DNA of 64,000 nt. Origin: an uncultured Lachnospiraceae bacterium. GTDB lineage: Bacteria; Bacillota; Clostridia; Lachnospirales; Lachnospiraceae. The stretch spans positions 1-64,000 of the forward strand of contig CAMWBY010000017.1 in assembly GCA_947172645.1 (NCBI GenBank), given 5' to 3'. The notes beneath the pieces were generated by a model that worked only from the letters and a program-made list of their open reading frames with translations, was not told where the DNA came from and did no database searches. Position numbers and translations under genes: made by a program. Positions 1 through 64,000 of the stretch are shown here, piece by piece (position 1 is the stretch's first letter; each line of letters begins with the position of its first letter).

Positions 1-80
1 TTTTAAACTACAGTGGAATTTACTTCTGCACTGGAATTTAAAATTTCAAGTCAGCTACCAATCGCTTATTCTAAGCTAAC

Positions 81-851
81 TTAAAGTTTTCTTGCCTTGA
101 TACAGAACGAAATAGGCAGCATTTTAGCTTTCTTTGTTTTAGGGTCAACATCTCCTATAGCATTTAATGATTTGTTGTCTGACTCTTCCACTAACTGCTC
201 TACTACAAATCCTACTTTTGCCAATGCATTAATATATGTTGACATCTTTCTGTTACATAAAATAATTTCACTATCATGCACAGGCATTTTGAAGTATGAT
301 TCGTCATAGTAACTCTTCATCATTACCAACTTTTCATCTTCAAAAACATCTTTACGTTCATCACATGACCATGCTACACAATAATTCAATGTATGATGCC
401 AACTAAATATAAAAATGCCATCCTTCTTCAAGTAAGAAGCAATCTTATCAAATGTTCCCTGTAAATCGGTTGTCCAACCAATGCCGTAGATGGAATATAC
501 ATAATCAAAATACCCTTTAGGCACATCAAGTTCATCCTCCATCTTTGCGCATAATAACTTTGCCGAATATCCACTGTCACTTAAAAGTTTTGCTGCATTA
601 TCAAGCTGCTTTTGAGACAAATCAACTCCCCATAACTCCCCTGCGCCTTTTTCAGCATTATACTTCAATGAATGCCCGCTACCACAGCATATCTCCAGCA
701 TTTTCTTTCCCACAACATCACTGAATAAATGTAAGTCATCTTCTGTTGGAAATCGTACCCCATATGTCGGGAGTGACGTTGTTCCAAACCACAAATCAGC
801 ATGGTCATTCCAATATGTTTTATTACTCTCAATTATCTCATCACGTTTCAT
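81..851 (-). CDS. class I SAM-dependent methyltransferase
   Basis: 256-aa ORF with LEICCGSGHSLKY (SAM-binding motif I-like) and Rossmann-type pattern GELWGVDLSQKQL. Confidence 0.85.
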   Translation of the reverse strand: MKRDEIIESNKTYWNDHADLWFGTTSLPTYGVRFPTEDDLHLFSDVVGKKMLEICCGSGHSLKYNAEKGAGELWGVDLSQKQLDNAAKLLSDSGYSAKLLCAKMEDELDVPKGYFDYVYSIYGIGWTTDLQGTFDKIASYLKKDGIFIFSWHHTLNYCVAWSCDERKDVFEDEKLVMMKSYYDESYFKMPVHDSEIILCNRKMSTYINALAKVGFVVEQLVEESDNKSLNAIGDVDPKTKKAKMLPISFCIKARKL

Positions 852-924
852 ATATTTCTCCTAAACAATTGTCACTCTTTTTATAAATAGAGCCATTTTA
901 GAGCCAACAGGCATAAAACAATCC

Positions 925-958
925 CGGAAACACCCATTTTATCAGCATTTCCAGGATT
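925..958. terminator. hairpin downstream of the guaA-like gene
   Basis: AATCCcGGAAA ... TTTCCaGGATT inverted repeat just past the stop codon. Confidence 0.4.
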
Positions 959-965
959 TTATCCG

Positions 966-2258
966 CTATTCGAACTCAATCGTCGCCGGTGGCTTCGGGC
1001 TCATATCATAACACACCCTATTCACATTCTCCACCTCCGCCAAGATTCTCTCCGTAATCTTTTCCAACACATCCCAATCCACTTTCTCAATCGATGCCGT
1101 CATCGCATCGATGGTATTGATTGCACGGATAATCACCATATACTCAAACACCCTCGCGTTGTTCTTCATCCCCACCGATTTAAAATCCGGAACTACCGTA
1201 AAATACTGCCAAACCTTCTTATCTAGTCCGGCTTTCGCAAACTCTTCTCTCAAGATTGCATCGGACTCACGGACGGCTTCCAATCGGTCCCTCGTGATTG
1301 CTCCCAGACATCTCACGCCAAGTCCTGGTCCCGGAAACGGTTGACGATATACCATATCATGGGGCAGACCTAACTCCACGCCGCAGGCACGCACTTCATC
1401 TTTGAAAAGCTGCTTCAGCGGCTCAACCAGTTCAAACTTCAAATCTTCCGGAAGACCGCCTACATTGTGATGGGATTTTACCATCTTAGCCGTCTTCGTG
1501 CCGCTTTCAATAATATCAGGATAGATGGTTCCCTGTCCCAGGAAATCGATTCCCTGAAGCTTTCTTGCTTCCTCTTCAAAAACGCGGATAAACTCTCCTC
1601 CGATAATCTTGCGCTTCTGCTCCGGGTCAGCCACATCCTCAAGTTTGCCTAAGAAACGTTCAGACGCATCTACATAAATCAAATTTGCGTGCAATTCATC
1701 ACGGAACACTTTCACGACACTTTCCGATTCATTCTTACGCATCAGGCCATGGTTCACATGCACACACACTAGCTGCTGCCCGATTGCCTTAATCAGCATC
1801 GCAGCCACCACAGACGAATCCACGCCGCCGGATAGCGCCAACAGCACTTTTCTGTCGCCAACCTGCTGCCGAATCAGCTCTACCTGGTCGGCAATAAAAT
1901 TCTTCATATTCCAGTTGGCCTCCACCCCGCAATCCTCGAAAACAAACTTCTTAAGCGCAGCCTCATCCGGCATCTCGCCAAACTGTGTCGCGCACCGTGA
2001 CTGCGGATAATCTATAGAAAGCATAGGAATACCCATATCGTAAAGCTCCGGCCTTACTTCCACTGCCCTTCCGTCAACCACCCTGTTTTCCCCGCCATTT
2101 AGCAGAATGCCTTTCACATTTTTTAAAGCTTTCAGCTCCTCCACTGTAATATCGTGGGGATGTATCTCACTATACACTCCAAGATCACGGATTGCACGTG
2201 CAACAACAGTATTCTTCGTACTGCCTAAATCTAAAATTACGATTAAATCTTGTTTCAT
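966..2258 (-). CDS. GMP synthase-like protein with shortened GATase domain and intact ATP-pyrophosphatase and dimerisation domains
   Basis: [16 protein letters not shown]-loop, [10 protein letters not shown] and C-terminal KPPATIEFE are typical of GuaA; the N-terminal GATase is about 100 aa shorter than the paralog at 4794-6335 and has SIDYPQS where the paralog has GICYGSQ. Confidence 0.85.
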   Translation of the reverse strand: MKQDLIVILDLGSTKNTVVARAIRDLGVYSEIHPHDITVEELKALKNVKGILLNGGENRVVDGRAVEVRPELYDMGIPMLSIDYPQSRCATQFGEMPDEAALKKFVFEDCGVEANWNMKNFIADQVELIRQQVGDRKVLLALSGGVDSSVVAAMLIKAIGQQLVCVHVNHGLMRKNESESVVKVFRDELHANLIYVDASERFLGKLEDVADPEQKRKIIGGEFIRVFEEEARKLQGIDFLGQGTIYPDIIESGTKTAKMVKSHHNVGGLPEDLKFELVEPLKQLFKDEVRACGVELGLPHDMVYRQPFPGPGLGVRCLGAITRDRLEAVRESDAILREEFAKAGLDKKVWQYFTVVPDFKSVGMKNNARVFEYMVIIRAINTIDAMTASIEKVDWDVLEKITERILAEVENVNRVCYDMSPKPPATIEFE

Positions 2259-2865
2259 TGGGAAGCCTCCTTGTCCTCCGTTTTGCCGTCTCAGTTCCGT
2301 CTCATTCCGCCGCCCATATAAGCACGAAATTCTATTGTCATTTATTATATAGTATAATTCCCCTGAAAAGCAACGAAATTCTTCCTTTTACCATAATTGC
2401 AAAGGATGTTATTTCACGCTGAAAAGCTCTGGATTACCGCACAAAAAGCTTTAAAGTCACATTTTGGCGCCTTCGCGGCTCACAAAATCACGCAAGCCTG
2501 AACTGTTTCTTCTTCCTACATATAAACACTTTTTTATAAAAACCGGTCTAACTATTTTCTTCTAAGCATGCCTTTTCCTCCGTAATTCCGTAATTTCTAT
2601 GCCGCAAGACAATACATAGTATTAAAAACTATTAAAAAAAGTTTATATAACTTCACTCTGTAATATTTATATGCAAAACAATTGCATTTGCTGTATAAAC
2701 GTAGTATCCTATATTTTAGTAAAGTCAGTATGCTAGTTACCTGGCAACCATGACTGCGATATCTGTTTTACCCTGGCATATTGCCTGCATACCGTAACGC
2801 AGACACATAGCCCCTAACGTAGAACTATATTACTGAAATAGAATATAACAAGAGGATTTCCCAAC

Positions 2866-3786
2866 ATGAAAGAAGCATTCCATATTATCAGCGACGGCTC
2901 CTGCGATTTGCCGCCGGAATTGGTACAGGAAAGAAACATTACGGTCGTGCCTTTCTATGTATCTTTTGATGATGAACATTATTTTAAAGAAATTACAGAA
3001 ATTGGCGTCAGAGACTTTTATCAGCAGATGGTAGATAAAAAGGGCGTATACCCCAAATCTTCCATGCCATCCATACAGGATTATGAAGACACATTCCTGC
3101 CCTTTGTGGAAGAAGGCACTCCTATTGTCTGTATCTGCATTACAACAAAATTCAGCGGTTCCATGCAATCGGCGCTCAATGCCCGGTCGCTTCTGCTGGA
3201 AAAATATCCCCATGCGGAAATTACCGTTATCGACGCTACCATCAATACTGTCCTACAGGGACTATATGTCCTGGAAGCCGCTAACCTTCGTGATTCCGGT
3301 ATCAGTTATCAGGACACCATAGCCCGTCTGGAAGAAATAAAAAGCACCGGAAGAATCTTTTTCACCGTAGGCAATATGGAATATTTGAAACATGGCGGGC
3401 GTATCGGCAAAGTGGCCGCCCTGGCAGGAGGCGCACTGGACATTCGCCCCGTTATCACGCTAAAACAAGGAGAAATCTTTCCCTCCGGGCTTGACAGGGG
3501 CCGCAAGCGCACCGTAAAGAAAGTACTGAATCTTCTTTTAGAGTATTTGCAGGAAAGCCCTCTTGGCATCGAATGTTATAGCCTCGCCATCGGCTATGGG
3601 TATGATAAGGATGAAGCCCTTGCTTTCCGCGAGCAGACATTATCCGTATTGCGCGAAAAGGGATATGATATAGAAACATTCCCCCTCTACCAAATCGGGG
3701 CTACCATCGGCGTACACACCGGTCCCTACCCGCTTGGATTCGGAATTATTGAAAAAGGAATCCATACATTGCAAAGCGAAAAATAA
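2866..3786 (+). CDS. DegV family protein (fatty-acid binding)
   Basis: 306 aa; ISDGSCDLPPEL start and TKFSGSMQSA motif typical of DegV; convergent with the gene at 3856. Confidence 0.9.
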   Translation: MKEAFHIISDGSCDLPPELVQERNITVVPFYVSFDDEHYFKEITEIGVRDFYQQMVDKKGVYPKSSMPSIQDYEDTFLPFVEEGTPIVCICITTKFSGSMQSALNARSLLLEKYPHAEITVIDATINTVLQGLYVLEAANLRDSGISYQDTIARLEEIKSTGRIFFTVGNMEYLKHGGRIGKVAALAGGALDIRPVITLKQGEIFPSGLDRGRKRTVKKVLNLLLEYLQESPLGIECYSLAIGYGYDKDEALAFREQTLSVLREKGYDIETFPLYQIGATIGVHTGPYPLGFGIIEKGIHTLQSEK

Positions 3787-3803
3787 GTGAAAATTTCCTA
3801 TAT

Positions 3804-3851
3804 AAAAAGACCTTGCAGAAAGCCTGGCATCTCTCTTTCCACAAGGTCTTT
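3804..3851. terminator. bidirectional terminator between convergent genes
   Basis: AAAGACCTTG ... CAAGGTCTTT inverted repeat flanked by A and T tracts. Confidence 0.7.
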
Positions 3852-3855
3852 CATT

Positions 3856-4791
3856 CTATTTTATCCCTTTGCTCTCCTGTCTAAACCATAGCTTTTCCCC
3901 ATCACACAGACACGTGACCGTACCGTTTCCCGTAAAATAAATTTCCGTTCCAATATCCTCCAGCATCCGACACACCTTATCGTCCGCTACTTTTTCTTCT
4001 AAGTTTGTAACCACTGCCACGGAAGGACTGACCTCCTGCAGAAATTCCTCCGAATTTTTTTCTTTTCTTCCATGATGTGGAACTTTCAATACATCGTGGG
4101 AAAGCGCAAACTCTTCCTGCTCCATGAGTTCATCCAACCTATCTTTTTCACAATCTCCCGCAAACAGAAAGCTTTTTTCCCCATAAACCATACTGATTAC
4201 AAGAGAAAAATCATTCTCTTCTTCGTAGCTTCCCCGTTCTGGCGGCATAATCAGAAAATCCACTCCGTCAAAAGATATTTCCATCGTCTCCGTCACCAAG
4301 ACCGGAACCATTCCTCCTGCTTCCATCGCCCATTCATACTCCAGGTATTGGCCGCTATCAGATTCATAATCAGGCTGCAGCACCTCTTTTACCTGCAAGT
4401 TATTTATCATCCAGTCAGCGCCGCCTACATGGTCTTTATCAAAATGCGTCAACACCAAATAGTCCAAACAGGAAATACTCTGTTCCTCCATATAGCTTAA
4501 AAGAATCTCCGACGTATCATCATAACCGGAGTCAATCAGCATAGAATGTTCCATCGTTTCAATCAGAATGGCATCCCCTTTTCCCACGTCAAAAAAAGTC
4601 ACTTTTACCTGGCCTTTTTCAGGCGAAGAATGCCTGTCCGCACCACCAACAAATGTCGTGCCGTCCTCGGCGCCTTCCCCCGCACATCCAGATAAAAAAA
4701 TTCCGGTACAGACAAATAAACCCAACAATATCCGTGCTATATGCTGTGATACTTTCCCTTCAATATTATATACATTGCGAATACAATTCAT
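3856..4791 (-). CDS. ComEC/Rec2-related metallo-beta-lactamase-fold lipoprotein
   Basis: Lipobox-like LSGC; FDVGKGDAILIE, THFDKDHVGG and PHHGRKE motifs of ComEC-type MBL hydrolases. Confidence 0.8.
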   Translation of the reverse strand: MNCIRNVYNIEGKVSQHIARILLGLFVCTGIFLSGCAGEGAEDGTTFVGGADRHSSPEKGQVKVTFFDVGKGDAILIETMEHSMLIDSGYDDTSEILLSYMEEQSISCLDYLVLTHFDKDHVGGADWMINNLQVKEVLQPDYESDSGQYLEYEWAMEAGGMVPVLVTETMEISFDGVDFLIMPPERGSYEEENDFSLVISMVYGEKSFLFAGDCEKDRLDELMEQEEFALSHDVLKVPHHGRKEKNSEEFLQEVSPSVAVVTNLEEKVADDKVCRMLEDIGTEIYFTGNGTVTCLCDGEKLWFRQESKGIK

Positions 4792-4793
4792 CG

Positions 4794-6335
4794 TTATTCC
4801 AATTCCACTGTGGCCGGCGGTTTTCCAGTGCAGTCATAAAGCACCCTGTTTACCCCCTTTACCTCATTCACGATTCTGTTGGTCACTTTTCCCAACACTT
4901 CCCACGGAATCTGCGCCGCCTCGGCAGTCATAAAATCACTCGTCTCCACCGCCCGCAGCGCCACGGCATAGTCGTATGTCCGCTCATCTCCCATAACGCC
5001 CACGGAACGCATGTTGGTCAAAGCCGCAAAATACTGTCCAAGCCCTTTATCCACGCCCGCTTTGGCTATTTCCTCCCGGTAAATATAATCCGCGTCCTGC
5101 ACCATTCTGACCTTCTCCGCCGTAACTTCACCGATAATACGAATGCCAAGTCCCGGCCCCGGAAACGGCTGCCGGAAGACCAGATGCTCCGGTATGCCAA
5201 GCTCCAATCCTGCTCTGCGCACTTCGTCCTTGAAAAGCATACGAAGCGGCTCGATAATCTCTTTAAAATCCACATAATCCGGCAGCCCGCCTACATTATG
5301 ATGGGACTTAATCACCGCCGATTGGCCTAACCCGGACTCAATCACATCGGGATAAATAGTGCCCTGTACAAGGAAATCTACCGCGCCAATTTTCTTCGCC
5401 TCTTCCTCAAACACACGGATAAACTCTTCCCCGATAATTTTTCTCTTCTGCTCCGGCTCTGTCACCCCGGCAAGCTTCCGGTAGAACCGCTCCTGCGCGT
5501 TGACGCGGATAAAGTTCAAGTCGTAGGGGCCCTCCGGCCCAAACACCGCCTCAACCTCATCGCCCTCATTTTTGCGCAAAAGCCCATGGTCCACAAACAC
5601 GCAAGTCAATTGTTTCCCCACTGCTTTTGCCAAAAGGACTGCCGCCACGGAAGAATCCACTCCGCCGGACAGAGCGCACAATACCTTTCCGTCCCCCACT
5701 TTTTCACGTACCGCCTGAATGGTTGTCTCCACAAAGGAATCCATTTTCCAATCCCCGCCGCATCCGCATATACCCAAAACAAAATTGCGCAGCATCGTCA
5801 TACCCTCCGCGGTATGCATGACTTCCGGATGGAACTGTACCGCGTATAAATTTTTCTCCGGACATTCCATGGCGGCAATGGGGCAGACTGGCGTATGCGC
5901 CGTCACCCGAAAATCCACAGGCGCTTTCTCAATATAATCGGTATGGCTCATCCAACAAATCGTCTTCTCCGATACGCCTGCAAACAAGGCCCCTCTTTCA
6001 TCCACTTCCACCTCAGTCTTCCCATATTCACTGACAGGCGCCGTGGTCACCTTACCGCCTAGCAGATGAGCCATAAGCTGTGAACCGTAACATATTCCAA
6101 GAATCGGGATACCCAGCTCGAATATTTCTTTGCTGCACAGCACTGCATCCTCTCCATACACGCTGTTAGGCCCGCCCGTAAAAATGATTCCCTTCGGCTC
6201 CATCTCCTTAATTGTATCAAGGCTCAAATTGTACGGATGCACCTCGCAATATACATTACATTCCCTCACTCTGCGTGCAATCAACTGATTATACTGTCCG
6301 CCGAAATCTAATACAATAACCGTTTCTCTGCCCAT
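4794..6335 (-). CDS. guaA: GMP synthase (glutamine-hydrolysing), full length
   Basis: 513 aa; GATase GICYGSQ and FHPEV catalytic motifs, [26 protein letters not shown]. Confidence 0.97.
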
Positions 6336-6350
6336 GCTTTCTCTCCATTC

Positions 6351-7724
6351 TTATTTGCTGTTTTTCCCCAATGCTTTTTCCCATTTGCCGCCATGATAGC
6401 GAACCTCATAGCAAATTCCCCGGAACATCCAGTCAATGGTCATAGCAATCCATATGCCGATTAACCCCATATGAAACACATTGCTGAAAAAGTACGCCGT
6501 GCCAATCCTGAATACCCACATGGAAATAATGGCAATCGCCATCGTCCACATGACGTCCCCCGCTGCACGCAGCGTATTGGGCAGTGAAAAAGACGGCACC
6601 CACGCAAACATGCACATACACGCATGATAACGTATTACCTGTACTGCCAGTTCTTCCGTCTCTGGCGTCAGATGATAGAGCAGAAGCATTTGCCTGCACA
6701 AAAGAATCATCACCAGAGATACCGCTATCATACCTGCAGTTGTCAGCCTCATAAGTTTCTTCGTATAATACCTTGTCTGTCCATAATCCCCGGCGCCGAT
6801 GCAATAGGAAGCCACCGACAGAATCGCCAGGTTAATTGACACACCCGGCAAAATGTTGAAATTGGCTATCGTGCCACAGACCGCATTTGCGGCAATCGCC
6901 GATGTGCCAAAAGTGGATACCAGGCTTAAGAGAAGTATTTTCCCTAATTGGAAAAGGCTGTTCTCCAACCCATTCGGTATCCCGATATATAAAATTTTTT
7001 TAATCTGCCGCAGATGAAGCTTCGCGGTGATGCGGTGCTTAAAGTGAATCACCCGGTCTTCCCTGAACAACATACAGAAAATAATAACCGCTGCAACCGT
7101 CCTTGACACGGTAGTGGAAATCGCCGCGCCTGCCACGCCCATATGAAAACCAAAAATCAAGAGTGCGTTGCCCACTAAGTTTAACAGGTTCATCAACAAC
7201 GATATGTACATTGTGGTTTTACTGTCGCCCATTGCACGAAAAAGTGCGGCGCATCCATTATATAACGCCAACGGACAGATAGACAATCCCGTAATAATCA
7301 AATAGGTCGTGGCGCTTTCCATGACCTCAGCCTCCACCTGCCCGAAAACTGCCCGTAGAATCGTCGTATGCCATCCGAGCAGCACAACCGTGGTGACTAC
7401 CGAAGCATACAGCAGGAAAAGAACCATCTGCCACGCAGACCGCCCCGCCATTTCTTCATTGTGCTGCCCCAATGCATGTCCCGCCACAACGGCGCCGCCG
7501 GTGGCGAGCGCCGCAAAAACCTGAATAACTAAAATATTGATATTATCCACCAATGAGACACCCGACACCGCTGCTTCCCCAACGCCGGAAATCATGACAG
7601 TATCCAGCATACCGACTAAAATAGCCAGAAGCTGTTCCATGATTAAAGGCAGAATCAGTTTCTTAAGGTCAGCATTACTATAAAACGTTCCCTTTGTTTC
7701 TTCTTCCGTGTGCATTGCCGTCAT
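6351..7724 (-). CDS. MATE family efflux transporter
   Basis: 457-aa polytopic protein; LILPLIMEQLLAILVGMLDTVMISGVGEAAVSGVS typical MATE N-terminus. Confidence 0.9.
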   Translation of the reverse strand: MTAMHTEEETKGTFYSNADLKKLILPLIMEQLLAILVGMLDTVMISGVGEAAVSGVSLVDNINILVIQVFAALATGGAVVAGHALGQHNEEMAGRSAWQMVLFLLYASVVTTVVLLGWHTTILRAVFGQVEAEVMESATTYLIITGLSICPLALYNGCAALFRAMGDSKTTMYISLLMNLLNLVGNALLIFGFHMGVAGAAISTTVSRTVAAVIIFCMLFREDRVIHFKHRITAKLHLRQIKKILYIGIPNGLENSLFQLGKILLLSLVSTFGTSAIAANAVCGTIANFNILPGVSINLAILSVASYCIGAGDYGQTRYYTKKLMRLTTAGMIAVSLVMILLCRQMLLLYHLTPETEELAVQVIRYHACMCMFAWVPSFSLPNTLRAAGDVMWTMAIAIISMWVFRIGTAYFFSNVFHMGLIGIWIAMTIDWMFRGICYEVRYHGGKWEKALGKNSK

Positions 7725-7875
7725 TGTCCTCGCATAAATTCTGAAATTATTTTATCATCTGCATCCGCATACATGATTCACAATTTATTCTATGCCTATT
7801 CTTAAGTAATGTAAAGCACATTCAACATGCCCTCCGCCTAACTTTTCACAACCTTAATCATCCATGGGCGCCGTC

Positions 7876-8133
7876 TTAAAAACTATGTTGATGCAAATAT
7901 TTCTCTCTTGTGGCCAATCCTCCGCGGATATGTCTTTCCGATTTGTTGACGTCCAATACTTTCCTTGCCTCTGCCGCCAGGGACGGATTAAGCTGCGCCA
8001 GACGGTCTGTTACGTCTTTATGTACCGTACTCTTACTAATCCCAAACTCTTTCGCAGTCTGTCTCACCGTGGCATTATTCTCAATGATATAATTGGCAAT
8101 CTGAATTGCACGTTCCTCAATATAATCTTTCAA
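7876..8133 (-). CDS. spoIIID: sporulation transcriptional regulator SpoIIID (TTG start)
   Basis: 85 aa; MKDYIEERAIQIANYII...VRQTAKEFGISKSTVHKDVTDRL...ERHIRGGLATREKY matches the recalled SpoIIID pattern. Confidence 0.93.
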   Translation of the reverse strand: MKDYIEERAIQIANYIIENNATVRQTAKEFGISKSTVHKDVTDRLAQLNPSLAAEARKVLDVNKSERHIRGGLATREKYLHQHSF

Positions 8134-8137
8134 AAGG

Positions 8138-8187
8138 TAACCCCTCAGAACACTTTTTTACATTGTATGAAGTGTTCTGAGGGGTTA
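8138..8187 (-). promoter_or_regulatory. perfect 18-bp hairpin covering the Shine-Dalgarno of spoIIID
   Basis: TAACCCCTCAGAACACTT (8138-8155), 14-nt loop, AAGTGTTCTGAGGGGTTA (8170-8187); minus-strand GAGGGG SD lies 7 nt from the TTG start and inside the stem. Confidence 0.6.
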
Positions 8188-8261
8188 TGCCTCTTTATTT
8201 CCTGCCATTTTTCCACAATTCACACCACCGCAAGGTATAAAAATATGGATGATTAGGTATT

Positions 8262-8948
8262 TCACTGCCGCATCGGCATCTGGAACCCCGCAAGCGCTTT
8301 ATTCAAATAATCATTAAAAGGTTTCATAACCTGAAATATCTCTGCGGCCTTTATGAGAAACGCCTCTGCATCGCTTAACTCTTCATCCTTTACCGGATAT
8401 TCCAGATACCAACTCTTGTATTTTAAATATTCCGCCTGAGGATGTTCTTTCTCATATCCTGCCGGAACATTCTTCAGGGCCGTTCCCTGCACGGTAAAAT
8501 ATCTTTCAAATTCCGGTTCATGTATAATTTTGTCCCATTCTACACCGTTATGTGCGATATAATCCCGTATCATTGTTGTCGCATCCTTAAACATATCCGC
8601 AAACAAGCCGCCGCCTAAAAAAGATTGATTACCCGGTTTTATCATAAGATAATATCCGACAGGAACAGGCAGCTTGCCTTTCGCGGAAATATGGGCGCGA
8701 AACGCAGGATTATAAGGCGATTTATCATGACTAAAGCGAGTGTCCCTCACAATCTTAAACGTAAGGTCTTTGGGCTGATGATGTAAAATACTGCTGTCAA
8801 ATTTTCCGATTTCCATCATTAACGCCTGCAATAACTCTTCAAATTCAGCATTGGCTTTTTTATAGTCATCCTTATTCGCGTGATACCATTCACGGTTATT
8901 ATTCGCGCCAAGAGCCGATAAATAATCCATCATATACTGTGTATTCAT
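8262..8948 (-). CDS. DUF2461 domain-containing protein
   Basis: 228 aa; NNREWYHANKDDYKKA ... VRDTRFSHDKSPYNPAFRAHIS ... YYLMIKPGNQSFLGGGLF is the DUF2461 pattern. Confidence 0.85.
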   Translation of the reverse strand: MNTQYMMDYLSALGANNNREWYHANKDDYKKANAEFEELLQALMMEIGKFDSSILHHQPKDLTFKIVRDTRFSHDKSPYNPAFRAHISAKGKLPVPVGYYLMIKPGNQSFLGGGLFADMFKDATTMIRDYIAHNGVEWDKIIHEPEFERYFTVQGTALKNVPAGYEKEHPQAEYLKYKSWYLEYPVKDEELSDAEAFLIKAAEIFQVMKPFNDYLNKALAGFQMPMRQ

Positions 8949-8963
8949 AATCTGTCATCTCCT

Positions 8964-9815
8964 TTACGATTTCTGGATAATAGAAAGCTGCGTAGAGTCT
9001 AAAAACTCCTGTATCAAATCTTTCGTGCGGTCAGGCGATTGATAGGGCTTACAGAAAGAAAAATCCTGTGACAAGTCATCAATATCTTCCATCGCATTTT
9101 TCACATCTACCATGGTCTGGATAGGGATTTCCCTTGCCGTTGTATAATCTAACTGCAACGGATTTATTCTATGCCTTTGTATCGCATAATTCACTCTGTC
9201 CTTACATTTACACCTACCGCCGCCATATTCCCCGCAATATTGTCCAAGAAAATCCGCCATTTTTTTGCGTATCCTGGAAAGCCGCTGACGGTACGCTTCC
9301 GGCGTCATCTCCAAAATATCCCCCGCAATACGGCTGTCAACTTTAAACATTGTTCCCAATATGAAGATACATCTGCTTTCTGTATCGAGACACTGCAGCA
9401 TCACATTGGTGCAGGACATTTTTAGTTCCTCCGCCAGAATATCCTTTTCCACATTCTGCGTTAAATCCGGTACATCCTGTATTTTTCCGCCTTCTATGTC
9501 CTCGCCATAATACTCAAAGCTCAACGGATAACGGGCAAACATATGCTTTTTATAATTTTTCAGATGGTTTACCGCAATGCTGAATACCCACGTTGTAAAC
9601 GAGCTGTCGCCCCTGAAAGAAGAAAGATGCGTAATCATTTTCAACAAAATATCCTGTGTGGCATCCTCCGCGTCTGCAAATGTGCCGAGCATACGCAAGG
9701 ATAAATTGAATACAATATCCTGTACCCCGGCGACAAGCGTTTCAAGGGCTTTTTTATCCCCTGCTGTCGCTTTATTAACCAGAGACTGTAATTCTTCATT
9801 TGTGTTTTTATTCAT
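8964..9815 (-). CDS. sigma-70 family (ECF-like) RNA polymerase sigma factor with Cys-containing C-terminal extension
   Basis: DAEDATQDILLKMITHLSSFRGDSSFTTWVFSIAVNHLKNY region 2 and region 4 EAYRQRLSRIRKKM, followed by CGEYGGGRCKCKDRVNYAIQRHRINPLQL. Confidence 0.85.
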   Translation of the reverse strand: MNKNTNEELQSLVNKATAGDKKALETLVAGVQDIVFNLSLRMLGTFADAEDATQDILLKMITHLSSFRGDSSFTTWVFSIAVNHLKNYKKHMFARYPLSFEYYGEDIEGGKIQDVPDLTQNVEKDILAEELKMSCTNVMLQCLDTESRCIFILGTMFKVDSRIAGDILEMTPEAYRQRLSRIRKKMADFLGQYCGEYGGGRCKCKDRVNYAIQRHRINPLQLDYTTAREIPIQTMVDVKNAMEDIDDLSQDFSFCKPYQSPDRTKDLIQEFLDSTQLSIIQKS

Positions 9816-9991
9816 ATATTCTTACCTCCTCCTGTTTAGTTAGACAACTTTCCTTTATCTGTGTGACAGCAAAGCAATCAATTTTTTAAATAATTTTCCT
9901 ATACAAAAGAGCCTTTGCAAATCCAGGGCATCCGCCCTTCTTCGCAAAAGCTCCTTCATACACTGTTCATCACTAACTTAAACGCCTTGAT

Positions 9992-11977
9992 TTAAATACT
10001 AAACTTACCGATAATTTCGTCTAGCTGCCGGACAACTCCATCCAATTCATGCATGGACGAGCTGATATTGTTCATCTGAACATTCTGGTCTTCCACCCTG
10101 CTGTTCACTTCCTGGCTAGCTGCCGAAAGCTCCTGTGTCTCGCTGGATATACCGGAGAACGTGTCCACAATCTCATTCTTGTTCATATTCAACGTGTCAA
10201 CAGCCCCCTCCAGTTCATTAATGTCGGTTCCCATGCTTGAGATATCGTCACTAATCCTCTGGAATGCGCCCTGAGTCTCTTCCATGGCTCCCATACAATC
10301 GGTGGTCGTCTCCTGAATCTCTCCGATTTGTCCGCTGACATTCTTAATCTCATTCTGTATCTCTGTAATAATCTGGTTAATGTTCTGCGTCGCCAAAGTA
10401 GTCTGTCCTGCAAGCTGTCCTATTTCCTCTGCAACTACCGCAAACCCGCGTCCTGCCTCGCCTGCCCTGGCCGCCTCAATGGACGCGTTCAACGCAAGAA
10501 GTGATGTCTGAGTCGCAATCTCACTGATAGTCTTGCTGATACCGTCAATAGAAACCGATTTCTGTGACAAGCTGTTGGCAGACTCATATGTAATATCCTG
10601 CATCTCACGGCTCTGGTTAATCTTCTCAGACAAAATTCCGACCGTATGCATTCCGTCGTTACACTGTTGGACAGCCGCATTTGCAACTTCGTTCATCTGT
10701 TCCATCTTCTCGGCAACCTGCGCCAGTCTGTCCGCGAAGTCAGCCAAATTTGTATTCGCAACCTGCGTCTGCTGCGCTACATCATCAATGGCCAGTACAA
10801 TTTGTCCGACCGTATCTTTTACGGACTCATTGTTAGAAACTGTACTCTCCACAGCATCTTCCACATTCTCAAACTGTCTTCTCAGAATGCCGGAAGCATC
10901 CATCATCTGTTGGACAATCTCATTGAGTGTACGCCGCAGTTCCTGAACCGCACGGTCCATAACGGATATTTCATCTTTACGCTGCGTGTTGGCCGCGCTC
11001 TCCTTCACCTGGAGCTTCAACTCTCTTAATTCCGTAACTTCCTTCTGCATTGCCAGAATCGGCTTCGAAAGCGTTCCGCTGAACACTGCCACCACAAAGG
11101 CCGCTATCACTGCGGAGACAGCCATAACCAACACAGCAAATTTCAGAAGCTGAACTACCACCTGGTCATAAACTGCTGCCGGCGTAACAACGACTATATT
11201 CCATCCGCTTGTTCCGACCGCCCTTGCATGCAGATATTTTTCCTCACCGTCATAGTCCGTCATCCTCTCCCCGGTGCTGATTGCATTGACATAAGCGCCG
11301 TCCAAGACGTCTTTCATTCTATGCGTTTCCGCCTCGCTTGATATAAACTCTTCGTTCTGGTGCATCAGAATGGAACCTGAATTATTTACAAGGAATGCAT
11401 AACTGCCGTCGGAAGTATCCACTGCCTCATCCAGCATACTAAACAGAACCGGGAGCTGTAAGTCCATACTGATAACGCCCGTGCTGCCGTCTTTCAGTGT
11501 AAATTTCCGTCCAATCGGAACTACCATATTGCCAGTGATGGCATCCAGGAAAGGGTCGCTGCATACCTTCTCCTCGGACTCAATCGCTCCCTTATACCAT
11601 GGGCGTTCCAGGCAAGACCAGCCTTCCTCCGGAATCCATCCCGCGCCGTCATAATACTCCCCGTCGGAAAAAGCCACATAAATATCTGTCGTATTATCAT
11701 TAGCCTCCGTCAGCGCCTGCAGAAAATCCCACAGCCTCTGCTTGTCAATCTGCTCCTGCGCATCCATGTACACATTGACCGTATCGATTACCGAGGAATT
11801 TCCTTCCAGCCATTCACTGACTTTCGTAGCATAATATTCCGCTGCCAATGAATACTGTTTGTTATTCATGTCCGCAATCCGGTTCTTGGCAACCGTCAAT
11901 ATACACAGGATTGCAACCAACATACATCCGATACAAATAACGGAAAAGAATGTGGTCAGTTTCGCCCTAATCTTCAT
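9992..11977 (-). CDS. methyl-accepting chemotaxis protein with periplasmic sensor domain
   Basis: C-terminal signalling hairpin [38 protein letters not shown]-terminal TM plus Cache-like domain; start set at ATG 11977 behind GGAGG. Confidence 0.95.
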
Positions 11978-11991
11978 ACCCCTACCTCCAT

Positions 11992-12036
11992 AAAAAACGA
12001 GCACAGCTCGTTTGCGAGTTCCGCTTCGCGAACTCG
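11992..12036 (-). promoter_or_regulatory. tandem hairpins ending in a terminator-like T-run immediately 5' of the MCP gene
   Basis: Minus strand: CGAGTTC...GAACTCG hairpin (12015-12036), then AAACGAGC-TGT-GCTCGTTT plus TTT (11992-12013), followed by the GGAGG SD. Confidence 0.5.
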
Positions 12037-12144
12037 AATAGTCCGAGAACTTTCCTATAAGTTAAAAAAAATTTGCACAAGAGCTTGCCAATCTCTCGCG
12101 CTTGTTACTATTGTACTAAACCCCCTTCAAAAAATCAATGTTTT

Positions 12145-13473
12145 TTAAACAATTCTCCTAACTGTAATAATACTCCGGTATGTGGCGGAGGTAATCTTAA
12201 TTCCTGACCGCTCTGTACTGGCATGTACAATCTGTCCGTTTCCAATATAAATACCTACATGCCCGCCATAGTAAATGATGTCTCCCGGCTGCGCCTCTGA
12301 ATAGGACACCGACTTGCCCGCCCCCGACTGCGCGTAGGAACTTCTCGGAAGCGAATAGCCAAACGCCTGGTAGACTGCCATCACGAACCCTGAACAATCC
12401 GCCCCATTTGTCAGGCTCGTTCCTCCTGCCACATAAGGACTTCCAATATACTTGCACGCAAAATCCGCTATCTGCTGCCCTTTCCCACCTCCGGAGGAAG
12501 AAGGCTTTGGCGTCTCCTCCTTGTCTTCTTTACTGTCTGAGGAATCATCATCGGAATCTTCGTCATCGTCCCTGTCATCATTGTGGTCCGAATCCCTGTC
12601 TGCCTCCTCGGCTTCCCGCTGCGCCGCCAACAGCGCCTCCTGTTCTGCTTTCTTGCGCTCCTCTTCCTCTCTGCGCCTGCGCTCTTCCTCTTCCCTGCGC
12701 TTACGCTCCTCTTCCTCCAACTTCCTGATTTGTGCCGTCTCCTGCTTGATTCTGGCCGTGTAAGCCGCCGCTTCCTGTTTTGCCTTGGCGAGCATAACCG
12801 TGTAATTCTCATACTCCTTCTGCTTCTGCTCAAGAACCTCTTCCACATAGGCCTGCTCCTCTTCCAGTTCTGTCTGGGAAGTGATAAGCTCGGACTTCTC
12901 CTCTTCCAGCCTGTCCTGCAGCTCAGCCACCTGCTGCACTACGGCCTCATATTCGTCAAGAAGTCTCCTGTCATACTCATAAAGCTCTTCCACATAACTG
13001 GCCTTATTCATCATATCGCCCATGCTCGTCGCGCCGAAGAACATCTGCAAATAAGAAGTATCCCCCTTTTCATACATAAATTGGATACGGATTTTCATGG
13101 ACTCATACTGCTCGTCCTTGTCCGCCACCGCCGCTTCATATTCAACCTGTGTCTGCGCAATATCTTCTTCCTTATCTTCTATGGCTTCCTTAATCAAATT
13201 GATATCCGTCAGCAGCGCCACCATTTCCGAGTCCAGTTCCTCAATCTCGCCTCCAATGTCCGCCTGCGCCCCTTTGTAGCCGGCAATCTGTTGGTTGACA
13301 TTGTTAAGCTGTGACTGGCTGTTCTTTATATCCTTCTGCAAATCAGAAATAGTGGTGGCTGCCACCGGGTCCGCCACTAATAAAAATAATATGAAAGACA
13401 TTGCTATGCACAGCGCCTGCGTGCATCTTCTTCTCATCCCGCTGTATCTCATTACCGTTATAAAACCTTCCAA
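12145..13473 (-). CDS. secreted coiled-coil NlpC/P60 (C40) peptidoglycan hydrolase, PcsB-like
   Basis: N-terminal hydrophobic segment, long coiled coil, C-terminal NGADCSGFVMAVYQAFG ... GDIIYYGGHVGIYIGNGQIVHAS catalytic Cys/His motifs. Confidence 0.92.
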   Translation of the reverse strand: MEGFITVMRYSGMRRRCTQALCIAMSFILFLLVADPVAATTISDLQKDIKNSQSQLNNVNQQIAGYKGAQADIGGEIEELDSEMVALLTDINLIKEAIEDKEEDIAQTQVEYEAAVADKDEQYESMKIRIQFMYEKGDTSYLQMFFGATSMGDMMNKASYVEELYEYDRRLLDEYEAVVQQVAELQDRLEEEKSELITSQTELEEEQAYVEEVLEQKQKEYENYTVMLAKAKQEAAAYTARIKQETAQIRKLEEEERKRREEEERRRREEEERKKAEQEALLAAQREAEEADRDSDHNDDRDDDEDSDDDSSDSKEDKEETPKPSSSGGGKGQQIADFACKYIGSPYVAGGTSLTNGADCSGFVMAVYQAFGYSLPRSSYAQSGAGKSVSYSEAQPGDIIYYGGHVGIYIGNGQIVHASTERSGIKITSATYRSIITVRRIV

Positions 13474-13543
13474 TCAATCCCTAACTGCATAGGGGATACA
13501 AACATTACACGACATCGTTCTTCTTTTTGACCCTCCATCACTT

Positions 13544-14944
13544 CTATAATTCGCAGTTTTTGACCGTCCTCGGGAAGGGAACAACATCCCTGATATTGCC
13601 CATGCCAGTCAGATACATAACGCATCTCTCGAATCCAAGCCCGAATCCTGCATGACGCGCGGAACCATACTTTCTAAGGTCAAGATAGAATCTGTAGTCC
13701 TCCTTATTCAGTCCAAGCTCTTCCATCCTCTTTTCAAGCAGCTCCAAATTATCCTCCCTCTGGCTTCCTCCAATAATCTCGCCAATCCCGGGCACAAGAC
13801 AATCCATCGCCGCCACAGTCTTTCCGTCATCATTTAGCTTCATGTAGAAAGCCTTGATTTCTTTCGGATAATCAGTCACGAATACAGGCCTTTTGAATTC
13901 CTGCTCAGTCAAATATCTCTCGTGTTCGGTCTGCAAATCGCAGCCCCAGGATACTTTATACTCAAACTCGTCATTGTGCTTCTCAAGAATACTGATTGCG
14001 TCCGTATACGTCACATGGGCGAAATCAGAATTGAGTACATGATTCAAGCGCTCAATCAGCCCCTTATCCACAAACTGGTTAAAGAAGTTCATTTCCTCCG
14101 GCGCATTCTCAAGCACATAACGGATAACATGCTTTAACATCGCTTCCGCAAGCATCATATCGTCGGTGAGGTCTGCAAATGCAATCTCCGGCTCAATCAT
14201 CCAAAACTCTGCCGCATGTCTTGTCGTGTTGGAATTTTCCGCACGGAATGTAGGCCCGAAGGTATAGACATTCTTAAATGCAAATGCATATGTCTCCACA
14301 TTTAACTGTCCGCTCACTGTCAGATTGGTAGGTTTCCCGAAGAAATCCTGGCTGTAATCCACCTGTCCGTCTTCCGTCATAGGCAAATTGTTTAAATCAA
14401 GCGTGGTCACCTGGAACATTTCCCCCGCACCCTCGCAATCGCTTCCCGTGATGATGGGCGTATGCACATACACAAACCCTCTCTCCTGGAAAAAGGTGTG
14501 GATTGCGTAAGCAATCAAAGAGCGCACACGGAACGTCGCCTGGAAAGTATTCGTGCGCGGCCTTAAATGGGAAACCGTCCTGAGATATTCAAAGCTGTGC
14601 CGTTTCTTCTGCAGCGGGTAGTCGGCCGTGGACTCGCCTTCCACGATAATCTCCGCCGCCTGCATCTCGAATGCCTGCTTGGCCTGGGGCGTTGCCACAA
14701 TCCGTCCCTTCGCCACGATTGCCGAACCGACATTCAATTTAGAAACCATCCCGAAGTTCTCCAGGGTATCGTTGTACACTATCTGGAGCGGCTCAAAGAA
14801 AGTGCCGTCATTCAGGACAATAAACCCAAAAGTCTTGGAATCCCTAATGCTGCGCACCCATCCGCCGACTGTCACTTCTTTGTCAATGTAATTATCTGTA
14901 CTACGGTACAGCTCCCTGATGTCTGTCAGATTCATACTGTTCAT
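13544..14944 (-). CDS. asnS: asparaginyl-tRNA synthetase
   Basis: 466-aa class II synthetase: [60 protein letters not shown]. Confidence 0.96.
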
Positions 14945-15022
14945 TCTGCTCTTCTCTCCTTTTATCCCTTAATCTTTAATAGGCGTTTGCAAAACGCCAA
15001 AACCCTGTTTCAAAACAATCCG

Positions 15023-16144
15023 TTAATCTTCTATAACAGATGTCATCTGGATATCGCCGTTCTCCTTCAGGAAGTCCAGGACATTCTTCTCCATAAGCTG
15101 CTCTTTGAGCATCTCCACGTCGTTGCTCTTCCTGTACTCTTCCTCGGAATCATAGTGATAGGCTTCCACTCTGTCGGCAATCTCTTCCTGCACCTGCTCA
15201 TCCGTAGGATTAAGCCCCTCCGCGTCTGCAATCGCCTGAAGCATAATATACTGCTGCGCTGCTTTGCGGGCGTCCGCCTGGAACTGCGATTCATATGCCT
15301 CTACGGTCATTCCCCCATAAGTCTGCATATATGCCGCAAGGGTCATGCCCTGTATGGCCGCCTCCGTGGTCAACGCATCTTTCAGGTTCTGCTTAAAACG
15401 CTCCACCATCTCGGCAGGCGGCTCCTTAAAGGTGCAGTCCACCATAACTTTATCCGCCAATGTAGTCTCGATGGTGCTTTCATAAATCTGTGTTGCACGC
15501 TCATAGAGCGTATCGTATGAATAATCCTGCAATTCCTTCCACGTCTTGCAGTCTTCGATGCCCAGGGACGCTATAAAATCATCCGTCGGCTGGGGCGTAA
15601 TGGGCCTGACAATCCGGTTGACTGTGACATCAAATACTACCGGCGCGCCCGACAGGTCAGGATTTACTTTGTATGGGTCAGGAAACGCCAGGTTTAAAGA
15701 CACGGTCTCGCCCACATCCACACCGACAAGCCCTTCTTCAAACCCGTCAATAAATTGCCCGGAGCCGATTGTCAGGTCGGTTCCCTTTCCTGTGCCGCCT
15801 TCAAAAGGCTCGCCGTCAAGATATCCCACGAAATCAATATTCGCCGTATCGCCAATCTCCACCGTAGTAATATACTCCGGAAGAATATAATACTCAATGT
15901 ACAAATCTACCAGTTCGTCTTCCACGGACGGCTCTGGCGCCGCCGCCTCAATACCAAGATAATTGCCCAGCGTCACATAATCGGCGGCCTTGATGTCGCT
16001 CAAATATTTCTTGCTTCCGCAGCCGGTTAGGACAGATGCCAGTATAAGCACGGCCGTCAGGGCAGATGCTTTCTTGGAAGCAATCTTCTTCATCCTTCCT
16101 GCATCGCTGTTCCCTTCCATTGTATTTTTACCTGTATTTTCCAT
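15023..16144 (-). CDS. lipoprotein with FKBP-type PPIase and trigger factor-like C-terminal region
   Basis: Lipobox SVLTGC; GDTANIDFVGYLDGEPFEGGTGKGTDLTIGSGQFIDGFEEGLVG (FKBP); helical C-terminal arm as in Tig; start reset to ATG 16144 behind GGGGGA. Confidence 0.82.
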   Translation of the reverse strand: MENTGKNTMEGNSDAGRMKKIASKKASALTAVLILASVLTGCGSKKYLSDIKAADYVTLGNYLGIEAAAPEPSVEDELVDLYIEYYILPEYITTVEIGDTANIDFVGYLDGEPFEGGTGKGTDLTIGSGQFIDGFEEGLVGVDVGETVSLNLAFPDPYKVNPDLSGAPVVFDVTVNRIVRPITPQPTDDFIASLGIEDCKTWKELQDYSYDTLYERATQIYESTIETTLADKVMVDCTFKEPPAEMVERFKQNLKDALTTEAAIQGMTLAAYMQTYGGMTVEAYESQFQADARKAAQQYIMLQAIADAEGLNPTDEQVQEEIADRVEAYHYDSEEEYRKSNDVEMLKEQLMEKNVLDFLKENGDIQMTSVIED

Positions 16145-16371
16145 AATATCCCCCATTCCTGCTTTGTCTGCGCATTTGGGAGCAAGCGCAAATCCACGCC
16201 TGCACGCCAGGGCCGCGCACAATGCCAGGCCCTCCCAAACACCTGAGCTTTATATTAACACAAATCCACCCTTCTTAAAAGAGTTTCTATCTACAATTAA
16301 GAAATCTCCTTGCTTAAAGCTTCAATCAATGATAAAATATGGAATGCAATAGTATGTTCGGAGGTAGCCCC

Positions 16372-16848
16372 ATGAATACAGTGACAATTGTTTTGCTGGT
16401 CATTCTGGCAGTCTTAACCATTGCCGTAGTCACCTTATATTTCCTCGGCAAAAGGGCGCAGAAGAAACAGGAAGAACAGCAGGCACAAATCGATGCCATG
16501 AAACAGACCGTTTCTATGCTGATTATTGACAAGAAACGCATGAAGCTCAAAGACGCCGGGCTTCCCCAGATGGTCATTGACCAGACGCCGAAGTGGCTGC
16601 GCGGTTCCAAACTTCCCGTTGTCAAGGCTAAGGTTGGCCCGCAAATCATGACTCTAATCTGCGAAGAGAAGATTTTTGATTCTATACCGGTCAAGAAAGA
16701 AGTCAAAGCCGTCGTCAGCGGCATCTATATCACAGGCGTGAAAGGCCTGCATGGTAAACCGGTTATCGTGGAACAGAAAAAAAAGAGCAAATTCAAACAG
16801 TTGGTTGAACGTGCCCAGGAGAAAGCCGGCGCTAAGCCTGTCAAGTAA
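16372..16848 (+). CDS. hypothetical membrane-anchored protein
   Basis: N-terminal TM (TIVLLVILAVLTIAVVTLYFLG) plus charged soluble domain; start ATG 16372 behind GGAGG. Confidence 0.8.
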   Translation: MNTVTIVLLVILAVLTIAVVTLYFLGKRAQKKQEEQQAQIDAMKQTVSMLIIDKKRMKLKDAGLPQMVIDQTPKWLRGSKLPVVKAKVGPQIMTLICEEKIFDSIPVKKEVKAVVSGIYITGVKGLHGKPVIVEQKKKSKFKQLVERAQEKAGAKPVK

Positions 16849-16859
16849 CATAGTAAAAG

Positions 16860-16914
16860 AAAACAGCAGTTCCCTTAAATCTTTTGTTAATTTAAGGAAA
16901 AACTGCTGTTTTGT
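16860..16914. terminator. bidirectional terminator between convergent genes
   Basis: AAAACAGCAGTT..CCTTAAAT ... ATTTAAGG..AACTGCTGTTTT long inverted repeat. Confidence 0.75.
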
Positions 16915-17336
16915 TTTGAACAAACATCAATCCTGATATGGCATTCGGCCAAAAACTCGTAGTTGACATCCAACGAATAATCCACATCCACGGCAATATT
17001 GTCTTCTTTTTCTTCAATCTGTACCTTTTTCGTATCGATGCCTATCATAATCTGCCCGAAAGGAGTATTATAGTTCGTCAGGTTTTTCTTATTTTCCTGA
17101 AAAACCATATGTACGTTCACCAGTCCGTTTCTGGACAATTCGAGCATATTTTCACTAAATTTCAGCCTGTTCTTGGTAGGCTGTGCAAAGCCCTCCGTAA
17201 TCTCTTCATAGACCACATAATGTTTATCATTTCTCTTATAGTAATCACCCACCGTCACCATTTCGATTTTGTCGGCGTCTTCCTCACGTTGGTCGAACTG
17301 CAGCCCACGCAGCGTCAACAATACTTCCCGTGTCAT
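16887..17336 (-). CDS. DUF1934 domain-containing beta-barrel protein
   Basis: About 149 aa; TREVLLTLRGLQFDQ ... YVVYEEITEG ... NRLKFSENMLELSRNG ... TPFGQIMIGIDT. Confidence 0.85.
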   Translation of the reverse strand: MTREVLLTLRGLQFDQREEDADKIEMVTVGDYYKRNDKHYVVYEEITEGFAQPTKNRLKFSENMLELSRNGLVNVHMVFQENKKNLTNYNTPFGQIMIGIDTKKVQIEEKEDNIAVDVDYSLDVNYEFLAECHIRIDVCSKQNSSFSLN

Positions 17337-17359
17337 ATCCATACCTCTTATCCTTTTGG

Positions 17360-18217
17360 TCAATACTCATCAATATTAATTACTTTTGCCGACAGAATCC
17401 CATATGTAAGAATCGAATTGGCAAACCGCTGGAATTTATCCGCCGCATCGCTGACAAAGAATCTGTACAGCTCTCTTCCTGTGCCCAGTTCCGGCCTGTG
17501 CCCGCTCTCCAACCCTTTTTCCTGCAAAAGCCGCTTTAACTCCCGCGCGGTTTCATAGGCCGGATTCACCAGTGTCACCCCGTCCCCCATGATTCTGCCG
17601 ATGGCCGAGCGTATAATCGGGTAGTGGGTGCATCCGAGTATGAGCGTGTCAATCCCCACATCAATCAGCTCCGCCAGATATCTTCCCGCAATCTCATCCG
17701 TCACAGGGTCTTCCCACAGCCCTTCCTCCACCAACGGCACAAGCAACGGACACGCCTTGCTCAACACAGTGGCGCCCGGGTCTTTTTCTTTTATGTACCG
17801 GCTATATATGCCGCTTCCCACCGTGGCTTCTGTGGCAATGACGCCTATCCTGCCGTTTTTCGTTGCCCCAATCGCCGTCTTTGCTCCCGGTCTCACCACG
17901 TCCACCACCGGGATATCCACATCTTTCTCCAACTCGCCTAACGCACATGCACTGACACTGTTGCACGCCACCACAATCGCCTTCACCTCCTGGGTCTGCA
18001 GGAAGCGCACAATCTGCTTAGAGAACTTCGTAATCGTCTCCCGGGACTTGCTCCCATATGGCACCCGCGCCGTGTCTCCGAAATATACAATCCGCTCATT
18101 GGGAAGCTGCCGCATAATTTCCCTTGCCACGGTCAGCCCGCCCACTCCCGAATCAAAGACCCCAATAGGCCTGTTACACAATTCTTCTTTTTCACTCATC
18201 ACCATACCATCTTTCAA
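17360..18217 (-). CDS. murI: glutamate racemase
   Basis: PIGVFDSGVGGLTVAREI, VVACNSVSA, LILGCTHYPI. Confidence 0.96.
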   Translation of the reverse strand: MKDGMVMSEKEELCNRPIGVFDSGVGGLTVAREIMRQLPNERIVYFGDTARVPYGSKSRETITKFSKQIVRFLQTQEVKAIVVACNSVSACALGELEKDVDIPVVDVVRPGAKTAIGATKNGRIGVIATEATVGSGIYSRYIKEKDPGATVLSKACPLLVPLVEEGLWEDPVTDEIAGRYLAELIDVGIDTLILGCTHYPIIRSAIGRIMGDGVTLVNPAYETARELKRLLQEKGLESGHRPELGTGRELYRFFVSDAADKFQRFANSILTYGILSAKVINIDEY

Positions 18218-18238
18218 ACAAATCTCTATATTCCCTTT

Positions 18239-18520
18239 TCAGTCATACTCGTTCTTTTTCTCTTCTATCCATTCAAGCAGCCTGCTTCTGATGACGACTT
18301 CATCTCCGGACGCATCCAGTATACCGGAACAATCTGTCTGCTCCTCCACAATTTCCTGCCCTTTTTCCAGGATAACCTGTTCACAGGTGCCCTCCGTAAA
18401 ACACAATTCCGGGTATAAGACGCCCCACCACACAAAAGCCGACACACACAGGGCAGCCTTGCACGCCATACCGCTTAAATAAAAAGTCGAAAACCTCTGA
18501 TTGTTCCTTCTATTCCACAT
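18239..18520 (-). CDS. hypothetical small membrane protein
   Basis: MWNRRNNQRFSTFYLSGMACKAALCVSAFVWW..., start trimmed to ATG 18520 near a GGAGTGTGGCGGA SD region. Confidence 0.5.
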   Translation of the reverse strand: MWNRRNNQRFSTFYLSGMACKAALCVSAFVWWGVLYPELCFTEGTCEQVILEKGQEIVEEQTDCSGILDASGDEVVIRSRLLEWIEEKKNEYD

Positions 18521-18620
18521 TCCGCCACACTCCTGTTTCTTTGCACTGTATTCATAAGGAGTGTAACCGTTATGCAGATGTCTATACACTTTAATCCGAC
18601 ACTTTTTCCCGATTCGCGTC

Positions 18621-19322
18621 TCACAATCTCCTGCGCTTTGCCGTCTGCTCCTGCTCAAGCCGAAGCTGCCGGATAATGGATTTCTCCTGATTGTCTATAT
18701 GAAGCCTTGCGGCCTTGGCGGCATTTTCTTTATCCCGCCTGACAATACTCTCGTATATCATTCTATGCTCGTCAACCAGGTTGTCATGACGGCTTTCATC
18801 TTTAATATATTCAAAACGATACCGGTACATCTGTTCCGACAGATTATTAATCAGCTGAATTAAGCGCTTATTCCCCGTGGCACGGACGATAATATCATGG
18901 AATGCCACGTCCGCCCCCGCAATCGTGGTCACATCTTTACTCTGGGCTGCACGTTCAAATTCATCACATGCCTTCCCAAGCTGTTTCTCCTCCTCTGCAC
19001 TGATTCTGTCACATGCCAGCTCCACGCAGAGTGCGTCCAGCGCCCGTCGTACCTCCAACACATCTTTTAAGCTCTTTTCCGTAATCTGCGCTACCTCTGC
19101 TCCGCGGCGCGGAATCATGATGACAAGCCCTTCCAGTTCCAGTTTACGGATAGCTTCCCTAATCGGCGTCCGGCTGACCCCCAACCGGTTCGCCAAATGA
19201 ATCTCCATCAGGCGTTCGCCCGGTTTCAATTCTCCCGTCAGGATTGCTTTTCGCAGCGTGTTGAACACAACATCCCGCAGGGGAAGAAATTCATCCATCG
19301 TTACCTCAAAATTATCTCCCAT
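18621..19322 (-). CDS. GntR family (FadR/FCD-type) transcriptional regulator
   Basis: TGELKPGERLMEIHLANRLGVSRTPIREAIRKLELEGLV wHTH plus FCD domain. Confidence 0.93.
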   Translation of the reverse strand: MGDNFEVTMDEFLPLRDVVFNTLRKAILTGELKPGERLMEIHLANRLGVSRTPIREAIRKLELEGLVIMIPRRGAEVAQITEKSLKDVLEVRRALDALCVELACDRISAEEEKQLGKACDEFERAAQSKDVTTIAGADVAFHDIIVRATGNKRLIQLINNLSEQMYRYRFEYIKDESRHDNLVDEHRMIYESIVRRDKENAAKAARLHIDNQEKSIIRQLRLEQEQTAKRRRL

Positions 19323-19383
19323 ACATATACCCTTCTCTGAACTCCCGTTTTTACACTTTAACTCTCAATGCTCCCCTTACTTT

Positions 19384-20274
19384 TCATAAACCGCCCTCAC
19401 CTGTGCCGCCATGGAACACCGTCACAAAAACCTGCCCTGCAAGCCGTCTCTCCCGAACAGCGCAGGCTGCTTTCTCGGCGTCATCTTTTTGCGTAAACAT
19501 GCCAAACACCGTCGGGCCGCTTCCGCTCATCAGCGCGTTTTCTGCCCCCTGTTCCCGCAGCAGCCCCTTCAGCCTGCCAATCACCGGATATTCCTTCTCG
19601 GTGACAGTCTCAAGCACATTGCCTAACCGTTCCGTTATCCCTTTCAGGCTTCCGTCATAAAGCGCCCGGACCATACCGTCTATATCAGGATGCTCCGTCA
19701 GCGTATCCGCATGAAGGTTCCCATACACAAAGGCAGTAGATACGTCTATATCAGGTTTCGCCACCACAAGGAAACATTCCGGCGGTGCAGGCAGCGGCGT
19801 CAGTATCTCGCCGATTCCTTCCGACAGCATTGTGCCGCCCACAAGACAATAGGGGATATCCGCCCCTAGCCTGACGCCCAATTGCTGTAACTCCTGTATA
19901 GAATAACCCATCTGGAAAAGTTCATTCAGCCCGCGCATCGTGGCAGCCGCATCGGAACTTCCCCCCGCCATGCCCGCCGCGATAGGAATCCTCTTCTCCA
20001 ACGTAATCCTGACCCCTGGCGCAATCCCTTGTTCTTGAAATAGAAGTTCCACCGCCCTGTACACCAAGTTTCCCTTGTCTACAGGAAGAGTTTTGCACGC
20101 CGTACATATCTCTATCCCTGGCCGGGATATCTTCTCAAACGACAGGTCATCGCATATATCCACCGTCTGCATGACCATCTTGACCTCGTGATAACCGTCT
20201 TGTCTGCGCCGCAGCACATCCAGTCCGATATTAATCTTTGCGTATGCTTTCTGCGTAGTCATTTCCAAACTCAT
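19384..20274 (-). CDS. ispE: 4-diphosphocytidyl-2-C-methyl-D-erythritol kinase
   Basis: AYAKINIGLDVLRRRQDGYHEV, PIAAGMAGGSSDAAATMRGLN, ALMSGSGPTVFG; start trimmed to MSLEMTTQKAYAK. Confidence 0.95.
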   Translation of the reverse strand: MSLEMTTQKAYAKINIGLDVLRRRQDGYHEVKMVMQTVDICDDLSFEKISRPGIEICTACKTLPVDKGNLVYRAVELLFQEQGIAPGVRITLEKRIPIAAGMAGGSSDAAATMRGLNELFQMGYSIQELQQLGVRLGADIPYCLVGGTMLSEGIGEILTPLPAPPECFLVVAKPDIDVSTAFVYGNLHADTLTEHPDIDGMVRALYDGSLKGITERLGNVLETVTEKEYPVIGRLKGLLREQGAENALMSGSGPTVFGMFTQKDDAEKAACAVRERRLAGQVFVTVFHGGTGEGGL

Positions 20275-20623
20275 GGGAAGTCCCGCCTTTCTTGCCTCGT
20301 CTGTCCATCTCACGGATTGCATTTTGTATACAATAATGATATATAAATTATATCTAATAAAACCACTCTTCGTCAAGAGCGGCATTTTACACTTGCTATA
20401 ATCAATCATTACAAAGCCTCCTGACAACGGCAAAACCTAAGGTACACACATATTGTAATAAACGGGAACATTTTTGACATAAAAAGCCCAGGGAACCGCA
20501 AAAAAATAAGAGATGAACCTAATTTTTCCAGGCAGATGTTACGATATAATAGGTAGAAGCGGGGACATATCCCCAATATGCAACCAAAAACAAATAATGA
20601 ATAAATTCCAAGGAGGGATACCC

Positions 20624-21238
20624 ATGAGCGTAAACGGAGTTACAAGTGCAACAAGTGCTTATGATGTCTATCAGGCAAACCAATCCACTGCCGGAAAGGT
20701 AAATGAAGAAAACAAAACCAACGCTTCCGAAGATAAGAAGGAATCGGGTGTTGTCTATGAGCCGTCTACAGACACAGCTAACAAGACTGGCAAGACCTAC
20801 ACACAGAACACCAACTTAGTAAATAAAATGAAAGCGGACGCTGAGGCGCATGCACAGCAGCTGCAGAACATTGTACAGCAGTTGATGACCAAGCAGGGAC
20901 AGACTTACAACAGTGCCAACGGTATCTGGTCTTTCCTGGCAAGCGGCGAATTTACGGTAGATGCCGCTACCAAGGCACAGGCTGAGAAAGATATCGCTGA
21001 GGACGGTTACTGGGGCGTTGAGCAGACATCTGACAGAATCATCGATTTTGCAAATGCATTGACCGGAGGCGACCCGGACAAAATCGAAGAGATGCGCGAT
21101 GCCTTCAAGAAAGGCTACAAGCAGGCTGAGAAGACATGGGGCGGACAGCTTCCTGATATCTCGCAGAAAACTTACGATGCTGTCATGCAGAAATTTGACA
21201 AGATGGCTGAGGAAGCCGGACTTACAACAACAAACTAA
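20624..21238 (+). CDS. hypothetical protein, possibly DUF5610-like
   Basis: 204 aa, SD AGGAGGG, no signal peptide; C-terminal region ...VEQTSDRIIDFANALTGGDPDKIEEMRDAFKKGYKQAEKTWGGQLPDISQKTYDAVMQKFDKM resembles my recollection of DUF5610. Confidence 0.8.
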   Translation: MSVNGVTSATSAYDVYQANQSTAGKVNEENKTNASEDKKESGVVYEPSTDTANKTGKTYTQNTNLVNKMKADAEAHAQQLQNIVQQLMTKQGQTYNSANGIWSFLASGEFTVDAATKAQAEKDIAEDGYWGVEQTSDRIIDFANALTGGDPDKIEEMRDAFKKGYKQAEKTWGGQLPDISQKTYDAVMQKFDKMAEEAGLTTTN

Positions 21239-21268
21239 AATCTAAGCTCTTTCATAAAGGCACTACAG

Positions 21269-21295
21269 AAAGCCAGGTTTCCGGACCTGGCTTTT
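21269..21295 (+). terminator. Rho-independent terminator
   Basis: AAAGCCAGGT-TTCCGG-ACCTGGCTTTT. Confidence 0.85.
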
Positions 21296-21452
21296 ATTAT
21301 GTGTTCGCCCGCTTTTTTATTAACAAGTAGCTATTGCTCTATAAATAAGGTATACTGTCCTTATCGGGGTCCGCATACTGAGATATCCCGGTATACTGGC
21401 CTACAGGCACTCTGACAACACAAGAACACAATGCTTCGGAATGGAGGAAAAG

Positions 21453-23471
21453 ATGATTCACAACAGTAAAGTACATAAAATCTTATACGGCGGCGACTAT
21501 AACCCAGAGCAGTGGCCGCAGGAGACGTGGGAAGAAGACATGCGCATATTAAAGCTTGCGCACATCGACGTTGTCACGCTGAACGTGTTTAGCTGGGCGG
21601 CGTTGCAGCCCTCGGAAAACACCTACTGTTTCGACAAATTAGACAAAATCATAGAAACCGTAACGAAACACGGCATGAAAATCTGCCTTGCCACTTCCAC
21701 GGGCGCACATCCGGCATGGATGGCGCGCAAATACCCTGATATCCTCAGGACAGATTTTCACGGTATGAAACACAAATTCGGCAGCCGCCACAACTCCTGT
21801 CCGAACAGTCCGACCTACCGCAAATATTCCACAATGCTTGCGCAGAAGCTTGCCGAACGCTACAAATCCTGTGACAATATCGTAGCCTGGCATATCTCCA
21901 ACGAATATGGCGGCGAGTGTTACTGTGAAAACTGTGAGCGCGCCTTCCGCGTATGGTTAAAGGACAAATATAAAACCATCGACGCAGTCAACGAGGCATG
22001 GGACACCGCTTTCTGGGGTCATACTTTCTATGATTTTGAAGACATCGTCCTGCCTAATATGCTGTCCGAGCATTTCGCGGAAAACAGAACCACCTTCCAG
22101 GGAATTTCCTTAGACTATAGGAGATTCAATTCGGAAAGCATCTTAGACTGTTTCCGCCTGGAATATGATACGGTACATGCCATCACGCCGGACATTCCGA
22201 TTACCACCAATCTGATGGGCGCCTATCAGCCTCTGGACTACCAGATGTGGGCAAAATATATGGATTTCGTCTCCTGGGATAACTACCCGTCATACGACGC
22301 CGTCCCGGAAAACGCCGCCCTGAACCATGACCTGATGCGCGGTTTAAAGCAAGGTATGCCCTTCGCCCTGATGGAGCAGACTCCCAGCGTCACCAACTGG
22401 CATCCGTATTGCGCTCTGAAACGTCCCGGCGTCATGCGTCTGTGGAGTTATCAGGCGGTGGCGCACGGCGCAGACACGGTCATGTTTTTCCAACTCAAGC
22501 GCAGCATTGGAGCATGTGAGAAATACCACGGCGCGGTAATCGACCACGCCTGCCATGAGAATACCCGTGTATTCCGCGAGGTAGCCGAACTAGGCGCGGA
22601 ACTTGAAAAGATTGGAGCCTTGACATTAGGCGCCAGGACAGGCGCTAAGGCTGCCATCGTCTTCGACTGGGATAACTGGTGGGCAATCCACTATTCGGCA
22701 GGCCCAAGCGTCAACCTGGACTACTGCAACGAAATACTAGACTATTACAAGGCATTTAACAACTTGAATATTCCCGTTGACATCATCGGCACAGACGACG
22801 ATGTGTCCGGCTACTCTTTCGTCGCCGCCCCGGTGCTGTATATGGTAAAACCCGGATACGATGAAAAAATACGCCGTTTCGTCCAGAACGGCGGACGTTT
22901 CCTGACTACTTTCTTCAGCGGGTATGTGGATGACCACGACTTAGTCACCACAGGCGGCTATCCAGGCAAGCTGCGGGATATCCTTGGTATCTGGGTGGAA
23001 GAAGAAGACGCCCTTCCCGAAGAGGCGCACAACAACTTTACTTATAAAGGCATTACTTATCCTGCCAAGATGCTCTGCGACCTGCTGCACACCGAGAATG
23101 CGCAGTCGCTGTGCGCCTATGAACAGGATTTCTATGCCGGTATGCCTGTAGTGACCCGCAACACTTTCGGGGACGGCGCCGCCTACTATGTCGCCACAAG
23201 CTCCGACGCCGGTTTCTACCGTACCATCATCAAAGATATCTGCGAAGAGTCAGGCATCCGCCCGCTTATCGACACACCGGACTGCATAGAGGTAACCGAA
23301 CGCAGCAATGCAAATGGCACATTCCTCTTCTTCCTGAACCATGATAGCCAAGAACATGACATAACGCTAAACTTCGCCGGAAAAGATATCCTGAAAGACG
23401 CCGTATATGGGGACGGAGATATCTTGCGTCTGCCTGCAAAAGATGTGGCGATTATACAAAAACGGGCATAG
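21453..23471 (+). CDS. beta-galactosidase, GH42
   Basis: LYGGDYNPEQWPQETWEEDMRILKLAHIDVVTLNVFSWAALQP, WHISNEYGGECYCENC, ALMEQTPSVTNW; start at ATG 21453 after GGAGG. Confidence 0.95.
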   Translation: MIHNSKVHKILYGGDYNPEQWPQETWEEDMRILKLAHIDVVTLNVFSWAALQPSENTYCFDKLDKIIETVTKHGMKICLATSTGAHPAWMARKYPDILRTDFHGMKHKFGSRHNSCPNSPTYRKYSTMLAQKLAERYKSCDNIVAWHISNEYGGECYCENCERAFRVWLKDKYKTIDAVNEAWDTAFWGHTFYDFEDIVLPNMLSEHFAENRTTFQGISLDYRRFNSESILDCFRLEYDTVHAITPDIPITTNLMGAYQPLDYQMWAKYMDFVSWDNYPSYDAVPENAALNHDLMRGLKQGMPFALMEQTPSVTNWHPYCALKRPGVMRLWSYQAVAHGADTVMFFQLKRSIGACEKYHGAVIDHACHENTRVFREVAELGAELEKIGALTLGARTGAKAAIVFDWDNWWAIHYSAGPSVNLDYCNEILDYYKAFNNLNIPVDIIGTDDDVSGYSFVAAPVLYMVKPGYDEKIRRFVQNGGRFLTTFFSGYVDDHDLVTTGGYPGKLRDILGIWVEEEDALPEEAHNNFTYKGITYPAKMLCDLLHTENAQSLCAYEQDFYAGMPVVTRNTFGDGAAYYVATSSDAGFYRTIIKDICEESGIRPLIDTPDCIEVTERSNANGTFLFFLNHDSQEHDITLNFAGKDILKDAVYGDGDILRLPAKDVAIIQKRA

Positions 23472-23500
23472 CTCGTTTACCAAAAAGGAGTGGTAACGCA

Positions 23501-24988
23501 ATGTTTAAAATAACAGACAAAAGACAATACCTTGCACAAATCGACGAAGTAAACGCCAAAGGGGCTTTCCACGATGACTGGGCTTCCCTGACAGGTTTCG
23601 AAATTCCCCATTGGTACACACAGGCGAAATTCGGCATCTTTGTCCACTGGGGGCTTTACAGCGTACCTGCCTTCGCAAATGAGTGGTATTCCCGGAATAT
23701 GTACGTACAAGGCTCTCCCGAGTACGAGCACCATATCAAGACTTACGGGCCACACAAAGACTTCGGATACAAGGATTTCATCCCGCTTTTTACGGCGGAA
23801 AAATTCGACCCCGATTACTGGGCGGAAACCTTCGCCGCCGCAGGTGCGAAATATATCGTGCCGGTGGCCGAACACCATGACGGCTTCCAGATGTACCAGA
23901 GCGACCTTTCTGTCTACAATGCAGCGCAGATGGGGCCGAAACGTGATATTCTGGGAGAACTGAAAACCGCGTTTGAGAAAAAGGGACTGGTCTTCGGGAC
24001 TTCCTCCCACCGTGCGGAGCACCATTGGTTTATGGGGCATGGCAAAAACTTCGACAGCGACATCAAAGAGCCACTGCAGTGCGGTGATTTCTACTGGCCC
24101 GCACAGAAAGAACAGCCTGACCATCAGGACCTTTTTGCCAAACCGTATCCCGACAAGGAGTTTTTGGAGGACTGGCTGTGCCGCACCTGCGAAATTATTG
24201 ACCGTTATCAGCCAAGGGTCATCTACTTCGACTGGTGGATTCAGCATGAAGCATACAAGCCTTATCTGCGCAAAATCGCGGCCTATTATTATAACCGCGG
24301 CTTAGAGTGGGGCGCGCCTACCGCCGTCTGTTATAAATATGACGCTATGGCATTCGGCAGCGGGATTGTGGACGTGGAACGGGGCAAGTTCACTTCCTCC
24401 CAACCTTATCATTGGCAGACCGACACCGCTGTGGCGCGCAATTCGTGGTGCCATACCACCTCTCTGGATTATAAGAGCAGCAACGAGCTTCTCTGCTACC
24501 TGATAGACGTAGTGAGCAAAAACGGCAACCTTCTTCTGAATGTGGGACCGAAGGCGGACGGTTCTTTTGCACAGGAAGACTTGGACATCCTGCACGATAT
24601 AGGGAACTGGCTTTCCGTCAACGGAGAAGCCGTCTACCATGCAAAGCCTTGGCGTTATGCGGCGGAGGGGCCGACACAGGAAACAGACGGCCCGTTCAGC
24701 GACGCAGCGCCCACCCTTTATACCAGTGAAGATTTCCGCTTTACCGCAGGAAACGGCTCAATCTATGCGGCCTGCCTGCGCTACCCAGAAAGCGGTTCGC
24801 TAACCATCCGCTCCATGGCGAAACTGACAGATGAAGGCGGCCCGAATTTCCAGGGTATTATCCGCGACGTATCCGTGCTCGGTTTTGAGGAAAAACCTGC
24901 CTATCGTGTCGACGGGGAGGGTATGCATATCACAACTAAAACCATCCACAGCAAGTTCCCTGTGGTCATAAAGATTCAAGTGGAGTAA
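23501..24988 (+). CDS. alpha-L-fucosidase, GH29
   Basis: WYTQAKFGIFVHWGLYSVPAFANEWYSRNMY, VAEHHDGFQMYQSDLS, YFDWWIQ, NGNLLLNVGPKADGSF. Confidence 0.95.
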   Translation: MFKITDKRQYLAQIDEVNAKGAFHDDWASLTGFEIPHWYTQAKFGIFVHWGLYSVPAFANEWYSRNMYVQGSPEYEHHIKTYGPHKDFGYKDFIPLFTAEKFDPDYWAETFAAAGAKYIVPVAEHHDGFQMYQSDLSVYNAAQMGPKRDILGELKTAFEKKGLVFGTSSHRAEHHWFMGHGKNFDSDIKEPLQCGDFYWPAQKEQPDHQDLFAKPYPDKEFLEDWLCRTCEIIDRYQPRVIYFDWWIQHEAYKPYLRKIAAYYYNRGLEWGAPTAVCYKYDAMAFGSGIVDVERGKFTSSQPYHWQTDTAVARNSWCHTTSLDYKSSNELLCYLIDVVSKNGNLLLNVGPKADGSFAQEDLDILHDIGNWLSVNGEAVYHAKPWRYAAEGPTQETDGPFSDAAPTLYTSEDFRFTAGNGSIYAACLRYPESGSLTIRSMAKLTDEGGPNFQGIIRDVSVLGFEEKPAYRVDGEGMHITTKTIHSKFPVVIKIQVE

Positions 24989-25017
24989 AACCCGCACAAT
25001 CACCGCACGAAAGGAGC

Positions 25018-26670
25018 ATGACACTGCCGATGAACACAGAAATGGAAACATTATTGATTGCCGACGACGAAATCTCCATCCGAGAAGGACTACGATACAT
25101 CGTTGACTGGGATGAACTGGGGTTTTCCATATGCGGCGAAGCATCTAACGGGGAGGATGCCCTGAGACAGATTCTCGACTTGCATCCCTCCCTCGTCATG
25201 CTCGACGTCAAAATGCCCAAAATGAATGGCACAGAAGTTATCAGGCTCGCCAGGGAAGCCGGCTATCAGGGCAAATGCATTATCTTAAGCGGCTATTCCG
25301 ATTTCAAATATGCCCAGGAGGCTATCAGAAGCGGCGTCAGTTCCTATCTCACCAAGCCTATTGACGAAGAGGAGCTGACAGAAACCGTCTCCCAGATTAA
25401 GGAAGAACTCCTTCAGGAAAAAGAGCGTTCCTGCCATTTCGAGGCTTTCCAGACCAAGGCCAAAAACGCGGTGCTACACGAACTAATTACAGGCGGTCTC
25501 AACACCCCTCTCTCCGAGGAAGACATCGACCACTTTCATCTGCGTTCGGACGTGTATCAAATTGTACTTTGTGAAAATTTCCATACCCTGTCCGCTGCTG
25601 CGCCATACACTTTTGCAGAGCTTCTGCGGGTGACGAACCGGGACAACAATATATTTGACCACCTGGTAGTAGACCACAAAGACATCGTTCTGTTAAAAGG
25701 TTCTCTTGGCCTTAACAGACTTACCGATTTTCTGGAACGCTTTGAAGAGAATGCGCCGCAGGCGGGCAGCCCGTTGGAATCCATGTTCCTGGCTTATGGC
25801 AGGCCGGTCACTGCCTTAAACGATATATACCTATCCTACCAGGACGCATCCACGCTCTTAGACCGGCGTTTCTTCTGTGCACAGGAACAGCATGCCATAG
25901 GATACGATACGCTTCCGGATTTTGCTTCTCTGGCCGCCGCAGCTGCTCCTAATGCCGGTCATGTGCTTGACGAAACCGCATATTCCGCCTTGGCTGAACG
26001 CCTGACAGGTTATATACAATCCTATAACCGCAAAATGATGGTGGAATCCTTATCGGAATTAGAAAATACACTCCTGAAGGCGCCGTCCGGCATTGCAGAG
26101 ATTAAACTCTTCCTGACAGACCTGTACTTAAAAATCCGGGAAAACGTGAGCCGGAACTATGCCTCGCTGGAGATACCTTTTGCCGCCAATTCCACAGTAA
26201 TTGAATATATCGGAAACAGAAAATACCTTTACGAAATTATCCGTTTTCTCTCAGAACAGTTTGAAATGATTATGAACGCCATGGGGAACCCTTCCAGGGA
26301 TACGATTCTCGACGATGTCCTGTACTATATCGACCACAATTTCCGCAGCAATATCAAACTGGAAACCATCGCCCCGCTCTTTGGCTATAACAGCGCCTAT
26401 CTGGGGAAAATTTTCACTAAGTCGGCCGGGGAAAGCTTCAACTCCTATGTGGACCATAAACGGATTGAATATTCCAAACAGCTTCTTATCGAGAATAAGT
26501 TGAAAGTATACGAAATCGCCGAGCAGGCCGGCTACAAGAATGTAGACTATTTCCACAAGAAATTCAAGAAATATGTAGGGGAAAGCCCTGCCGAGTTCCG
26601 TAAAAGACAAGGTTTTGAGCCGGAGGCAGAAAAATACCCCCCCCCTCAAAAAATCCCGGCTAAAATATAG
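25018..26670 (+). CDS. YesN-type response regulator (REC plus AraC-type HTH)
   Basis: LLIADDEISIREGL..., LVMLDVKMPKMNG, C-terminal IAPLFGYNSAYLGKIFTKSAGESFNSYVDHKRIEYSKQLL. Confidence 0.93.
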   Translation: MTLPMNTEMETLLIADDEISIREGLRYIVDWDELGFSICGEASNGEDALRQILDLHPSLVMLDVKMPKMNGTEVIRLAREAGYQGKCIILSGYSDFKYAQEAIRSGVSSYLTKPIDEEELTETVSQIKEELLQEKERSCHFEAFQTKAKNAVLHELITGGLNTPLSEEDIDHFHLRSDVYQIVLCENFHTLSAAAPYTFAELLRVTNRDNNIFDHLVVDHKDIVLLKGSLGLNRLTDFLERFEENAPQAGSPLESMFLAYGRPVTALNDIYLSYQDASTLLDRRFFCAQEQHAIGYDTLPDFASLAAAAAPNAGHVLDETAYSALAERLTGYIQSYNRKMMVESLSELENTLLKAPSGIAEIKLFLTDLYLKIRENVSRNYASLEIPFAANSTVIEYIGNRKYLYEIIRFLSEQFEMIMNAMGNPSRDTILDDVLYYIDHNFRSNIKLETIAPLFGYNSAYLGKIFTKSAGESFNSYVDHKRIEYSKQLLIENKLKVYEIAEQAGYKNVDYFHKKFKKYVGESPAEFRKRQGFEPEAEKYPPPQKIPAKI

Positions 26671-26769
26671 ACGCCGCAACGCAATCTCCTATATAAAATT
26701 CTTCCCCTACTCGCCGCGCGCCCCGTGCGCCGCATTAGCGGCATATCTCATCTGCACGGGGCTGTGCAT

Positions 26770-26808
26770 AAAAAATGCCGTACCCATTTTACCGGTACGG
26801 CATTTTTT
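26770..26808. terminator. bidirectional terminator between convergent operons
   Basis: AAAAAATGCCGTACC ... GGTACGGCATTTTTT perfect 15-bp inverted repeat. Confidence 0.9.
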
Positions 26809-26830
26809 AAACTCATACAGCGAATATTAC

Positions 26831-28510
26831 TTATTGTACCACCGCGACTTTCTCGGCAATAATATCTGTCATCATCTGTTCCGCCTCGCTCATTCCCGTG
26901 GACTCCAGTTCGGCAATCATCGCGTCATAATTGGCGTCAAAGTCCGCCTCGCTCCCGGTAATGCACTCAATCAGCGCCGACCATGAAATCTCATCCAATT
27001 TATCGGTAATCTCCGTAAATTCAATCGGCATCGCATATGCCCAAAGCGGAGAATAATCCGGTGTCTGGAACTCATCCGCCTGAGGGAATACATCTACAAG
27101 AAGCTCTACGCCCCAGGCTTCACATGCCGCCTTCTCTTCCGCATTGTATTCTGCAATGACAGCATCCTTACTTGTAGTCGTATATGTGCTGCCCGTGGGG
27201 TCCAGGATGCCGTCACCATAAGTCGGGAACGGATAGTTGTGGAAGCCTACGCCTGTTTTCTTGGCATAGTCCTGGTCTTCCTGGGAATACTTAATCTCCT
27301 CTTCCGTCCTGTAACGGTGGCCTTCATCATCGACAAAATAGTTAACTCCCTCGATGCCCCATTTATTGAGCACCTGACCTTCATCGGAACAGAGGAAATC
27401 TAAGAATTTGATTGCTGCAACCGGGTCTTTGCAGGACTCCGTAATGCCCACGCCCGTTCCGGTGGTCAAACCCTGATACATAAGAGATGCGCACTTCGTA
27501 TCTTTATCCATGGTGAGCGGAATACCTGCATAGGTGGCGCCAAGTTTTCCGTCCGCCTTCAACACCTTTTCTGCATCCTGGTAATCCCAGTCCGAATCAA
27601 AGATTGCCACCACACGCCCGGAGGCCAGTTTCGCGATATAATCCTCATGCGTCTGTGTGGCAAAATCAGGGTCAAGGATACCTTCATTGTACATACGGCA
27701 CATCCATCTGAAATATTCCCTCTCTTCATCGGAACGGAATTTATAGATACCTTCGTTATTCTCATTCACAATCCACTGCCCGTTGTCCGGCGCCCCATTG
27801 GCGATAAACCCGGCGGGGTTGCCGACCGTAATCATCCAGTGCCAGTCTGAAGCGGATAAGCTGATTCCGATTCTGTCAAGCCCGTCCTCTGTGGTGGGAC
27901 TTGCCTCCATATAGCTCTTAATCATCGCCTCAAAGTCTTCCAGGGTGTCGGGAAGTTTATAGTCATTGGCTTTCAAGGCATCCCACTGAATCTGGGCAGT
28001 CCCGCAGTGTTTGAACTTCTCCCCGCCTACTGCATAAGCGGATAACTGGTAGATTGCCGGGTCGTCCGCAGACTGTTTCAACTTCTCGAACTCATCGCCG
28101 TAAAGTTTCTTGATATTAGGGCCATACTCCTCAATCAGCTCTGTCATATCCATCATGACGCCCGCGTCAATCAGGTTCCCGGCCGAGCCCTTTGCAAAAA
28201 TAAGGTCAGGATAATTCTGTTCGGCAATCATCAACGCAACTGCCTCACTCTCATCATTGCCGCCCACCGGACGGGTAGTCTTCAATTTAACGCCTGTCGC
28301 CTCCGTGATTGCTTCCGCCACCGGGTCTGTCCAGGGGTCATCCTGGTTTGCGTCCGCACTGAAGAAAGTCAGTTCAATCACACCCCCAGACTCAGAGCTG
28401 CCGCCTGCGCCGTCTGTATTTGCCGCCGTGTCGCCGCCTCCACATCCGGCGAGTGTCCCTACAGTCATTGTCACTGCCAACAGCAATGCAAAAACTCTTC
28501 TTTTTTTCAT
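26831..28510 (-). CDS. extracellular solute-binding lipoprotein of a carbohydrate ABC transporter (LipO-like, family 1)
   Basis: Lipobox TLAGCGGG; 559-aa SBP followed by two LplC/LplB-type permeases. Confidence 0.93.
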   Translation of the reverse strand: MKKRRVFALLLAVTMTVGTLAGCGGGDTAANTDGAGGSSESGGVIELTFFSADANQDDPWTDPVAEAITEATGVKLKTTRPVGGNDESEAVALMIAEQNYPDLIFAKGSAGNLIDAGVMMDMTELIEEYGPNIKKLYGDEFEKLKQSADDPAIYQLSAYAVGGEKFKHCGTAQIQWDALKANDYKLPDTLEDFEAMIKSYMEASPTTEDGLDRIGISLSASDWHWMITVGNPAGFIANGAPDNGQWIVNENNEGIYKFRSDEEREYFRWMCRMYNEGILDPDFATQTHEDYIAKLASGRVVAIFDSDWDYQDAEKVLKADGKLGATYAGIPLTMDKDTKCASLMYQGLTTGTGVGITESCKDPVAAIKFLDFLCSDEGQVLNKWGIEGVNYFVDDEGHRYRTEEEIKYSQEDQDYAKKTGVGFHNYPFPTYGDGILDPTGSTYTTTSKDAVIAEYNAEEKAACEAWGVELLVDVFPQADEFQTPDYSPLWAYAMPIEFTEITDKLDEISWSALIECITGSEADFDANYDAMIAELESTGMSEAEQMMTDIIAEKVAVVQ

Positions 28511-28616
28511 ATTTTCTCTCCCTTCTGTTTTTGGAACAACATATCATTTATATTGCAATGGCTGCGTTTCCGTACAGCCATATGAATATCCTTCTGCTAA
28601 ACCTGTCCGCTGCCGT

Positions 28617-29510
28617 TTAATCTTTTACCGCTCCCACCGTCATGCCGCCGACGAAATATTTCTGTAAGAACGGATACACGATGATAATCGGGACTGTCGC
28701 GATGACCGTCACCGCCATACGCACTGACATGGGCGATACCGCCGTTTTTAACTGCTCCGCCGCATGCGGGTCAATCTTAACCGTCGCCTTCTCCATAATC
28801 TCATACAGTACATACTGTAGCGTGGGCAGCTCTTTTGCATACAGGTAAGTATCCATAAAGGAGTTCCACTGTCCCACTGCCTGGAACAATGCCACGGTGG
28901 CCATAACCGGTGTACACAGAGGAAGGACAATCTTCGCCCATATGATAAAATCGTTCGCGCCATCCACTTTCGCCGCTTCCTGCAAAGCAATGGGAAGCCC
29001 TTCGATAAAGGAACGGACAAGAATCACGTTGTAAACCCAAATCAACCCAGGAATAATATAGACAAGGAAGTTATTTCCAAGTTTCAAATCCCGCATCAAA
29101 AGCAAGTATTCCGGAATCAAGCCGCCGCTGACATACATGGTAATGACAAACAGAGTGGTAAACAGTTTGTTAAAGTAGAAATCTTTCCTGCTCAGCACGT
29201 ATGCAAGCATTGCCGTGCAGATGACGCCTGCCCCAGCGCCGATTACGGTCCTTGCCACCGACAATATAATCGGTTTAAGCAAGTCGTTTTCCTTAAACAC
29301 ATATATATAGTTGCTTAAGGTAAAGGACCTCGGGAAAATAAAGTTAATATTCCGCATCGTGTCAATAGGGTCGTTGAACGATATTGCCAACACGTTTAAG
29401 AACGGGTACAGCGTGATGACGATAAGAAACAGGCACACCACCAATAATATGTAATCCAATATATTGTCACGGCTTTTTATTCTATTGCTTTTTATTTTTG
29501 CCATCGTCAT
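28617..29510 (-). CDS. carbohydrate ABC transporter permease (LplC/YtcP type)
   Basis: EAA motif: EGLPIALQEAAKVDGANDFIIWAKIVLPLCTPVMATVALF. Confidence 0.95.
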   Translation of the reverse strand: MTMAKIKSNRIKSRDNILDYILLVVCLFLIVITLYPFLNVLAISFNDPIDTMRNINFIFPRSFTLSNYIYVFKENDLLKPIILSVARTVIGAGAGVICTAMLAYVLSRKDFYFNKLFTTLFVITMYVSGGLIPEYLLLMRDLKLGNNFLVYIIPGLIWVYNVILVRSFIEGLPIALQEAAKVDGANDFIIWAKIVLPLCTPVMATVALFQAVGQWNSFMDTYLYAKELPTLQYVLYEIMEKATVKIDPHAAEQLKTAVSPMSVRMAVTVIATVPIIIVYPFLQKYFVGGMTVGAVKD

Positions 29511-29517
29511 TTCCTCC

Positions 29518-30459
29518 CTATATCAATTTACTCTCGCCGAGCCAACCTGCAATCTTATTCGCAAGAAGAAGGAGCGTAATTCCAACCAATGACTGGAACA
29601 TACCGATTGCCGTACCTAAACCATAGTTGCTGTTGCCGATACCTCTAAGGTATGCAAACCAGGAAAGCACCATCGCATGGTCCTGTACAATGCCGTTGCT
29701 GAGCAGCATCTGGCGCTCCATGCCTACATTCAACGCGCCGCCCACACCCATGATAAGCAGCACCACGATTTGCGGTTTGATGCCCGGAAGCGTGATATGC
29801 CAGATTCTTTGCAGTCTGTTGGCGCCATCCACTTTAGCGGCTTCATACAGGCCCGTATCAATGCCTGCCATCGCAGAAAGATATACAATCGCATCCCAAC
29901 CGACTTCCTTCCATATGTTAATGATACATACCGTCAGCCAGAAAAGAGGGGAATTTGTACTCATCAGCCCTAATTTCGTGTTAAAAAGCGTATCCAACAT
30001 ACCGCCGTCATTTAATACCATCTTCGCGATACTGGCGATAACCACCCAGGATACAAAATGGGGCAGGTAGGAAATCGTCTGCGTAATTTTCTTAAACCGT
30101 ACAAAACATATTTCATTCAATACTAGCGCAAACAGAATCGCCATAACCGTGCCAAGCGCAATTCCAAGGACGCTCAAGCCGATTGTATTTATCAGCGTCT
30201 GTCCGAAAATACGATCCTGGAATGCCTTGATAAAATTGTCGAATCCCACAAAGGGACGCTGCCAGATTGGCAATGGGAAAGTCTTAGGCTTCACCTCCTG
30301 GAATGCCATCGTCCATCCCCACAGAGGAATGTACTTGAAAATAATCAGCCATATGACAAATGGCACCGACATCATAAGCAGATACCGCTGTTTCCACATA
30401 AGCTGTCCACTGAACTTCTGTCTGACTATCTTCTCTTTTTGAGCTTTCTTCACACTCAT
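29518..30459 (-). CDS. ABC transporter permease (LplB/YteP type)
   Basis: EAA motif: GLYEAAKVDGANRLQRIWHITLPGIKPQIVVLLIM. Confidence 0.95.
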   Translation of the reverse strand: MSVKKAQKEKIVRQKFSGQLMWKQRYLLMMSVPFVIWLIIFKYIPLWGWTMAFQEVKPKTFPLPIWQRPFVGFDNFIKAFQDRIFGQTLINTIGLSVLGIALGTVMAILFALVLNEICFVRFKKITQTISYLPHFVSWVVIASIAKMVLNDGGMLDTLFNTKLGLMSTNSPLFWLTVCIINIWKEVGWDAIVYLSAMAGIDTGLYEAAKVDGANRLQRIWHITLPGIKPQIVVLLIMGVGGALNVGMERQMLLSNGIVQDHAMVLSWFAYLRGIGNSNYGLGTAIGMFQSLVGITLLLLANKIAGWLGESKLI

Positions 30460-30624
30460 GCTTTCTCACCCTTTCATCACATTATTTTGTTCCCATAAAG
30501 CAAAATACACCAAAGGAAATTATTCTGTCTCGTTTCCTTTGATGCATTTATTATAAAAAAATTAAAAATATAAAAATACCGAAAAGAATTGATAAAAAAT
30601 ACTGTCATTTTTTTATCTTCATTC

Positions 30625-32448
30625 TTACTTCCCTCTCATTTCTGTCGGAATCATCAGCCTCACCCGCGTGCCTGCGCCGAGTTCCGAATAAATATGCACG
30701 CGGTATCCGTCCCCATAATACAGCTTCATACGCTGATTAATATTATAGAGCCCGATGCTTTTACTGCGGCTCATATCGCGTATTTCTATATCGTTGCGCA
30801 ATTTGCCGAGTGCCTCTTCTGTCATTCCGCTTCCGTTGTCATCCACATCGATAAACAGAACCTGTCCGCCCTCCACCTCTCTTCTGTAAACAGATAAGAC
30901 AATCCGGCCGCCCTCATCCACTTCGTCCATCCCATGCTGTATAGCATTCTCCACCACCGGCTGCAGGATGAGAGGCAGCATACGGTACTGCGACAAGTCA
31001 ATCCCCTCCTCAATCTGTTTCCCAAACTGGATACGGTTCCCAAACCTCAATTGCTGAATCTTCATATACTCGTCCACATGGTTTAGCTCTTCCTCCAAAG
31101 TAGTAAATGAAGTTCCTGTGTTTTCAAGAACATACCGCATAGCCTTGCCAAGAAGCTTAATTGCGGTCGATACCTCTTTATCCCCCGCCTTCAGGGCTTT
31201 CATGCGGATAGTTTCCAATGTATTATATAAAAAATGCGGATTAATCTGGCTTGCAAGCATCTTAAACTCCATCTCCTGCTGCCTGATTAACAATTCTTGC
31301 TCTTTAATCTGCGCCTTGTATACTTTCGCCTCCTGTTCTTTAATATTGAACACCATAACCTGCAAATCGGAAAATGCTTCGGACAGTTCATCATTTCCCT
31401 GAAACGTAGGTATAAGTTCATAGTCCTGGTTACTCGCCTTATGCATCTCCTGCCTAAGCAGCCCTACCCTGCCCGTAAAATAATTGGTAAAAAAGTGTAT
31501 CATTATCGCCGGAATGACCAGGGCTGACAGGATGACCATGCCGCACATATACAGAATGCTTCTGATATTATCATACCCTTGTCCGTCCAATGTGCAGATA
31601 TAGACTCTGGAATCAGACTGGTAGGCATGGAAAGTTGATACATTGGCGAAACACTTATCCCCGTCCACTTCCGCCAACCCTGTATACTGGAAATAGGGTT
31701 CTCCATAATCCACAAAGACAGGCAGCGCATTCCCATACCTTTCCCTGTCCGAGCTGTAGAAAACAGGTCCCTCATCCACCGCCAACAGGCTTAGGTACCC
31801 GTCACTGTCCACCCGCATCCGCAAAAAATCATTGCTGATATGAATCACAAGCACCGCATTGTAGGAAGAATCAAACAGTGGTATTTTCCTCACCAGACAC
31901 AGGTTCCAATAGCTGTTCCGATATCCGTATTCCCAGGGAATCTCCTGCCAGAAAACATTGGACTGGGAGACAGCCTTTTGATACCATACCGTCTCTGCAA
32001 TCTCTTCATCGACCCGCTTGAACTGTTTATAGTCTGTCAATGCCGGATTATCCGTATAAATATTAATCTCACTGATTTCACCGTAAGCCCTCACATATTG
32101 GTCCAACGTCACATTCTGGTCAACCGCCCGCATATAATCCTGTCTGGTATCAAATTCCCCCGTCAGAGTCCTTCTGACATCATTTGTAAAAGCGATATCC
32201 TTGGAAATATTGTAGACCTCCGTGGTAAATTCAAACAAAATATTACGTACCCTGTGATTATCGGATTTCAGCATATCCGTATAATAATTGACCATCAGAT
32301 GGTATGTGTAAAACAATAAGAAAGCTCCAATCAGAACAATCGGCACGACTATGACCGCCATATAAATCAGGTACAACTGCCGCTTAATGGTAAGTCTGTT
32401 TAATCTGTTTAATTTTAATAATGAAGAAATACGGATTCTTTTATTCAT
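30625..32448 (-). CDS. YesM-type sensor histidine kinase
   Basis: QINPHFLYNTLETIRMKA, LPLILQPVVENAIQHGMDE, DNGSGM, SIGLYNINQRMKLYYG. Confidence 0.94.
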   Translation of the reverse strand: MNKRIRISSLLKLNRLNRLTIKRQLYLIYMAVIVVPIVLIGAFLLFYTYHLMVNYYTDMLKSDNHRVRNILFEFTTEVYNISKDIAFTNDVRRTLTGEFDTRQDYMRAVDQNVTLDQYVRAYGEISEINIYTDNPALTDYKQFKRVDEEIAETVWYQKAVSQSNVFWQEIPWEYGYRNSYWNLCLVRKIPLFDSSYNAVLVIHISNDFLRMRVDSDGYLSLLAVDEGPVFYSSDRERYGNALPVFVDYGEPYFQYTGLAEVDGDKCFANVSTFHAYQSDSRVYICTLDGQGYDNIRSILYMCGMVILSALVIPAIMIHFFTNYFTGRVGLLRQEMHKASNQDYELIPTFQGNDELSEAFSDLQVMVFNIKEQEAKVYKAQIKEQELLIRQQEMEFKMLASQINPHFLYNTLETIRMKALKAGDKEVSTAIKLLGKAMRYVLENTGTSFTTLEEELNHVDEYMKIQQLRFGNRIQFGKQIEEGIDLSQYRMLPLILQPVVENAIQHGMDEVDEGGRIVLSVYRREVEGGQVLFIDVDDNGSGMTEEALGKLRNDIEIRDMSRSKSIGLYNINQRMKLYYGDGYRVHIYSELGAGTRVRLMIPTEMRGK

Positions 32449-32840
32449 AAATGTTATATGGCCTTCCTAATCTAATTAGTGTCCTCTATATGTCTGACCC
32501 TATTTTACCATCCGTACATACTTCTTGCCCATAGCAAAATTTTTACGTATTTTACCTCTAAAAAATACACTATTATTTTAAAAGCCCATCCTATAATATG
32601 TTGGCACAAAGGAAACAGCAGATTTGGTAAGAGCGAAATGCCTGTCGGATATAAAATTATGGAAAGAAGTTGTAAGATAAGGCTGCCATAGTGTATGATA
32701 GAAAAAAGCTATATCGTTTTCGTAAATACGTTTAAGGCATTGCTCTGTTTCCAATGTACTGTAAAGACATATACACCGCTACTTTGCATGGCTATTGTCT
32801 TCATAAATCATCAACATATTTTGACAGGAGGATACTCATT

Positions 32841-35186
32841 ATGAAATTCAGTAACGGATGTTGGCTCTTCAAGAAAGGGACTGCCTGCTTCTCACCCCAT
32901 GAAGTCTACTACACCACAGTCAGGGACACCGAAGTGACTCTGTGCGCACCGACACGCCCAATCACATCCAGGGGCGATACATTGGGACTCGTGAATCTTA
33001 CCGTCCGTATTTCTTCTCCTATGCCGGATGTCATCCGCGTGCAGGCCGACCATCACATGGGTACGACGGATAAAGCACCGACTTTTGAACTTCACTTAGA
33101 CACCCCGCAGGTTTTGCAGGTAGAAGATACCAAAGAAACGCTCACCGTCACCAGCGGTTCCCTTTCTCTTGTCATCACGAAAAACCCCTGGTCTATGTCC
33201 TATGTAAGAGACGGCAAAGTGCTCACCAAAAGTGGCAGGAATGACCTTGCCCTGATGAAAACAGACTACAGGGGCGATTTCTATGAGGTGGACGGAGATT
33301 TGGAAAATACCTACATACGCCAACAGCTTGGCATCGGCGTAGGCGAACTGCTCTACGGGACAGGCGAACGTTTTACCCCTTTTGTCAAAAACGGCCAGTC
33401 CGTTGAAATTTATAACGAAGACGGCGGCACAAGCACCGACCAGGCTTACAAGAATATCCCTTTCTATCTCTCCAATAAGGGATACGGCGTGCTGGTAAAC
33501 CATCCTGAGAAGGTGTCTATGGAGTTTGGAACCGAGAACGTGACCAAAGCCTCTTTCTGTGTAGAGGGAGGCAGCCTGGATTACTTCTTCTTCAACGGCC
33601 CTTCCATGAAGGATGTCCTTACACGGTATACCGACTTGTCCGGCAAGCCTGCCCTGCCTGCGCCCTGGACCTTCGGATTGTGGCTGTCCACTTCCTTTAC
33701 CACCAATTACGACGAAGAGACGGTCATGAGTTTTATTGACGGTATGTTAGACCGCGGTATTCCGCTGCGCACTTTCCATTTCGACTGCTTCTGGATGAAG
33801 GCATTCCACTGGTCTGATTTTGTCTGGGATGAAGAGGTATTTCCCGACCCCGCCGGGCTCTTGTCGAGAATCAAAGCGAAAGGCTTAAATATCTGCGTCT
33901 GGATTAACCCCTATATCGGCCAGGAGTCCGTACTTTTTGCGGAAGGGAAAGAGAAAGGCTACTTTATCAAACGCCCTGGCGGTGACGTATGGCAGTGGGA
34001 TATGTGGCAGCCCGGCATGGCGTTTGTTGATTTCACCAACCCGGAAGCATGCAGATGGTATCAGGATAAACTGGAAGCCCTGCTTGACATGGGCGTGGAC
34101 TGTTTCAAGACGGATTTCGGAGAGAGGATTCCTGTAAACTGCGTCTACCATGACGGTTCCGACCCGAAGAAAATGCACAATTTCTACACATACCTGTACA
34201 ATAAGACCGTCTATGAACTGTTGGAGAGAAAACGCGGCAAAGGCGAAGCCGTACTGTTCGCCCGCTCTGCAACCGTAGGCGGACAGAAGTTCCCCGTGCA
34301 TTGGGGCGGCGACTGTTGGTCCGATTATGAATCTATGGAGGAAAGCCTTCGGGGCGGCCTGTCCCTGTTGATGTCCGGCTTCGGTTTCTGGGCGCATGAT
34401 ATCGGCGGATTCGAACATACTTCCACCGCTGACGTCTACAAACGCTGGGTTGCTTTCGGTCTGTTGTCTTCCCACAGCAGACTGCACGGAAGCCAGTCTT
34501 ACCGTGTGCCGTGGCTTTATGACGATGAAGCCGTGGATGTGGTAAGAACCTTTACCCGGCTAAAGGCATCCTTGATGCCGTATTTGTATGAGACATCCAT
34601 AGACACTTCCCGCTCCGGCGTTCCAACCATGCGCAGTATGGTTCTGGAATTTACGGAAGACAAGAACTGTCACTATCTGGACAAACAATATATGTTGGGC
34701 GACAACCTCTTAGTAGCCCCCATCTTTAACGATGAGAGCATTGGCTCTTTCTATCTGCCGAAAGGCGCATGGACGGATTTCTTCACAGGAGAGGTGACGG
34801 AAGGCGGTGTATGGGTTGAGAAAACCTATGATTACCTGCACTTGCCGCTGATGGTTCGCGGAAACTCCATCGTGGCGGTGGGCGCATGTGACGATAAGCC
34901 TGACTACGATTATGCCGATGGCGCCCAATTGCGTATATACGCACTGGAGGACGGGCAGGCTGCCGAAACCATTATTTATGATATGGCACAGAACGAATCG
35001 CTCCGTGTAACTGCCCTGAAGAACGGTTCTAAAATTACCATCCAGGCAGACAATAAAGGTGGCAAACCTTACACGCTAAGGCTTATCAACATACAGGCAA
35101 AGTCCGCCGACGGCGCTTCCATGGCTGTGGAAGGAAATGATACGGTGCTGACGCCGGATGCGGCAACGATACTGGTGACCGTTTAG
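32841..35186 (+). CDS. yicI: alpha-xylosidase, GH31 (YicI-like)
   Basis: High visual similarity to recalled E. coli YicI: FGLWLSTSFTTNYDEETVMSFIDGM, FHFDCFWMKAFHWSDF, FKTDFGERIP, FARSATVGGQKFPVHWGGDC; ATG 32841 after GGAGG. Confidence 0.95.
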   Translation: MKFSNGCWLFKKGTACFSPHEVYYTTVRDTEVTLCAPTRPITSRGDTLGLVNLTVRISSPMPDVIRVQADHHMGTTDKAPTFELHLDTPQVLQVEDTKETLTVTSGSLSLVITKNPWSMSYVRDGKVLTKSGRNDLALMKTDYRGDFYEVDGDLENTYIRQQLGIGVGELLYGTGERFTPFVKNGQSVEIYNEDGGTSTDQAYKNIPFYLSNKGYGVLVNHPEKVSMEFGTENVTKASFCVEGGSLDYFFFNGPSMKDVLTRYTDLSGKPALPAPWTFGLWLSTSFTTNYDEETVMSFIDGMLDRGIPLRTFHFDCFWMKAFHWSDFVWDEEVFPDPAGLLSRIKAKGLNICVWINPYIGQESVLFAEGKEKGYFIKRPGGDVWQWDMWQPGMAFVDFTNPEACRWYQDKLEALLDMGVDCFKTDFGERIPVNCVYHDGSDPKKMHNFYTYLYNKTVYELLERKRGKGEAVLFARSATVGGQKFPVHWGGDCWSDYESMEESLRGGLSLLMSGFGFWAHDIGGFEHTSTADVYKRWVAFGLLSSHSRLHGSQSYRVPWLYDDEAVDVVRTFTRLKASLMPYLYETSIDTSRSGVPTMRSMVLEFTEDKNCHYLDKQYMLGDNLLVAPIFNDESIGSFYLPKGAWTDFFTGEVTEGGVWVEKTYDYLHLPLMVRGNSIVAVGACDDKPDYDYADGAQLRIYALEDGQAAETIIYDMAQNESLRVTALKNGSKITIQADNKGGKPYTLRLINIQAKSADGASMAVEGNDTVLTPDAATILVTV

Positions 35187-35204
35187 CAGATTTATTGTGC
35201 AACC

Positions 35205-35244
35205 AACACCCCCGGAGACATGAGTATACCGTCCCGGGGGTGTT
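35205..35244. terminator. bidirectional terminator
   Basis: AACACCCCCGG ... CCGGGGGTGTT between convergent genes. Confidence 0.75.
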
Positions 35245-35298
35245 AAAATGTTATCGAATCTTCTGTTTAGTTTTTTAGAAATCGATGCGCTAATCCCT

Positions 35299-36696
35299 CT
35301 ACATCGTAATCCATCCGAAAACATTTGCAATGGAACTGAGAAGGATAACTACGACACATATAGGCGCAAGATATTTCATAAAAAAGCAGTACATCTTCTT
35401 GCGTTTAAATGCGGAAGACTGTTCCACTTCCTCCGTAATCCGGTCAAGCCCTGCCACACGGGTAATCAAAAGGCAGGTTGCCAGAGCCGCCAAAGGCATC
35501 ATAAGCGAGTTGGTCAGGAAATCGAAGAAATCAAGAATCGACATTCCGATTACCGTGACAAAATCAAGCACGCCAAAACCAAGGGCCGAAGCCGAGCCAA
35601 GCACAACCATGATGACGCCCATCAGTACCGTGGCTTTATGACGGCTAAAACCGAATTGGTCCTCAAAAGTAGAGACGCCTGATTCCGCAAGCGAAATAGC
35701 GCTGGTCAACGCCGCAAGCAGAACCAACAGGAAAAACATAATCCCTGCCCCGGTTCCGAAACCCATGCTTGCAAAAACCTTCGGGATGGTGATAAACATC
35801 AAGGACGGCCCCGCCTGCAATGTGTCCGGATTGCCGCCGGAGAAAGCAAAGACAGCCGGAATAATCATAAGTCCTGCAAGCATGGCAATCGCCGTATCAA
35901 AAACTTCCACCTGTTTCGTAGATTGCTCAATATCCACTTCTTTTTTCATATAAGAACCATAGGTATATAAAATACCCATGGCGATGGACAGCGAATAAAA
36001 CATCTGTCCCATAGCGGCAACCACGGTCATCCACGAGAAATTCTCGAAGTTCGGAATCAGGAAGTACTTCACGCCCTCCCATGCCCCCGGTCTGGTCATG
36101 GAATAACCGGCCACAAAAATTGCCAAAATGACAAGCAGCGGCATCATCACTTTGGAAACCCGCTCCACGCCATGTTTTACCCCTGCAAACAGAACCGCCA
36201 CAACGATAAAGCTAAACAAAAGGAACCATATCTCCGCGCTGAACCCGTCCGAAATAAACCCGGTAAAATAGTCGTCCTGCGCCAAAGCCTCCGTGTTCCC
36301 CCGCAGATATTCAAATAGGTACTTAACCACCCACCCGCCAATGACACTGTAATAAGGCACAATCAGCATAGGAATCACCGCGTTCACCCATCCGCCTATC
36401 TTAAAAGGCATCTTCTTGCCAAAAGACTGGAACGCGCCTACCGGGCTTCTCTTTGTCATACGCCCCAGGGCAGTTTCCGACACAATCAGCGCATAGCCGA
36501 AAGTCAACATCAGAATCAAATAAGTCAAAAGAAAAATTCCGCCGCCATATTTCGCCGCAAGATAGGGGAATCTCCAGATATTGCCAAGACCGACCGCCGA
36601 ACCGGCAACCGCCAGGACATACCCTAATTTCCCGGAAAAAGTACTGCGCTTCTTCCCTGCATGTGGCAGAGCTGTAGTAGTTTCATTTTCTGTCAT
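35299..36696 (-). CDS. sodium-dependent transporter (NSS/SNF family)
   Basis: GKLGYVLAVAGSAVGLGNIWRFPYLAAKYGGGIFLLTYL. Confidence 0.95.
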   Translation of the reverse strand: MTENETTTALPHAGKKRSTFSGKLGYVLAVAGSAVGLGNIWRFPYLAAKYGGGIFLLTYLILMLTFGYALIVSETALGRMTKRSPVGAFQSFGKKMPFKIGGWVNAVIPMLIVPYYSVIGGWVVKYLFEYLRGNTEALAQDDYFTGFISDGFSAEIWFLLFSFIVVAVLFAGVKHGVERVSKVMMPLLVILAIFVAGYSMTRPGAWEGVKYFLIPNFENFSWMTVVAAMGQMFYSLSIAMGILYTYGSYMKKEVDIEQSTKQVEVFDTAIAMLAGLMIIPAVFAFSGGNPDTLQAGPSLMFITIPKVFASMGFGTGAGIMFFLLVLLAALTSAISLAESGVSTFEDQFGFSRHKATVLMGVIMVVLGSASALGFGVLDFVTVIGMSILDFFDFLTNSLMMPLAALATCLLITRVAGLDRITEEVEQSSAFKRKKMYCFFMKYLAPICVVVILLSSIANVFGWITM

Positions 36697-37009
36697 CTTT
36701 TACCTCGTTTCTCTTCAGCGCGTCCACGCGCGTTCTTACATTCTCGGCAAATTCCTCATCGGAATATTTCGGGTCCCTTGTCTTCATCCAGACGGCGCAC
36801 GGAACCTCGCCGCATTCTCCACAGTTTTTGAATCCCTTGCCATTCACCGTACAATCATAGATGGCGCAAACTTTCCCATCCGGCACATGGAAGACCTTGC
36901 CGTTACATGTGTTACAGCCTGTGCACAGATTGCCGAAACAGTAACACGCGCTGCAATCTGTCCCACATACGCTCAGGTCTCCCTGATGCTGATTTAAGAT
37001 ATTCTCCAT
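36683..37009 (-). CDS. DUF3795 domain-containing Cys-rich protein
   Basis: CGTDCSACYCFGNLCTGCNTCNG...CAIYDC...KGFKNCGECGEVPC; overlaps the start of the SNF transporter. Confidence 0.85.
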   Translation of the reverse strand: MENILNQHQGDLSVCGTDCSACYCFGNLCTGCNTCNGKVFHVPDGKVCAIYDCTVNGKGFKNCGECGEVPCAVWMKTRDPKYSDEEFAENVRTRVDALKRNEVKDDRK

Positions 37010-37058
37010 GACATTCCTTCTCCTTCGTAAGTATATTTTTTTATTATACCACTTTCTA

Positions 37059-38402
37059 CTATGATTGTGTTATATATTTTTCACGACACTCTCTCCGGTA
37101 AAAAAACACTGAAATGCCCATCCCAATCATCCATCCTATGGGCCACGAACACCATATTCCAATCGAAGAACCAGACCATGCCGAAAGCGCAAACGCCAGG
37201 ATAACGCGCAAAACAAGGTCCGTAAAAGTGGCAATCATAAACTGCCGCATCGCGCTGACACCCCGTAAAATCCCATCCGCCACCAGTTTAACGGATATCA
37301 CAAAATAAAAAGGCGACACAATCCACAGGAAATATCTGCCCGTCAACAGTGCAACAGAAGAGCTTTCTTCCATAAAAAGCAACAATAAATACTTGCCAAA
37401 GAAGACATATACCGCACAGAAAGGGATGCACAAACACCACACTAACTTCAACCCCGCACTAAATCCCGCCTTGATTCTCTCAAATTTATGCGCGCCAAGA
37501 TTCTGCGCCGCAAAATTGGAAATACCGTTCCCGATGGTCGTAAAAGAGGTAATCACCAGATTGTTCAGCTTGACCGCGGCGGAATATCCCGCGGCAACAC
37601 TGACGCCGAAACCGTTGATACAGCCTTGAATCATCATATTTCCCACAGATATAAAAGACTGCTGCAGAATGCTCGGAATGGCAATCACCGCTATTTTCCC
37701 AAGCAGGTTCCATGAAAAGACAGGAACGTTTCCTTCTGTCCGGATGCCTGCCAAACGTCTTAAAACCAATGCAACGGATAACATGCAGCTTACGCCCTGG
37801 CAAAGAAAAGTCGCCCACGCGACGCCTCCAATACCCATATCAAAATATTTCACGAAAACAATATCAAGCACGATATTGGCGCTTGACGACATGGCCAGGA
37901 AGATAAACGGCGTCTTGGAATCGCCCAACGCTGAGAAAATTCCTGTGGCAATATTGTAAAAAAGCAAAAAAGGCAATCCCCAAATATAGATATTCAAATA
38001 TAGAGAAGAGTCCCCCATTATCTCCGGCTGCGTCTTCATCAGCCGCAGCAGCGTATCGCATAACAACAATCCTGCCGACATCAAAACCGCGCAAAGCGCC
38101 CCGCTGGCAATCAAAGCCGTATAGACAGAGGTTTTCATAGTCTTATAGTCTTTCGCCCCAAACAGCTGCGACGTCATGACAGAGCATCCGATATTGCACC
38201 CAAACGCAAAAGCGATAAAAATAAGCGTAATATTATAGCTGTTCCCCACGGCAGCCAACGCATTTTCTCCGATAAACCTGCCCGCCACCAACGAATCGGC
38301 TATATTGTATAACTGTTGAAATACAATGCTGCCAAACATAGGCAGACAGAACATCCACAAAACTTTCTGAGGATTCCCCTGCGTCATATCCTTATTCATC
38401 AT
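37059..38402 (-). CDS. MATE family efflux transporter
   Basis: LPMFGSIVFQQLYNIADSLVAGRFIGENALAAVGNSYNIT. Confidence 0.94.
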   Translation of the reverse strand: MMNKDMTQGNPQKVLWMFCLPMFGSIVFQQLYNIADSLVAGRFIGENALAAVGNSYNITLIFIAFAFGCNIGCSVMTSQLFGAKDYKTMKTSVYTALIASGALCAVLMSAGLLLCDTLLRLMKTQPEIMGDSSLYLNIYIWGLPFLLFYNIATGIFSALGDSKTPFIFLAMSSSANIVLDIVFVKYFDMGIGGVAWATFLCQGVSCMLSVALVLRRLAGIRTEGNVPVFSWNLLGKIAVIAIPSILQQSFISVGNMMIQGCINGFGVSVAAGYSAAVKLNNLVITSFTTIGNGISNFAAQNLGAHKFERIKAGFSAGLKLVWCLCIPFCAVYVFFGKYLLLLFMEESSSVALLTGRYFLWIVSPFYFVISVKLVADGILRGVSAMRQFMIATFTDLVLRVILAFALSAWSGSSIGIWCSWPIGWMIGMGISVFFYRRECREKYITQS

Positions 38403-38563
38403 TCTTTACTCCTTTTATTGCTTTTGTATGGACTGTTAAAAGTGACAGTCCTCTCTTTACATCTTACCAAGAATGCATTATACTACCCGCAAAGAAATAT
38501 GAAAAATATATATATGATATAATAAATATCTAATTTTTATATATAAGAAAGCACACAACGCAT

Positions 38564-39463
38564 ATGGATATCAACTTTGAATACTACAAAATATTTTACT
38601 ATGTAGCAAAATACAAGAACATCACAAAGGCTGCCGCCGCACTGGGAAATAACCAGCCAAATGTGACAAGGGTTATGAAATTACTGGAAGCACAACTAAA
38701 TTGTAAACTCTTTATCCGGGAGGCAAGAGGCATCAGCCTGACGGAAGCGGGGGAACTTCTTTTCTCCCATGTGGAAATCGCCTATAGCCACTTACTAAAT
38801 GCACAGGAGGAAATACGCGGGCAGAATACCCAAGGTTACGGCACCGTGGAAATCGGGGCAACCGAGACGGCGCTGCATCTTTTCCTGTTGGATGCGCTGC
38901 TTGGTTTCAAGAAGAAATACCCGGCAGTCAGAATCAAAATCCACAACCATACCGCGCCGGAAACCCTCAGGCTATTAACCGGCGGGAAACTGGATTTTGC
39001 CGTCGTTACGTCGCCCTTTGAAATTCCCAAAGCCGTACGCAGTGAAAAAATCTTAGATTTTAATGAAATATTGGTGGGCGGAATGCAATACCGAAATCTT
39101 CGCCATGCATCTTTGGAGTTAAAAGACTTGAAAGACTATCCCTGGGTCGGATTGGGAAGAGGAACGGCAACCTATGAGCTTTATAAAAATTTCTTCATAG
39201 GACATAAGATTGACTTGGAACCCGATATGGAAGTGGCTACCTCCGACCTTCTCCTGCCACTCATTGTAAATAATCTTGGTATCGGTTTCGTTCCCGAGAC
39301 GCTTGCCCTGCCGTTTCTTGCGGAAGAGAAACTGATACCGATACACATAAACTGCAAAATTCCCAAACGTTCCCTTCAGATGGTGTCCGACCAGGGACGC
39401 GGGAAAAGCCTTGCGGCGGATACACTGTATCAATATTTCAGGGAAAAAGCCGCCGGACAGTAA
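38564..39463 (+). CDS. LysR family transcriptional regulator
   Basis: FYYVAKYKNITKAAAALGNNQPNVTRVMKLLEAQLNCKLFIREARGISLTEAGE. Confidence 0.95.
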   Translation: MDINFEYYKIFYYVAKYKNITKAAAALGNNQPNVTRVMKLLEAQLNCKLFIREARGISLTEAGELLFSHVEIAYSHLLNAQEEIRGQNTQGYGTVEIGATETALHLFLLDALLGFKKKYPAVRIKIHNHTAPETLRLLTGGKLDFAVVTSPFEIPKAVRSEKILDFNEILVGGMQYRNLRHASLELKDLKDYPWVGLGRGTATYELYKNFFIGHKIDLEPDMEVATSDLLLPLIVNNLGIGFVPETLALPFLAEEKLIPIHINCKIPKRSLQMVSDQGRGKSLAADTLYQYFREKAAGQ

Positions 39464-39517
39464 ATTCATACATGCGCTTGTCCATCCGCGCTATCCTTAT
39501 TTTGTTCCCATAATGCA

Positions 39518-40393
39518 TTAAGGATATATCTCCCTTGCGTCCTTAGGCAGACTATGCACATGCTCCAAAAATCCCCTGGCGGCTTCCGCCTCTTCTGCAT
39601 CATAGATATAGCCCAATTTCTCCGCCACAAACTTCGCCGTGGAATCAAACAGGCCGCACATGGAAAAAACTGCCCGCCAGCCGTCCTGCGCGCTCCCTCC
39701 AAAATAAGTATCCAGATAGCAATGATATTCTTCGTCACTAATCCACCTGTATAAGTACTTGCCAGACTTTCCCACACTCACGCCAAAATCCGTATTGATA
39801 CCGGCCTTCCAGGAAAGCATCTTCTCAAGCTGCTTGCGCACGACAAAATTCGCCATATCCTGTACATAAGGCATCTCCCCACGCCACAGACCCTTGGCAA
39901 GATTATTGCTGCACCACCAAAACTCATTGGCACATGCCAGAAACTGCTCCCGGGTAGGTTTCCTCACATGGCGGTCTGCATCCGTGGACTCCGGTATTTT
40001 GGGCAGAATCCGTTCCTTATCCAGTAAAATCCGGCATAGCTTATCATCCCCTATATGCTCTTTGGCATGTAAAACCGATTCTACGTGTAAGTCCACCCGG
40101 TTGCCATCAGTAAACTGCATCAGCCAACCATAGAAATTCTCTCTGTCGCAAGAAGCATCCGGTCCCTCATCCGGATACTGCATATACAGGATATCGCCGA
40201 ACCTGCGAATCCACTCCTTGTCCTCGATAAAAGGCTTCGTCTCCGTCACCACGAACACAATGTCATAATCCTGGAAAATATCCTTCGGCGCATTCGCATT
40301 GGTTCTTGAACCATTCATATAGATAGCTAAAATCCGGCTGTCCGCATTTGCAATATCCAAAAACAACTGATACATAACTGTTTCGCTACGCAT
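39518..40393 (-). CDS. aminoglycoside 6-adenylyltransferase (ANT(6)/AadE-like)
   Basis: YMNGSRTNANAPKDIFQDYDIVFVVT nucleotidyltransferase motif and co-linear similarity to recalled ANT(6)-Ia. Confidence 0.88.
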   Translation of the reverse strand: MRSETVMYQLFLDIANADSRILAIYMNGSRTNANAPKDIFQDYDIVFVVTETKPFIEDKEWIRRFGDILYMQYPDEGPDASCDRENFYGWLMQFTDGNRVDLHVESVLHAKEHIGDDKLCRILLDKERILPKIPESTDADRHVRKPTREQFLACANEFWWCSNNLAKGLWRGEMPYVQDMANFVVRKQLEKMLSWKAGINTDFGVSVGKSGKYLYRWISDEEYHCYLDTYFGGSAQDGWRAVFSMCGLFDSTAKFVAEKLGYIYDAEEAEAARGFLEHVHSLPKDAREIYP

Positions 40394-40513
40394 AGATACC
40401 CCTTTCCTATATACACCTTCCTTCTTATCTTAAACCCTGCCATAAATTATTACAATTCTCTATATGATAATTTTTTACTGACTGTTCCATACAGGGCTTT
40501 TCCGGCCTTCTTC

Positions 40514-41740
40514 TTACCTGCTTTTCACAAATCCGCCCTTGACCGCCAACAGGGCGGTAATGCCCACTGCCACATACACTATCACTGCCATCACCGTATA
40601 AGGAATCACCAAATCCCCTATCGTGTAACTGACAAATGATTGTAACATCTCTCTGAAGTCCGCCACCCGCACGGGGAACAGATAATTTATATGATTCCAC
40701 AGTCCGCTTTCCTTACTCATCGGGAAAAAAGCGGGCGCGATAATCATTGCCACCCCGATGACAAGCGACGCAAGCGAAGAGCGAAGCCTGGCGGAACAAC
40801 ACAGTACCACCAGTGCAATCGCAGTTCCAAGCAGCAATATGATTCCAAAGGAGCCGATGCACATCTGCCCAATGGTCATATTGTAAGGTATCACAGAATT
40901 GTACAACTGAACCGGCAAATCTGCCCCCGGAAATCCCAGAAGCAAACCGGACACGCTAACAGCCGTCAGAAGGCCAGCAGAAAGATACCCCAGTGTAAAC
41001 AGCACTATAACCGCAATCTTTGACCAGACCAGTCGGTCCTTCCCATGCTTTGTGGTCAGCAACAAAAACGCCGCCCCTGACTCATATTCCGTCGAAAAAA
41101 CGGAGCTGGCGCATATCACAATGACAAACCATAAATAAAATCCGATTGCGACAATATCTTTTACAACGTTCATCTCTGCCCTGCTTCCCCACCGGAACGG
41201 AACCGGAATCTTTTCCGCTTTCTGAATCCAGTATTCCTTCTCGGCCTCCTTATAATTGCCGTAAGAAAAATCCATATTCAAGTAATCCCTGATTTTCTCT
41301 ATGCGACGTCCATAGAAATCCGCACCGCCTGCCAGTTCAATGTCCATTAATACATTTCCGTCAATCCTGTCGGAGCGCATGTCGGAATAATTTTTTACCA
41401 CCATATAGTAAATATCCCCCAACGGCCGGATAATCTCCAGGTACGCGTCATCGCTTTCCATGTCCATCCCACGCTCCTGTACCGTTCCGATTAGTTCCGT
41501 GACATACTCTTCCGTAATCATATCCGTCTGCCTGGCCGCATTCTCCTGCTCTAAGCGGAATGCTTCAGTCCCGCATATATAGCTGTCAGTATTTTTATCG
41601 TAAAAGTTTTCCTGTGAAATATAATTAAAGGTGCATACCCCAATGAGCAAATACCCGATTAACATAGCGGACACATTCAGCCTGCTTTGAAACAGCTTCT
41701 TCCATTCATAACGTACCATATTAATCTTCCCCCTCGTCAA
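40514..41740 (-). CDS. ABC-2 type transporter permease
   Basis: 408-aa polytopic protein overlapping the 3' end of the ATPase gene. Confidence 0.8.
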   Translation of the reverse strand: MTRGKINMVRYEWKKLFQSRLNVSAMLIGYLLIGVCTFNYISQENFYDKNTDSYICGTEAFRLEQENAARQTDMITEEYVTELIGTVQERGMDMESDDAYLEIIRPLGDIYYMVVKNYSDMRSDRIDGNVLMDIELAGGADFYGRRIEKIRDYLNMDFSYGNYKEAEKEYWIQKAEKIPVPFRWGSRAEMNVVKDIVAIGFYLWFVIVICASSVFSTEYESGAAFLLLTTKHGKDRLVWSKIAVIVLFTLGYLSAGLLTAVSVSGLLLGFPGADLPVQLYNSVIPYNMTIGQMCIGSFGIILLLGTAIALVVLCCSARLRSSLASLVIGVAMIIAPAFFPMSKESGLWNHINYLFPVRVADFREMLQSFVSYTIGDLVIPYTVMAVIVYVAVGITALLAVKGGFVKSR

Positions 41741-42482
41741 AATATAACAGATAAAGTTTTTCCAGATTAAAGCTTTCCGCCTCCCCGCCGCCGGACACTT
41801 TCAGATAATGTTCTTTTAAATCCTCCAATGTGCCCTGGGCAATAAATTGTCCATGCTTCATCAGGAAAATCCAATCCGCAATCTCCTCCACGTCCGACAC
41901 GATGTGGGTGGAAAGAAGGACTATTCGGTCTTTTCCAAGTTCCGCTATCATGTTTCGGAAACGCACCCTCTCTTTCGGGTCAAGCCCCGCCGTAGGTTCA
42001 TCCAACACAAGGATTTTCGGGTCGTTCAAAAGTGCCTGGGCAATACCCAGACGCTGCCGCATCCCGCCGGAAAAGGTTTTAATCTTATGGCGCATCTCAT
42101 CCGCCAAACCTACTTCCTGTAAGAGCTGCCTGCTGCGCTTCTTGGCAAAGCCCCGCTCCAAACCTTTTAACGAAGCGATATACAGCATAAACTCCAGGGC
42201 GGTGAAATTAGGATAGTAGCCGAAATCCTGGGGCAGATAACCCAACAAATCCCTGTACTGCGCCCCCATCTTCCCAATCTCCTCCCCGCCAAGCCGAATC
42301 TCTCCGCTTGTAATCTCCGCAATACCGCACACCATACGCATCAGTGTCGTCTTCCCGGCGCCGTTCGCGCCAAGCAGGCCATAGACGCCCTCCCCTAGCC
42401 TGGCGCTCAGACGGTCCACTGCAATCTTGTTTTTATACTGTTTTGTCACTCGGTCTAATATCAATTCCATTCTAATCTCCAT
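41721..42482 (-). CDS. ABC transporter ATP-binding protein
   Basis: GLLGANGAGKTTLMRM Walker A, TFSGGMRQRLGIAQALL signature, ILVLDEPTAGLDP Walker B. Confidence 0.96.
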   Translation of the reverse strand: MEIRMELILDRVTKQYKNKIAVDRLSARLGEGVYGLLGANGAGKTTLMRMVCGIAEITSGEIRLGGEEIGKMGAQYRDLLGYLPQDFGYYPNFTALEFMLYIASLKGLERGFAKKRSRQLLQEVGLADEMRHKIKTFSGGMRQRLGIAQALLNDPKILVLDEPTAGLDPKERVRFRNMIAELGKDRIVLLSTHIVSDVEEIADWIFLMKHGQFIAQGTLEDLKEHYLKVSGGGEAESFNLEKLYLLYFDEGED

Positions 42483-43303
42483 TTCTGAGCAATCTGTTCA
42501 AAACTGGACAGTTTCTTATGCAGGCATACAAACTGCCACGTCCCAAACATCGCCCCCACTACACATACCAGGCACCATATTCTGAAACAGGAAGGCTGAT
42601 ACCATCCGAAATATTCCCTGCTGCCGACTACCGCCAGGATAACCATAAGCACATAGACGCCCACGGCGGCGCTACGCAGCGACTCTCCCTGGAAATACTG
42701 CATCAGCTTCATAAGAATGCCTGTCATCAAAATCATAGGCGTAAACCCATATACGAGAAGATGCAAAGCGCCGAAAGCTTCCTTCTCGGGCAGACAGACG
42801 GTACACACTGCCAAGACAACCGAATGCGCCATGCACAAAATCGCCATCCGGCTTATCACCACGCTGCGCAAAGAATATTTGGTGGCATACTCAATCTCCA
42901 ACATGCTTTTCAGGTACACTTTTGTAACCTCCTCCGCCGTAAGAAGGACAAGCAGCGGTGCAAGCAGCGATATAGCCAACAGAGCGCCGCCTCCCTCACC
43001 ACCACCGATAAACTGTGGTATCTGCGCCTGCATCACCCAAAAGAACGCTACACTCCACAACGCCTGCCATACAAGGCAATATCTTCCCACATAGCCAATC
43101 TGCTCCAGAAAAAACTGATACAGTGTCCCTCTTGTATGCTCTGCGCCCCTTCCCTGTAAGAAAACCGTTTCATCTCCATGCCCCGTTCCCAGACCTGCCG
43201 CCTGCATAAGTTCCTGAATCCTGATTTCCTGATTCTCCGAAACGACTTTCCTGCTTGCCCGTGCGTACCGCCGCAGCCTCTTTCTAATGTTTCCTTGTCC
43301 CAT
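42461..43303 (-). CDS. hypothetical membrane protein, candidate anti-sigma factor
   Basis: 280 aa: about 80-aa cytoplasmic N-terminus then several TM segments; overlaps the upstream sigma factor gene and downstream ATPase gene. Confidence 0.75.
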   Translation of the reverse strand: MGQGNIRKRLRRYARASRKVVSENQEIRIQELMQAAGLGTGHGDETVFLQGRGAEHTRGTLYQFFLEQIGYVGRYCLVWQALWSVAFFWVMQAQIPQFIGGGEGGGALLAISLLAPLLVLLTAEEVTKVYLKSMLEIEYATKYSLRSVVISRMAILCMAHSVVLAVCTVCLPEKEAFGALHLLVYGFTPMILMTGILMKLMQYFQGESLRSAAVGVYVLMVILAVVGSREYFGWYQPSCFRIWCLVCVVGAMFGTWQFVCLHKKLSSFEQIAQKWRLEWN

Positions 43304-43805
43304 GTCCGCCTCCTTCCATTGCAGATAACAGCTCCAGACCCCTTTTTACCCTGTATTTAACGAGTGAGGGACTGACATCCAAAATAGCCGCTATGTCCGT
43401 ATATCTCAGATTCTGGAAATACCGCAGCACGACCGCCTCCCTGTATTCTTCCGGCAGTCCCAGAACCATCTGCCTTACAATGACTGCCTCCTCCATACAT
43501 TCTCCTGTGCCCTGTTCAGGGATTTCACCCATAATAAGCGGCGTATGCTTCTTGTAATAATCCCTGCACTTGTTTTTTGCAATCGTATAGAGAAGATTTC
43601 TCACCTTATCCCCTATACGACACTGTCCATAGCGCTCGATAAAACTAAGGAACGTATCCTGGCACAAATCTTCCGCCACGGCCCGGCTCTCCACATGGTG
43701 GTAACAATAACGGAAGATTTCATCATAATACTTCCTTATTGCCCTCTCAACCATGCAATCACCTCCCTCTGCCTTATACAACGATTGACAGGCATAAAAA
43801 GTCAA
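43284..43805 (-). CDS. ECF sigma-70 family RNA polymerase sigma factor
   Basis: AVAEDLCQDTFLSFIERYGQ region 2, LPEEYREAVVLRYFQNLRYTDIAAILDVSPSLVKYRVKRGLELL region 4. Confidence 0.93.
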   Translation of the reverse strand: MTFYACQSLYKAEGGDCMVERAIRKYYDEIFRYCYHHVESRAVAEDLCQDTFLSFIERYGQCRIGDKVRNLLYTIAKNKCRDYYKKHTPLIMGEIPEQGTGECMEEAVIVRQMVLGLPEEYREAVVLRYFQNLRYTDIAAILDVSPSLVKYRVKRGLELLSAMEGGGHGTRKH

Positions 43806-43904
43806 AACAAAAAAGTGTGCGCAAAAAATACTCCCTCTTAAGCTTCGACAAGCGTTGTCAACTACTTGTCCGCCTAAAAAGGAGTATCACAGGCTATGTA
43901 TCCA

Positions 43905-44483
43905 CTATTCAAATTCTCCGAAATCCAGATACAGGTCTTCATAAATCCCTGCCTTAATCCTCTCGGAAAAAGTATGCAGCACAGGGCCTTCCTTATGTTC
44001 CAAATCATACACCGTAACGCTTCTCTGTATCGGGTCAACAATCCAGTATTCCCGCACGCCCGCTGCCTCGTACAAAGAAAGCTTCCTCACATAATCCATA
44101 TACTTACTGGAAGGCGAAACAATCTCCACTGCCCAGTCCGGCGCGCCGTGACAGCCCTTCTCATCAAGCTTATCCCTGTCGCAGATGACTGTAATATCCG
44201 GTTCCACATAATTGCGCTCATCATTGCGTATGTACACGGCAAAAGGCGCCGGGAGCACTTTGCATGGCCCCTTACGCTCCATCAGGTATATCCCAATTCT
44301 CACATTAAGCCAACTAAGCATATCCTGATGCGTCAATGTGGGACAGTCCATAACGAACATCTCCCCGTCAATCAGCTCAGCCCTCTCCCCTGTCGGAAGC
44401 GCCTCAATGTCTGCAACCGTATAAATCTTCTTTCCATCATCTCCCATAAATATCCTCTCTCCTTTTAACACTGCATTTCCCAT
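43905..44483 (-). CDS. Uma2 family endonuclease (DUF820, PD-(D/E)XK-like)
   Basis: YTVADIEALPTGERAELIDGEMFVM ... PDITVICDRDKLDEKGCHGAPDWAVEIVSPSSKYMDYVRKLSLYEAAGVREYWIVDP; ATG 44483 after AAAGGAGG. Confidence 0.9.
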   Translation of the reverse strand: MGNAVLKGERIFMGDDGKKIYTVADIEALPTGERAELIDGEMFVMDCPTLTHQDMLSWLNVRIGIYLMERKGPCKVLPAPFAVYIRNDERNYVEPDITVICDRDKLDEKGCHGAPDWAVEIVSPSSKYMDYVRKLSLYEAAGVREYWIVDPIQRSVTVYDLEHKEGPVLHTFSERIKAGIYEDLYLDFGEFE

Positions 44484-44697
44484 AAAAGTCCTCCTTTCGC
44501 GGCCGGAACCTTTATGGATGTCCCCTGCCGCCATGAAATTGTAATTGTGAGTAAAGCGGCAGAAATTGCCCGAATGTGCGAACGCACGGTTCATTGATTA
44601 CTCCTGTTGAAATTATCATACATCTCAGTCAGCGTTATGTCAAGTATTTTCTGTTATAACGATTAAAATAATGTAAGTCCAATCTGCTATAAAAAAC

Positions 44698-44742
44698 ATA
44701 CCCATACGATGCCCCGGAATTTCCGTGGCGTCATATGGGTAT
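44698..44742. terminator. inverted repeat near the end of the acetyltransferase gene
   Basis: ATACCCATA ... TATGGGTAT with internal GATGCC/GGCGTC pairing. Confidence 0.45.
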
Positions 44743-44765
44743 CCCTGCAAGGCGGAAAAGGAAAT

Positions 44766-45407
44766 TTAAAATTCCATCCGTGCAACAATATCATTCCAGG
44801 CCTCTTCGTCAATCTCTTCATCCCGGAACAGTTTCTTTTTATCATCGTCGGTAATCTTACGGATAACTTTACAAGGATTCCCGGCCGCGATGCTCCAATC
44901 CGGTATATCCTTCGTCACCACGCTGCCTGCGCCAATCACAACATTGTCACCGATATGTACGCCAGGACAGACAACCGTGTTGCCGCCAAGCCAGACATTG
45001 TCGCCGATGGTTACTTCCTTACCATACTCATAGGCTGAATTACGGCTGACCGGATGTACCGGGTGTCCTGCCGTATAAATCGCCACATTCGGCGCCATCT
45101 GGCAGTTGTCCCCAATCTTAATCTTCGCCACATCTAACAGCGTACAGTTATAGTTGGCGAAAAAGTTCTTCCCCACTTCAATGTGCTTGCCGTAGTCGCA
45201 GTAGAACGGCGGATTAATGAATGCGCCGTCGGACTTGCCCAAAAGCTCCTTGACAACTTTGCCAATACCGTCAAAATCTGTCCGGTCCATAAAATTTAAT
45301 CTCTGCAATATTTCCCTGCATACCAACTGTTCCTGAAATATGCTGTCGTCTGAGATATAAGCCATCTGTGCGTCCCGTCTTTCTTTGTGTGTCATCTTTT
45401 TTACCAT
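44766..45407 (-). CDS. sugar O-acetyltransferase (maltose/galactoside acetyltransferase, LbH fold)
   Basis: NPPFYCDYGKHIEVGKNFFANYNCTLLDVAKIKIGDN ... GGNTVVCPGVHIGDNVVIGAGSVVTKDIP hexapeptide repeats. Confidence 0.92.
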   Translation of the reverse strand: MVKKMTHKERRDAQMAYISDDSIFQEQLVCREILQRLNFMDRTDFDGIGKVVKELLGKSDGAFINPPFYCDYGKHIEVGKNFFANYNCTLLDVAKIKIGDNCQMAPNVAIYTAGHPVHPVSRNSAYEYGKEVTIGDNVWLGGNTVVCPGVHIGDNVVIGAGSVVTKDIPDWSIAAGNPCKVIRKITDDDKKKLFRDEEIDEEAWNDIVARMEF

Positions 45408-45555
45408 GCCTTTCTTTTTATTTTTACTATACTTGTATCATAGGCTAAGAGAACATGCGGGCATGTTCTTTTGCCTCTCAAACCAATGTTGAAAAATTAT
45501 CTTTCAGCCTTATATCCGAATGCCGCACTTCCTTCTGCTGTGGAATGATTGCGTG

Positions 45556-46953
45556 TTATGTAATATTTCGAACCCACCTGTATTTCTTATAATGTCTGTA
45601 TACCGCCGGAAGCTTCACAACTTCATCCAGGTTCAGGACGAAATACACCGCCATCACCGGCAGCTTCAGCACAAATGCACAGACACATCCCAAGGGCACC
45701 GTGATACACCATAATGTCACCGTATCGCACAAAAGCCCAAATTTCGAATCTCCTCCGGCTGGGAAAATCCCCCCGATGGTCATGCTGTTAACGGACTTGC
45801 CTGCAATATAATAGGAGCTGATAATCAACATCCCCCTCAAATACTCTTTCGCCGCAGGCGTCAGGCTGACAAGTTCCGTAATTACAGGCGACAGAAGAAG
45901 CAATAAGGCTCCTGATAAGATTCCGCCCAGGACAGACGCCTTCACCAAAACACGCCCGGCCGTTTTCGCTTCCTCGAACCGTCCGGCTCCCAACTCATTT
46001 CCCACAATCATACCGCCTGCACTTCCCAATCCCATACAGAGGCAAATCACGAGGTTCTTGGAAATATTGGCAATTCCATTGGCTGCCACCGCATCGGAAC
46101 CCAAATGTCCCATAACAACAGAATACATTGTAAATCCGCCGCCCCAAGCCAGTTCATTGAGAAGCACCGGCCCGGTCTTTTCCCAGAAACGTCTCATCAG
46201 TTCCCGGTCAGTGCCGGACAAAAACCCGCTCAAAGACAGCTGTATGTGAAAATTTCCTTTCTTCCGCGCCATGGCCATATAAGCTATGCTCCATACAACC
46301 TGGATAGCAGTCGCCGCCACAGTCGCAAACGCCGCCCCCGTAATCCGCATGGAGGGCGCTCCAAACAACCCGAAAATTAAGATGGCATTGAGCATAATAT
46401 TCAGGATAACGCCCGCGCTGCTAATTACTGAGCTCATATTGACTGCACCACAGTTTTTCATAACCGTCAGGTATACCTGTGACACCGCAGACAAAAGATA
46501 GGAAACTCCAACTGCCTTTAAATATTCACTTCCCATTGTAACCAATTCCGGGTCATCCGTAAAGAACAGCATAATATTTTCCGGGAAAAAGAAAACCGCC
46601 AGGCAAAATATGGCCGCCACAAAGCAGGAAATGCGCAAGACCAACACCACAATCCTTGAAATCTGTTCATAGTCCCTTTTCCCGTAATATTGCGCCACAT
46701 ACATGTTCTCCCCGATGACGAACGCCGCCATAAAAAGGTTAAACACAAAAGTTACCTGTGTGGCTAACGATACCGCCGACATAGAACTCTGGTTCAGCCT
46801 TCCCAGCATTACCGCATCGCTTGCCCCCACAAGCGCAAGCATAAACTGTTGAAATGCAATCGGAAGTACAAGGCGAATCATTTTGCTCATATAGGGATGT
46901 GCCTGCCCCGAATTGTTTCCGCTGTCACTGCCATATTTATTTTTTATATTCAC
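45556..46953 (-). CDS. MATE family efflux transporter
   Basis: LVLPIAFQQFMLALVGASDAVMLGRLNQSSMSAVSLATQ; GTG 46953 start behind GAGGGG on the minus strand. Confidence 0.93.
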   Translation of the reverse strand: MNIKNKYGSDSGNNSGQAHPYMSKMIRLVLPIAFQQFMLALVGASDAVMLGRLNQSSMSAVSLATQVTFVFNLFMAAFVIGENMYVAQYYGKRDYEQISRIVVLVLRISCFVAAIFCLAVFFFPENIMLFFTDDPELVTMGSEYLKAVGVSYLLSAVSQVYLTVMKNCGAVNMSSVISSAGVILNIMLNAILIFGLFGAPSMRITGAAFATVAATAIQVVWSIAYMAMARKKGNFHIQLSLSGFLSGTDRELMRRFWEKTGPVLLNELAWGGGFTMYSVVMGHLGSDAVAANGIANISKNLVICLCMGLGSAGGMIVGNELGAGRFEEAKTAGRVLVKASVLGGILSGALLLLLSPVITELVSLTPAAKEYLRGMLIISSYYIAGKSVNSMTIGGIFPAGGDSKFGLLCDTVTLWCITVPLGCVCAFVLKLPVMAVYFVLNLDEVVKLPAVYRHYKKYRWVRNIT

Positions 46954-46984
46954 AATAATCCCCTCTGCATCCCACAAATCTGCA

Positions 46985-47072
46985 CCTGTTATCTAACAGG
47001 ATTGGCCCCGGCCAGCAGGAAATCCCCACGCAGTATAGGATTTCCTCTGGCCGAAAAACCCCAATCTTGTTC
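46985..47072 (-). promoter_or_regulatory. palindrome plus long interrupted stem-loop in the MATE leader
   Basis: CCTGTTA-TC-TAACAGG (46985-47000); then nested pairs GATTGG/CCAATC, GGCCAG/CTGGCC, AGGAAATCC/GGATTTCCT. Confidence 0.45.
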
Positions 47073-47174
47073 TCCTGCAGGTATGTTTTAACAATATCAT
47101 ATTTTTCTTTTCAAATCTTTCAGAATAGTCTATAATTATATAACAATCTTCTATGCAATAAGGAGTTTTAACCT

Positions 47175-48089
47175 ATGAAAATACCGGCAAAATATTGTTC
47201 CGCCTTTAACCAGGAATTTTCGGAAACTGTCTCGTATAACAATCCGCTGTTTCCTGCCTACGTTCAATATGGACTTCTTTCGTCCTACCCCGATTACTCG
47301 GCAATCAGCCACTGGCACGAAGACCTGGAATTTATTCTTATTAAAAGTGGGAAAATGACTTACAATGTAAACGGGGAATTGGTCGAACTGACCGAAAACA
47401 ACGGAATCATGGTAAACAGCCGGCAGCTGCACTACGGATTTTCTGCACAGCACAATGAATGTGCGTTTATCTGTATCCTTCTTTCCACAGAATTGCTCCG
47501 GGGAAACGAATGGTTCTACCACAACTTTATTGAGTGCATCACCGCCAATTCCTCAATTCCTTATATCTACCTTGATTGTGAAGGCTGGCAAAAGACAATT
47601 TTAGAACGGTTGGAAAACCTGTACCGGAATTTCGGCGGAAATCCTTCCAATCTTGTACAGGCAGAATGTTGTTATGAAGTCATCATGGATTTTGCACGGA
47701 TAATGAAGACAATCTATGAAAATCTGGATACAAGAACGCAGACAACCGACAAAGAATCTTCCGACCTTGCCGCGCTCAGAAGTATGATTACCTACATAGA
47801 AGAACACTATGCAAATCATATTTCTCTTGAAGGAATCGCGCTTGCCGGAGCCTGCTGCAAGAGCAGGTGCTCCCTTCTCTTTAAAAAGTATCTCCGTGAT
47901 ACCCCAATTACGTACACGACAAAGCTTCGGCTCAGGAAAAGCCTCGGCGCTTTGTTGGAATCTGATTCAGGCATCACGGAAATCGCATATGAACACGGTT
48001 TTGGCGGCGCAAGCTACTATTGCGAAACCTTCCAGAAATATTATGGAATATCGCCTTTGAAATACCGAAAAGCGCTGTCTGGGGAATGA
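47175..48089 (+). CDS. AraC family transcriptional regulator (cupin plus HTH)
   Basis: SHWHEDLEFILIKSGKMTYNVNGE cupin; C-terminal LRLRKSLGALLESDSGITEIAYEHGFGGASYYCETFQKYYGISPLKYRK. Confidence 0.94.
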   Translation: MKIPAKYCSAFNQEFSETVSYNNPLFPAYVQYGLLSSYPDYSAISHWHEDLEFILIKSGKMTYNVNGELVELTENNGIMVNSRQLHYGFSAQHNECAFICILLSTELLRGNEWFYHNFIECITANSSIPYIYLDCEGWQKTILERLENLYRNFGGNPSNLVQAECCYEVIMDFARIMKTIYENLDTRTQTTDKESSDLAALRSMITYIEEHYANHISLEGIALAGACCKSRCSLLFKKYLRDTPITYTTKLRLRKSLGALLESDSGITEIAYEHGFGGASYYCETFQKYYGISPLKYRKALSGE

Positions 48090-48098
48090 CCCTGCTCA

Positions 48099-48905
48099 TT
48101 AGAACAATTCATCCAGCAAAATATAGTACCGGATTTTCTCCCAGTCCGGCTCTATTCCCAATTCCCGGAACAAAAGCAAATCGTCATAGCCAGGATATGC
48201 CTGCCTGCTGTATTTCCCGCTGTAATTCTGGGAGATACTCCGGTAGCATATTGCGATGTCACACCATTTGTCGGCTATGCCTGACCTGCCAAGGTCGATA
48301 TAGCCGGTCACCTCTTCGCCCCTGCCGAACAGATTGGGGAGGCAGTAATCCCCATGGGACAGGACAGCCTCTTCCTTGGGCATATTTGCATACAGCCAGT
48401 CAAGCAAATGTGACGGGTTGGCGAAACCATTTTCTCCGAACGTATCCGGCTCCACATTCTCCAAGTCTACCAGTCCCTTTTCCACATTATATGCCGCCTG
48501 CTTCAGTTTATATTGCAGCCTCTGGTCACTGGGACAGTCCGATACGTCCACATCCCAAAGCATCTTAAGTCCCCTGGCCAACAGCTTGCACTGTATATGC
48601 GGATTCTCCATATACCCATCGCTGCACGCCATCTCCCCGGCACATTTGCCCATTAACAGATAGGACTTGCCATCCGACTTTTTATAGGCATACACGGCGG
48701 GTACGGGAAGCTTTCCCTGCAGATACCGGGTCATAAGGTACTCGTTTTCAGCCTCTGCGCTGTCATCCTGGATTTTCAGGACCTGGTCTTCAAAGAGCAG
48801 AACGGACGAACCGGACATCCCGATTTCATCCGCCGTATAACCGCCTGCCGCAAGGAGCCTGTCAATCTTATTCTCTTCCATATTTTCCGTAACTTGTATT
48901 GCCAT
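48099..48905 (-). CDS. aminoglycoside 3'-phosphotransferase-like (APH(3') family)
   Basis: SHGDYCLPNLFGRGEEVTGYIDLGRSGIADKWCDIAICYRSI matches the APH(3') catalytic and Mg-binding motifs. Confidence 0.88.
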   Translation of the reverse strand: MAIQVTENMEENKIDRLLAAGGYTADEIGMSGSSVLLFEDQVLKIQDDSAEAENEYLMTRYLQGKLPVPAVYAYKKSDGKSYLLMGKCAGEMACSDGYMENPHIQCKLLARGLKMLWDVDVSDCPSDQRLQYKLKQAAYNVEKGLVDLENVEPDTFGENGFANPSHLLDWLYANMPKEEAVLSHGDYCLPNLFGRGEEVTGYIDLGRSGIADKWCDIAICYRSISQNYSGKYSRQAYPGYDDLLLFRELGIEPDWEKIRYYILLDELF

Positions 48906-49003
48906 GTCCCTGCCCTCCTACGTGGGTACGTTTATAGTGTACAAAATATTCTCATCGATGACCTGTGCGGGAAACTGTGATTTTCTTCATCGTATCCGGC
49001 AAC

Positions 49004-50605
49004 TTATAATGCATCGATAACCCCCTGGATACCCCGCTCCTCATAGATTTTCTTATAGTATGCCACCTCATCCCGAATCAGTTCATCGATGACCTGCATC
49101 CCGAGAAGCTCCACCGGGGCCTTATCGTCCGTCATAATATAGTCCCCCGCCTCATAAGCCGCCAGATTACGGGAAACAGTTCCCATCATTGACGCCAGGT
49201 TTTCATCCCCAATCTTTCCCCGGCGGCTTTCAAAATTCTCCAACATCTGCGGGTTATCGGAAGCAAAAAGCTCTCTGTTCGTGGAACCTTTTACATCCAC
49301 CGTATACACTTCCCCGAACACACTTCCAATCGTGTCTGCAAGATGTTGGTTGATGCTGCCTTCGCTGCTGCCCCGCATATTCATATTAACTACCATCACC
49401 CCATCTTCCTCCAGATGGTCTTTTACAAGCGAAAAGAACTCCACGGAAGACATCTGGAAGGGAATCGTAATATCCTGATAGGCGTCCACCATAATCACAT
49501 CATACTTGCCCTCTATGGCATTCAGATACGCCCTGCCGTCATAGGTCGCCACCTGCACATCCTCCGGCAGTTCAAAATATTCCCGTGCAAGCCCTGTAAT
49601 CTTCTCGTCAATCTCCACGCCCTCAATTGCCATCCCGCCATAATAGTTGCGGCACTGATGGGCATATGTCCCGGTCCCCATTCCCAGAATCAGCACATTA
49701 CAGTCGGCGGGCTCCTCCTGTCCCGCCATCAGAGGCGCCGCCATGGCATAATCATAGTACATACCGGTCAATCCCTCATCCTTCATCAAAATGGACTGCA
49801 CCCCAAAAAGGACATTCGTAGATAATATGACGATTCTGTCATTTTCTTTCACCTGCAAATAATTATAAATAGACTCTCCCTCATAGGCAAGCCCCGTCTC
49901 CCAAAAGGCAAAACTATTAGATTTTCCCAGAAGGCAGCATCCTAAGAACGCCACTGCCGCCGTAATGCCTTTTGCCATGCCTCTCCTCCCGCTGATAAAA
50001 TATGCCATGGAAAGCGCCAGAAGAATCCCGGCAAAAATCAGGAATGTAACGGAAGTGCCTACCACCGGAATAGAGATGAAGGTGGGCACAAACGTGCCGA
50101 TGATGCTGCCGATGGTATTAAACGCCCCCAGTGTCCCCACAATCTTGCCGCTGTCAGCCAGGCTGTCCACAGAATATTTCGCCAGGGAGGGTGTGACGGT
50201 TCCCAACAGGAAGAGCGGAAATACAAAGATTACCATACAAGCCGCGAATGCCGCCCAAATCAGAAAATTCGTGCTGACCGTGAAAATAAGAAGCGCGGAT
50301 ATCCCCAAAATAATGTACTTTCCCACCACCGGAATCGCCGCAATCCACACCGCTGCAATCAATATCCTGCCATAGAGCTTGTCCGGGTTCGGATTCTTAT
50401 CCGCACTGCGCCCTCCATAGATATTGCCTAGCGCCATGGCAATCATGATGGTTCCTATAATAATCGTCCACACAATCTGCGAAGAACTGAAGTAAGGCGC
50501 CAGAAGCCTGCTGGCGCCTAATTCCACTGCCATTACCGACATACCTGCGAAAAATTCCGTCAGATATAAGAATACTTTATTTTTTAAGATAGGTGTCGTG
50601 TTCAT
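49004..50605 (-). CDS. fused MFS/spermidine synthase-like protein
   Basis: N-terminal multi-TM domain, then VLILGMGTGTYAHQCRNYYGG...VEIDEKITGLAREYF...VATYDGRAYL...YDVIMVDAYQD (spermidine synthase Rossmann domain). Confidence 0.88.
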   Translation of the reverse strand: MNTTPILKNKVFLYLTEFFAGMSVMAVELGASRLLAPYFSSSQIVWTIIIGTIMIAMALGNIYGGRSADKNPNPDKLYGRILIAAVWIAAIPVVGKYIILGISALLIFTVSTNFLIWAAFAACMVIFVFPLFLLGTVTPSLAKYSVDSLADSGKIVGTLGAFNTIGSIIGTFVPTFISIPVVGTSVTFLIFAGILLALSMAYFISGRRGMAKGITAAVAFLGCCLLGKSNSFAFWETGLAYEGESIYNYLQVKENDRIVILSTNVLFGVQSILMKDEGLTGMYYDYAMAAPLMAGQEEPADCNVLILGMGTGTYAHQCRNYYGGMAIEGVEIDEKITGLAREYFELPEDVQVATYDGRAYLNAIEGKYDVIMVDAYQDITIPFQMSSVEFFSLVKDHLEEDGVMVVNMNMRGSSEGSINQHLADTIGSVFGEVYTVDVKGSTNRELFASDNPQMLENFESRRGKIGDENLASMMGTVSRNLAAYEAGDYIMTDDKAPVELLGMQVIDELIRDEVAYYKKIYEERGIQGVIDAL

Positions 50606-50686
50606 TTGCCGTCCTCTTCCTGTATATTAGTAGTTGCCTTATATTTATCTCATAGTATATATGAAACATCCCATTTTTACAATCGC

Positions 50687-52243
50687 TTAGACACTCCCTT
50701 TTACCACCAAAATCTTATCCCCTGCATTCACCTCTTCCGAAGTAAGCTCATTGACTTCTTTTAACTGCGCAATCGGCACGTAATACCTCTTGCCGATATC
50801 CCACAGCGTATCTCCCTGCCCCACAATATAAATGACCATTCCCGGCAGCTCGCTAAGCTTATTTAAATCCAGGTCCTCAACCTTAATATCCGTAATTAAG
50901 CTGCTCTTCTGCACTGCAAACACAATCACCTTAAATTGCAGCGCCGCCTTCACATCAAGCTCCGCTCCGTCAAGCATCGTCACGGTCAGCTGTTCAATGC
51001 TGTAATGAAGCTTAAAAATACTTGTAGGCGTAATGTTCTCCGCTTCAATCACGTACTGGAACGGAAGCACATTTTTCGTGGAATAGATGGATTTGGAACC
51101 GTTGCTGCACAGATACAGCGTGGTCACCGCCAATGTTCCCGTAATGGCAATCCCGTTCTCCACGATTGCCTGTTCTTCAATCTGGATGTCTCCCTCGGAA
51201 TGTATCAACTGGTACATGGGCATCTCCGCATTCTGTATCTTCGCGTGTTCCGCAATTTTGCACTTGCCGCTTCCGCTTAACAGAAGGCTCTTAAGCTGTA
51301 CCTCCGTCGTCAGCGCCTCAATTTCCTTATCCACACCGTAGATATCCGACAACACTTCCATGTTTTCTTCTTCGTACAGATGAATCTCTAAATCAAGCAC
51401 CGGTTCTACGCAGAAAACCCGCTCCTCACCGTCAAAATCCTGGCGCACTTCCACATTGCACTGCCCCAGGCTGTAGCGTATATCAGGAATCATGTTTTCC
51501 CTGCATCCGTGGCACTCGATAATCCCGCTGAAAGGTACCGTATTCTCATACCACAGCGTCCTGTCGTTGTCCCCCTCTCCCTCATATAAGAAAAAGGCTT
51601 TCATCTCTCCCTGGATGGATAGTTTCTCCTCCAAGGCCTTAAATTCCACATGGTCAAACGTAATATGGTGCCATATGGTCTGAAACACATTGGGCAGATT
51701 TCCCGTCAGCTCCATCTCCTCTTTCAAACGGAAAATATCCTTTTTCTGCAGCACAAGCTGCACTACAGGATATACCCTTTTACGGTATTCCACCGGCTCA
51801 TCATGATAGAGGTCAACCGCCGTGTCCTGCTCCACGTGTTCTTCCAGTTCCAGCCCAAAGGTCACTACTGCCTGAACGCTGAGCTTTCGGGAATTAATTA
51901 ATCCCACCGTCAAATCTTCTATCGTCCAGTCCGTCAGGATAATGTCCCCGCTTGTCACCCCTTCCATATTGACCCGTTCCTCGAAAGGAATTACCGCCTC
52001 CATGCTGGCGCAGGTCCCTTCCATGTCCGTAAGGTACAGAATAGATACTACAAGCCTGCCCCGCAGATTCACTACATTCTCACCTGCACGGATTTCCTCC
52101 ATGATGATTTCGCCCTTGCTGTTTAAAAGATAACTGGCATCGGGTTTGTTATCTGAAATATTCACATCCTCTTCCAGCACAGTCTGCGTTCCCGCCCTGC
52201 TGCTAATCCGGTCCATATGTATCTTCTTTTTTACTAATTCCAC
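50687..52243 (-). CDS. sipL: DUF3794 repeats plus LysM, SipL-like spore morphogenesis protein
   Basis: 518 aa; N-terminal VLEEDVNISDNKPDASYLLNSKGEI...DUF3794-type repeats; C-terminal YIVGQGDTLWDIGKRYYVPIAQLKEVN LysM. Confidence 0.82.
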   Translation of the reverse strand: MELVKKKIHMDRISSRAGTQTVLEEDVNISDNKPDASYLLNSKGEIIMEEIRAGENVVNLRGRLVVSILYLTDMEGTCASMEAVIPFEERVNMEGVTSGDIILTDWTIEDLTVGLINSRKLSVQAVVTFGLELEEHVEQDTAVDLYHDEPVEYRKRVYPVVQLVLQKKDIFRLKEEMELTGNLPNVFQTIWHHITFDHVEFKALEEKLSIQGEMKAFFLYEGEGDNDRTLWYENTVPFSGIIECHGCRENMIPDIRYSLGQCNVEVRQDFDGEERVFCVEPVLDLEIHLYEEENMEVLSDIYGVDKEIEALTTEVQLKSLLLSGSGKCKIAEHAKIQNAEMPMYQLIHSEGDIQIEEQAIVENGIAITGTLAVTTLYLCSNGSKSIYSTKNVLPFQYVIEAENITPTSIFKLHYSIEQLTVTMLDGAELDVKAALQFKVIVFAVQKSSLITDIKVEDLDLNKLSELPGMVIYIVGQGDTLWDIGKRYYVPIAQLKEVNELTSEEVNAGDKILVVKGSV

Positions 52244-52252
52244 AAAAATAAA

Positions 52253-52294
52253 CCTCCATGCGTATACTTAGTATAAGTGTATGCCGCATGGAGG
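52253..52294. promoter_or_regulatory. 10-bp inverted repeat between the sipL-like gene and the unlisted small ORF
   Basis: CCTCCATGCG (52253-52262) ... CGCATGGAGG (52285-52294); arms contain SD-like GGAGG on both strands. Confidence 0.5.
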
Positions 52295-52429
52295 CTGTAT
52301 AGAACATCAGTCATAGGAATTGTTGGTATTGCAGTAACAATTATTAGTATTATTGTTACGCTTATCAGTATTACACAATCTTATGATAAACAAAGGCATC
52401 AAAAAAGCAACCGCCGCTCGCCCAAGTGA
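52277..52429 (+). CDS. candidate small hydrophobic type I toxin-like peptide (not in ORF track)
   Basis: GTG-start 50-codon ORF: MYAAWRLYRTSVIGIVGIAVTIISIIVTLISITQSYDKQRHQKSNRRSPK*; one TM segment plus basic tail; stop codon inside the terminator loop. Confidence 0.5.
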   Translation: MYAAWRLYRTSVIGIVGIAVTIISIIVTLISITQSYDKQRHQKSNRRSPK

Positions 52430-52444
52430 TTGGTTGCTTTTTTG
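52400..52444. terminator. perfect 13-bp bidirectional terminator hairpin overlapping the small ORF 3' end
   Basis: CAAAAAAGCAACC (52400-52412), 19-nt loop, GGTTGCTTTTTTG (52432-52444). Confidence 0.85.
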
Positions 52445-52485
52445 ATAAATACCAATTAACAAGGTGAACCGTTTGCTTTACTATA

Positions 52486-53391
52486 CTAATCTTCCACCGC
52501 CCCAATCAGTTCCGTCACATTTTCAACCCCGTATCTCTTCATATAGGCTTCTATCCCTTCCACAATCTCCACCGTCGCGTATGGATTTACGAAGTTCATA
52601 GCCCCCACTGCCACCGCGCTTGCCCCGGCGAGCAAAAACTCGACCGCATCCTCCGCATCCGCTATGCCGCCCATACCGATAACCGGAATCTTCACCGCAT
52701 GGGACGCCTGGTATACCATGCGCACCGCCACCGGTTTGATAGCAGGACCGGAAAGCCCGCCTGTCTTATTGGCAAGCGCAAATTTTCTTCTATGGATATC
52801 AATCTTCATGCCTGTAATCGTATTAATCATGGACAGCGCATCCGCTCCGGCTGCCTCCGCCGCCTTCGCCATCTCTGCGATATCCGTCACGTTGGGGCTT
52901 AGCTTCATGATAATGGGCTGTTTTGCCTTACGTTTAATCCGGGAAGTAATGTCATACAAGCTGTCCGCCTTCTGCCCGAAAGCGATGGCGCCTTCTTTGA
53001 CGTTAGGGCAGGATACGTTGATTTCCAGTAAGTCCACCGGTTCTTCCCCAAGCCGTTCCACCACTTCCAGATAGTCTTCCACCGTCTTCCCACACACGTT
53101 GACGATAATCTTCGTATCGTATTTCTGTAAAAAAGGAATGTCTCTCTCGATTAAGACATCGACCCCGGGGTTCTGCAAACCTATGGCGTTGAGCATACCG
53201 CCGTAAGTCTCCGCCACCCGCGGCGTCGGGTTCCCCGGCCAAGGCACATTTGCCACACCTTTGGTCACCACCGCCCCAAGTCTGTTCAAATCCACAAAAT
53301 CACTGTATTCCATACCGGAACCAAATGTCCCGGATGCCGTCATAACCGGATTGTTCAATACCACTCCTGCAATTTCCACCTTTGTATTCAT
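52486..53391 (-). CDS. pyrD: dihydroorotate dehydrogenase B, catalytic subunit
   Basis: NPVMTASGTFGSGMEY, ISCPNVKEG-type INVSCPNVKEG, MINTITGMKIDIHRR, IPVIGMGGI. Confidence 0.96.
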   Translation of the reverse strand: MNTKVEIAGVVLNNPVMTASGTFGSGMEYSDFVDLNRLGAVVTKGVANVPWPGNPTPRVAETYGGMLNAIGLQNPGVDVLIERDIPFLQKYDTKIIVNVCGKTVEDYLEVVERLGEEPVDLLEINVSCPNVKEGAIAFGQKADSLYDITSRIKRKAKQPIIMKLSPNVTDIAEMAKAAEAAGADALSMINTITGMKIDIHRRKFALANKTGGLSGPAIKPVAVRMVYQASHAVKIPVIGMGGIADAEDAVEFLLAGASAVAVGAMNFVNPYATVEIVEGIEAYMKRYGVENVTELIGAVED

Positions 53392-54179
53392 CAGATTTCC
53401 ACCTCTTTTGCTTCAAATACCGGCCCGTCGGTACAAATACGCGCATTGTTTACATGGGAATGGCGGTCGGTTTCCTTCGTCCTGCACACACAGCCCAGGC
53501 AGGCGCCCACACCGCATGCCATCCGCTCTTCCAGGGAAATATAGGCGTCTATGCCCTGCTCCTTAGCATACTGTTTCACTGCGCGCAACATCGGCATCGG
53601 CCCGCACGCCATAATCAGGTCGGCCTGAAGGTCATTGACCCTGATGATATCCATCACATTACCCTGTACCCCCACGCTGCCATCCTCCGTTGCAATATAA
53701 ACCTGTCCATGTTCCCCCAGGTCGTCTTGCAGGAAAAGGTCCTGGTTCCGGTATCCCAGAAGAATATGCTTCTCCCCGTCTAACTCCTTTGCAAGCTGCA
53801 ACATAGGCGGTATACCGATGCCTCCGCCCATAAGGAACACGTTTTTCCCCTTAGCCAGTTCTACCGGAAATCCGTTACCCAATACGCCCAGGACATCCAA
53901 GGTATCGCCCGCGCCATAGGAGGAGAACTCCGCCGTTCCCTTGCCCGCAATACGGTATACAAGGCGAAGCCTGCACTGTGCCCTGTCAACTTCACAGATA
54001 CTGATGGGCCTGGGAAGGAGAGTCGCCGCATTGTGCGGATATACCGCAACAAACTGCCCCGCGTGGGCGTCTTCCGCCAACTCCGTCTCTAACCACAAGT
54101 CATAGACCTGCTCTGCAATCTCTTTTTGTGACACAACTGTTGCTTTAACCTTTTTCTTGTGAACCGATTCTTTCTCCAT
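53391..54179 (-). CDS. pyrK: dihydroorotate dehydrogenase B, electron transfer subunit
   Basis: LLPRPISICEV FAD motif, GGGIGIPPML, ERMACGVGACLGCVCRT Fe-S motif. Confidence 0.95.
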   Translation of the reverse strand: MEKESVHKKKVKATVVSQKEIAEQVYDLWLETELAEDAHAGQFVAVYPHNAATLLPRPISICEVDRAQCRLRLVYRIAGKGTAEFSSYGAGDTLDVLGVLGNGFPVELAKGKNVFLMGGGIGIPPMLQLAKELDGEKHILLGYRNQDLFLQDDLGEHGQVYIATEDGSVGVQGNVMDIIRVNDLQADLIMACGPMPMLRAVKQYAKEQGIDAYISLEERMACGVGACLGCVCRTKETDRHSHVNNARICTDGPVFEAKEVEI

Positions 54180-54319
54180 CTTTTCTCCATTCCAAAGCGT
54201 TTTTCACTGAGGACACATACATAATTTAAATTGGTACAGAAATTCCTACTCTGTGCCCTGCCAGAAAGAGAACCTGTGACGCTTTAGCACAAGTTCATAT
54301 CGTTACAGCCAGTTTTCAT

Positions 54320-54490
54320 CTATATTTTTCTTTCATCACCCGTTGCGGCATCCTCAAACCCATGCCTACCCAAACTATCTTTCATCATCTTCCACGACTG
54401 CTCAAAACAAATCTCATATAGTCCCACAAGCCCCGTCATCGTCACATTATCATAAGGCTCCTGATAACCACCGAAGGTACTGACAATATA
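54320..54490 (-). pseudogene. remnant of an HI0074-family nucleotidyltransferase substrate-binding protein
   Basis: Minus-strand translation YIVSTFGGYQEPYDNVTMTGLVGLYEICFEQSWKMMKDSLGRHGFEDAATGDERKI*; core resembles the family helix; no full-length frame present. Confidence 0.6.
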
Positions 54491-54529
54491 TTACCCCGGG
54501 CCGTAAGGCAAAGTCAAGGAAAAGCGGCC

Positions 54530-54566
54530 TTGACATTTAGTACTATATAGTATTATACTATATAGT
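54530..54566 (+). promoter_or_regulatory. marR promoter with duplicated palindromic operator
   Basis: TTGACA (54530-54535), 18-bp spacer, TATACT (54554-54559); ACTATATAGT at 54542-54551 and again at 54557-54566. Confidence 0.7.
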
Positions 54567-54571
54567 GAGAG

Positions 54572-55039
54572 GTGATTCATTTGCTAGACCAGACAAACGG
54601 TGGTTTTCTGATTACAAAAATCAAGCAGCTGCAAGGGCGTATCTTTGAAAAGTTGCTTGCGCAGCACAATATCAGTGAGTTTAACGGCGCCCAGGGAAGA
54701 ATCCTATTTATCCTATGGGAAAAAGATGATATCTCCATCACGGAGCTAGCGGAGAAAACCGGACTTGCCAAGACGACATTGACCAGTATGTTAGACCGGA
54801 TGGAGAAGCAGGGACATATCGAACGGATTTATTCTCCCACTGACAGAAGGAGCGTAAAGATACGGCTGACAGAAGCTGCAAGAAATTTCCGGGAACAATA
54901 CGAACAAGTATCCGTTGAAATGAGTCATATTTTTTACAGAGGATTTAGCGATGAAGAAATACTCACTTTGGAAACAGGCCTTAGGAAAGTGCTTAAGAAC
55001 CTTACAGAAAAGGAGGATTATCATGAAAAGCATCATTAA
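54572..55039 (+). CDS. MarR family transcriptional regulator (start possibly TTG 54581)
   Basis: LWEKDDISITELAEKTGLAKTTLTSMLDRMEKQGHIERIYSPTDRRSVKIRLTEAAR. Confidence 0.94.
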   Translation: MIHLLDQTNGGFLITKIKQLQGRIFEKLLAQHNISEFNGAQGRILFILWEKDDISITELAEKTGLAKTTLTSMLDRMEKQGHIERIYSPTDRRSVKIRLTEAARNFREQYEQVSVEMSHIFYRGFSDEEILTLETGLRKVLKNLTEKEDYHEKHH

Positions 55040-55460
55040 AGAAGGAGTGCGCGCACTCCGCAAAAATGCACAGGTTGCCTACGTGGCTTCCGTAAACGAA
55101 GAGGGATTCCCACAGATTAAAGGTATGCTCGTTCCGGAACACGAAAGCATGAAAATCCATTATTTCTCAACCAACACCAGCTCAAAAAGAGTGGCCCAGT
55201 TTTTAAAAAACCCAAAAGCTTCCGTATATTATGTGGATGATACAAAGGACCAGTATAAGGGCGCGCTGTTCACTGGCACGATGGAAGTCTGTACCGACCA
55301 TGAGACGAAGGCATTTCTGTGGCAGGACGGAGACGAGATGTATTATCCCGGCGGCATCGACGACGAAGACTACTGCGTTTACAGATTCCATGCAGAAACG
55401 GTCAATTACTACTACGGACTGAGCAACACCACCCTGTCCATGGATGAGTTTGAAGACTAA
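55023..55460 (+). CDS. pyridoxamine 5'-phosphate oxidase family (FMN-binding split barrel) protein
   Basis: QVAYVASVNEEGFPQIKGML...IHYFSTNTSSKRVAQFLKNPKASVYYVD; ATG 55023 after AAAGGAGG, overlapping the marR 3' end. Confidence 0.9.
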   Translation: MKSIIKEGVRALRKNAQVAYVASVNEEGFPQIKGMLVPEHESMKIHYFSTNTSSKRVAQFLKNPKASVYYVDDTKDQYKGALFTGTMEVCTDHETKAFLWQDGDEMYYPGGIDDEDYCVYRFHAETVNYYYGLSNTTLSMDEFED

Positions 55461-56758
55461 AAACTTCCATAGACTACCTTGCCGCCGCAGATAGTATAGC
55501 TGATTACCCCGGGCATCCTCTCCCCTGTGAAAGGAGAATTGGCAGATTTAGAAACAAACGTATCGGCCACCCATTCACGCCCGGGGTCAAACACTACCAA
55601 GTCAGCAGGGCCGCCCTCCGCCACGTATCCTGCGTCAAAGCCGTACAGCCTCGCCGGCGCCAGGCTCATCTTCCGAATCAGCTCCGACATAGACAAATAA
55701 TTTTTCTTAACCAGTTCGCGTATCCCTAACGATAAAGAAGTTTCCAATCCAATAATACCGCTGGGCGCCTCTGTAAGCGGTTTTGCCTTCTCCTGCGCGC
55801 TGTGCGGCGCATGGTCGGTGGCAATCATATCGATGGTGCCATCCCTGAGCCCTTCTATCACCGCAAGACGGTCTGGTTCTTCCCGCAGAGGCGGATTCAT
55901 CTTAGCCAAAGGGCCATACTTCATGACCGCCTCCTCTGTCAGTGTGAAATGATGAGGCGCTGCCTCCGCATAAATATGTCCGCTTCGCTTTTTCGCCTGC
56001 CGCACCAGTTCCACCGCTTCCTTCGTACTGATATGCTGGATGGATAAATCCGCTTCCTCCTCCACCGCAATCCGCAAATCCCGCTCCACCATGGAAATTT
56101 CCGCTTCCCGCGGCGAACCGCCTATGCCGTAATGTCTCGACGCCTTACCTGCATTCACCCCATTATTTGTAATCAGCGCCGGATTTTCCTCATGGAGGCT
56201 TACAGGCTTCCCGCACCGGGCCGCACGCCTAAGCGCCTCCCGCAGCAGCCCTTCATCCATGAGAGGTATCCCATCGTCGGTAAATCCCACAGCCCCCGAC
56301 CGGCTTAAGCCCTCCATATCAGTCAATTCTTTGCCCAGAAGCCCTTTTGTCACGTTGGCGCATGTATAGATGTGGATATCCGTCTGACTGCCCTTATTCA
56401 TCACATAGGAAAGCGTCTCCGGATTATCCACCGCCGGCTTCGTGTTCGCCATCAACACCACAGACGTAAAACCGCCCTTCGCTGCCGCCCGCGCACCTGT
56501 GAAAATATCTTCCTTATGGGTAAATCCGGGGTCACGAAAATGCACATGCACGTCTACCAGGCCCGGCGCAACATATTGACCTTTTAGGTCAATTATTTCC
56601 GTGTTTTCCTCGCCACCCTTATCTTTCGTCTCCGCTGCCATAGCCGTTTCTCCCTGCGGCAGTATACGGAATATTTTGTCTTCTTTTATGATGATATCCC
56701 TGTACCCCTCCGTCCCGGATGCGGGGTCAATCAAATAACCGTTCTTCAAATATAACAT
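55457..56758 (-). CDS. pyrC: dihydroorotase
   Basis: APGLVDVHVHFRDPGFTHKEDIFTGARAAAKGGFTSVV, ATDHAPHS. Confidence 0.95.
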   Translation of the reverse strand: MLYLKNGYLIDPASGTEGYRDIIIKEDKIFRILPQGETAMAAETKDKGGEENTEIIDLKGQYVAPGLVDVHVHFRDPGFTHKEDIFTGARAAAKGGFTSVVLMANTKPAVDNPETLSYVMNKGSQTDIHIYTCANVTKGLLGKELTDMEGLSRSGAVGFTDDGIPLMDEGLLREALRRAARCGKPVSLHEENPALITNNGVNAGKASRHYGIGGSPREAEISMVERDLRIAVEEEADLSIQHISTKEAVELVRQAKKRSGHIYAEAAPHHFTLTEEAVMKYGPLAKMNPPLREEPDRLAVIEGLRDGTIDMIATDHAPHSAQEKAKPLTEAPSGIIGLETSLSLGIRELVKKNYLSMSELIRKMSLAPARLYGFDAGYVAEGGPADLVVFDPGREWVADTFVSKSANSPFTGERMPGVISYTICGGKVVYGSF

Positions 56759-56839
56759 TTTATCCTATCTCCTCTTGCTTGCCATACTTCTCACACCAAC
56801 CGCCATATCACAGCTCTGCTATGACTCAAATCAGTGCGG

Positions 56840-56864
56840 AGAATGCCCGCATTTTGGGCATTCT
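56840..56864. other. hairpin flanking the branched element
   Basis: AGAATGCCC-gcatttt-GGGCATTCT. Confidence 0.7.
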
Positions 56865-56867
56865 TTG

Positions 56868-56970
56868 GCATGAGACGGAGTTGCAATGCAACTCCTAGAA
56901 CTTCCAAGGCAGCATAGCTGCCTTGGCGAAATCAGCCATTGCTGCGAGTGATTAGAAGTTCTTCTCATGC
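56868..56970. other. branched multi-hairpin element of about 103 nt
   Basis: P1 GCATGAGA/TCTCATGC; P2 GGAGTTGC..GCAACTCC; P3 AGAACTTC/GAAGTTCT contiguous with P1; P4 CAAGGCAGC-ata-GCTGCCTTG; P5 AATCA/TGATT or CAGC/GCTG. Confidence 0.65.
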
Positions 56971-56975
56971 TATTA

Positions 56976-57404
56976 TCAGTCAAAAACCACAGGTTTGTCA
57001 ACAAACTCTGTTTTGATGACTATGTAAGGATAACTTTCCACAGGCTTGCCTTTCTCCTCCGGTTCCGGGCCAATCAGATTCGTGTCCACATAAACTGCAT
57101 TGGCTGTTTCATACAAATCATTCACGGCTATGCTGTAACCGCCTGTCCCCTGCGTGCCATAACCCACACAAATATAAAGAAACCCCTTGTCCTCGAAAGT
57201 CATTTTGAATGCCTCTTTCTTTTTCTGCTCAATCATATTGAACAGTTCTTCCGGTAAATTATCCTCCGCAATCACCGTACATTCCAAGTCTTTGATTTTC
57301 TCCATCGTATCCTGCTTTTTTCCACATGCAAACACGCCCATGCACATTAAGCAAATCAGACACACACTTACAAACCTTTTCTGATACTCGTACAATCTGC
57401 CCAT
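56976..57404 (-). CDS. hypothetical lipoprotein, PrcB C-terminal-like
   Basis: Signal and lipobox-like CMGVFAC; GYGTQGTGGYSIAVNDLYETANAVYVDTNLIGPEPEEKGKPVESYPYIVIKTE. Confidence 0.7.
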   Translation of the reverse strand: MGRLYEYQKRFVSVCLICLMCMGVFACGKKQDTMEKIKDLECTVIAEDNLPEELFNMIEQKKKEAFKMTFEDKGFLYICVGYGTQGTGGYSIAVNDLYETANAVYVDTNLIGPEPEEKGKPVESYPYIVIKTEFVDKPVVFD

Positions 57405-57715
57405 AGTTTTCCCACTCCGACAATTAACTCTTATTACTTAATTTATTACCAAACGGCAAAGTCTATTCCTACTACTGCAAGCCCCGCACTATTTTATGGC
57501 AGATAGTGACAGTCCAGCCTTCGTCTTCACTTTCGCGTCTGAATAGTACATGGCTGAGCTGTTACGACAAATATACTTTTCCTCCTCTATGTCTATTGAT
57601 TAATACAGCCACAGCCTATATAATAGATAAGGAGTCTTAGCGTTTTTCTAAAAACTATGGGGATTTCTTTTCCAAACAATTTCCGTAAACAATTAGAACA
57701 GGATGGTTGTGTGAC

Positions 57716-58450
57716 ATGATACGTTTTACTTGCATTGCGCTTTTTGTCGTGATATTTCTTATTGTAAGCCTGCCGGTCCAACTCGTGGAATATCTTATCG
57801 GCAAATCCAATCCGGAACTGAAAGACCGCAGCTCATTGGCAATTGTCAACTGGGCTTTTCGTGTTGTTTTATTTATGGCAGGCACCTCCGTAACCGTGCT
57901 TGGGGAAGAGAATGTCCCGAAAGACGAGGCCGTGTTGTATGTAGGTAACCATAGAAGCTATTTCGATATCCTCTTAACTTATGTGCGTGTGCCCAGGCCT
58001 ACCGGCTATATGGCAAAAGTAGAGATGCTGCGTTATCCCTCGCTATGCACATGGATGAAATATCTCCACTGTATCTTTTTAGACAGAACCGATATCAAGG
58101 CAGGGATGAAATCCATTCTAAATGCCATAGAGAAGATTAAATCCGGCATCTCCATCTGCATTTTCCCGGAGGGAACCCGCAACAAGACAAGCGAAACGCT
58201 CCTGGAATTCCACGACGGCAGCTTCAAGATTGCCGAGAAATCCGGCTGTCCGATTGTTCCCGTCAGCATCAACAATGCAGGCGCCATCTTTGAGGACCAT
58301 ATTCCCAGAATTAAGAAAGCGCATGTGGTTATTGAATATGGCAAGCCCATCTACGTGAAGGACCTGAGCAAAGAAGAAAGACGCCGTATCAGTCCGATGG
58401 TGCAGGAAATCATCAAAACGAATTATATGAAAAACAAAGACCTGGTATAA
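57716..58450 (+). CDS. plsC: 1-acyl-sn-glycerol-3-phosphate acyltransferase
   Basis: VGNHRSYFDILL (HX4D) and ICIFPEGTRNKTS motifs. Confidence 0.94.
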   Translation: MIRFTCIALFVVIFLIVSLPVQLVEYLIGKSNPELKDRSSLAIVNWAFRVVLFMAGTSVTVLGEENVPKDEAVLYVGNHRSYFDILLTYVRVPRPTGYMAKVEMLRYPSLCTWMKYLHCIFLDRTDIKAGMKSILNAIEKIKSGISICIFPEGTRNKTSETLLEFHDGSFKIAEKSGCPIVPVSINNAGAIFEDHIPRIKKAHVVIEYGKPIYVKDLSKEERRRISPMVQEIIKTNYMKNKDLV

Positions 58451-58540
58451 TATCCAGGATTTTTATGCCGCCTACCAATATAAAATATAGGAAGCAGTGA
58501 CGGAGCACCACCAAACTACAACATAAAAAAGGAGCGTCCC

Positions 58541-59620
58541 ATGGCAACACTAACTGACATCGCCGTCGCCTGCGGTGTATCTAAAGCCACAGTATCGAGA
58601 GTATTGAATAACGATTCTGATTTTTCCGTTTCTCCGCAGACGAGAAACGACATTCTTTCCGCCGCGGCTTCTATGAACTATGACACAGACAGGCAGCTCC
58701 GCTCCAAGAAAAAGCAAAATACAACCGCTTCCTCTGAAAACACCGGCAAGTCCACTTTAAAAATCGGAATTCTCTCCCATGATTTAAGCGAGATTCCGAC
58801 TTGTGACGATTACTATAACCAAATTTTTTCGAACATTGTTTCCACCCTGAACAATCCGTCCCTGCCTTTCCACTTTGAGTTCCGACATTCTTTCCACGAT
58901 TCCTATAAAGAACTGGAAGGCCTGGACGGTTTAATTGTGTTGGGAAAGCTCCGCCTGGACCCTTCCCATCCCGTCATAGCTTCGATTAAGTATAAGTTGG
59001 CTGTGGATTATCAAGCGCCGGACAACCTGTTTGATTCCGTCCGGATAAACTTCTATGAAGCAGTGAACACCGCCATCTCCTACTTCCATTCCCAAAAGCT
59101 TTATGACATCGGCTATGTCGGCGCCTATGATTACATCTCGGATTTTAGTACCGGGAAAATAGAGAAAACCCTGGACTACCGCCACAAGGCTTTTATCAAT
59201 TATTGTCTTCACAATCAGATTGACCCCCAGAAGAAAATCTGGATTACCGATTCTTTCGCTTCCGAAGACGGATACCGTATGATCAAATCCATTATTGCAA
59301 AAAAACAGCTTCCCACCGCGTTGCTGTTTGCCTCGGACGACCTGGCTCTTGGCGCCTATAAGGCTTTTCAGGAACATCATATTGAAATTGGAAAAGACGT
59401 TTCCGTCATCGGCATCGACGACCTGTATTTTACAAGTTTCTTAAGTCCGCCGTTAACAACAGTGTCCCTAAATATACCCTTAATCGGCACCGTTGCCGCC
59501 GATACGCTGCTGTCCCAGATTCAGGGGCGCGCCTATCCTCTGACCATCCATCCCCCTATCCGCCTGGTGGAGCGCAAAAGCTGCAGGCTTTTGTCCGGCA
59601 AAACTTTCCCAACCGAATAG
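58541..59620 (+). CDS. LacI family transcriptional regulator
   Basis: ATLTDIAVACGVSKATVSRVLNNDSDFSVSPQTRNDILSAA. Confidence 0.96.
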   Translation: MATLTDIAVACGVSKATVSRVLNNDSDFSVSPQTRNDILSAAASMNYDTDRQLRSKKKQNTTASSENTGKSTLKIGILSHDLSEIPTCDDYYNQIFSNIVSTLNNPSLPFHFEFRHSFHDSYKELEGLDGLIVLGKLRLDPSHPVIASIKYKLAVDYQAPDNLFDSVRINFYEAVNTAISYFHSQKLYDIGYVGAYDYISDFSTGKIEKTLDYRHKAFINYCLHNQIDPQKKIWITDSFASEDGYRMIKSIIAKKQLPTALLFASDDLALGAYKAFQEHHIEIGKDVSVIGIDDLYFTSFLSPPLTTVSLNIPLIGTVAADTLLSQIQGRAYPLTIHPPIRLVERKSCRLLSGKTFPTE

Positions 59621-59643
59621 GGAAAGTTTCTGTGCATCATAAG

Positions 59644-59672
59644 ACGCGAGGACACTTCACATGCCCTCGCGT
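59644..59672. terminator. hairpin between convergent LacI and ABC operon
   Basis: ACGCGAGG ... CCTCGCGT. Confidence 0.6.
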
Positions 59673-59702
59673 TCTCATATTCTGATATGCTTTTCATCTA
59701 TA

Positions 59703-60536
59703 CTAATTCTTCATACCCGTTACGGCAATACCCTGGATAATCTGTTTCTGGAAGAACATATACACCACCAGCACGGGCAGAATCGAAATGACCGTCCCTG
59801 CCATAAGGAGCGGATAATCCGTCGCATAAGTCCCTTTAAAGAAATTTAACAGCAGCGGTACCGTGAAACTTTCCGTCTTGTTCAGGAAAATCAACGGATA
59901 CAGGAAATTGTTCCACTGTCCCAGGAATACGAAAATTCCAAACGCCGCCAGGGAAGGCTTTACCAGAGGCAGTACAATCTTAAAGAAAATAGAAGGCACC
60001 CGCGCCCCGTCGATGATGGCCGCTTCCTCCAACTCGTTGGGAAGCGCGGCGATAAACTGGCGCATCAGGAATACGCCGAACGCATTGAACAACGCGGCAG
60101 GAAGTATCAGGGACATATGCGTCCCCAAAAGCCCCAGGTTCCTCATGATAATAAAAAGCGGTATCATCGTCACCTGTGACGGTATCATCATCGTCGCCAG
60201 GAACAACATAAAGATTACGTTATGGCCCCTGAATTTCAACTTGGCAAACGCATATCCTGCCATGGAAGCCGTCAATAGCTGAATGACCACGACCACTGCC
60301 GCAATATAGAAACTGTTAAAGTAAGCCCTCCCAAAAGGCAGCGCCTGCAAAGACTCGGGATAGTTCTCCCACACAAAAGGGTCCGGAAGAATCTTCGGCG
60401 GAACCGCAAAAGTCTGTCCCATATTTTTGAGGGAACTTAAGATAGTCCACAGGAACGGGAGCACCATCACTACCGCCCCCAGGCTTAGGACAATATATAA
60501 AACCACTTTTCCAATACTTATCTTCTTACTGTTCAT
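59703..60536 (-). CDS. carbohydrate ABC transporter permease (MalG-like)
   Basis: ALPNELEEAAIIDGARVPSIFFKIVLPLVKPSLAAFGIF. Confidence 0.95.
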   Translation of the reverse strand: MNSKKISIGKVVLYIVLSLGAVVMVLPFLWTILSSLKNMGQTFAVPPKILPDPFVWENYPESLQALPFGRAYFNSFYIAAVVVVIQLLTASMAGYAFAKLKFRGHNVIFMLFLATMMIPSQVTMIPLFIIMRNLGLLGTHMSLILPAALFNAFGVFLMRQFIAALPNELEEAAIIDGARVPSIFFKIVLPLVKPSLAAFGIFVFLGQWNNFLYPLIFLNKTESFTVPLLLNFFKGTYATDYPLLMAGTVISILPVLVVYMFFQKQIIQGIAVTGMKN

Positions 60537-61398
60537 AATTCACCCACCTCTTTGAGCCATACATCTGTATCAATGTAATAAGCAGAATAATAACAAACAA
60601 CATCATGGAAGCCGCACACGCCCTGCCCATTTTAAAATCTACAAAGGCGTTTTGGTAAATATGATATACAAGCGTGTAACTTGCCTTCACAGGTCCTCCC
60701 TTGGTCATGACAAAGGCCTGGTCGAATACCTGGAAAGAACTGATAATTGTCGTAATCAACACAAAGAACAGCGTGGGAGAGAGCATCGGGATAGTAATAT
60801 GCCAGAATGTATTCCATTTGTTCGCCCCGTCTATCTGGGCCGCCTCATAGTACACTTCCGGTACATTTTGAAGCCCGGCAAGCAGCAGGACCATGTTGTA
60901 ACCCACATTCCACCACACCGACACGATGACAATCGAAATCAGCACCATCTTAGGGTCTGTCAGCCATTTCGGCCCTTCGATGCCGATAGCCGCCAGCGCA
61001 GAATTAATCAAGCCGAAGTCTCCGTTAAAAATCCATGTCCAAATAACGCCCACCGATACCGAGCCCGTGACCACCGGCATGAAATAGAACAGCCTGTAAA
61101 AAGTCTTTCCTTTAATCTTCTGTACCGCCAACGCAAGCGCCAACGCCAACACCATGTCAACCGGGATAAACATTAACGAATACACCACCGTGTTGCCCAG
61201 GGACTTCGTAAAATCCGAATCCCCAAGTTGATGGATGTAATTTTGCAGTCCGGCAAATTCCATTGCAGGAGCGATACCATCCCATGTATTAAAACTGATA
61301 ATAAAACTCATAAAAAGGGGTATGACCGCAAACGTAACCAACCCGATTAACTGCGGCCCCACAAAGACCCATCCCCACATTCTACGTTTTTTTTGCAT
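60526..61398 (-). CDS. sugar ABC transporter permease (MalF-like)
   Basis: NVPEVYYEAAQIDGANKWNTFWHITIPMLSPTLFFVLI; start trimmed to MQKKRRMWGW. Confidence 0.94.
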   Translation of the reverse strand: MQKKRRMWGWVFVGPQLIGLVTFAVIPLFMSFIISFNTWDGIAPAMEFAGLQNYIHQLGDSDFTKSLGNTVVYSLMFIPVDMVLALALALAVQKIKGKTFYRLFYFMPVVTGSVSVGVIWTWIFNGDFGLINSALAAIGIEGPKWLTDPKMVLISIVIVSVWWNVGYNMVLLLAGLQNVPEVYYEAAQIDGANKWNTFWHITIPMLSPTLFFVLITTIISSFQVFDQAFVMTKGGPVKASYTLVYHIYQNAFVDFKMGRACAASMMLFVIILLITLIQMYGSKRWVNYEQ

Positions 61399-61524
61399 CC
61401 TTTTCCTCCTCACTTTCCTACGGAACAAAAGCGAAAACCATCTTTTCATCACGAGGAAGTACAAATAACTCCCTATGATACGAGAAAGGGGCTGACTGCC
61501 CCTTTTCTCTTTCACGGTCTTATC

Positions 61525-62919
61525 CTACTGATTCTCAGCAATAATTTCCGCACCCTTCTCTTCTGCTTTCGCCAAAACTTCACTCACATCTGCGCCGCTG
61601 ACATAAGCCTCCTCAAAAATAGACTTTGTTGCGTCTGCAAATCCCGGATATAATGCGTCCCTCACTTCCGCATCGCCCATAGTCCATCCTGTAGCGCGTA
61701 CATTTAAAATATGTTCCACATGTTGAGGCACCTGGGAATCTGTCATAAGGCTGTCAAGCGTCTTAACAGAAGGCACCGAAGTTCCCACGCCTTCAATTCT
61801 TGCCTGCTGCCCTTCCGTACCACAGTAGAAAGACACAAACTCCATAGCTTCTTCCAGATGTTCAGAACTTGCATTGACGCTTAAGTAACCGCAACATACC
61901 TGCGCTGGAGAATACTGCGCCCCGTCTTTGGAAGGATAAGGAATATAGTCAAAGTCAATACCTTCATTATAGAATGTCTTCGTCAGCCAACGGCCTGCCG
62001 CAATAAAGCCTGTCTGGCCCGACATAAACATCGCATCTTCGCCCTGCCCATCCGGCAGCGTTCCGCCATATACGAACTTACCATCCTTCAAGCCGTCGCA
62101 AATATACTGCAAAGACTCTTTTGCCTTATCGTCAAATTTGTAAGTTTCTCCGTTCCAAACCGTGCCGCCGTTAGCAAATACCCAGTTGTAAAGCCTGATA
62201 TTGTCGCCGCCCTGAATCATGCCGCTCTTGCCGTTATCCTTCAGGGTATTACAAATCTTATCGAAATTTTCCCAGTTCCACTCTCCCTTTTCAAATAATT
62301 CCTGAGGGTCGTCACAACCTAAATCGCTCAACATTTTCGGTGAATAATACAGTACCATAGGGTTACAGTCTACAGACAGCCCGTAAACGCCTTCGTCTGT
62401 CCTGGAAGCGCCCCATACGCTGTCATCAAAGTCGGATTCTTTTATGTAAGAAGCGTCTGACGCAAGAAAGTCTCTCAGATTTGCCACTGTGCCATTCTTG
62501 ACTAATTGGCTGATAATAAGGTCTTCCACGAAGATTACGTCCGCCGCCGTACCTCCTGCAAGCTGCGTAATCAACTGTTGATTATATCCGTCCGACGGAG
62601 CCGCCTCAAAAGTAACATGGACTCTGTCTTGTGCATTGTTGTATGCATCCACTGCCTGTTGGTATACTTTAATCTCATCCGCATTACCACGGGCAGTATA
62701 TACGATTTCTACCTTCTCACCGGTACTTTCCTCCGAAGATTCTTCCGCCCCTCCCTGGCTTGACTCCTCGGTTTCTGCTGCCGCGGGCGCTTCGGTTTCC
62801 GCCGATGCGTCAGAAGCAGGCTCCGAACCGGCGCTGTCCTGGGTTCCTCCGCCGCAGCCGCTTAGCACTGTCATCGCGGCAAGAATACCCGCCATTGCAT
62901 AAACTACTTTCTTTTTCAT
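61525..62919 (-). CDS. sugar ABC transporter substrate-binding lipoprotein
   Basis: MKKKVVYAMAGILAAMTVLSGCGGG lipobox; family 1 SBP. Confidence 0.94.
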   Translation of the reverse strand: MKKKVVYAMAGILAAMTVLSGCGGGTQDSAGSEPASDASAETEAPAAAETEESSQGGAEESSEESTGEKVEIVYTARGNADEIKVYQQAVDAYNNAQDRVHVTFEAAPSDGYNQQLITQLAGGTAADVIFVEDLIISQLVKNGTVANLRDFLASDASYIKESDFDDSVWGASRTDEGVYGLSVDCNPMVLYYSPKMLSDLGCDDPQELFEKGEWNWENFDKICNTLKDNGKSGMIQGGDNIRLYNWVFANGGTVWNGETYKFDDKAKESLQYICDGLKDGKFVYGGTLPDGQGEDAMFMSGQTGFIAAGRWLTKTFYNEGIDFDYIPYPSKDGAQYSPAQVCCGYLSVNASSEHLEEAMEFVSFYCGTEGQQARIEGVGTSVPSVKTLDSLMTDSQVPQHVEHILNVRATGWTMGDAEVRDALYPGFADATKSIFEEAYVSGADVSEVLAKAEEKGAEIIAENQ

Positions 62920-63134
62920 GTTTATTTGTCTCCTTTCTTTTAGTAAACATATCTTGTTTATCAAATAAACTTTTCATATGTTTTGTAAACTCAATATAGC
63001 ATTGTTTCGTGGCAATGTCAACAATATTCTTGTATTTATTTCTAATAATTTGCTATTTTTGACTAAAAACATGTTGATTTTTATATTTATATATGTTAGT
63101 TTAGTAAATAAATAAATGAAAAGGAGAATTTTAT

Positions 63135-64000
63135 ATGAAGAAAATTACAATAACGCATCAAGTAAACATGCTAAACTCACATCATATAACGCACTCTCTC
63201 TGCGCAGATTTGACAGAGCATTGCTATGAACTCCAATATGACGCGGCCACAGGCTCCCAGGTTACCACCGTTGCGCAAATGCCCGTGTCAGATACTCCCT
63301 GCATCTGTCTGCATATCACGGCGCCGGCGCTCGGCATTGCAGGCGTATGGAAACCCGACTCCGGCTTTCGCAAGAATCTCACCGGCGACTGGTCAATTCC
63401 CCAACACGTCAATTTGAGCCACTCCGCACCTGTCATCTGCTTTTTCGACTATACTGGCCAAAACCGTCTTACTGTCGCCTTCAGCGAAGTAAGCAGAGAT
63501 ATCTCGTATATTGCCGGAATACACGAAGAAACCGGGGATATTCATATAGACCTGATATTAACCGTACCGCGCCCTATGGAAAACTGCCGTTTTTCCTGTA
63601 GAGTCGACTGCCGCTGCCTGCCTTTCCATAAGGTTATCCATGAAGTATCCGAATGGTGGGACGCCCTGCTCCCCGACGCGCCCATGCCTGTGCCGGAATG
63701 CGCCCGGCTGCCCATGTATTCCACATGGTATTCCTATCACCAGGACATGACGGACGAATCTTTATATGAGGAATACATACAGGCGGCGCAAATGGGGATG
63801 CGCGCAGTCATCATAGACGATGGCTGGCAGACCACGGACAACAGCCGCGGCTATGGATTTTGCGGCGACTGGGAACCGGCTGCTCCTAAATTTCCGGATT
63901 TTCGCTCCCATGTAGAAAAAATCCATTCACTGGGCATGAAATGCCTTATCTGGTATAGTGTGCCTTTTGTGGGAGAGTACTCCGGCCTATGGGAACGTTT
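63135..64000 (+). CDS. alpha-galactosidase GH36 (partial, runs off window)
   Basis: My translation from ATG 63135 (after AAGGAG) is open to 64000: ...PMYSTWYSYHQDMTDESLYEEYIQAAQMGMRAVIIDDGWQTTDNSRGYGFCGDWEPAAPKFPDFRSHVEKIHSLGMKCLIWYSVPFVGEYS... Confidence 0.9.
   Translation, partial: MKKITITHQVNMLNSHHITHSLCADLTEHCYELQYDAATGSQVTTVAQMPVSDTPCICLHITAPALGIAGVWKPDSGFRKNLTGDWSIPQHVNLSHSAPVICFFDYTGQNRLTVAFSEVSRDISYIAGIHEETGDIHIDLILTVPRPMENCRFSCRVDCRCLPFHKVIHEVSEWWDALLPDAPMPVPECARLPMYSTWYSYHQDMTDESLYEEYIQAAQMGMRAVIIDDGWQTTDNSRGYGFCGDWEPAAPKFPDFRSHVEKIHSLGMKCLIWYSVPFVGEYSGLWER

Follow-up and report, generated by a model that had tools for sequence, protein, structure and literature searches.

A probably mobile multi-hairpin DNA repeat scattered in genomes of gut Lachnospiraceae

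Much is known about the small structured repeats of Proteobacteria and pneumococci, and the BOX elements of pneumococcus are modular, dispersed stem-loop elements. Small structured, dispersed and non-autonomous repeats are already known as a kind, and several types have been described. REPs are imperfect palindromes of 20-40 bp with a GTAG or CGTC tag at the foot (PMC3733652), the 107-bp RUP of Streptococcus pneumoniae is dispersed at TA-containing sites and attributed to an IS630 transposase, and ERIC/IRU-type repeats are reported to have orientation-dependent effects on flanking mRNA (PMC2229807). In the open literature searched on Lachnospiraceae repeats and structured RNAs, neither this element nor any description of small structured repeats was found for this dominant gut family. 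The element presented here is short, multi-copy and without coding capacity, as is general for MITEs, and resembles the enterobacterial MITE-like repeats ERIC/IRU, RU-1, RU-2 and RU-3, which are likewise structured, transcribed, non-coding and dispersed, measure ~100-170 bp and have no transposase of their own. Compared by description, it differs from ERIC/IRU in the wholesale exchange of its stems, its multi-helix junction, its Lachnospiraceae host and its 5' end, which lies on a stop codon. With RUP it shares a dispersed distribution and, as proposed below, insertion at TA-containing sites, and with BOX the modular, dispersed stem-loops, from which host and sequence set it apart by description.

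The window, i.e. the whole stretch of 64,000 nt analysed, carries one copy on the minus strand at ~56785-56972, between the stop codon of a lipoprotein gene and pyrC (Table 1). On the plus strand the locus folds with a minimum free energy of -73.5 kcal/mol, compared with -46.4 +/- 4.1 kcal/mol for dinucleotide shuffles (z -6.6; 0 of 200 shuffles as good), and the complementary strand also folds well below its shuffles (z -4.7). All helices named in the original prediction are present at their positions, including the hairpins 56877-56895, 56904-56926 and 56840-56864 and the small helix 56933-56944, and the view that such nesting is not a chance product agrees with the shuffles. Read on the plus strand, GCATGAGA (56868-56875) pairs with TCTCATGC (56963-56970) and AGAACTTC (56897-56904) with GAAGTTCT (56955-56962). 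The interval 56840-56970 first proposed captures the core of the unit, but its bounds are too narrow: by paralogue alignment the unit extends on the minus strand from the TAG at 56972 to at least 56800 and takes in the hairpin 56808-56824 as well as a degenerate GGAGG. Where it ends on the 3' side is uncertain, at about 56800 (the ribosome-site module) or at 56785 if the terminal repeat is counted.

Table 1. Coordinates of the element copy, its parts and its neighbours in the window
Feature	Positions	Strand	Basis
Whole element, mRNA orientation TAGCATGAGAAG...ATGGCGGTTGGTGTGAGAAGTA	56785..56972	-	Alignment with 14 own-genome paralogues; empty orthologous sites
TGA stop of upstream 142-aa lipoprotein ORF (56976-57404), 3 nt ahead of element	56976..56978	-	ORF list; sequence TGA TAA TAG
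TAG, element 5' end; in other copies often stop of upstream gene	56970..56972	-	Copy flanks
P1 5' arm GCATGAGA	56963..56970	-	Pairs with 56868-56875; covaries
P1 3' arm TCTCATGC; common form in other copies TCTCACAC	56868..56875	-	Pairing, covariation
P2 5' arm AGAACTTCT	56954..56962	-	Pairs with 56897-56904; UA/AU swaps between copies
P2 3' arm GAAGTTCT	56897..56904	-	Pairing, covariation
P3, small helix CAGC/GCTG within P2	56933..56945	-	Two-sided changes in 4 of 5 pairs
Extra hairpin CCAAGGCAGC-TAT-GCTGCCTTGG, optional insert in P2	56904..56926	-	Paralogue alignment
P4 hairpin GGAGTTGCATTGCAACTCC, optional module; alternative AGTCTGC-TTT-GCAGACT	56877..56895	-	Pairing, alignment, covariation
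P5 hairpin AGAATGCCC...GGGCATTCT	56840..56864	-	Pairing, alignment, covariation
P7 hairpin TCATAGC-AGA-GCTGTGA, 3' module; alternative GATTCCGC/GCGGAATC	56808..56824	-	Sequence, alignment
GGCGG, degenerate form of conserved GGAGG (Shine-Dalgarno-like), at 3' end	56800..56804	-	Sequence, alignment
Partial direct repeat of element 5' end (GTGTGAGAAGTA)	56785..56796	-	Like junction of tandem copies at other loci
Downstream pyrC (dihydroorotase), own AGGAG in front	55457..56758	-	ORF, sequence; genus-wide synteny

Units of the family measure 95-190 nt and contain 4-6 helices. Their core is a branched fold in which P1 encloses P2/P3 and P4 and is followed by P5; a 3' module, often present, adds one or two hairpins and ends in ATGGAGGTTAG. 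In mRNA sense, the consensus order is TAG, P1 5' arm GTGTGAGA, P2 5' arm AGNACTTCT, P3, P2 3' arm, an optional P4, P1 3' arm, P5 (GGAGAATGCC...GGCATTCTCC), an optional P6 (GACAAG/CTTGTC), P7 and ATGGAGGTTAG. The window copy has all of these modules except P6, plus one additional hairpin in P2 that, in this genome, is common only to it and the C40 copy (L002). A covariance model of P1-P5 (R1) locates the element at ~18 places in this genome at E < 1e-3, and in 27 of 61 relatives, all congeners, with up to 59 or more matches per genome and with G033 (58 copies) and G002 (33 copies) as high-copy carriers. In an even draw of 298 Lachnospiraceae genomes it matches 17, from several genera. An exact-pattern scan of GTDB genomes, in which copies were chosen by an exact P1/P5 pattern, names Parablautia intestinalis, P. 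muri, Lachnospiraceae bacterium 28-4 and many MAGs as carriers; the covariance model did not bear out a further match, in Rouxiella. Rfam (release 15, gathering and E-value modes) gives no match in the window and only sub-threshold chance matches at the locus. Spread by plasmids or phages was considered and rejected, as neither collection contains a match to the element and viral contigs yield one exact-pattern match. As a separate observation, the surroundings of the R1 match at L313, L316, L318, L319 and L326 contain a second subfamily (AAGACATGAAGTTATACTAAGGCGTC...; P1 AGACATGA/TCATGTCT) directly downstream of TATAAT-like boxes, so that transcripts would start with the hairpin.

Compensatory changes are usually read as proof of RNA selection. 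In 15 copies from this genome, two-sided changes were counted at 13 pairs (54 cells, compared with 0-3 when partners are slid), and among 100 copies from other genomes such changes occur in 34 of 44 pairs (306 cells against 18-37 with slid partners). Whole stems are swapped between copies: P3 occurs as ATGCC/GGCAT, ACAGC/GCTGT or GCAGC/GCTGC, P4 as GGAGTTGC/GCAACTCC or AGTCTGC/GCAGACT, and P7 as GATTCCGC/GCGGAATC or GTCACAGC/GCTGTGAC. Stems also differ at one and the same site in sister species, as in L235/L239 (GCGTGAGA/TCTCACGC) versus L264 (ATACGAAG/CTTCGTAT), L238 versus L253 and L244/L247 versus L260, which points to re-insertion, conversion or arm rewriting there. If selection acted on the RNA strand only, G-U pairs should far outnumber A-C mismatches, because an A-C is a G-U on the other strand. 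Counted outside helix P2b, however, 116 G-U stand against 97 A-C (binomial p 0.22), so that the compensations look to have arisen at the DNA level more than by RNA selection. Template switching between hairpin arms has been described as a mechanism that creates and maintains stems (PMC8794818).

The genomic niche of the element was determined from 193 copies read with their flanks, 141 of them with an upstream gene on the same strand; the ORF calls come from a simple script, and many of the genomes are MAGs. Between two genes co-directional with the element 105 copies were found, versus 2 between two genes of opposite direction (binomial 7e-29). The sequence begins with TAG in 120 of the 193 copies, and 76 of the 141 start at an offset between -8 and +1 nt from where the upstream stop codon ends. 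The commonest offsets are -3 (41 copies), where the element's own TAG acts as the stop codon, 0 (15 copies) and -8 (14 copies), where the TGA within GTGTGA serves as stop; offsets -3 and -8 are partly forced, because any frame entering the element ends there, while class 0 is not. A 3' module ending in ATGGAGGTTA, the GGAGG module, is kept in 65 of the 193 copies, and in 19 of these (only about 30%) the start codon of a long ORF, e.g. pdxS, follows at Shine-Dalgarno distance, 4-13 nt further on. At the window locus, GGCGG lies ~40 nt from the pyrC start, and since pyrC has an AGGAG of its own, the 3' module is idle there. Terminator function, one of the options initially offered, is unlikely, because in the locus sequence no hairpin, read in either direction, is followed by a run of T. 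Two structural variants were seen at other loci. Before pdxS (L078, ~1501-1600), another long hairpin (AAACATT...AATGTTT, TAAGGCG...CGCCTAA) takes the place of P1-P4; P5 and the GGAGG are retained, the latter serving the pdxS start. At L042, L103, L124 and L075, P5-like hairpins 3' of the core form head-to-tail arrays of ~33 nt (GTAAATGAAGNGTGCCANAGGGCGGCATTCTCC) similar to REP clusters.

Two readings of the locus can be judged from orthologous sites. The original prediction had offered a dispersed structured repeat (REP/MITE-like) next to a structured RNA of the pyrC leader, and the former is borne out by multiple copies, covarying stems and presence or absence between sister species. A cis-regulatory leader of the attenuator or riboswitch type would suit a stable fold on the transcribed strand of the presumptive pyrC 5' leader. 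Nevertheless, the lipoprotein-pyrC neighbourhood is conserved in the genus and the element is absent from it in 29 of the 29 relatives read, which indicates a recent insertion and refutes a conserved pyrC leader function; with paralogues in front of unrelated genes (pdxS, ABC transporters, SAICAR synthase) and no Rfam match, this reading is hardly credible any more. At the junction, TTTGACTGATAATA continues into TACAGG in G010 and G012 and into GCATGAG in the window, and L226 has a differently sequenced variant at the lipoprotein-pyrC site. Comparison of four sister species with flanks ~92-97% identical revealed further insertions without counterpart in the sisters (L245, L248, L250, L254, L259, L263 and L311). 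In its ancestral state, L259 has two overlapping genes (...GATATCATG...); once the element is in place, the upstream frame stops at the TGA of the element and the downstream ATG comes after element GGAGGTTAGT, the element thus supplying TGA and GGAGGTTAGTATG. Alternatively, such elements could be old residents that have moved little in recent times and were lost elsewhere by deletion between their terminal repeats (TAGTGTGA...TAGTGTGA). The ends are indeed direct repeats (GTGTGAGAAG) and not inverted, and the empty sites of L254, L263, L248 and L250 keep a TAGYGTGA-like sequence, so that some may be deletion scars; the retained sequence may be an excision scar between terminal direct repeats or the original target. 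Against this, TAGYGTGAG occurs outside elements about as often as expected (7 found, 6 expected) and the empty window, L259, L245 and L311 sites have no scar, which makes deletion as the general explanation rather improbable. The idea that the P1 5' arm derives from the target site, suggested by L250, L254 and L263, was rejected, as the arm is lacking at the same four scar-free sites. Regarding target duplication (TA or about 8 bp), L263 fits TA (or TAGCGTGA) and L259 fits TA with two flanking differences, while the window site is too diverged. Other repeats occur in the vicinity of element sites: a different dispersed element, TAGATTGAAAAATCAGAGATTTTTCAATCGCAAATTTG...GCATGGGTATTAG, occupies the same kind of TTAG site in L249 (after GGAGGTTAG) and in L308 (at the L244 site), with possible remnants in L297; the upstream flank of L255 (1361-1491) carries an unrelated repeat (TTCGCCATCCAGGCTCAGGTCGGGC...), of which each of four sister genomes has clearly more than a dozen copies; and a short palindromic repeat, AACTGTGAAGAACAGGGCTCTGAACAGTT, lies near element sites in L301, L307 and L340.

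Two further readings concern what moves the element and what preserves its fold. Mobilisation as a REP/BIME-type repeat by a RAYT (Y1 transposase) would be in keeping with a palindromic element between unidirectional genes of operons, with the tandem P5-like hairpins at some loci and with the finding that GTAG REP termini often give TAG stop codons (PMC3733652). Yet the unit is much larger than a REP, branched, and does not have the form of a single tagged palindrome, and the RAYT suggested by the original prediction is absent: Y1_Tnp (PF01797) has 0 matches in this genome (G000) and occurs in only 2 of the 17 genomes tested, neither of them one of the high-copy carriers G002, G016, G033 and G351. 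A RAYT/IS200-type origin was rejected on these grounds, and the REP/BIME reading as a whole is very unlikely. An IS630-type origin, as for RUP, was likewise rejected, since DDE_3 was found in 0 of the 17 genomes; with direct-repeat ends, terminal inverted repeats common to a resident transposon of the families tested (Y1 and IS630-type) were not seen. Among 75 neighbours of element copies, no transposase stood out in the 25 most frequent families, and ordinary metabolic and transport families were the commonest. The strongest competitor, though still an improbable one, is a fold selected as an RNA element for processing, stability or ribosome recycling between genes, which spreads because it is useful to operons. 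The very strong orientation bias and the stop-codon adjacency speak for it, and in E. coli translation is lowered by REPs that lie no more than 15 nt from a stop codon (cited in PMC12306157). Contrary to this reading are the similar numbers of G-U and A-C, in contrast to the tRNAs of these loci with 17 G-U and 0 A-C (a sample of only 8, from a tRNA finder biased towards G-U), the folding of both strands well beyond shuffles, and the change of occupancy between sister species.

Taken as a whole, we consider it likely that the locus holds one copy of a previously uncatalogued, dispersed and mobile structured repeat of gut Lachnospiraceae, non-autonomous and inserted and maintained as follows. 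An enzyme supplied in trans would insert the element at TA-containing sites, perhaps by reading the folded single strand. Inserts would persist chiefly in gaps between co-transcribed genes, since the TAG/TGA of the 5' end closes the upstream frame and a GGAGG of the 3' end may be available to the next gene. In mRNA, the compact intercistronic structure could modulate termination, stability or coupling, and stem pairing would be kept mainly by rewriting of arms at the DNA level (template switching in hairpins, conversion or re-insertion). An mRNA role, including processing, is plausible by likeness to REPs near stop codons; the simplest functional reading is tolerance, with the element persisting where its ends leave both neighbouring genes readable. 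A bolder version is doubtful: a new class of mobile element that lands on stop codons between co-transcribed genes with its own stop and ribosome-binding site, whose enzyme reads the folded strand and not its sequence, and whose stems are rewritten in situ, leaving the shape as the only thing inherited.

The element is assigned to a new family of structured repeats that are non-autonomous, resemble MITEs and REPs and occupy a stop-codon/ribosome-site niche; the family is not represented in Rfam release 15. What is new is the branched fold with wholesale stem exchange, this niche and the stem turnover within single sites. Where sister genomes carry different stems at one site, they offer a natural experiment on whether compensatory changes come from DNA-level events, and the equal numbers of G-U and A-C should caution RNA discovery pipelines based on covariation. 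The exact stop-codon/ribosome-site niche suggests how a repeat can spread within operons without breaking them.
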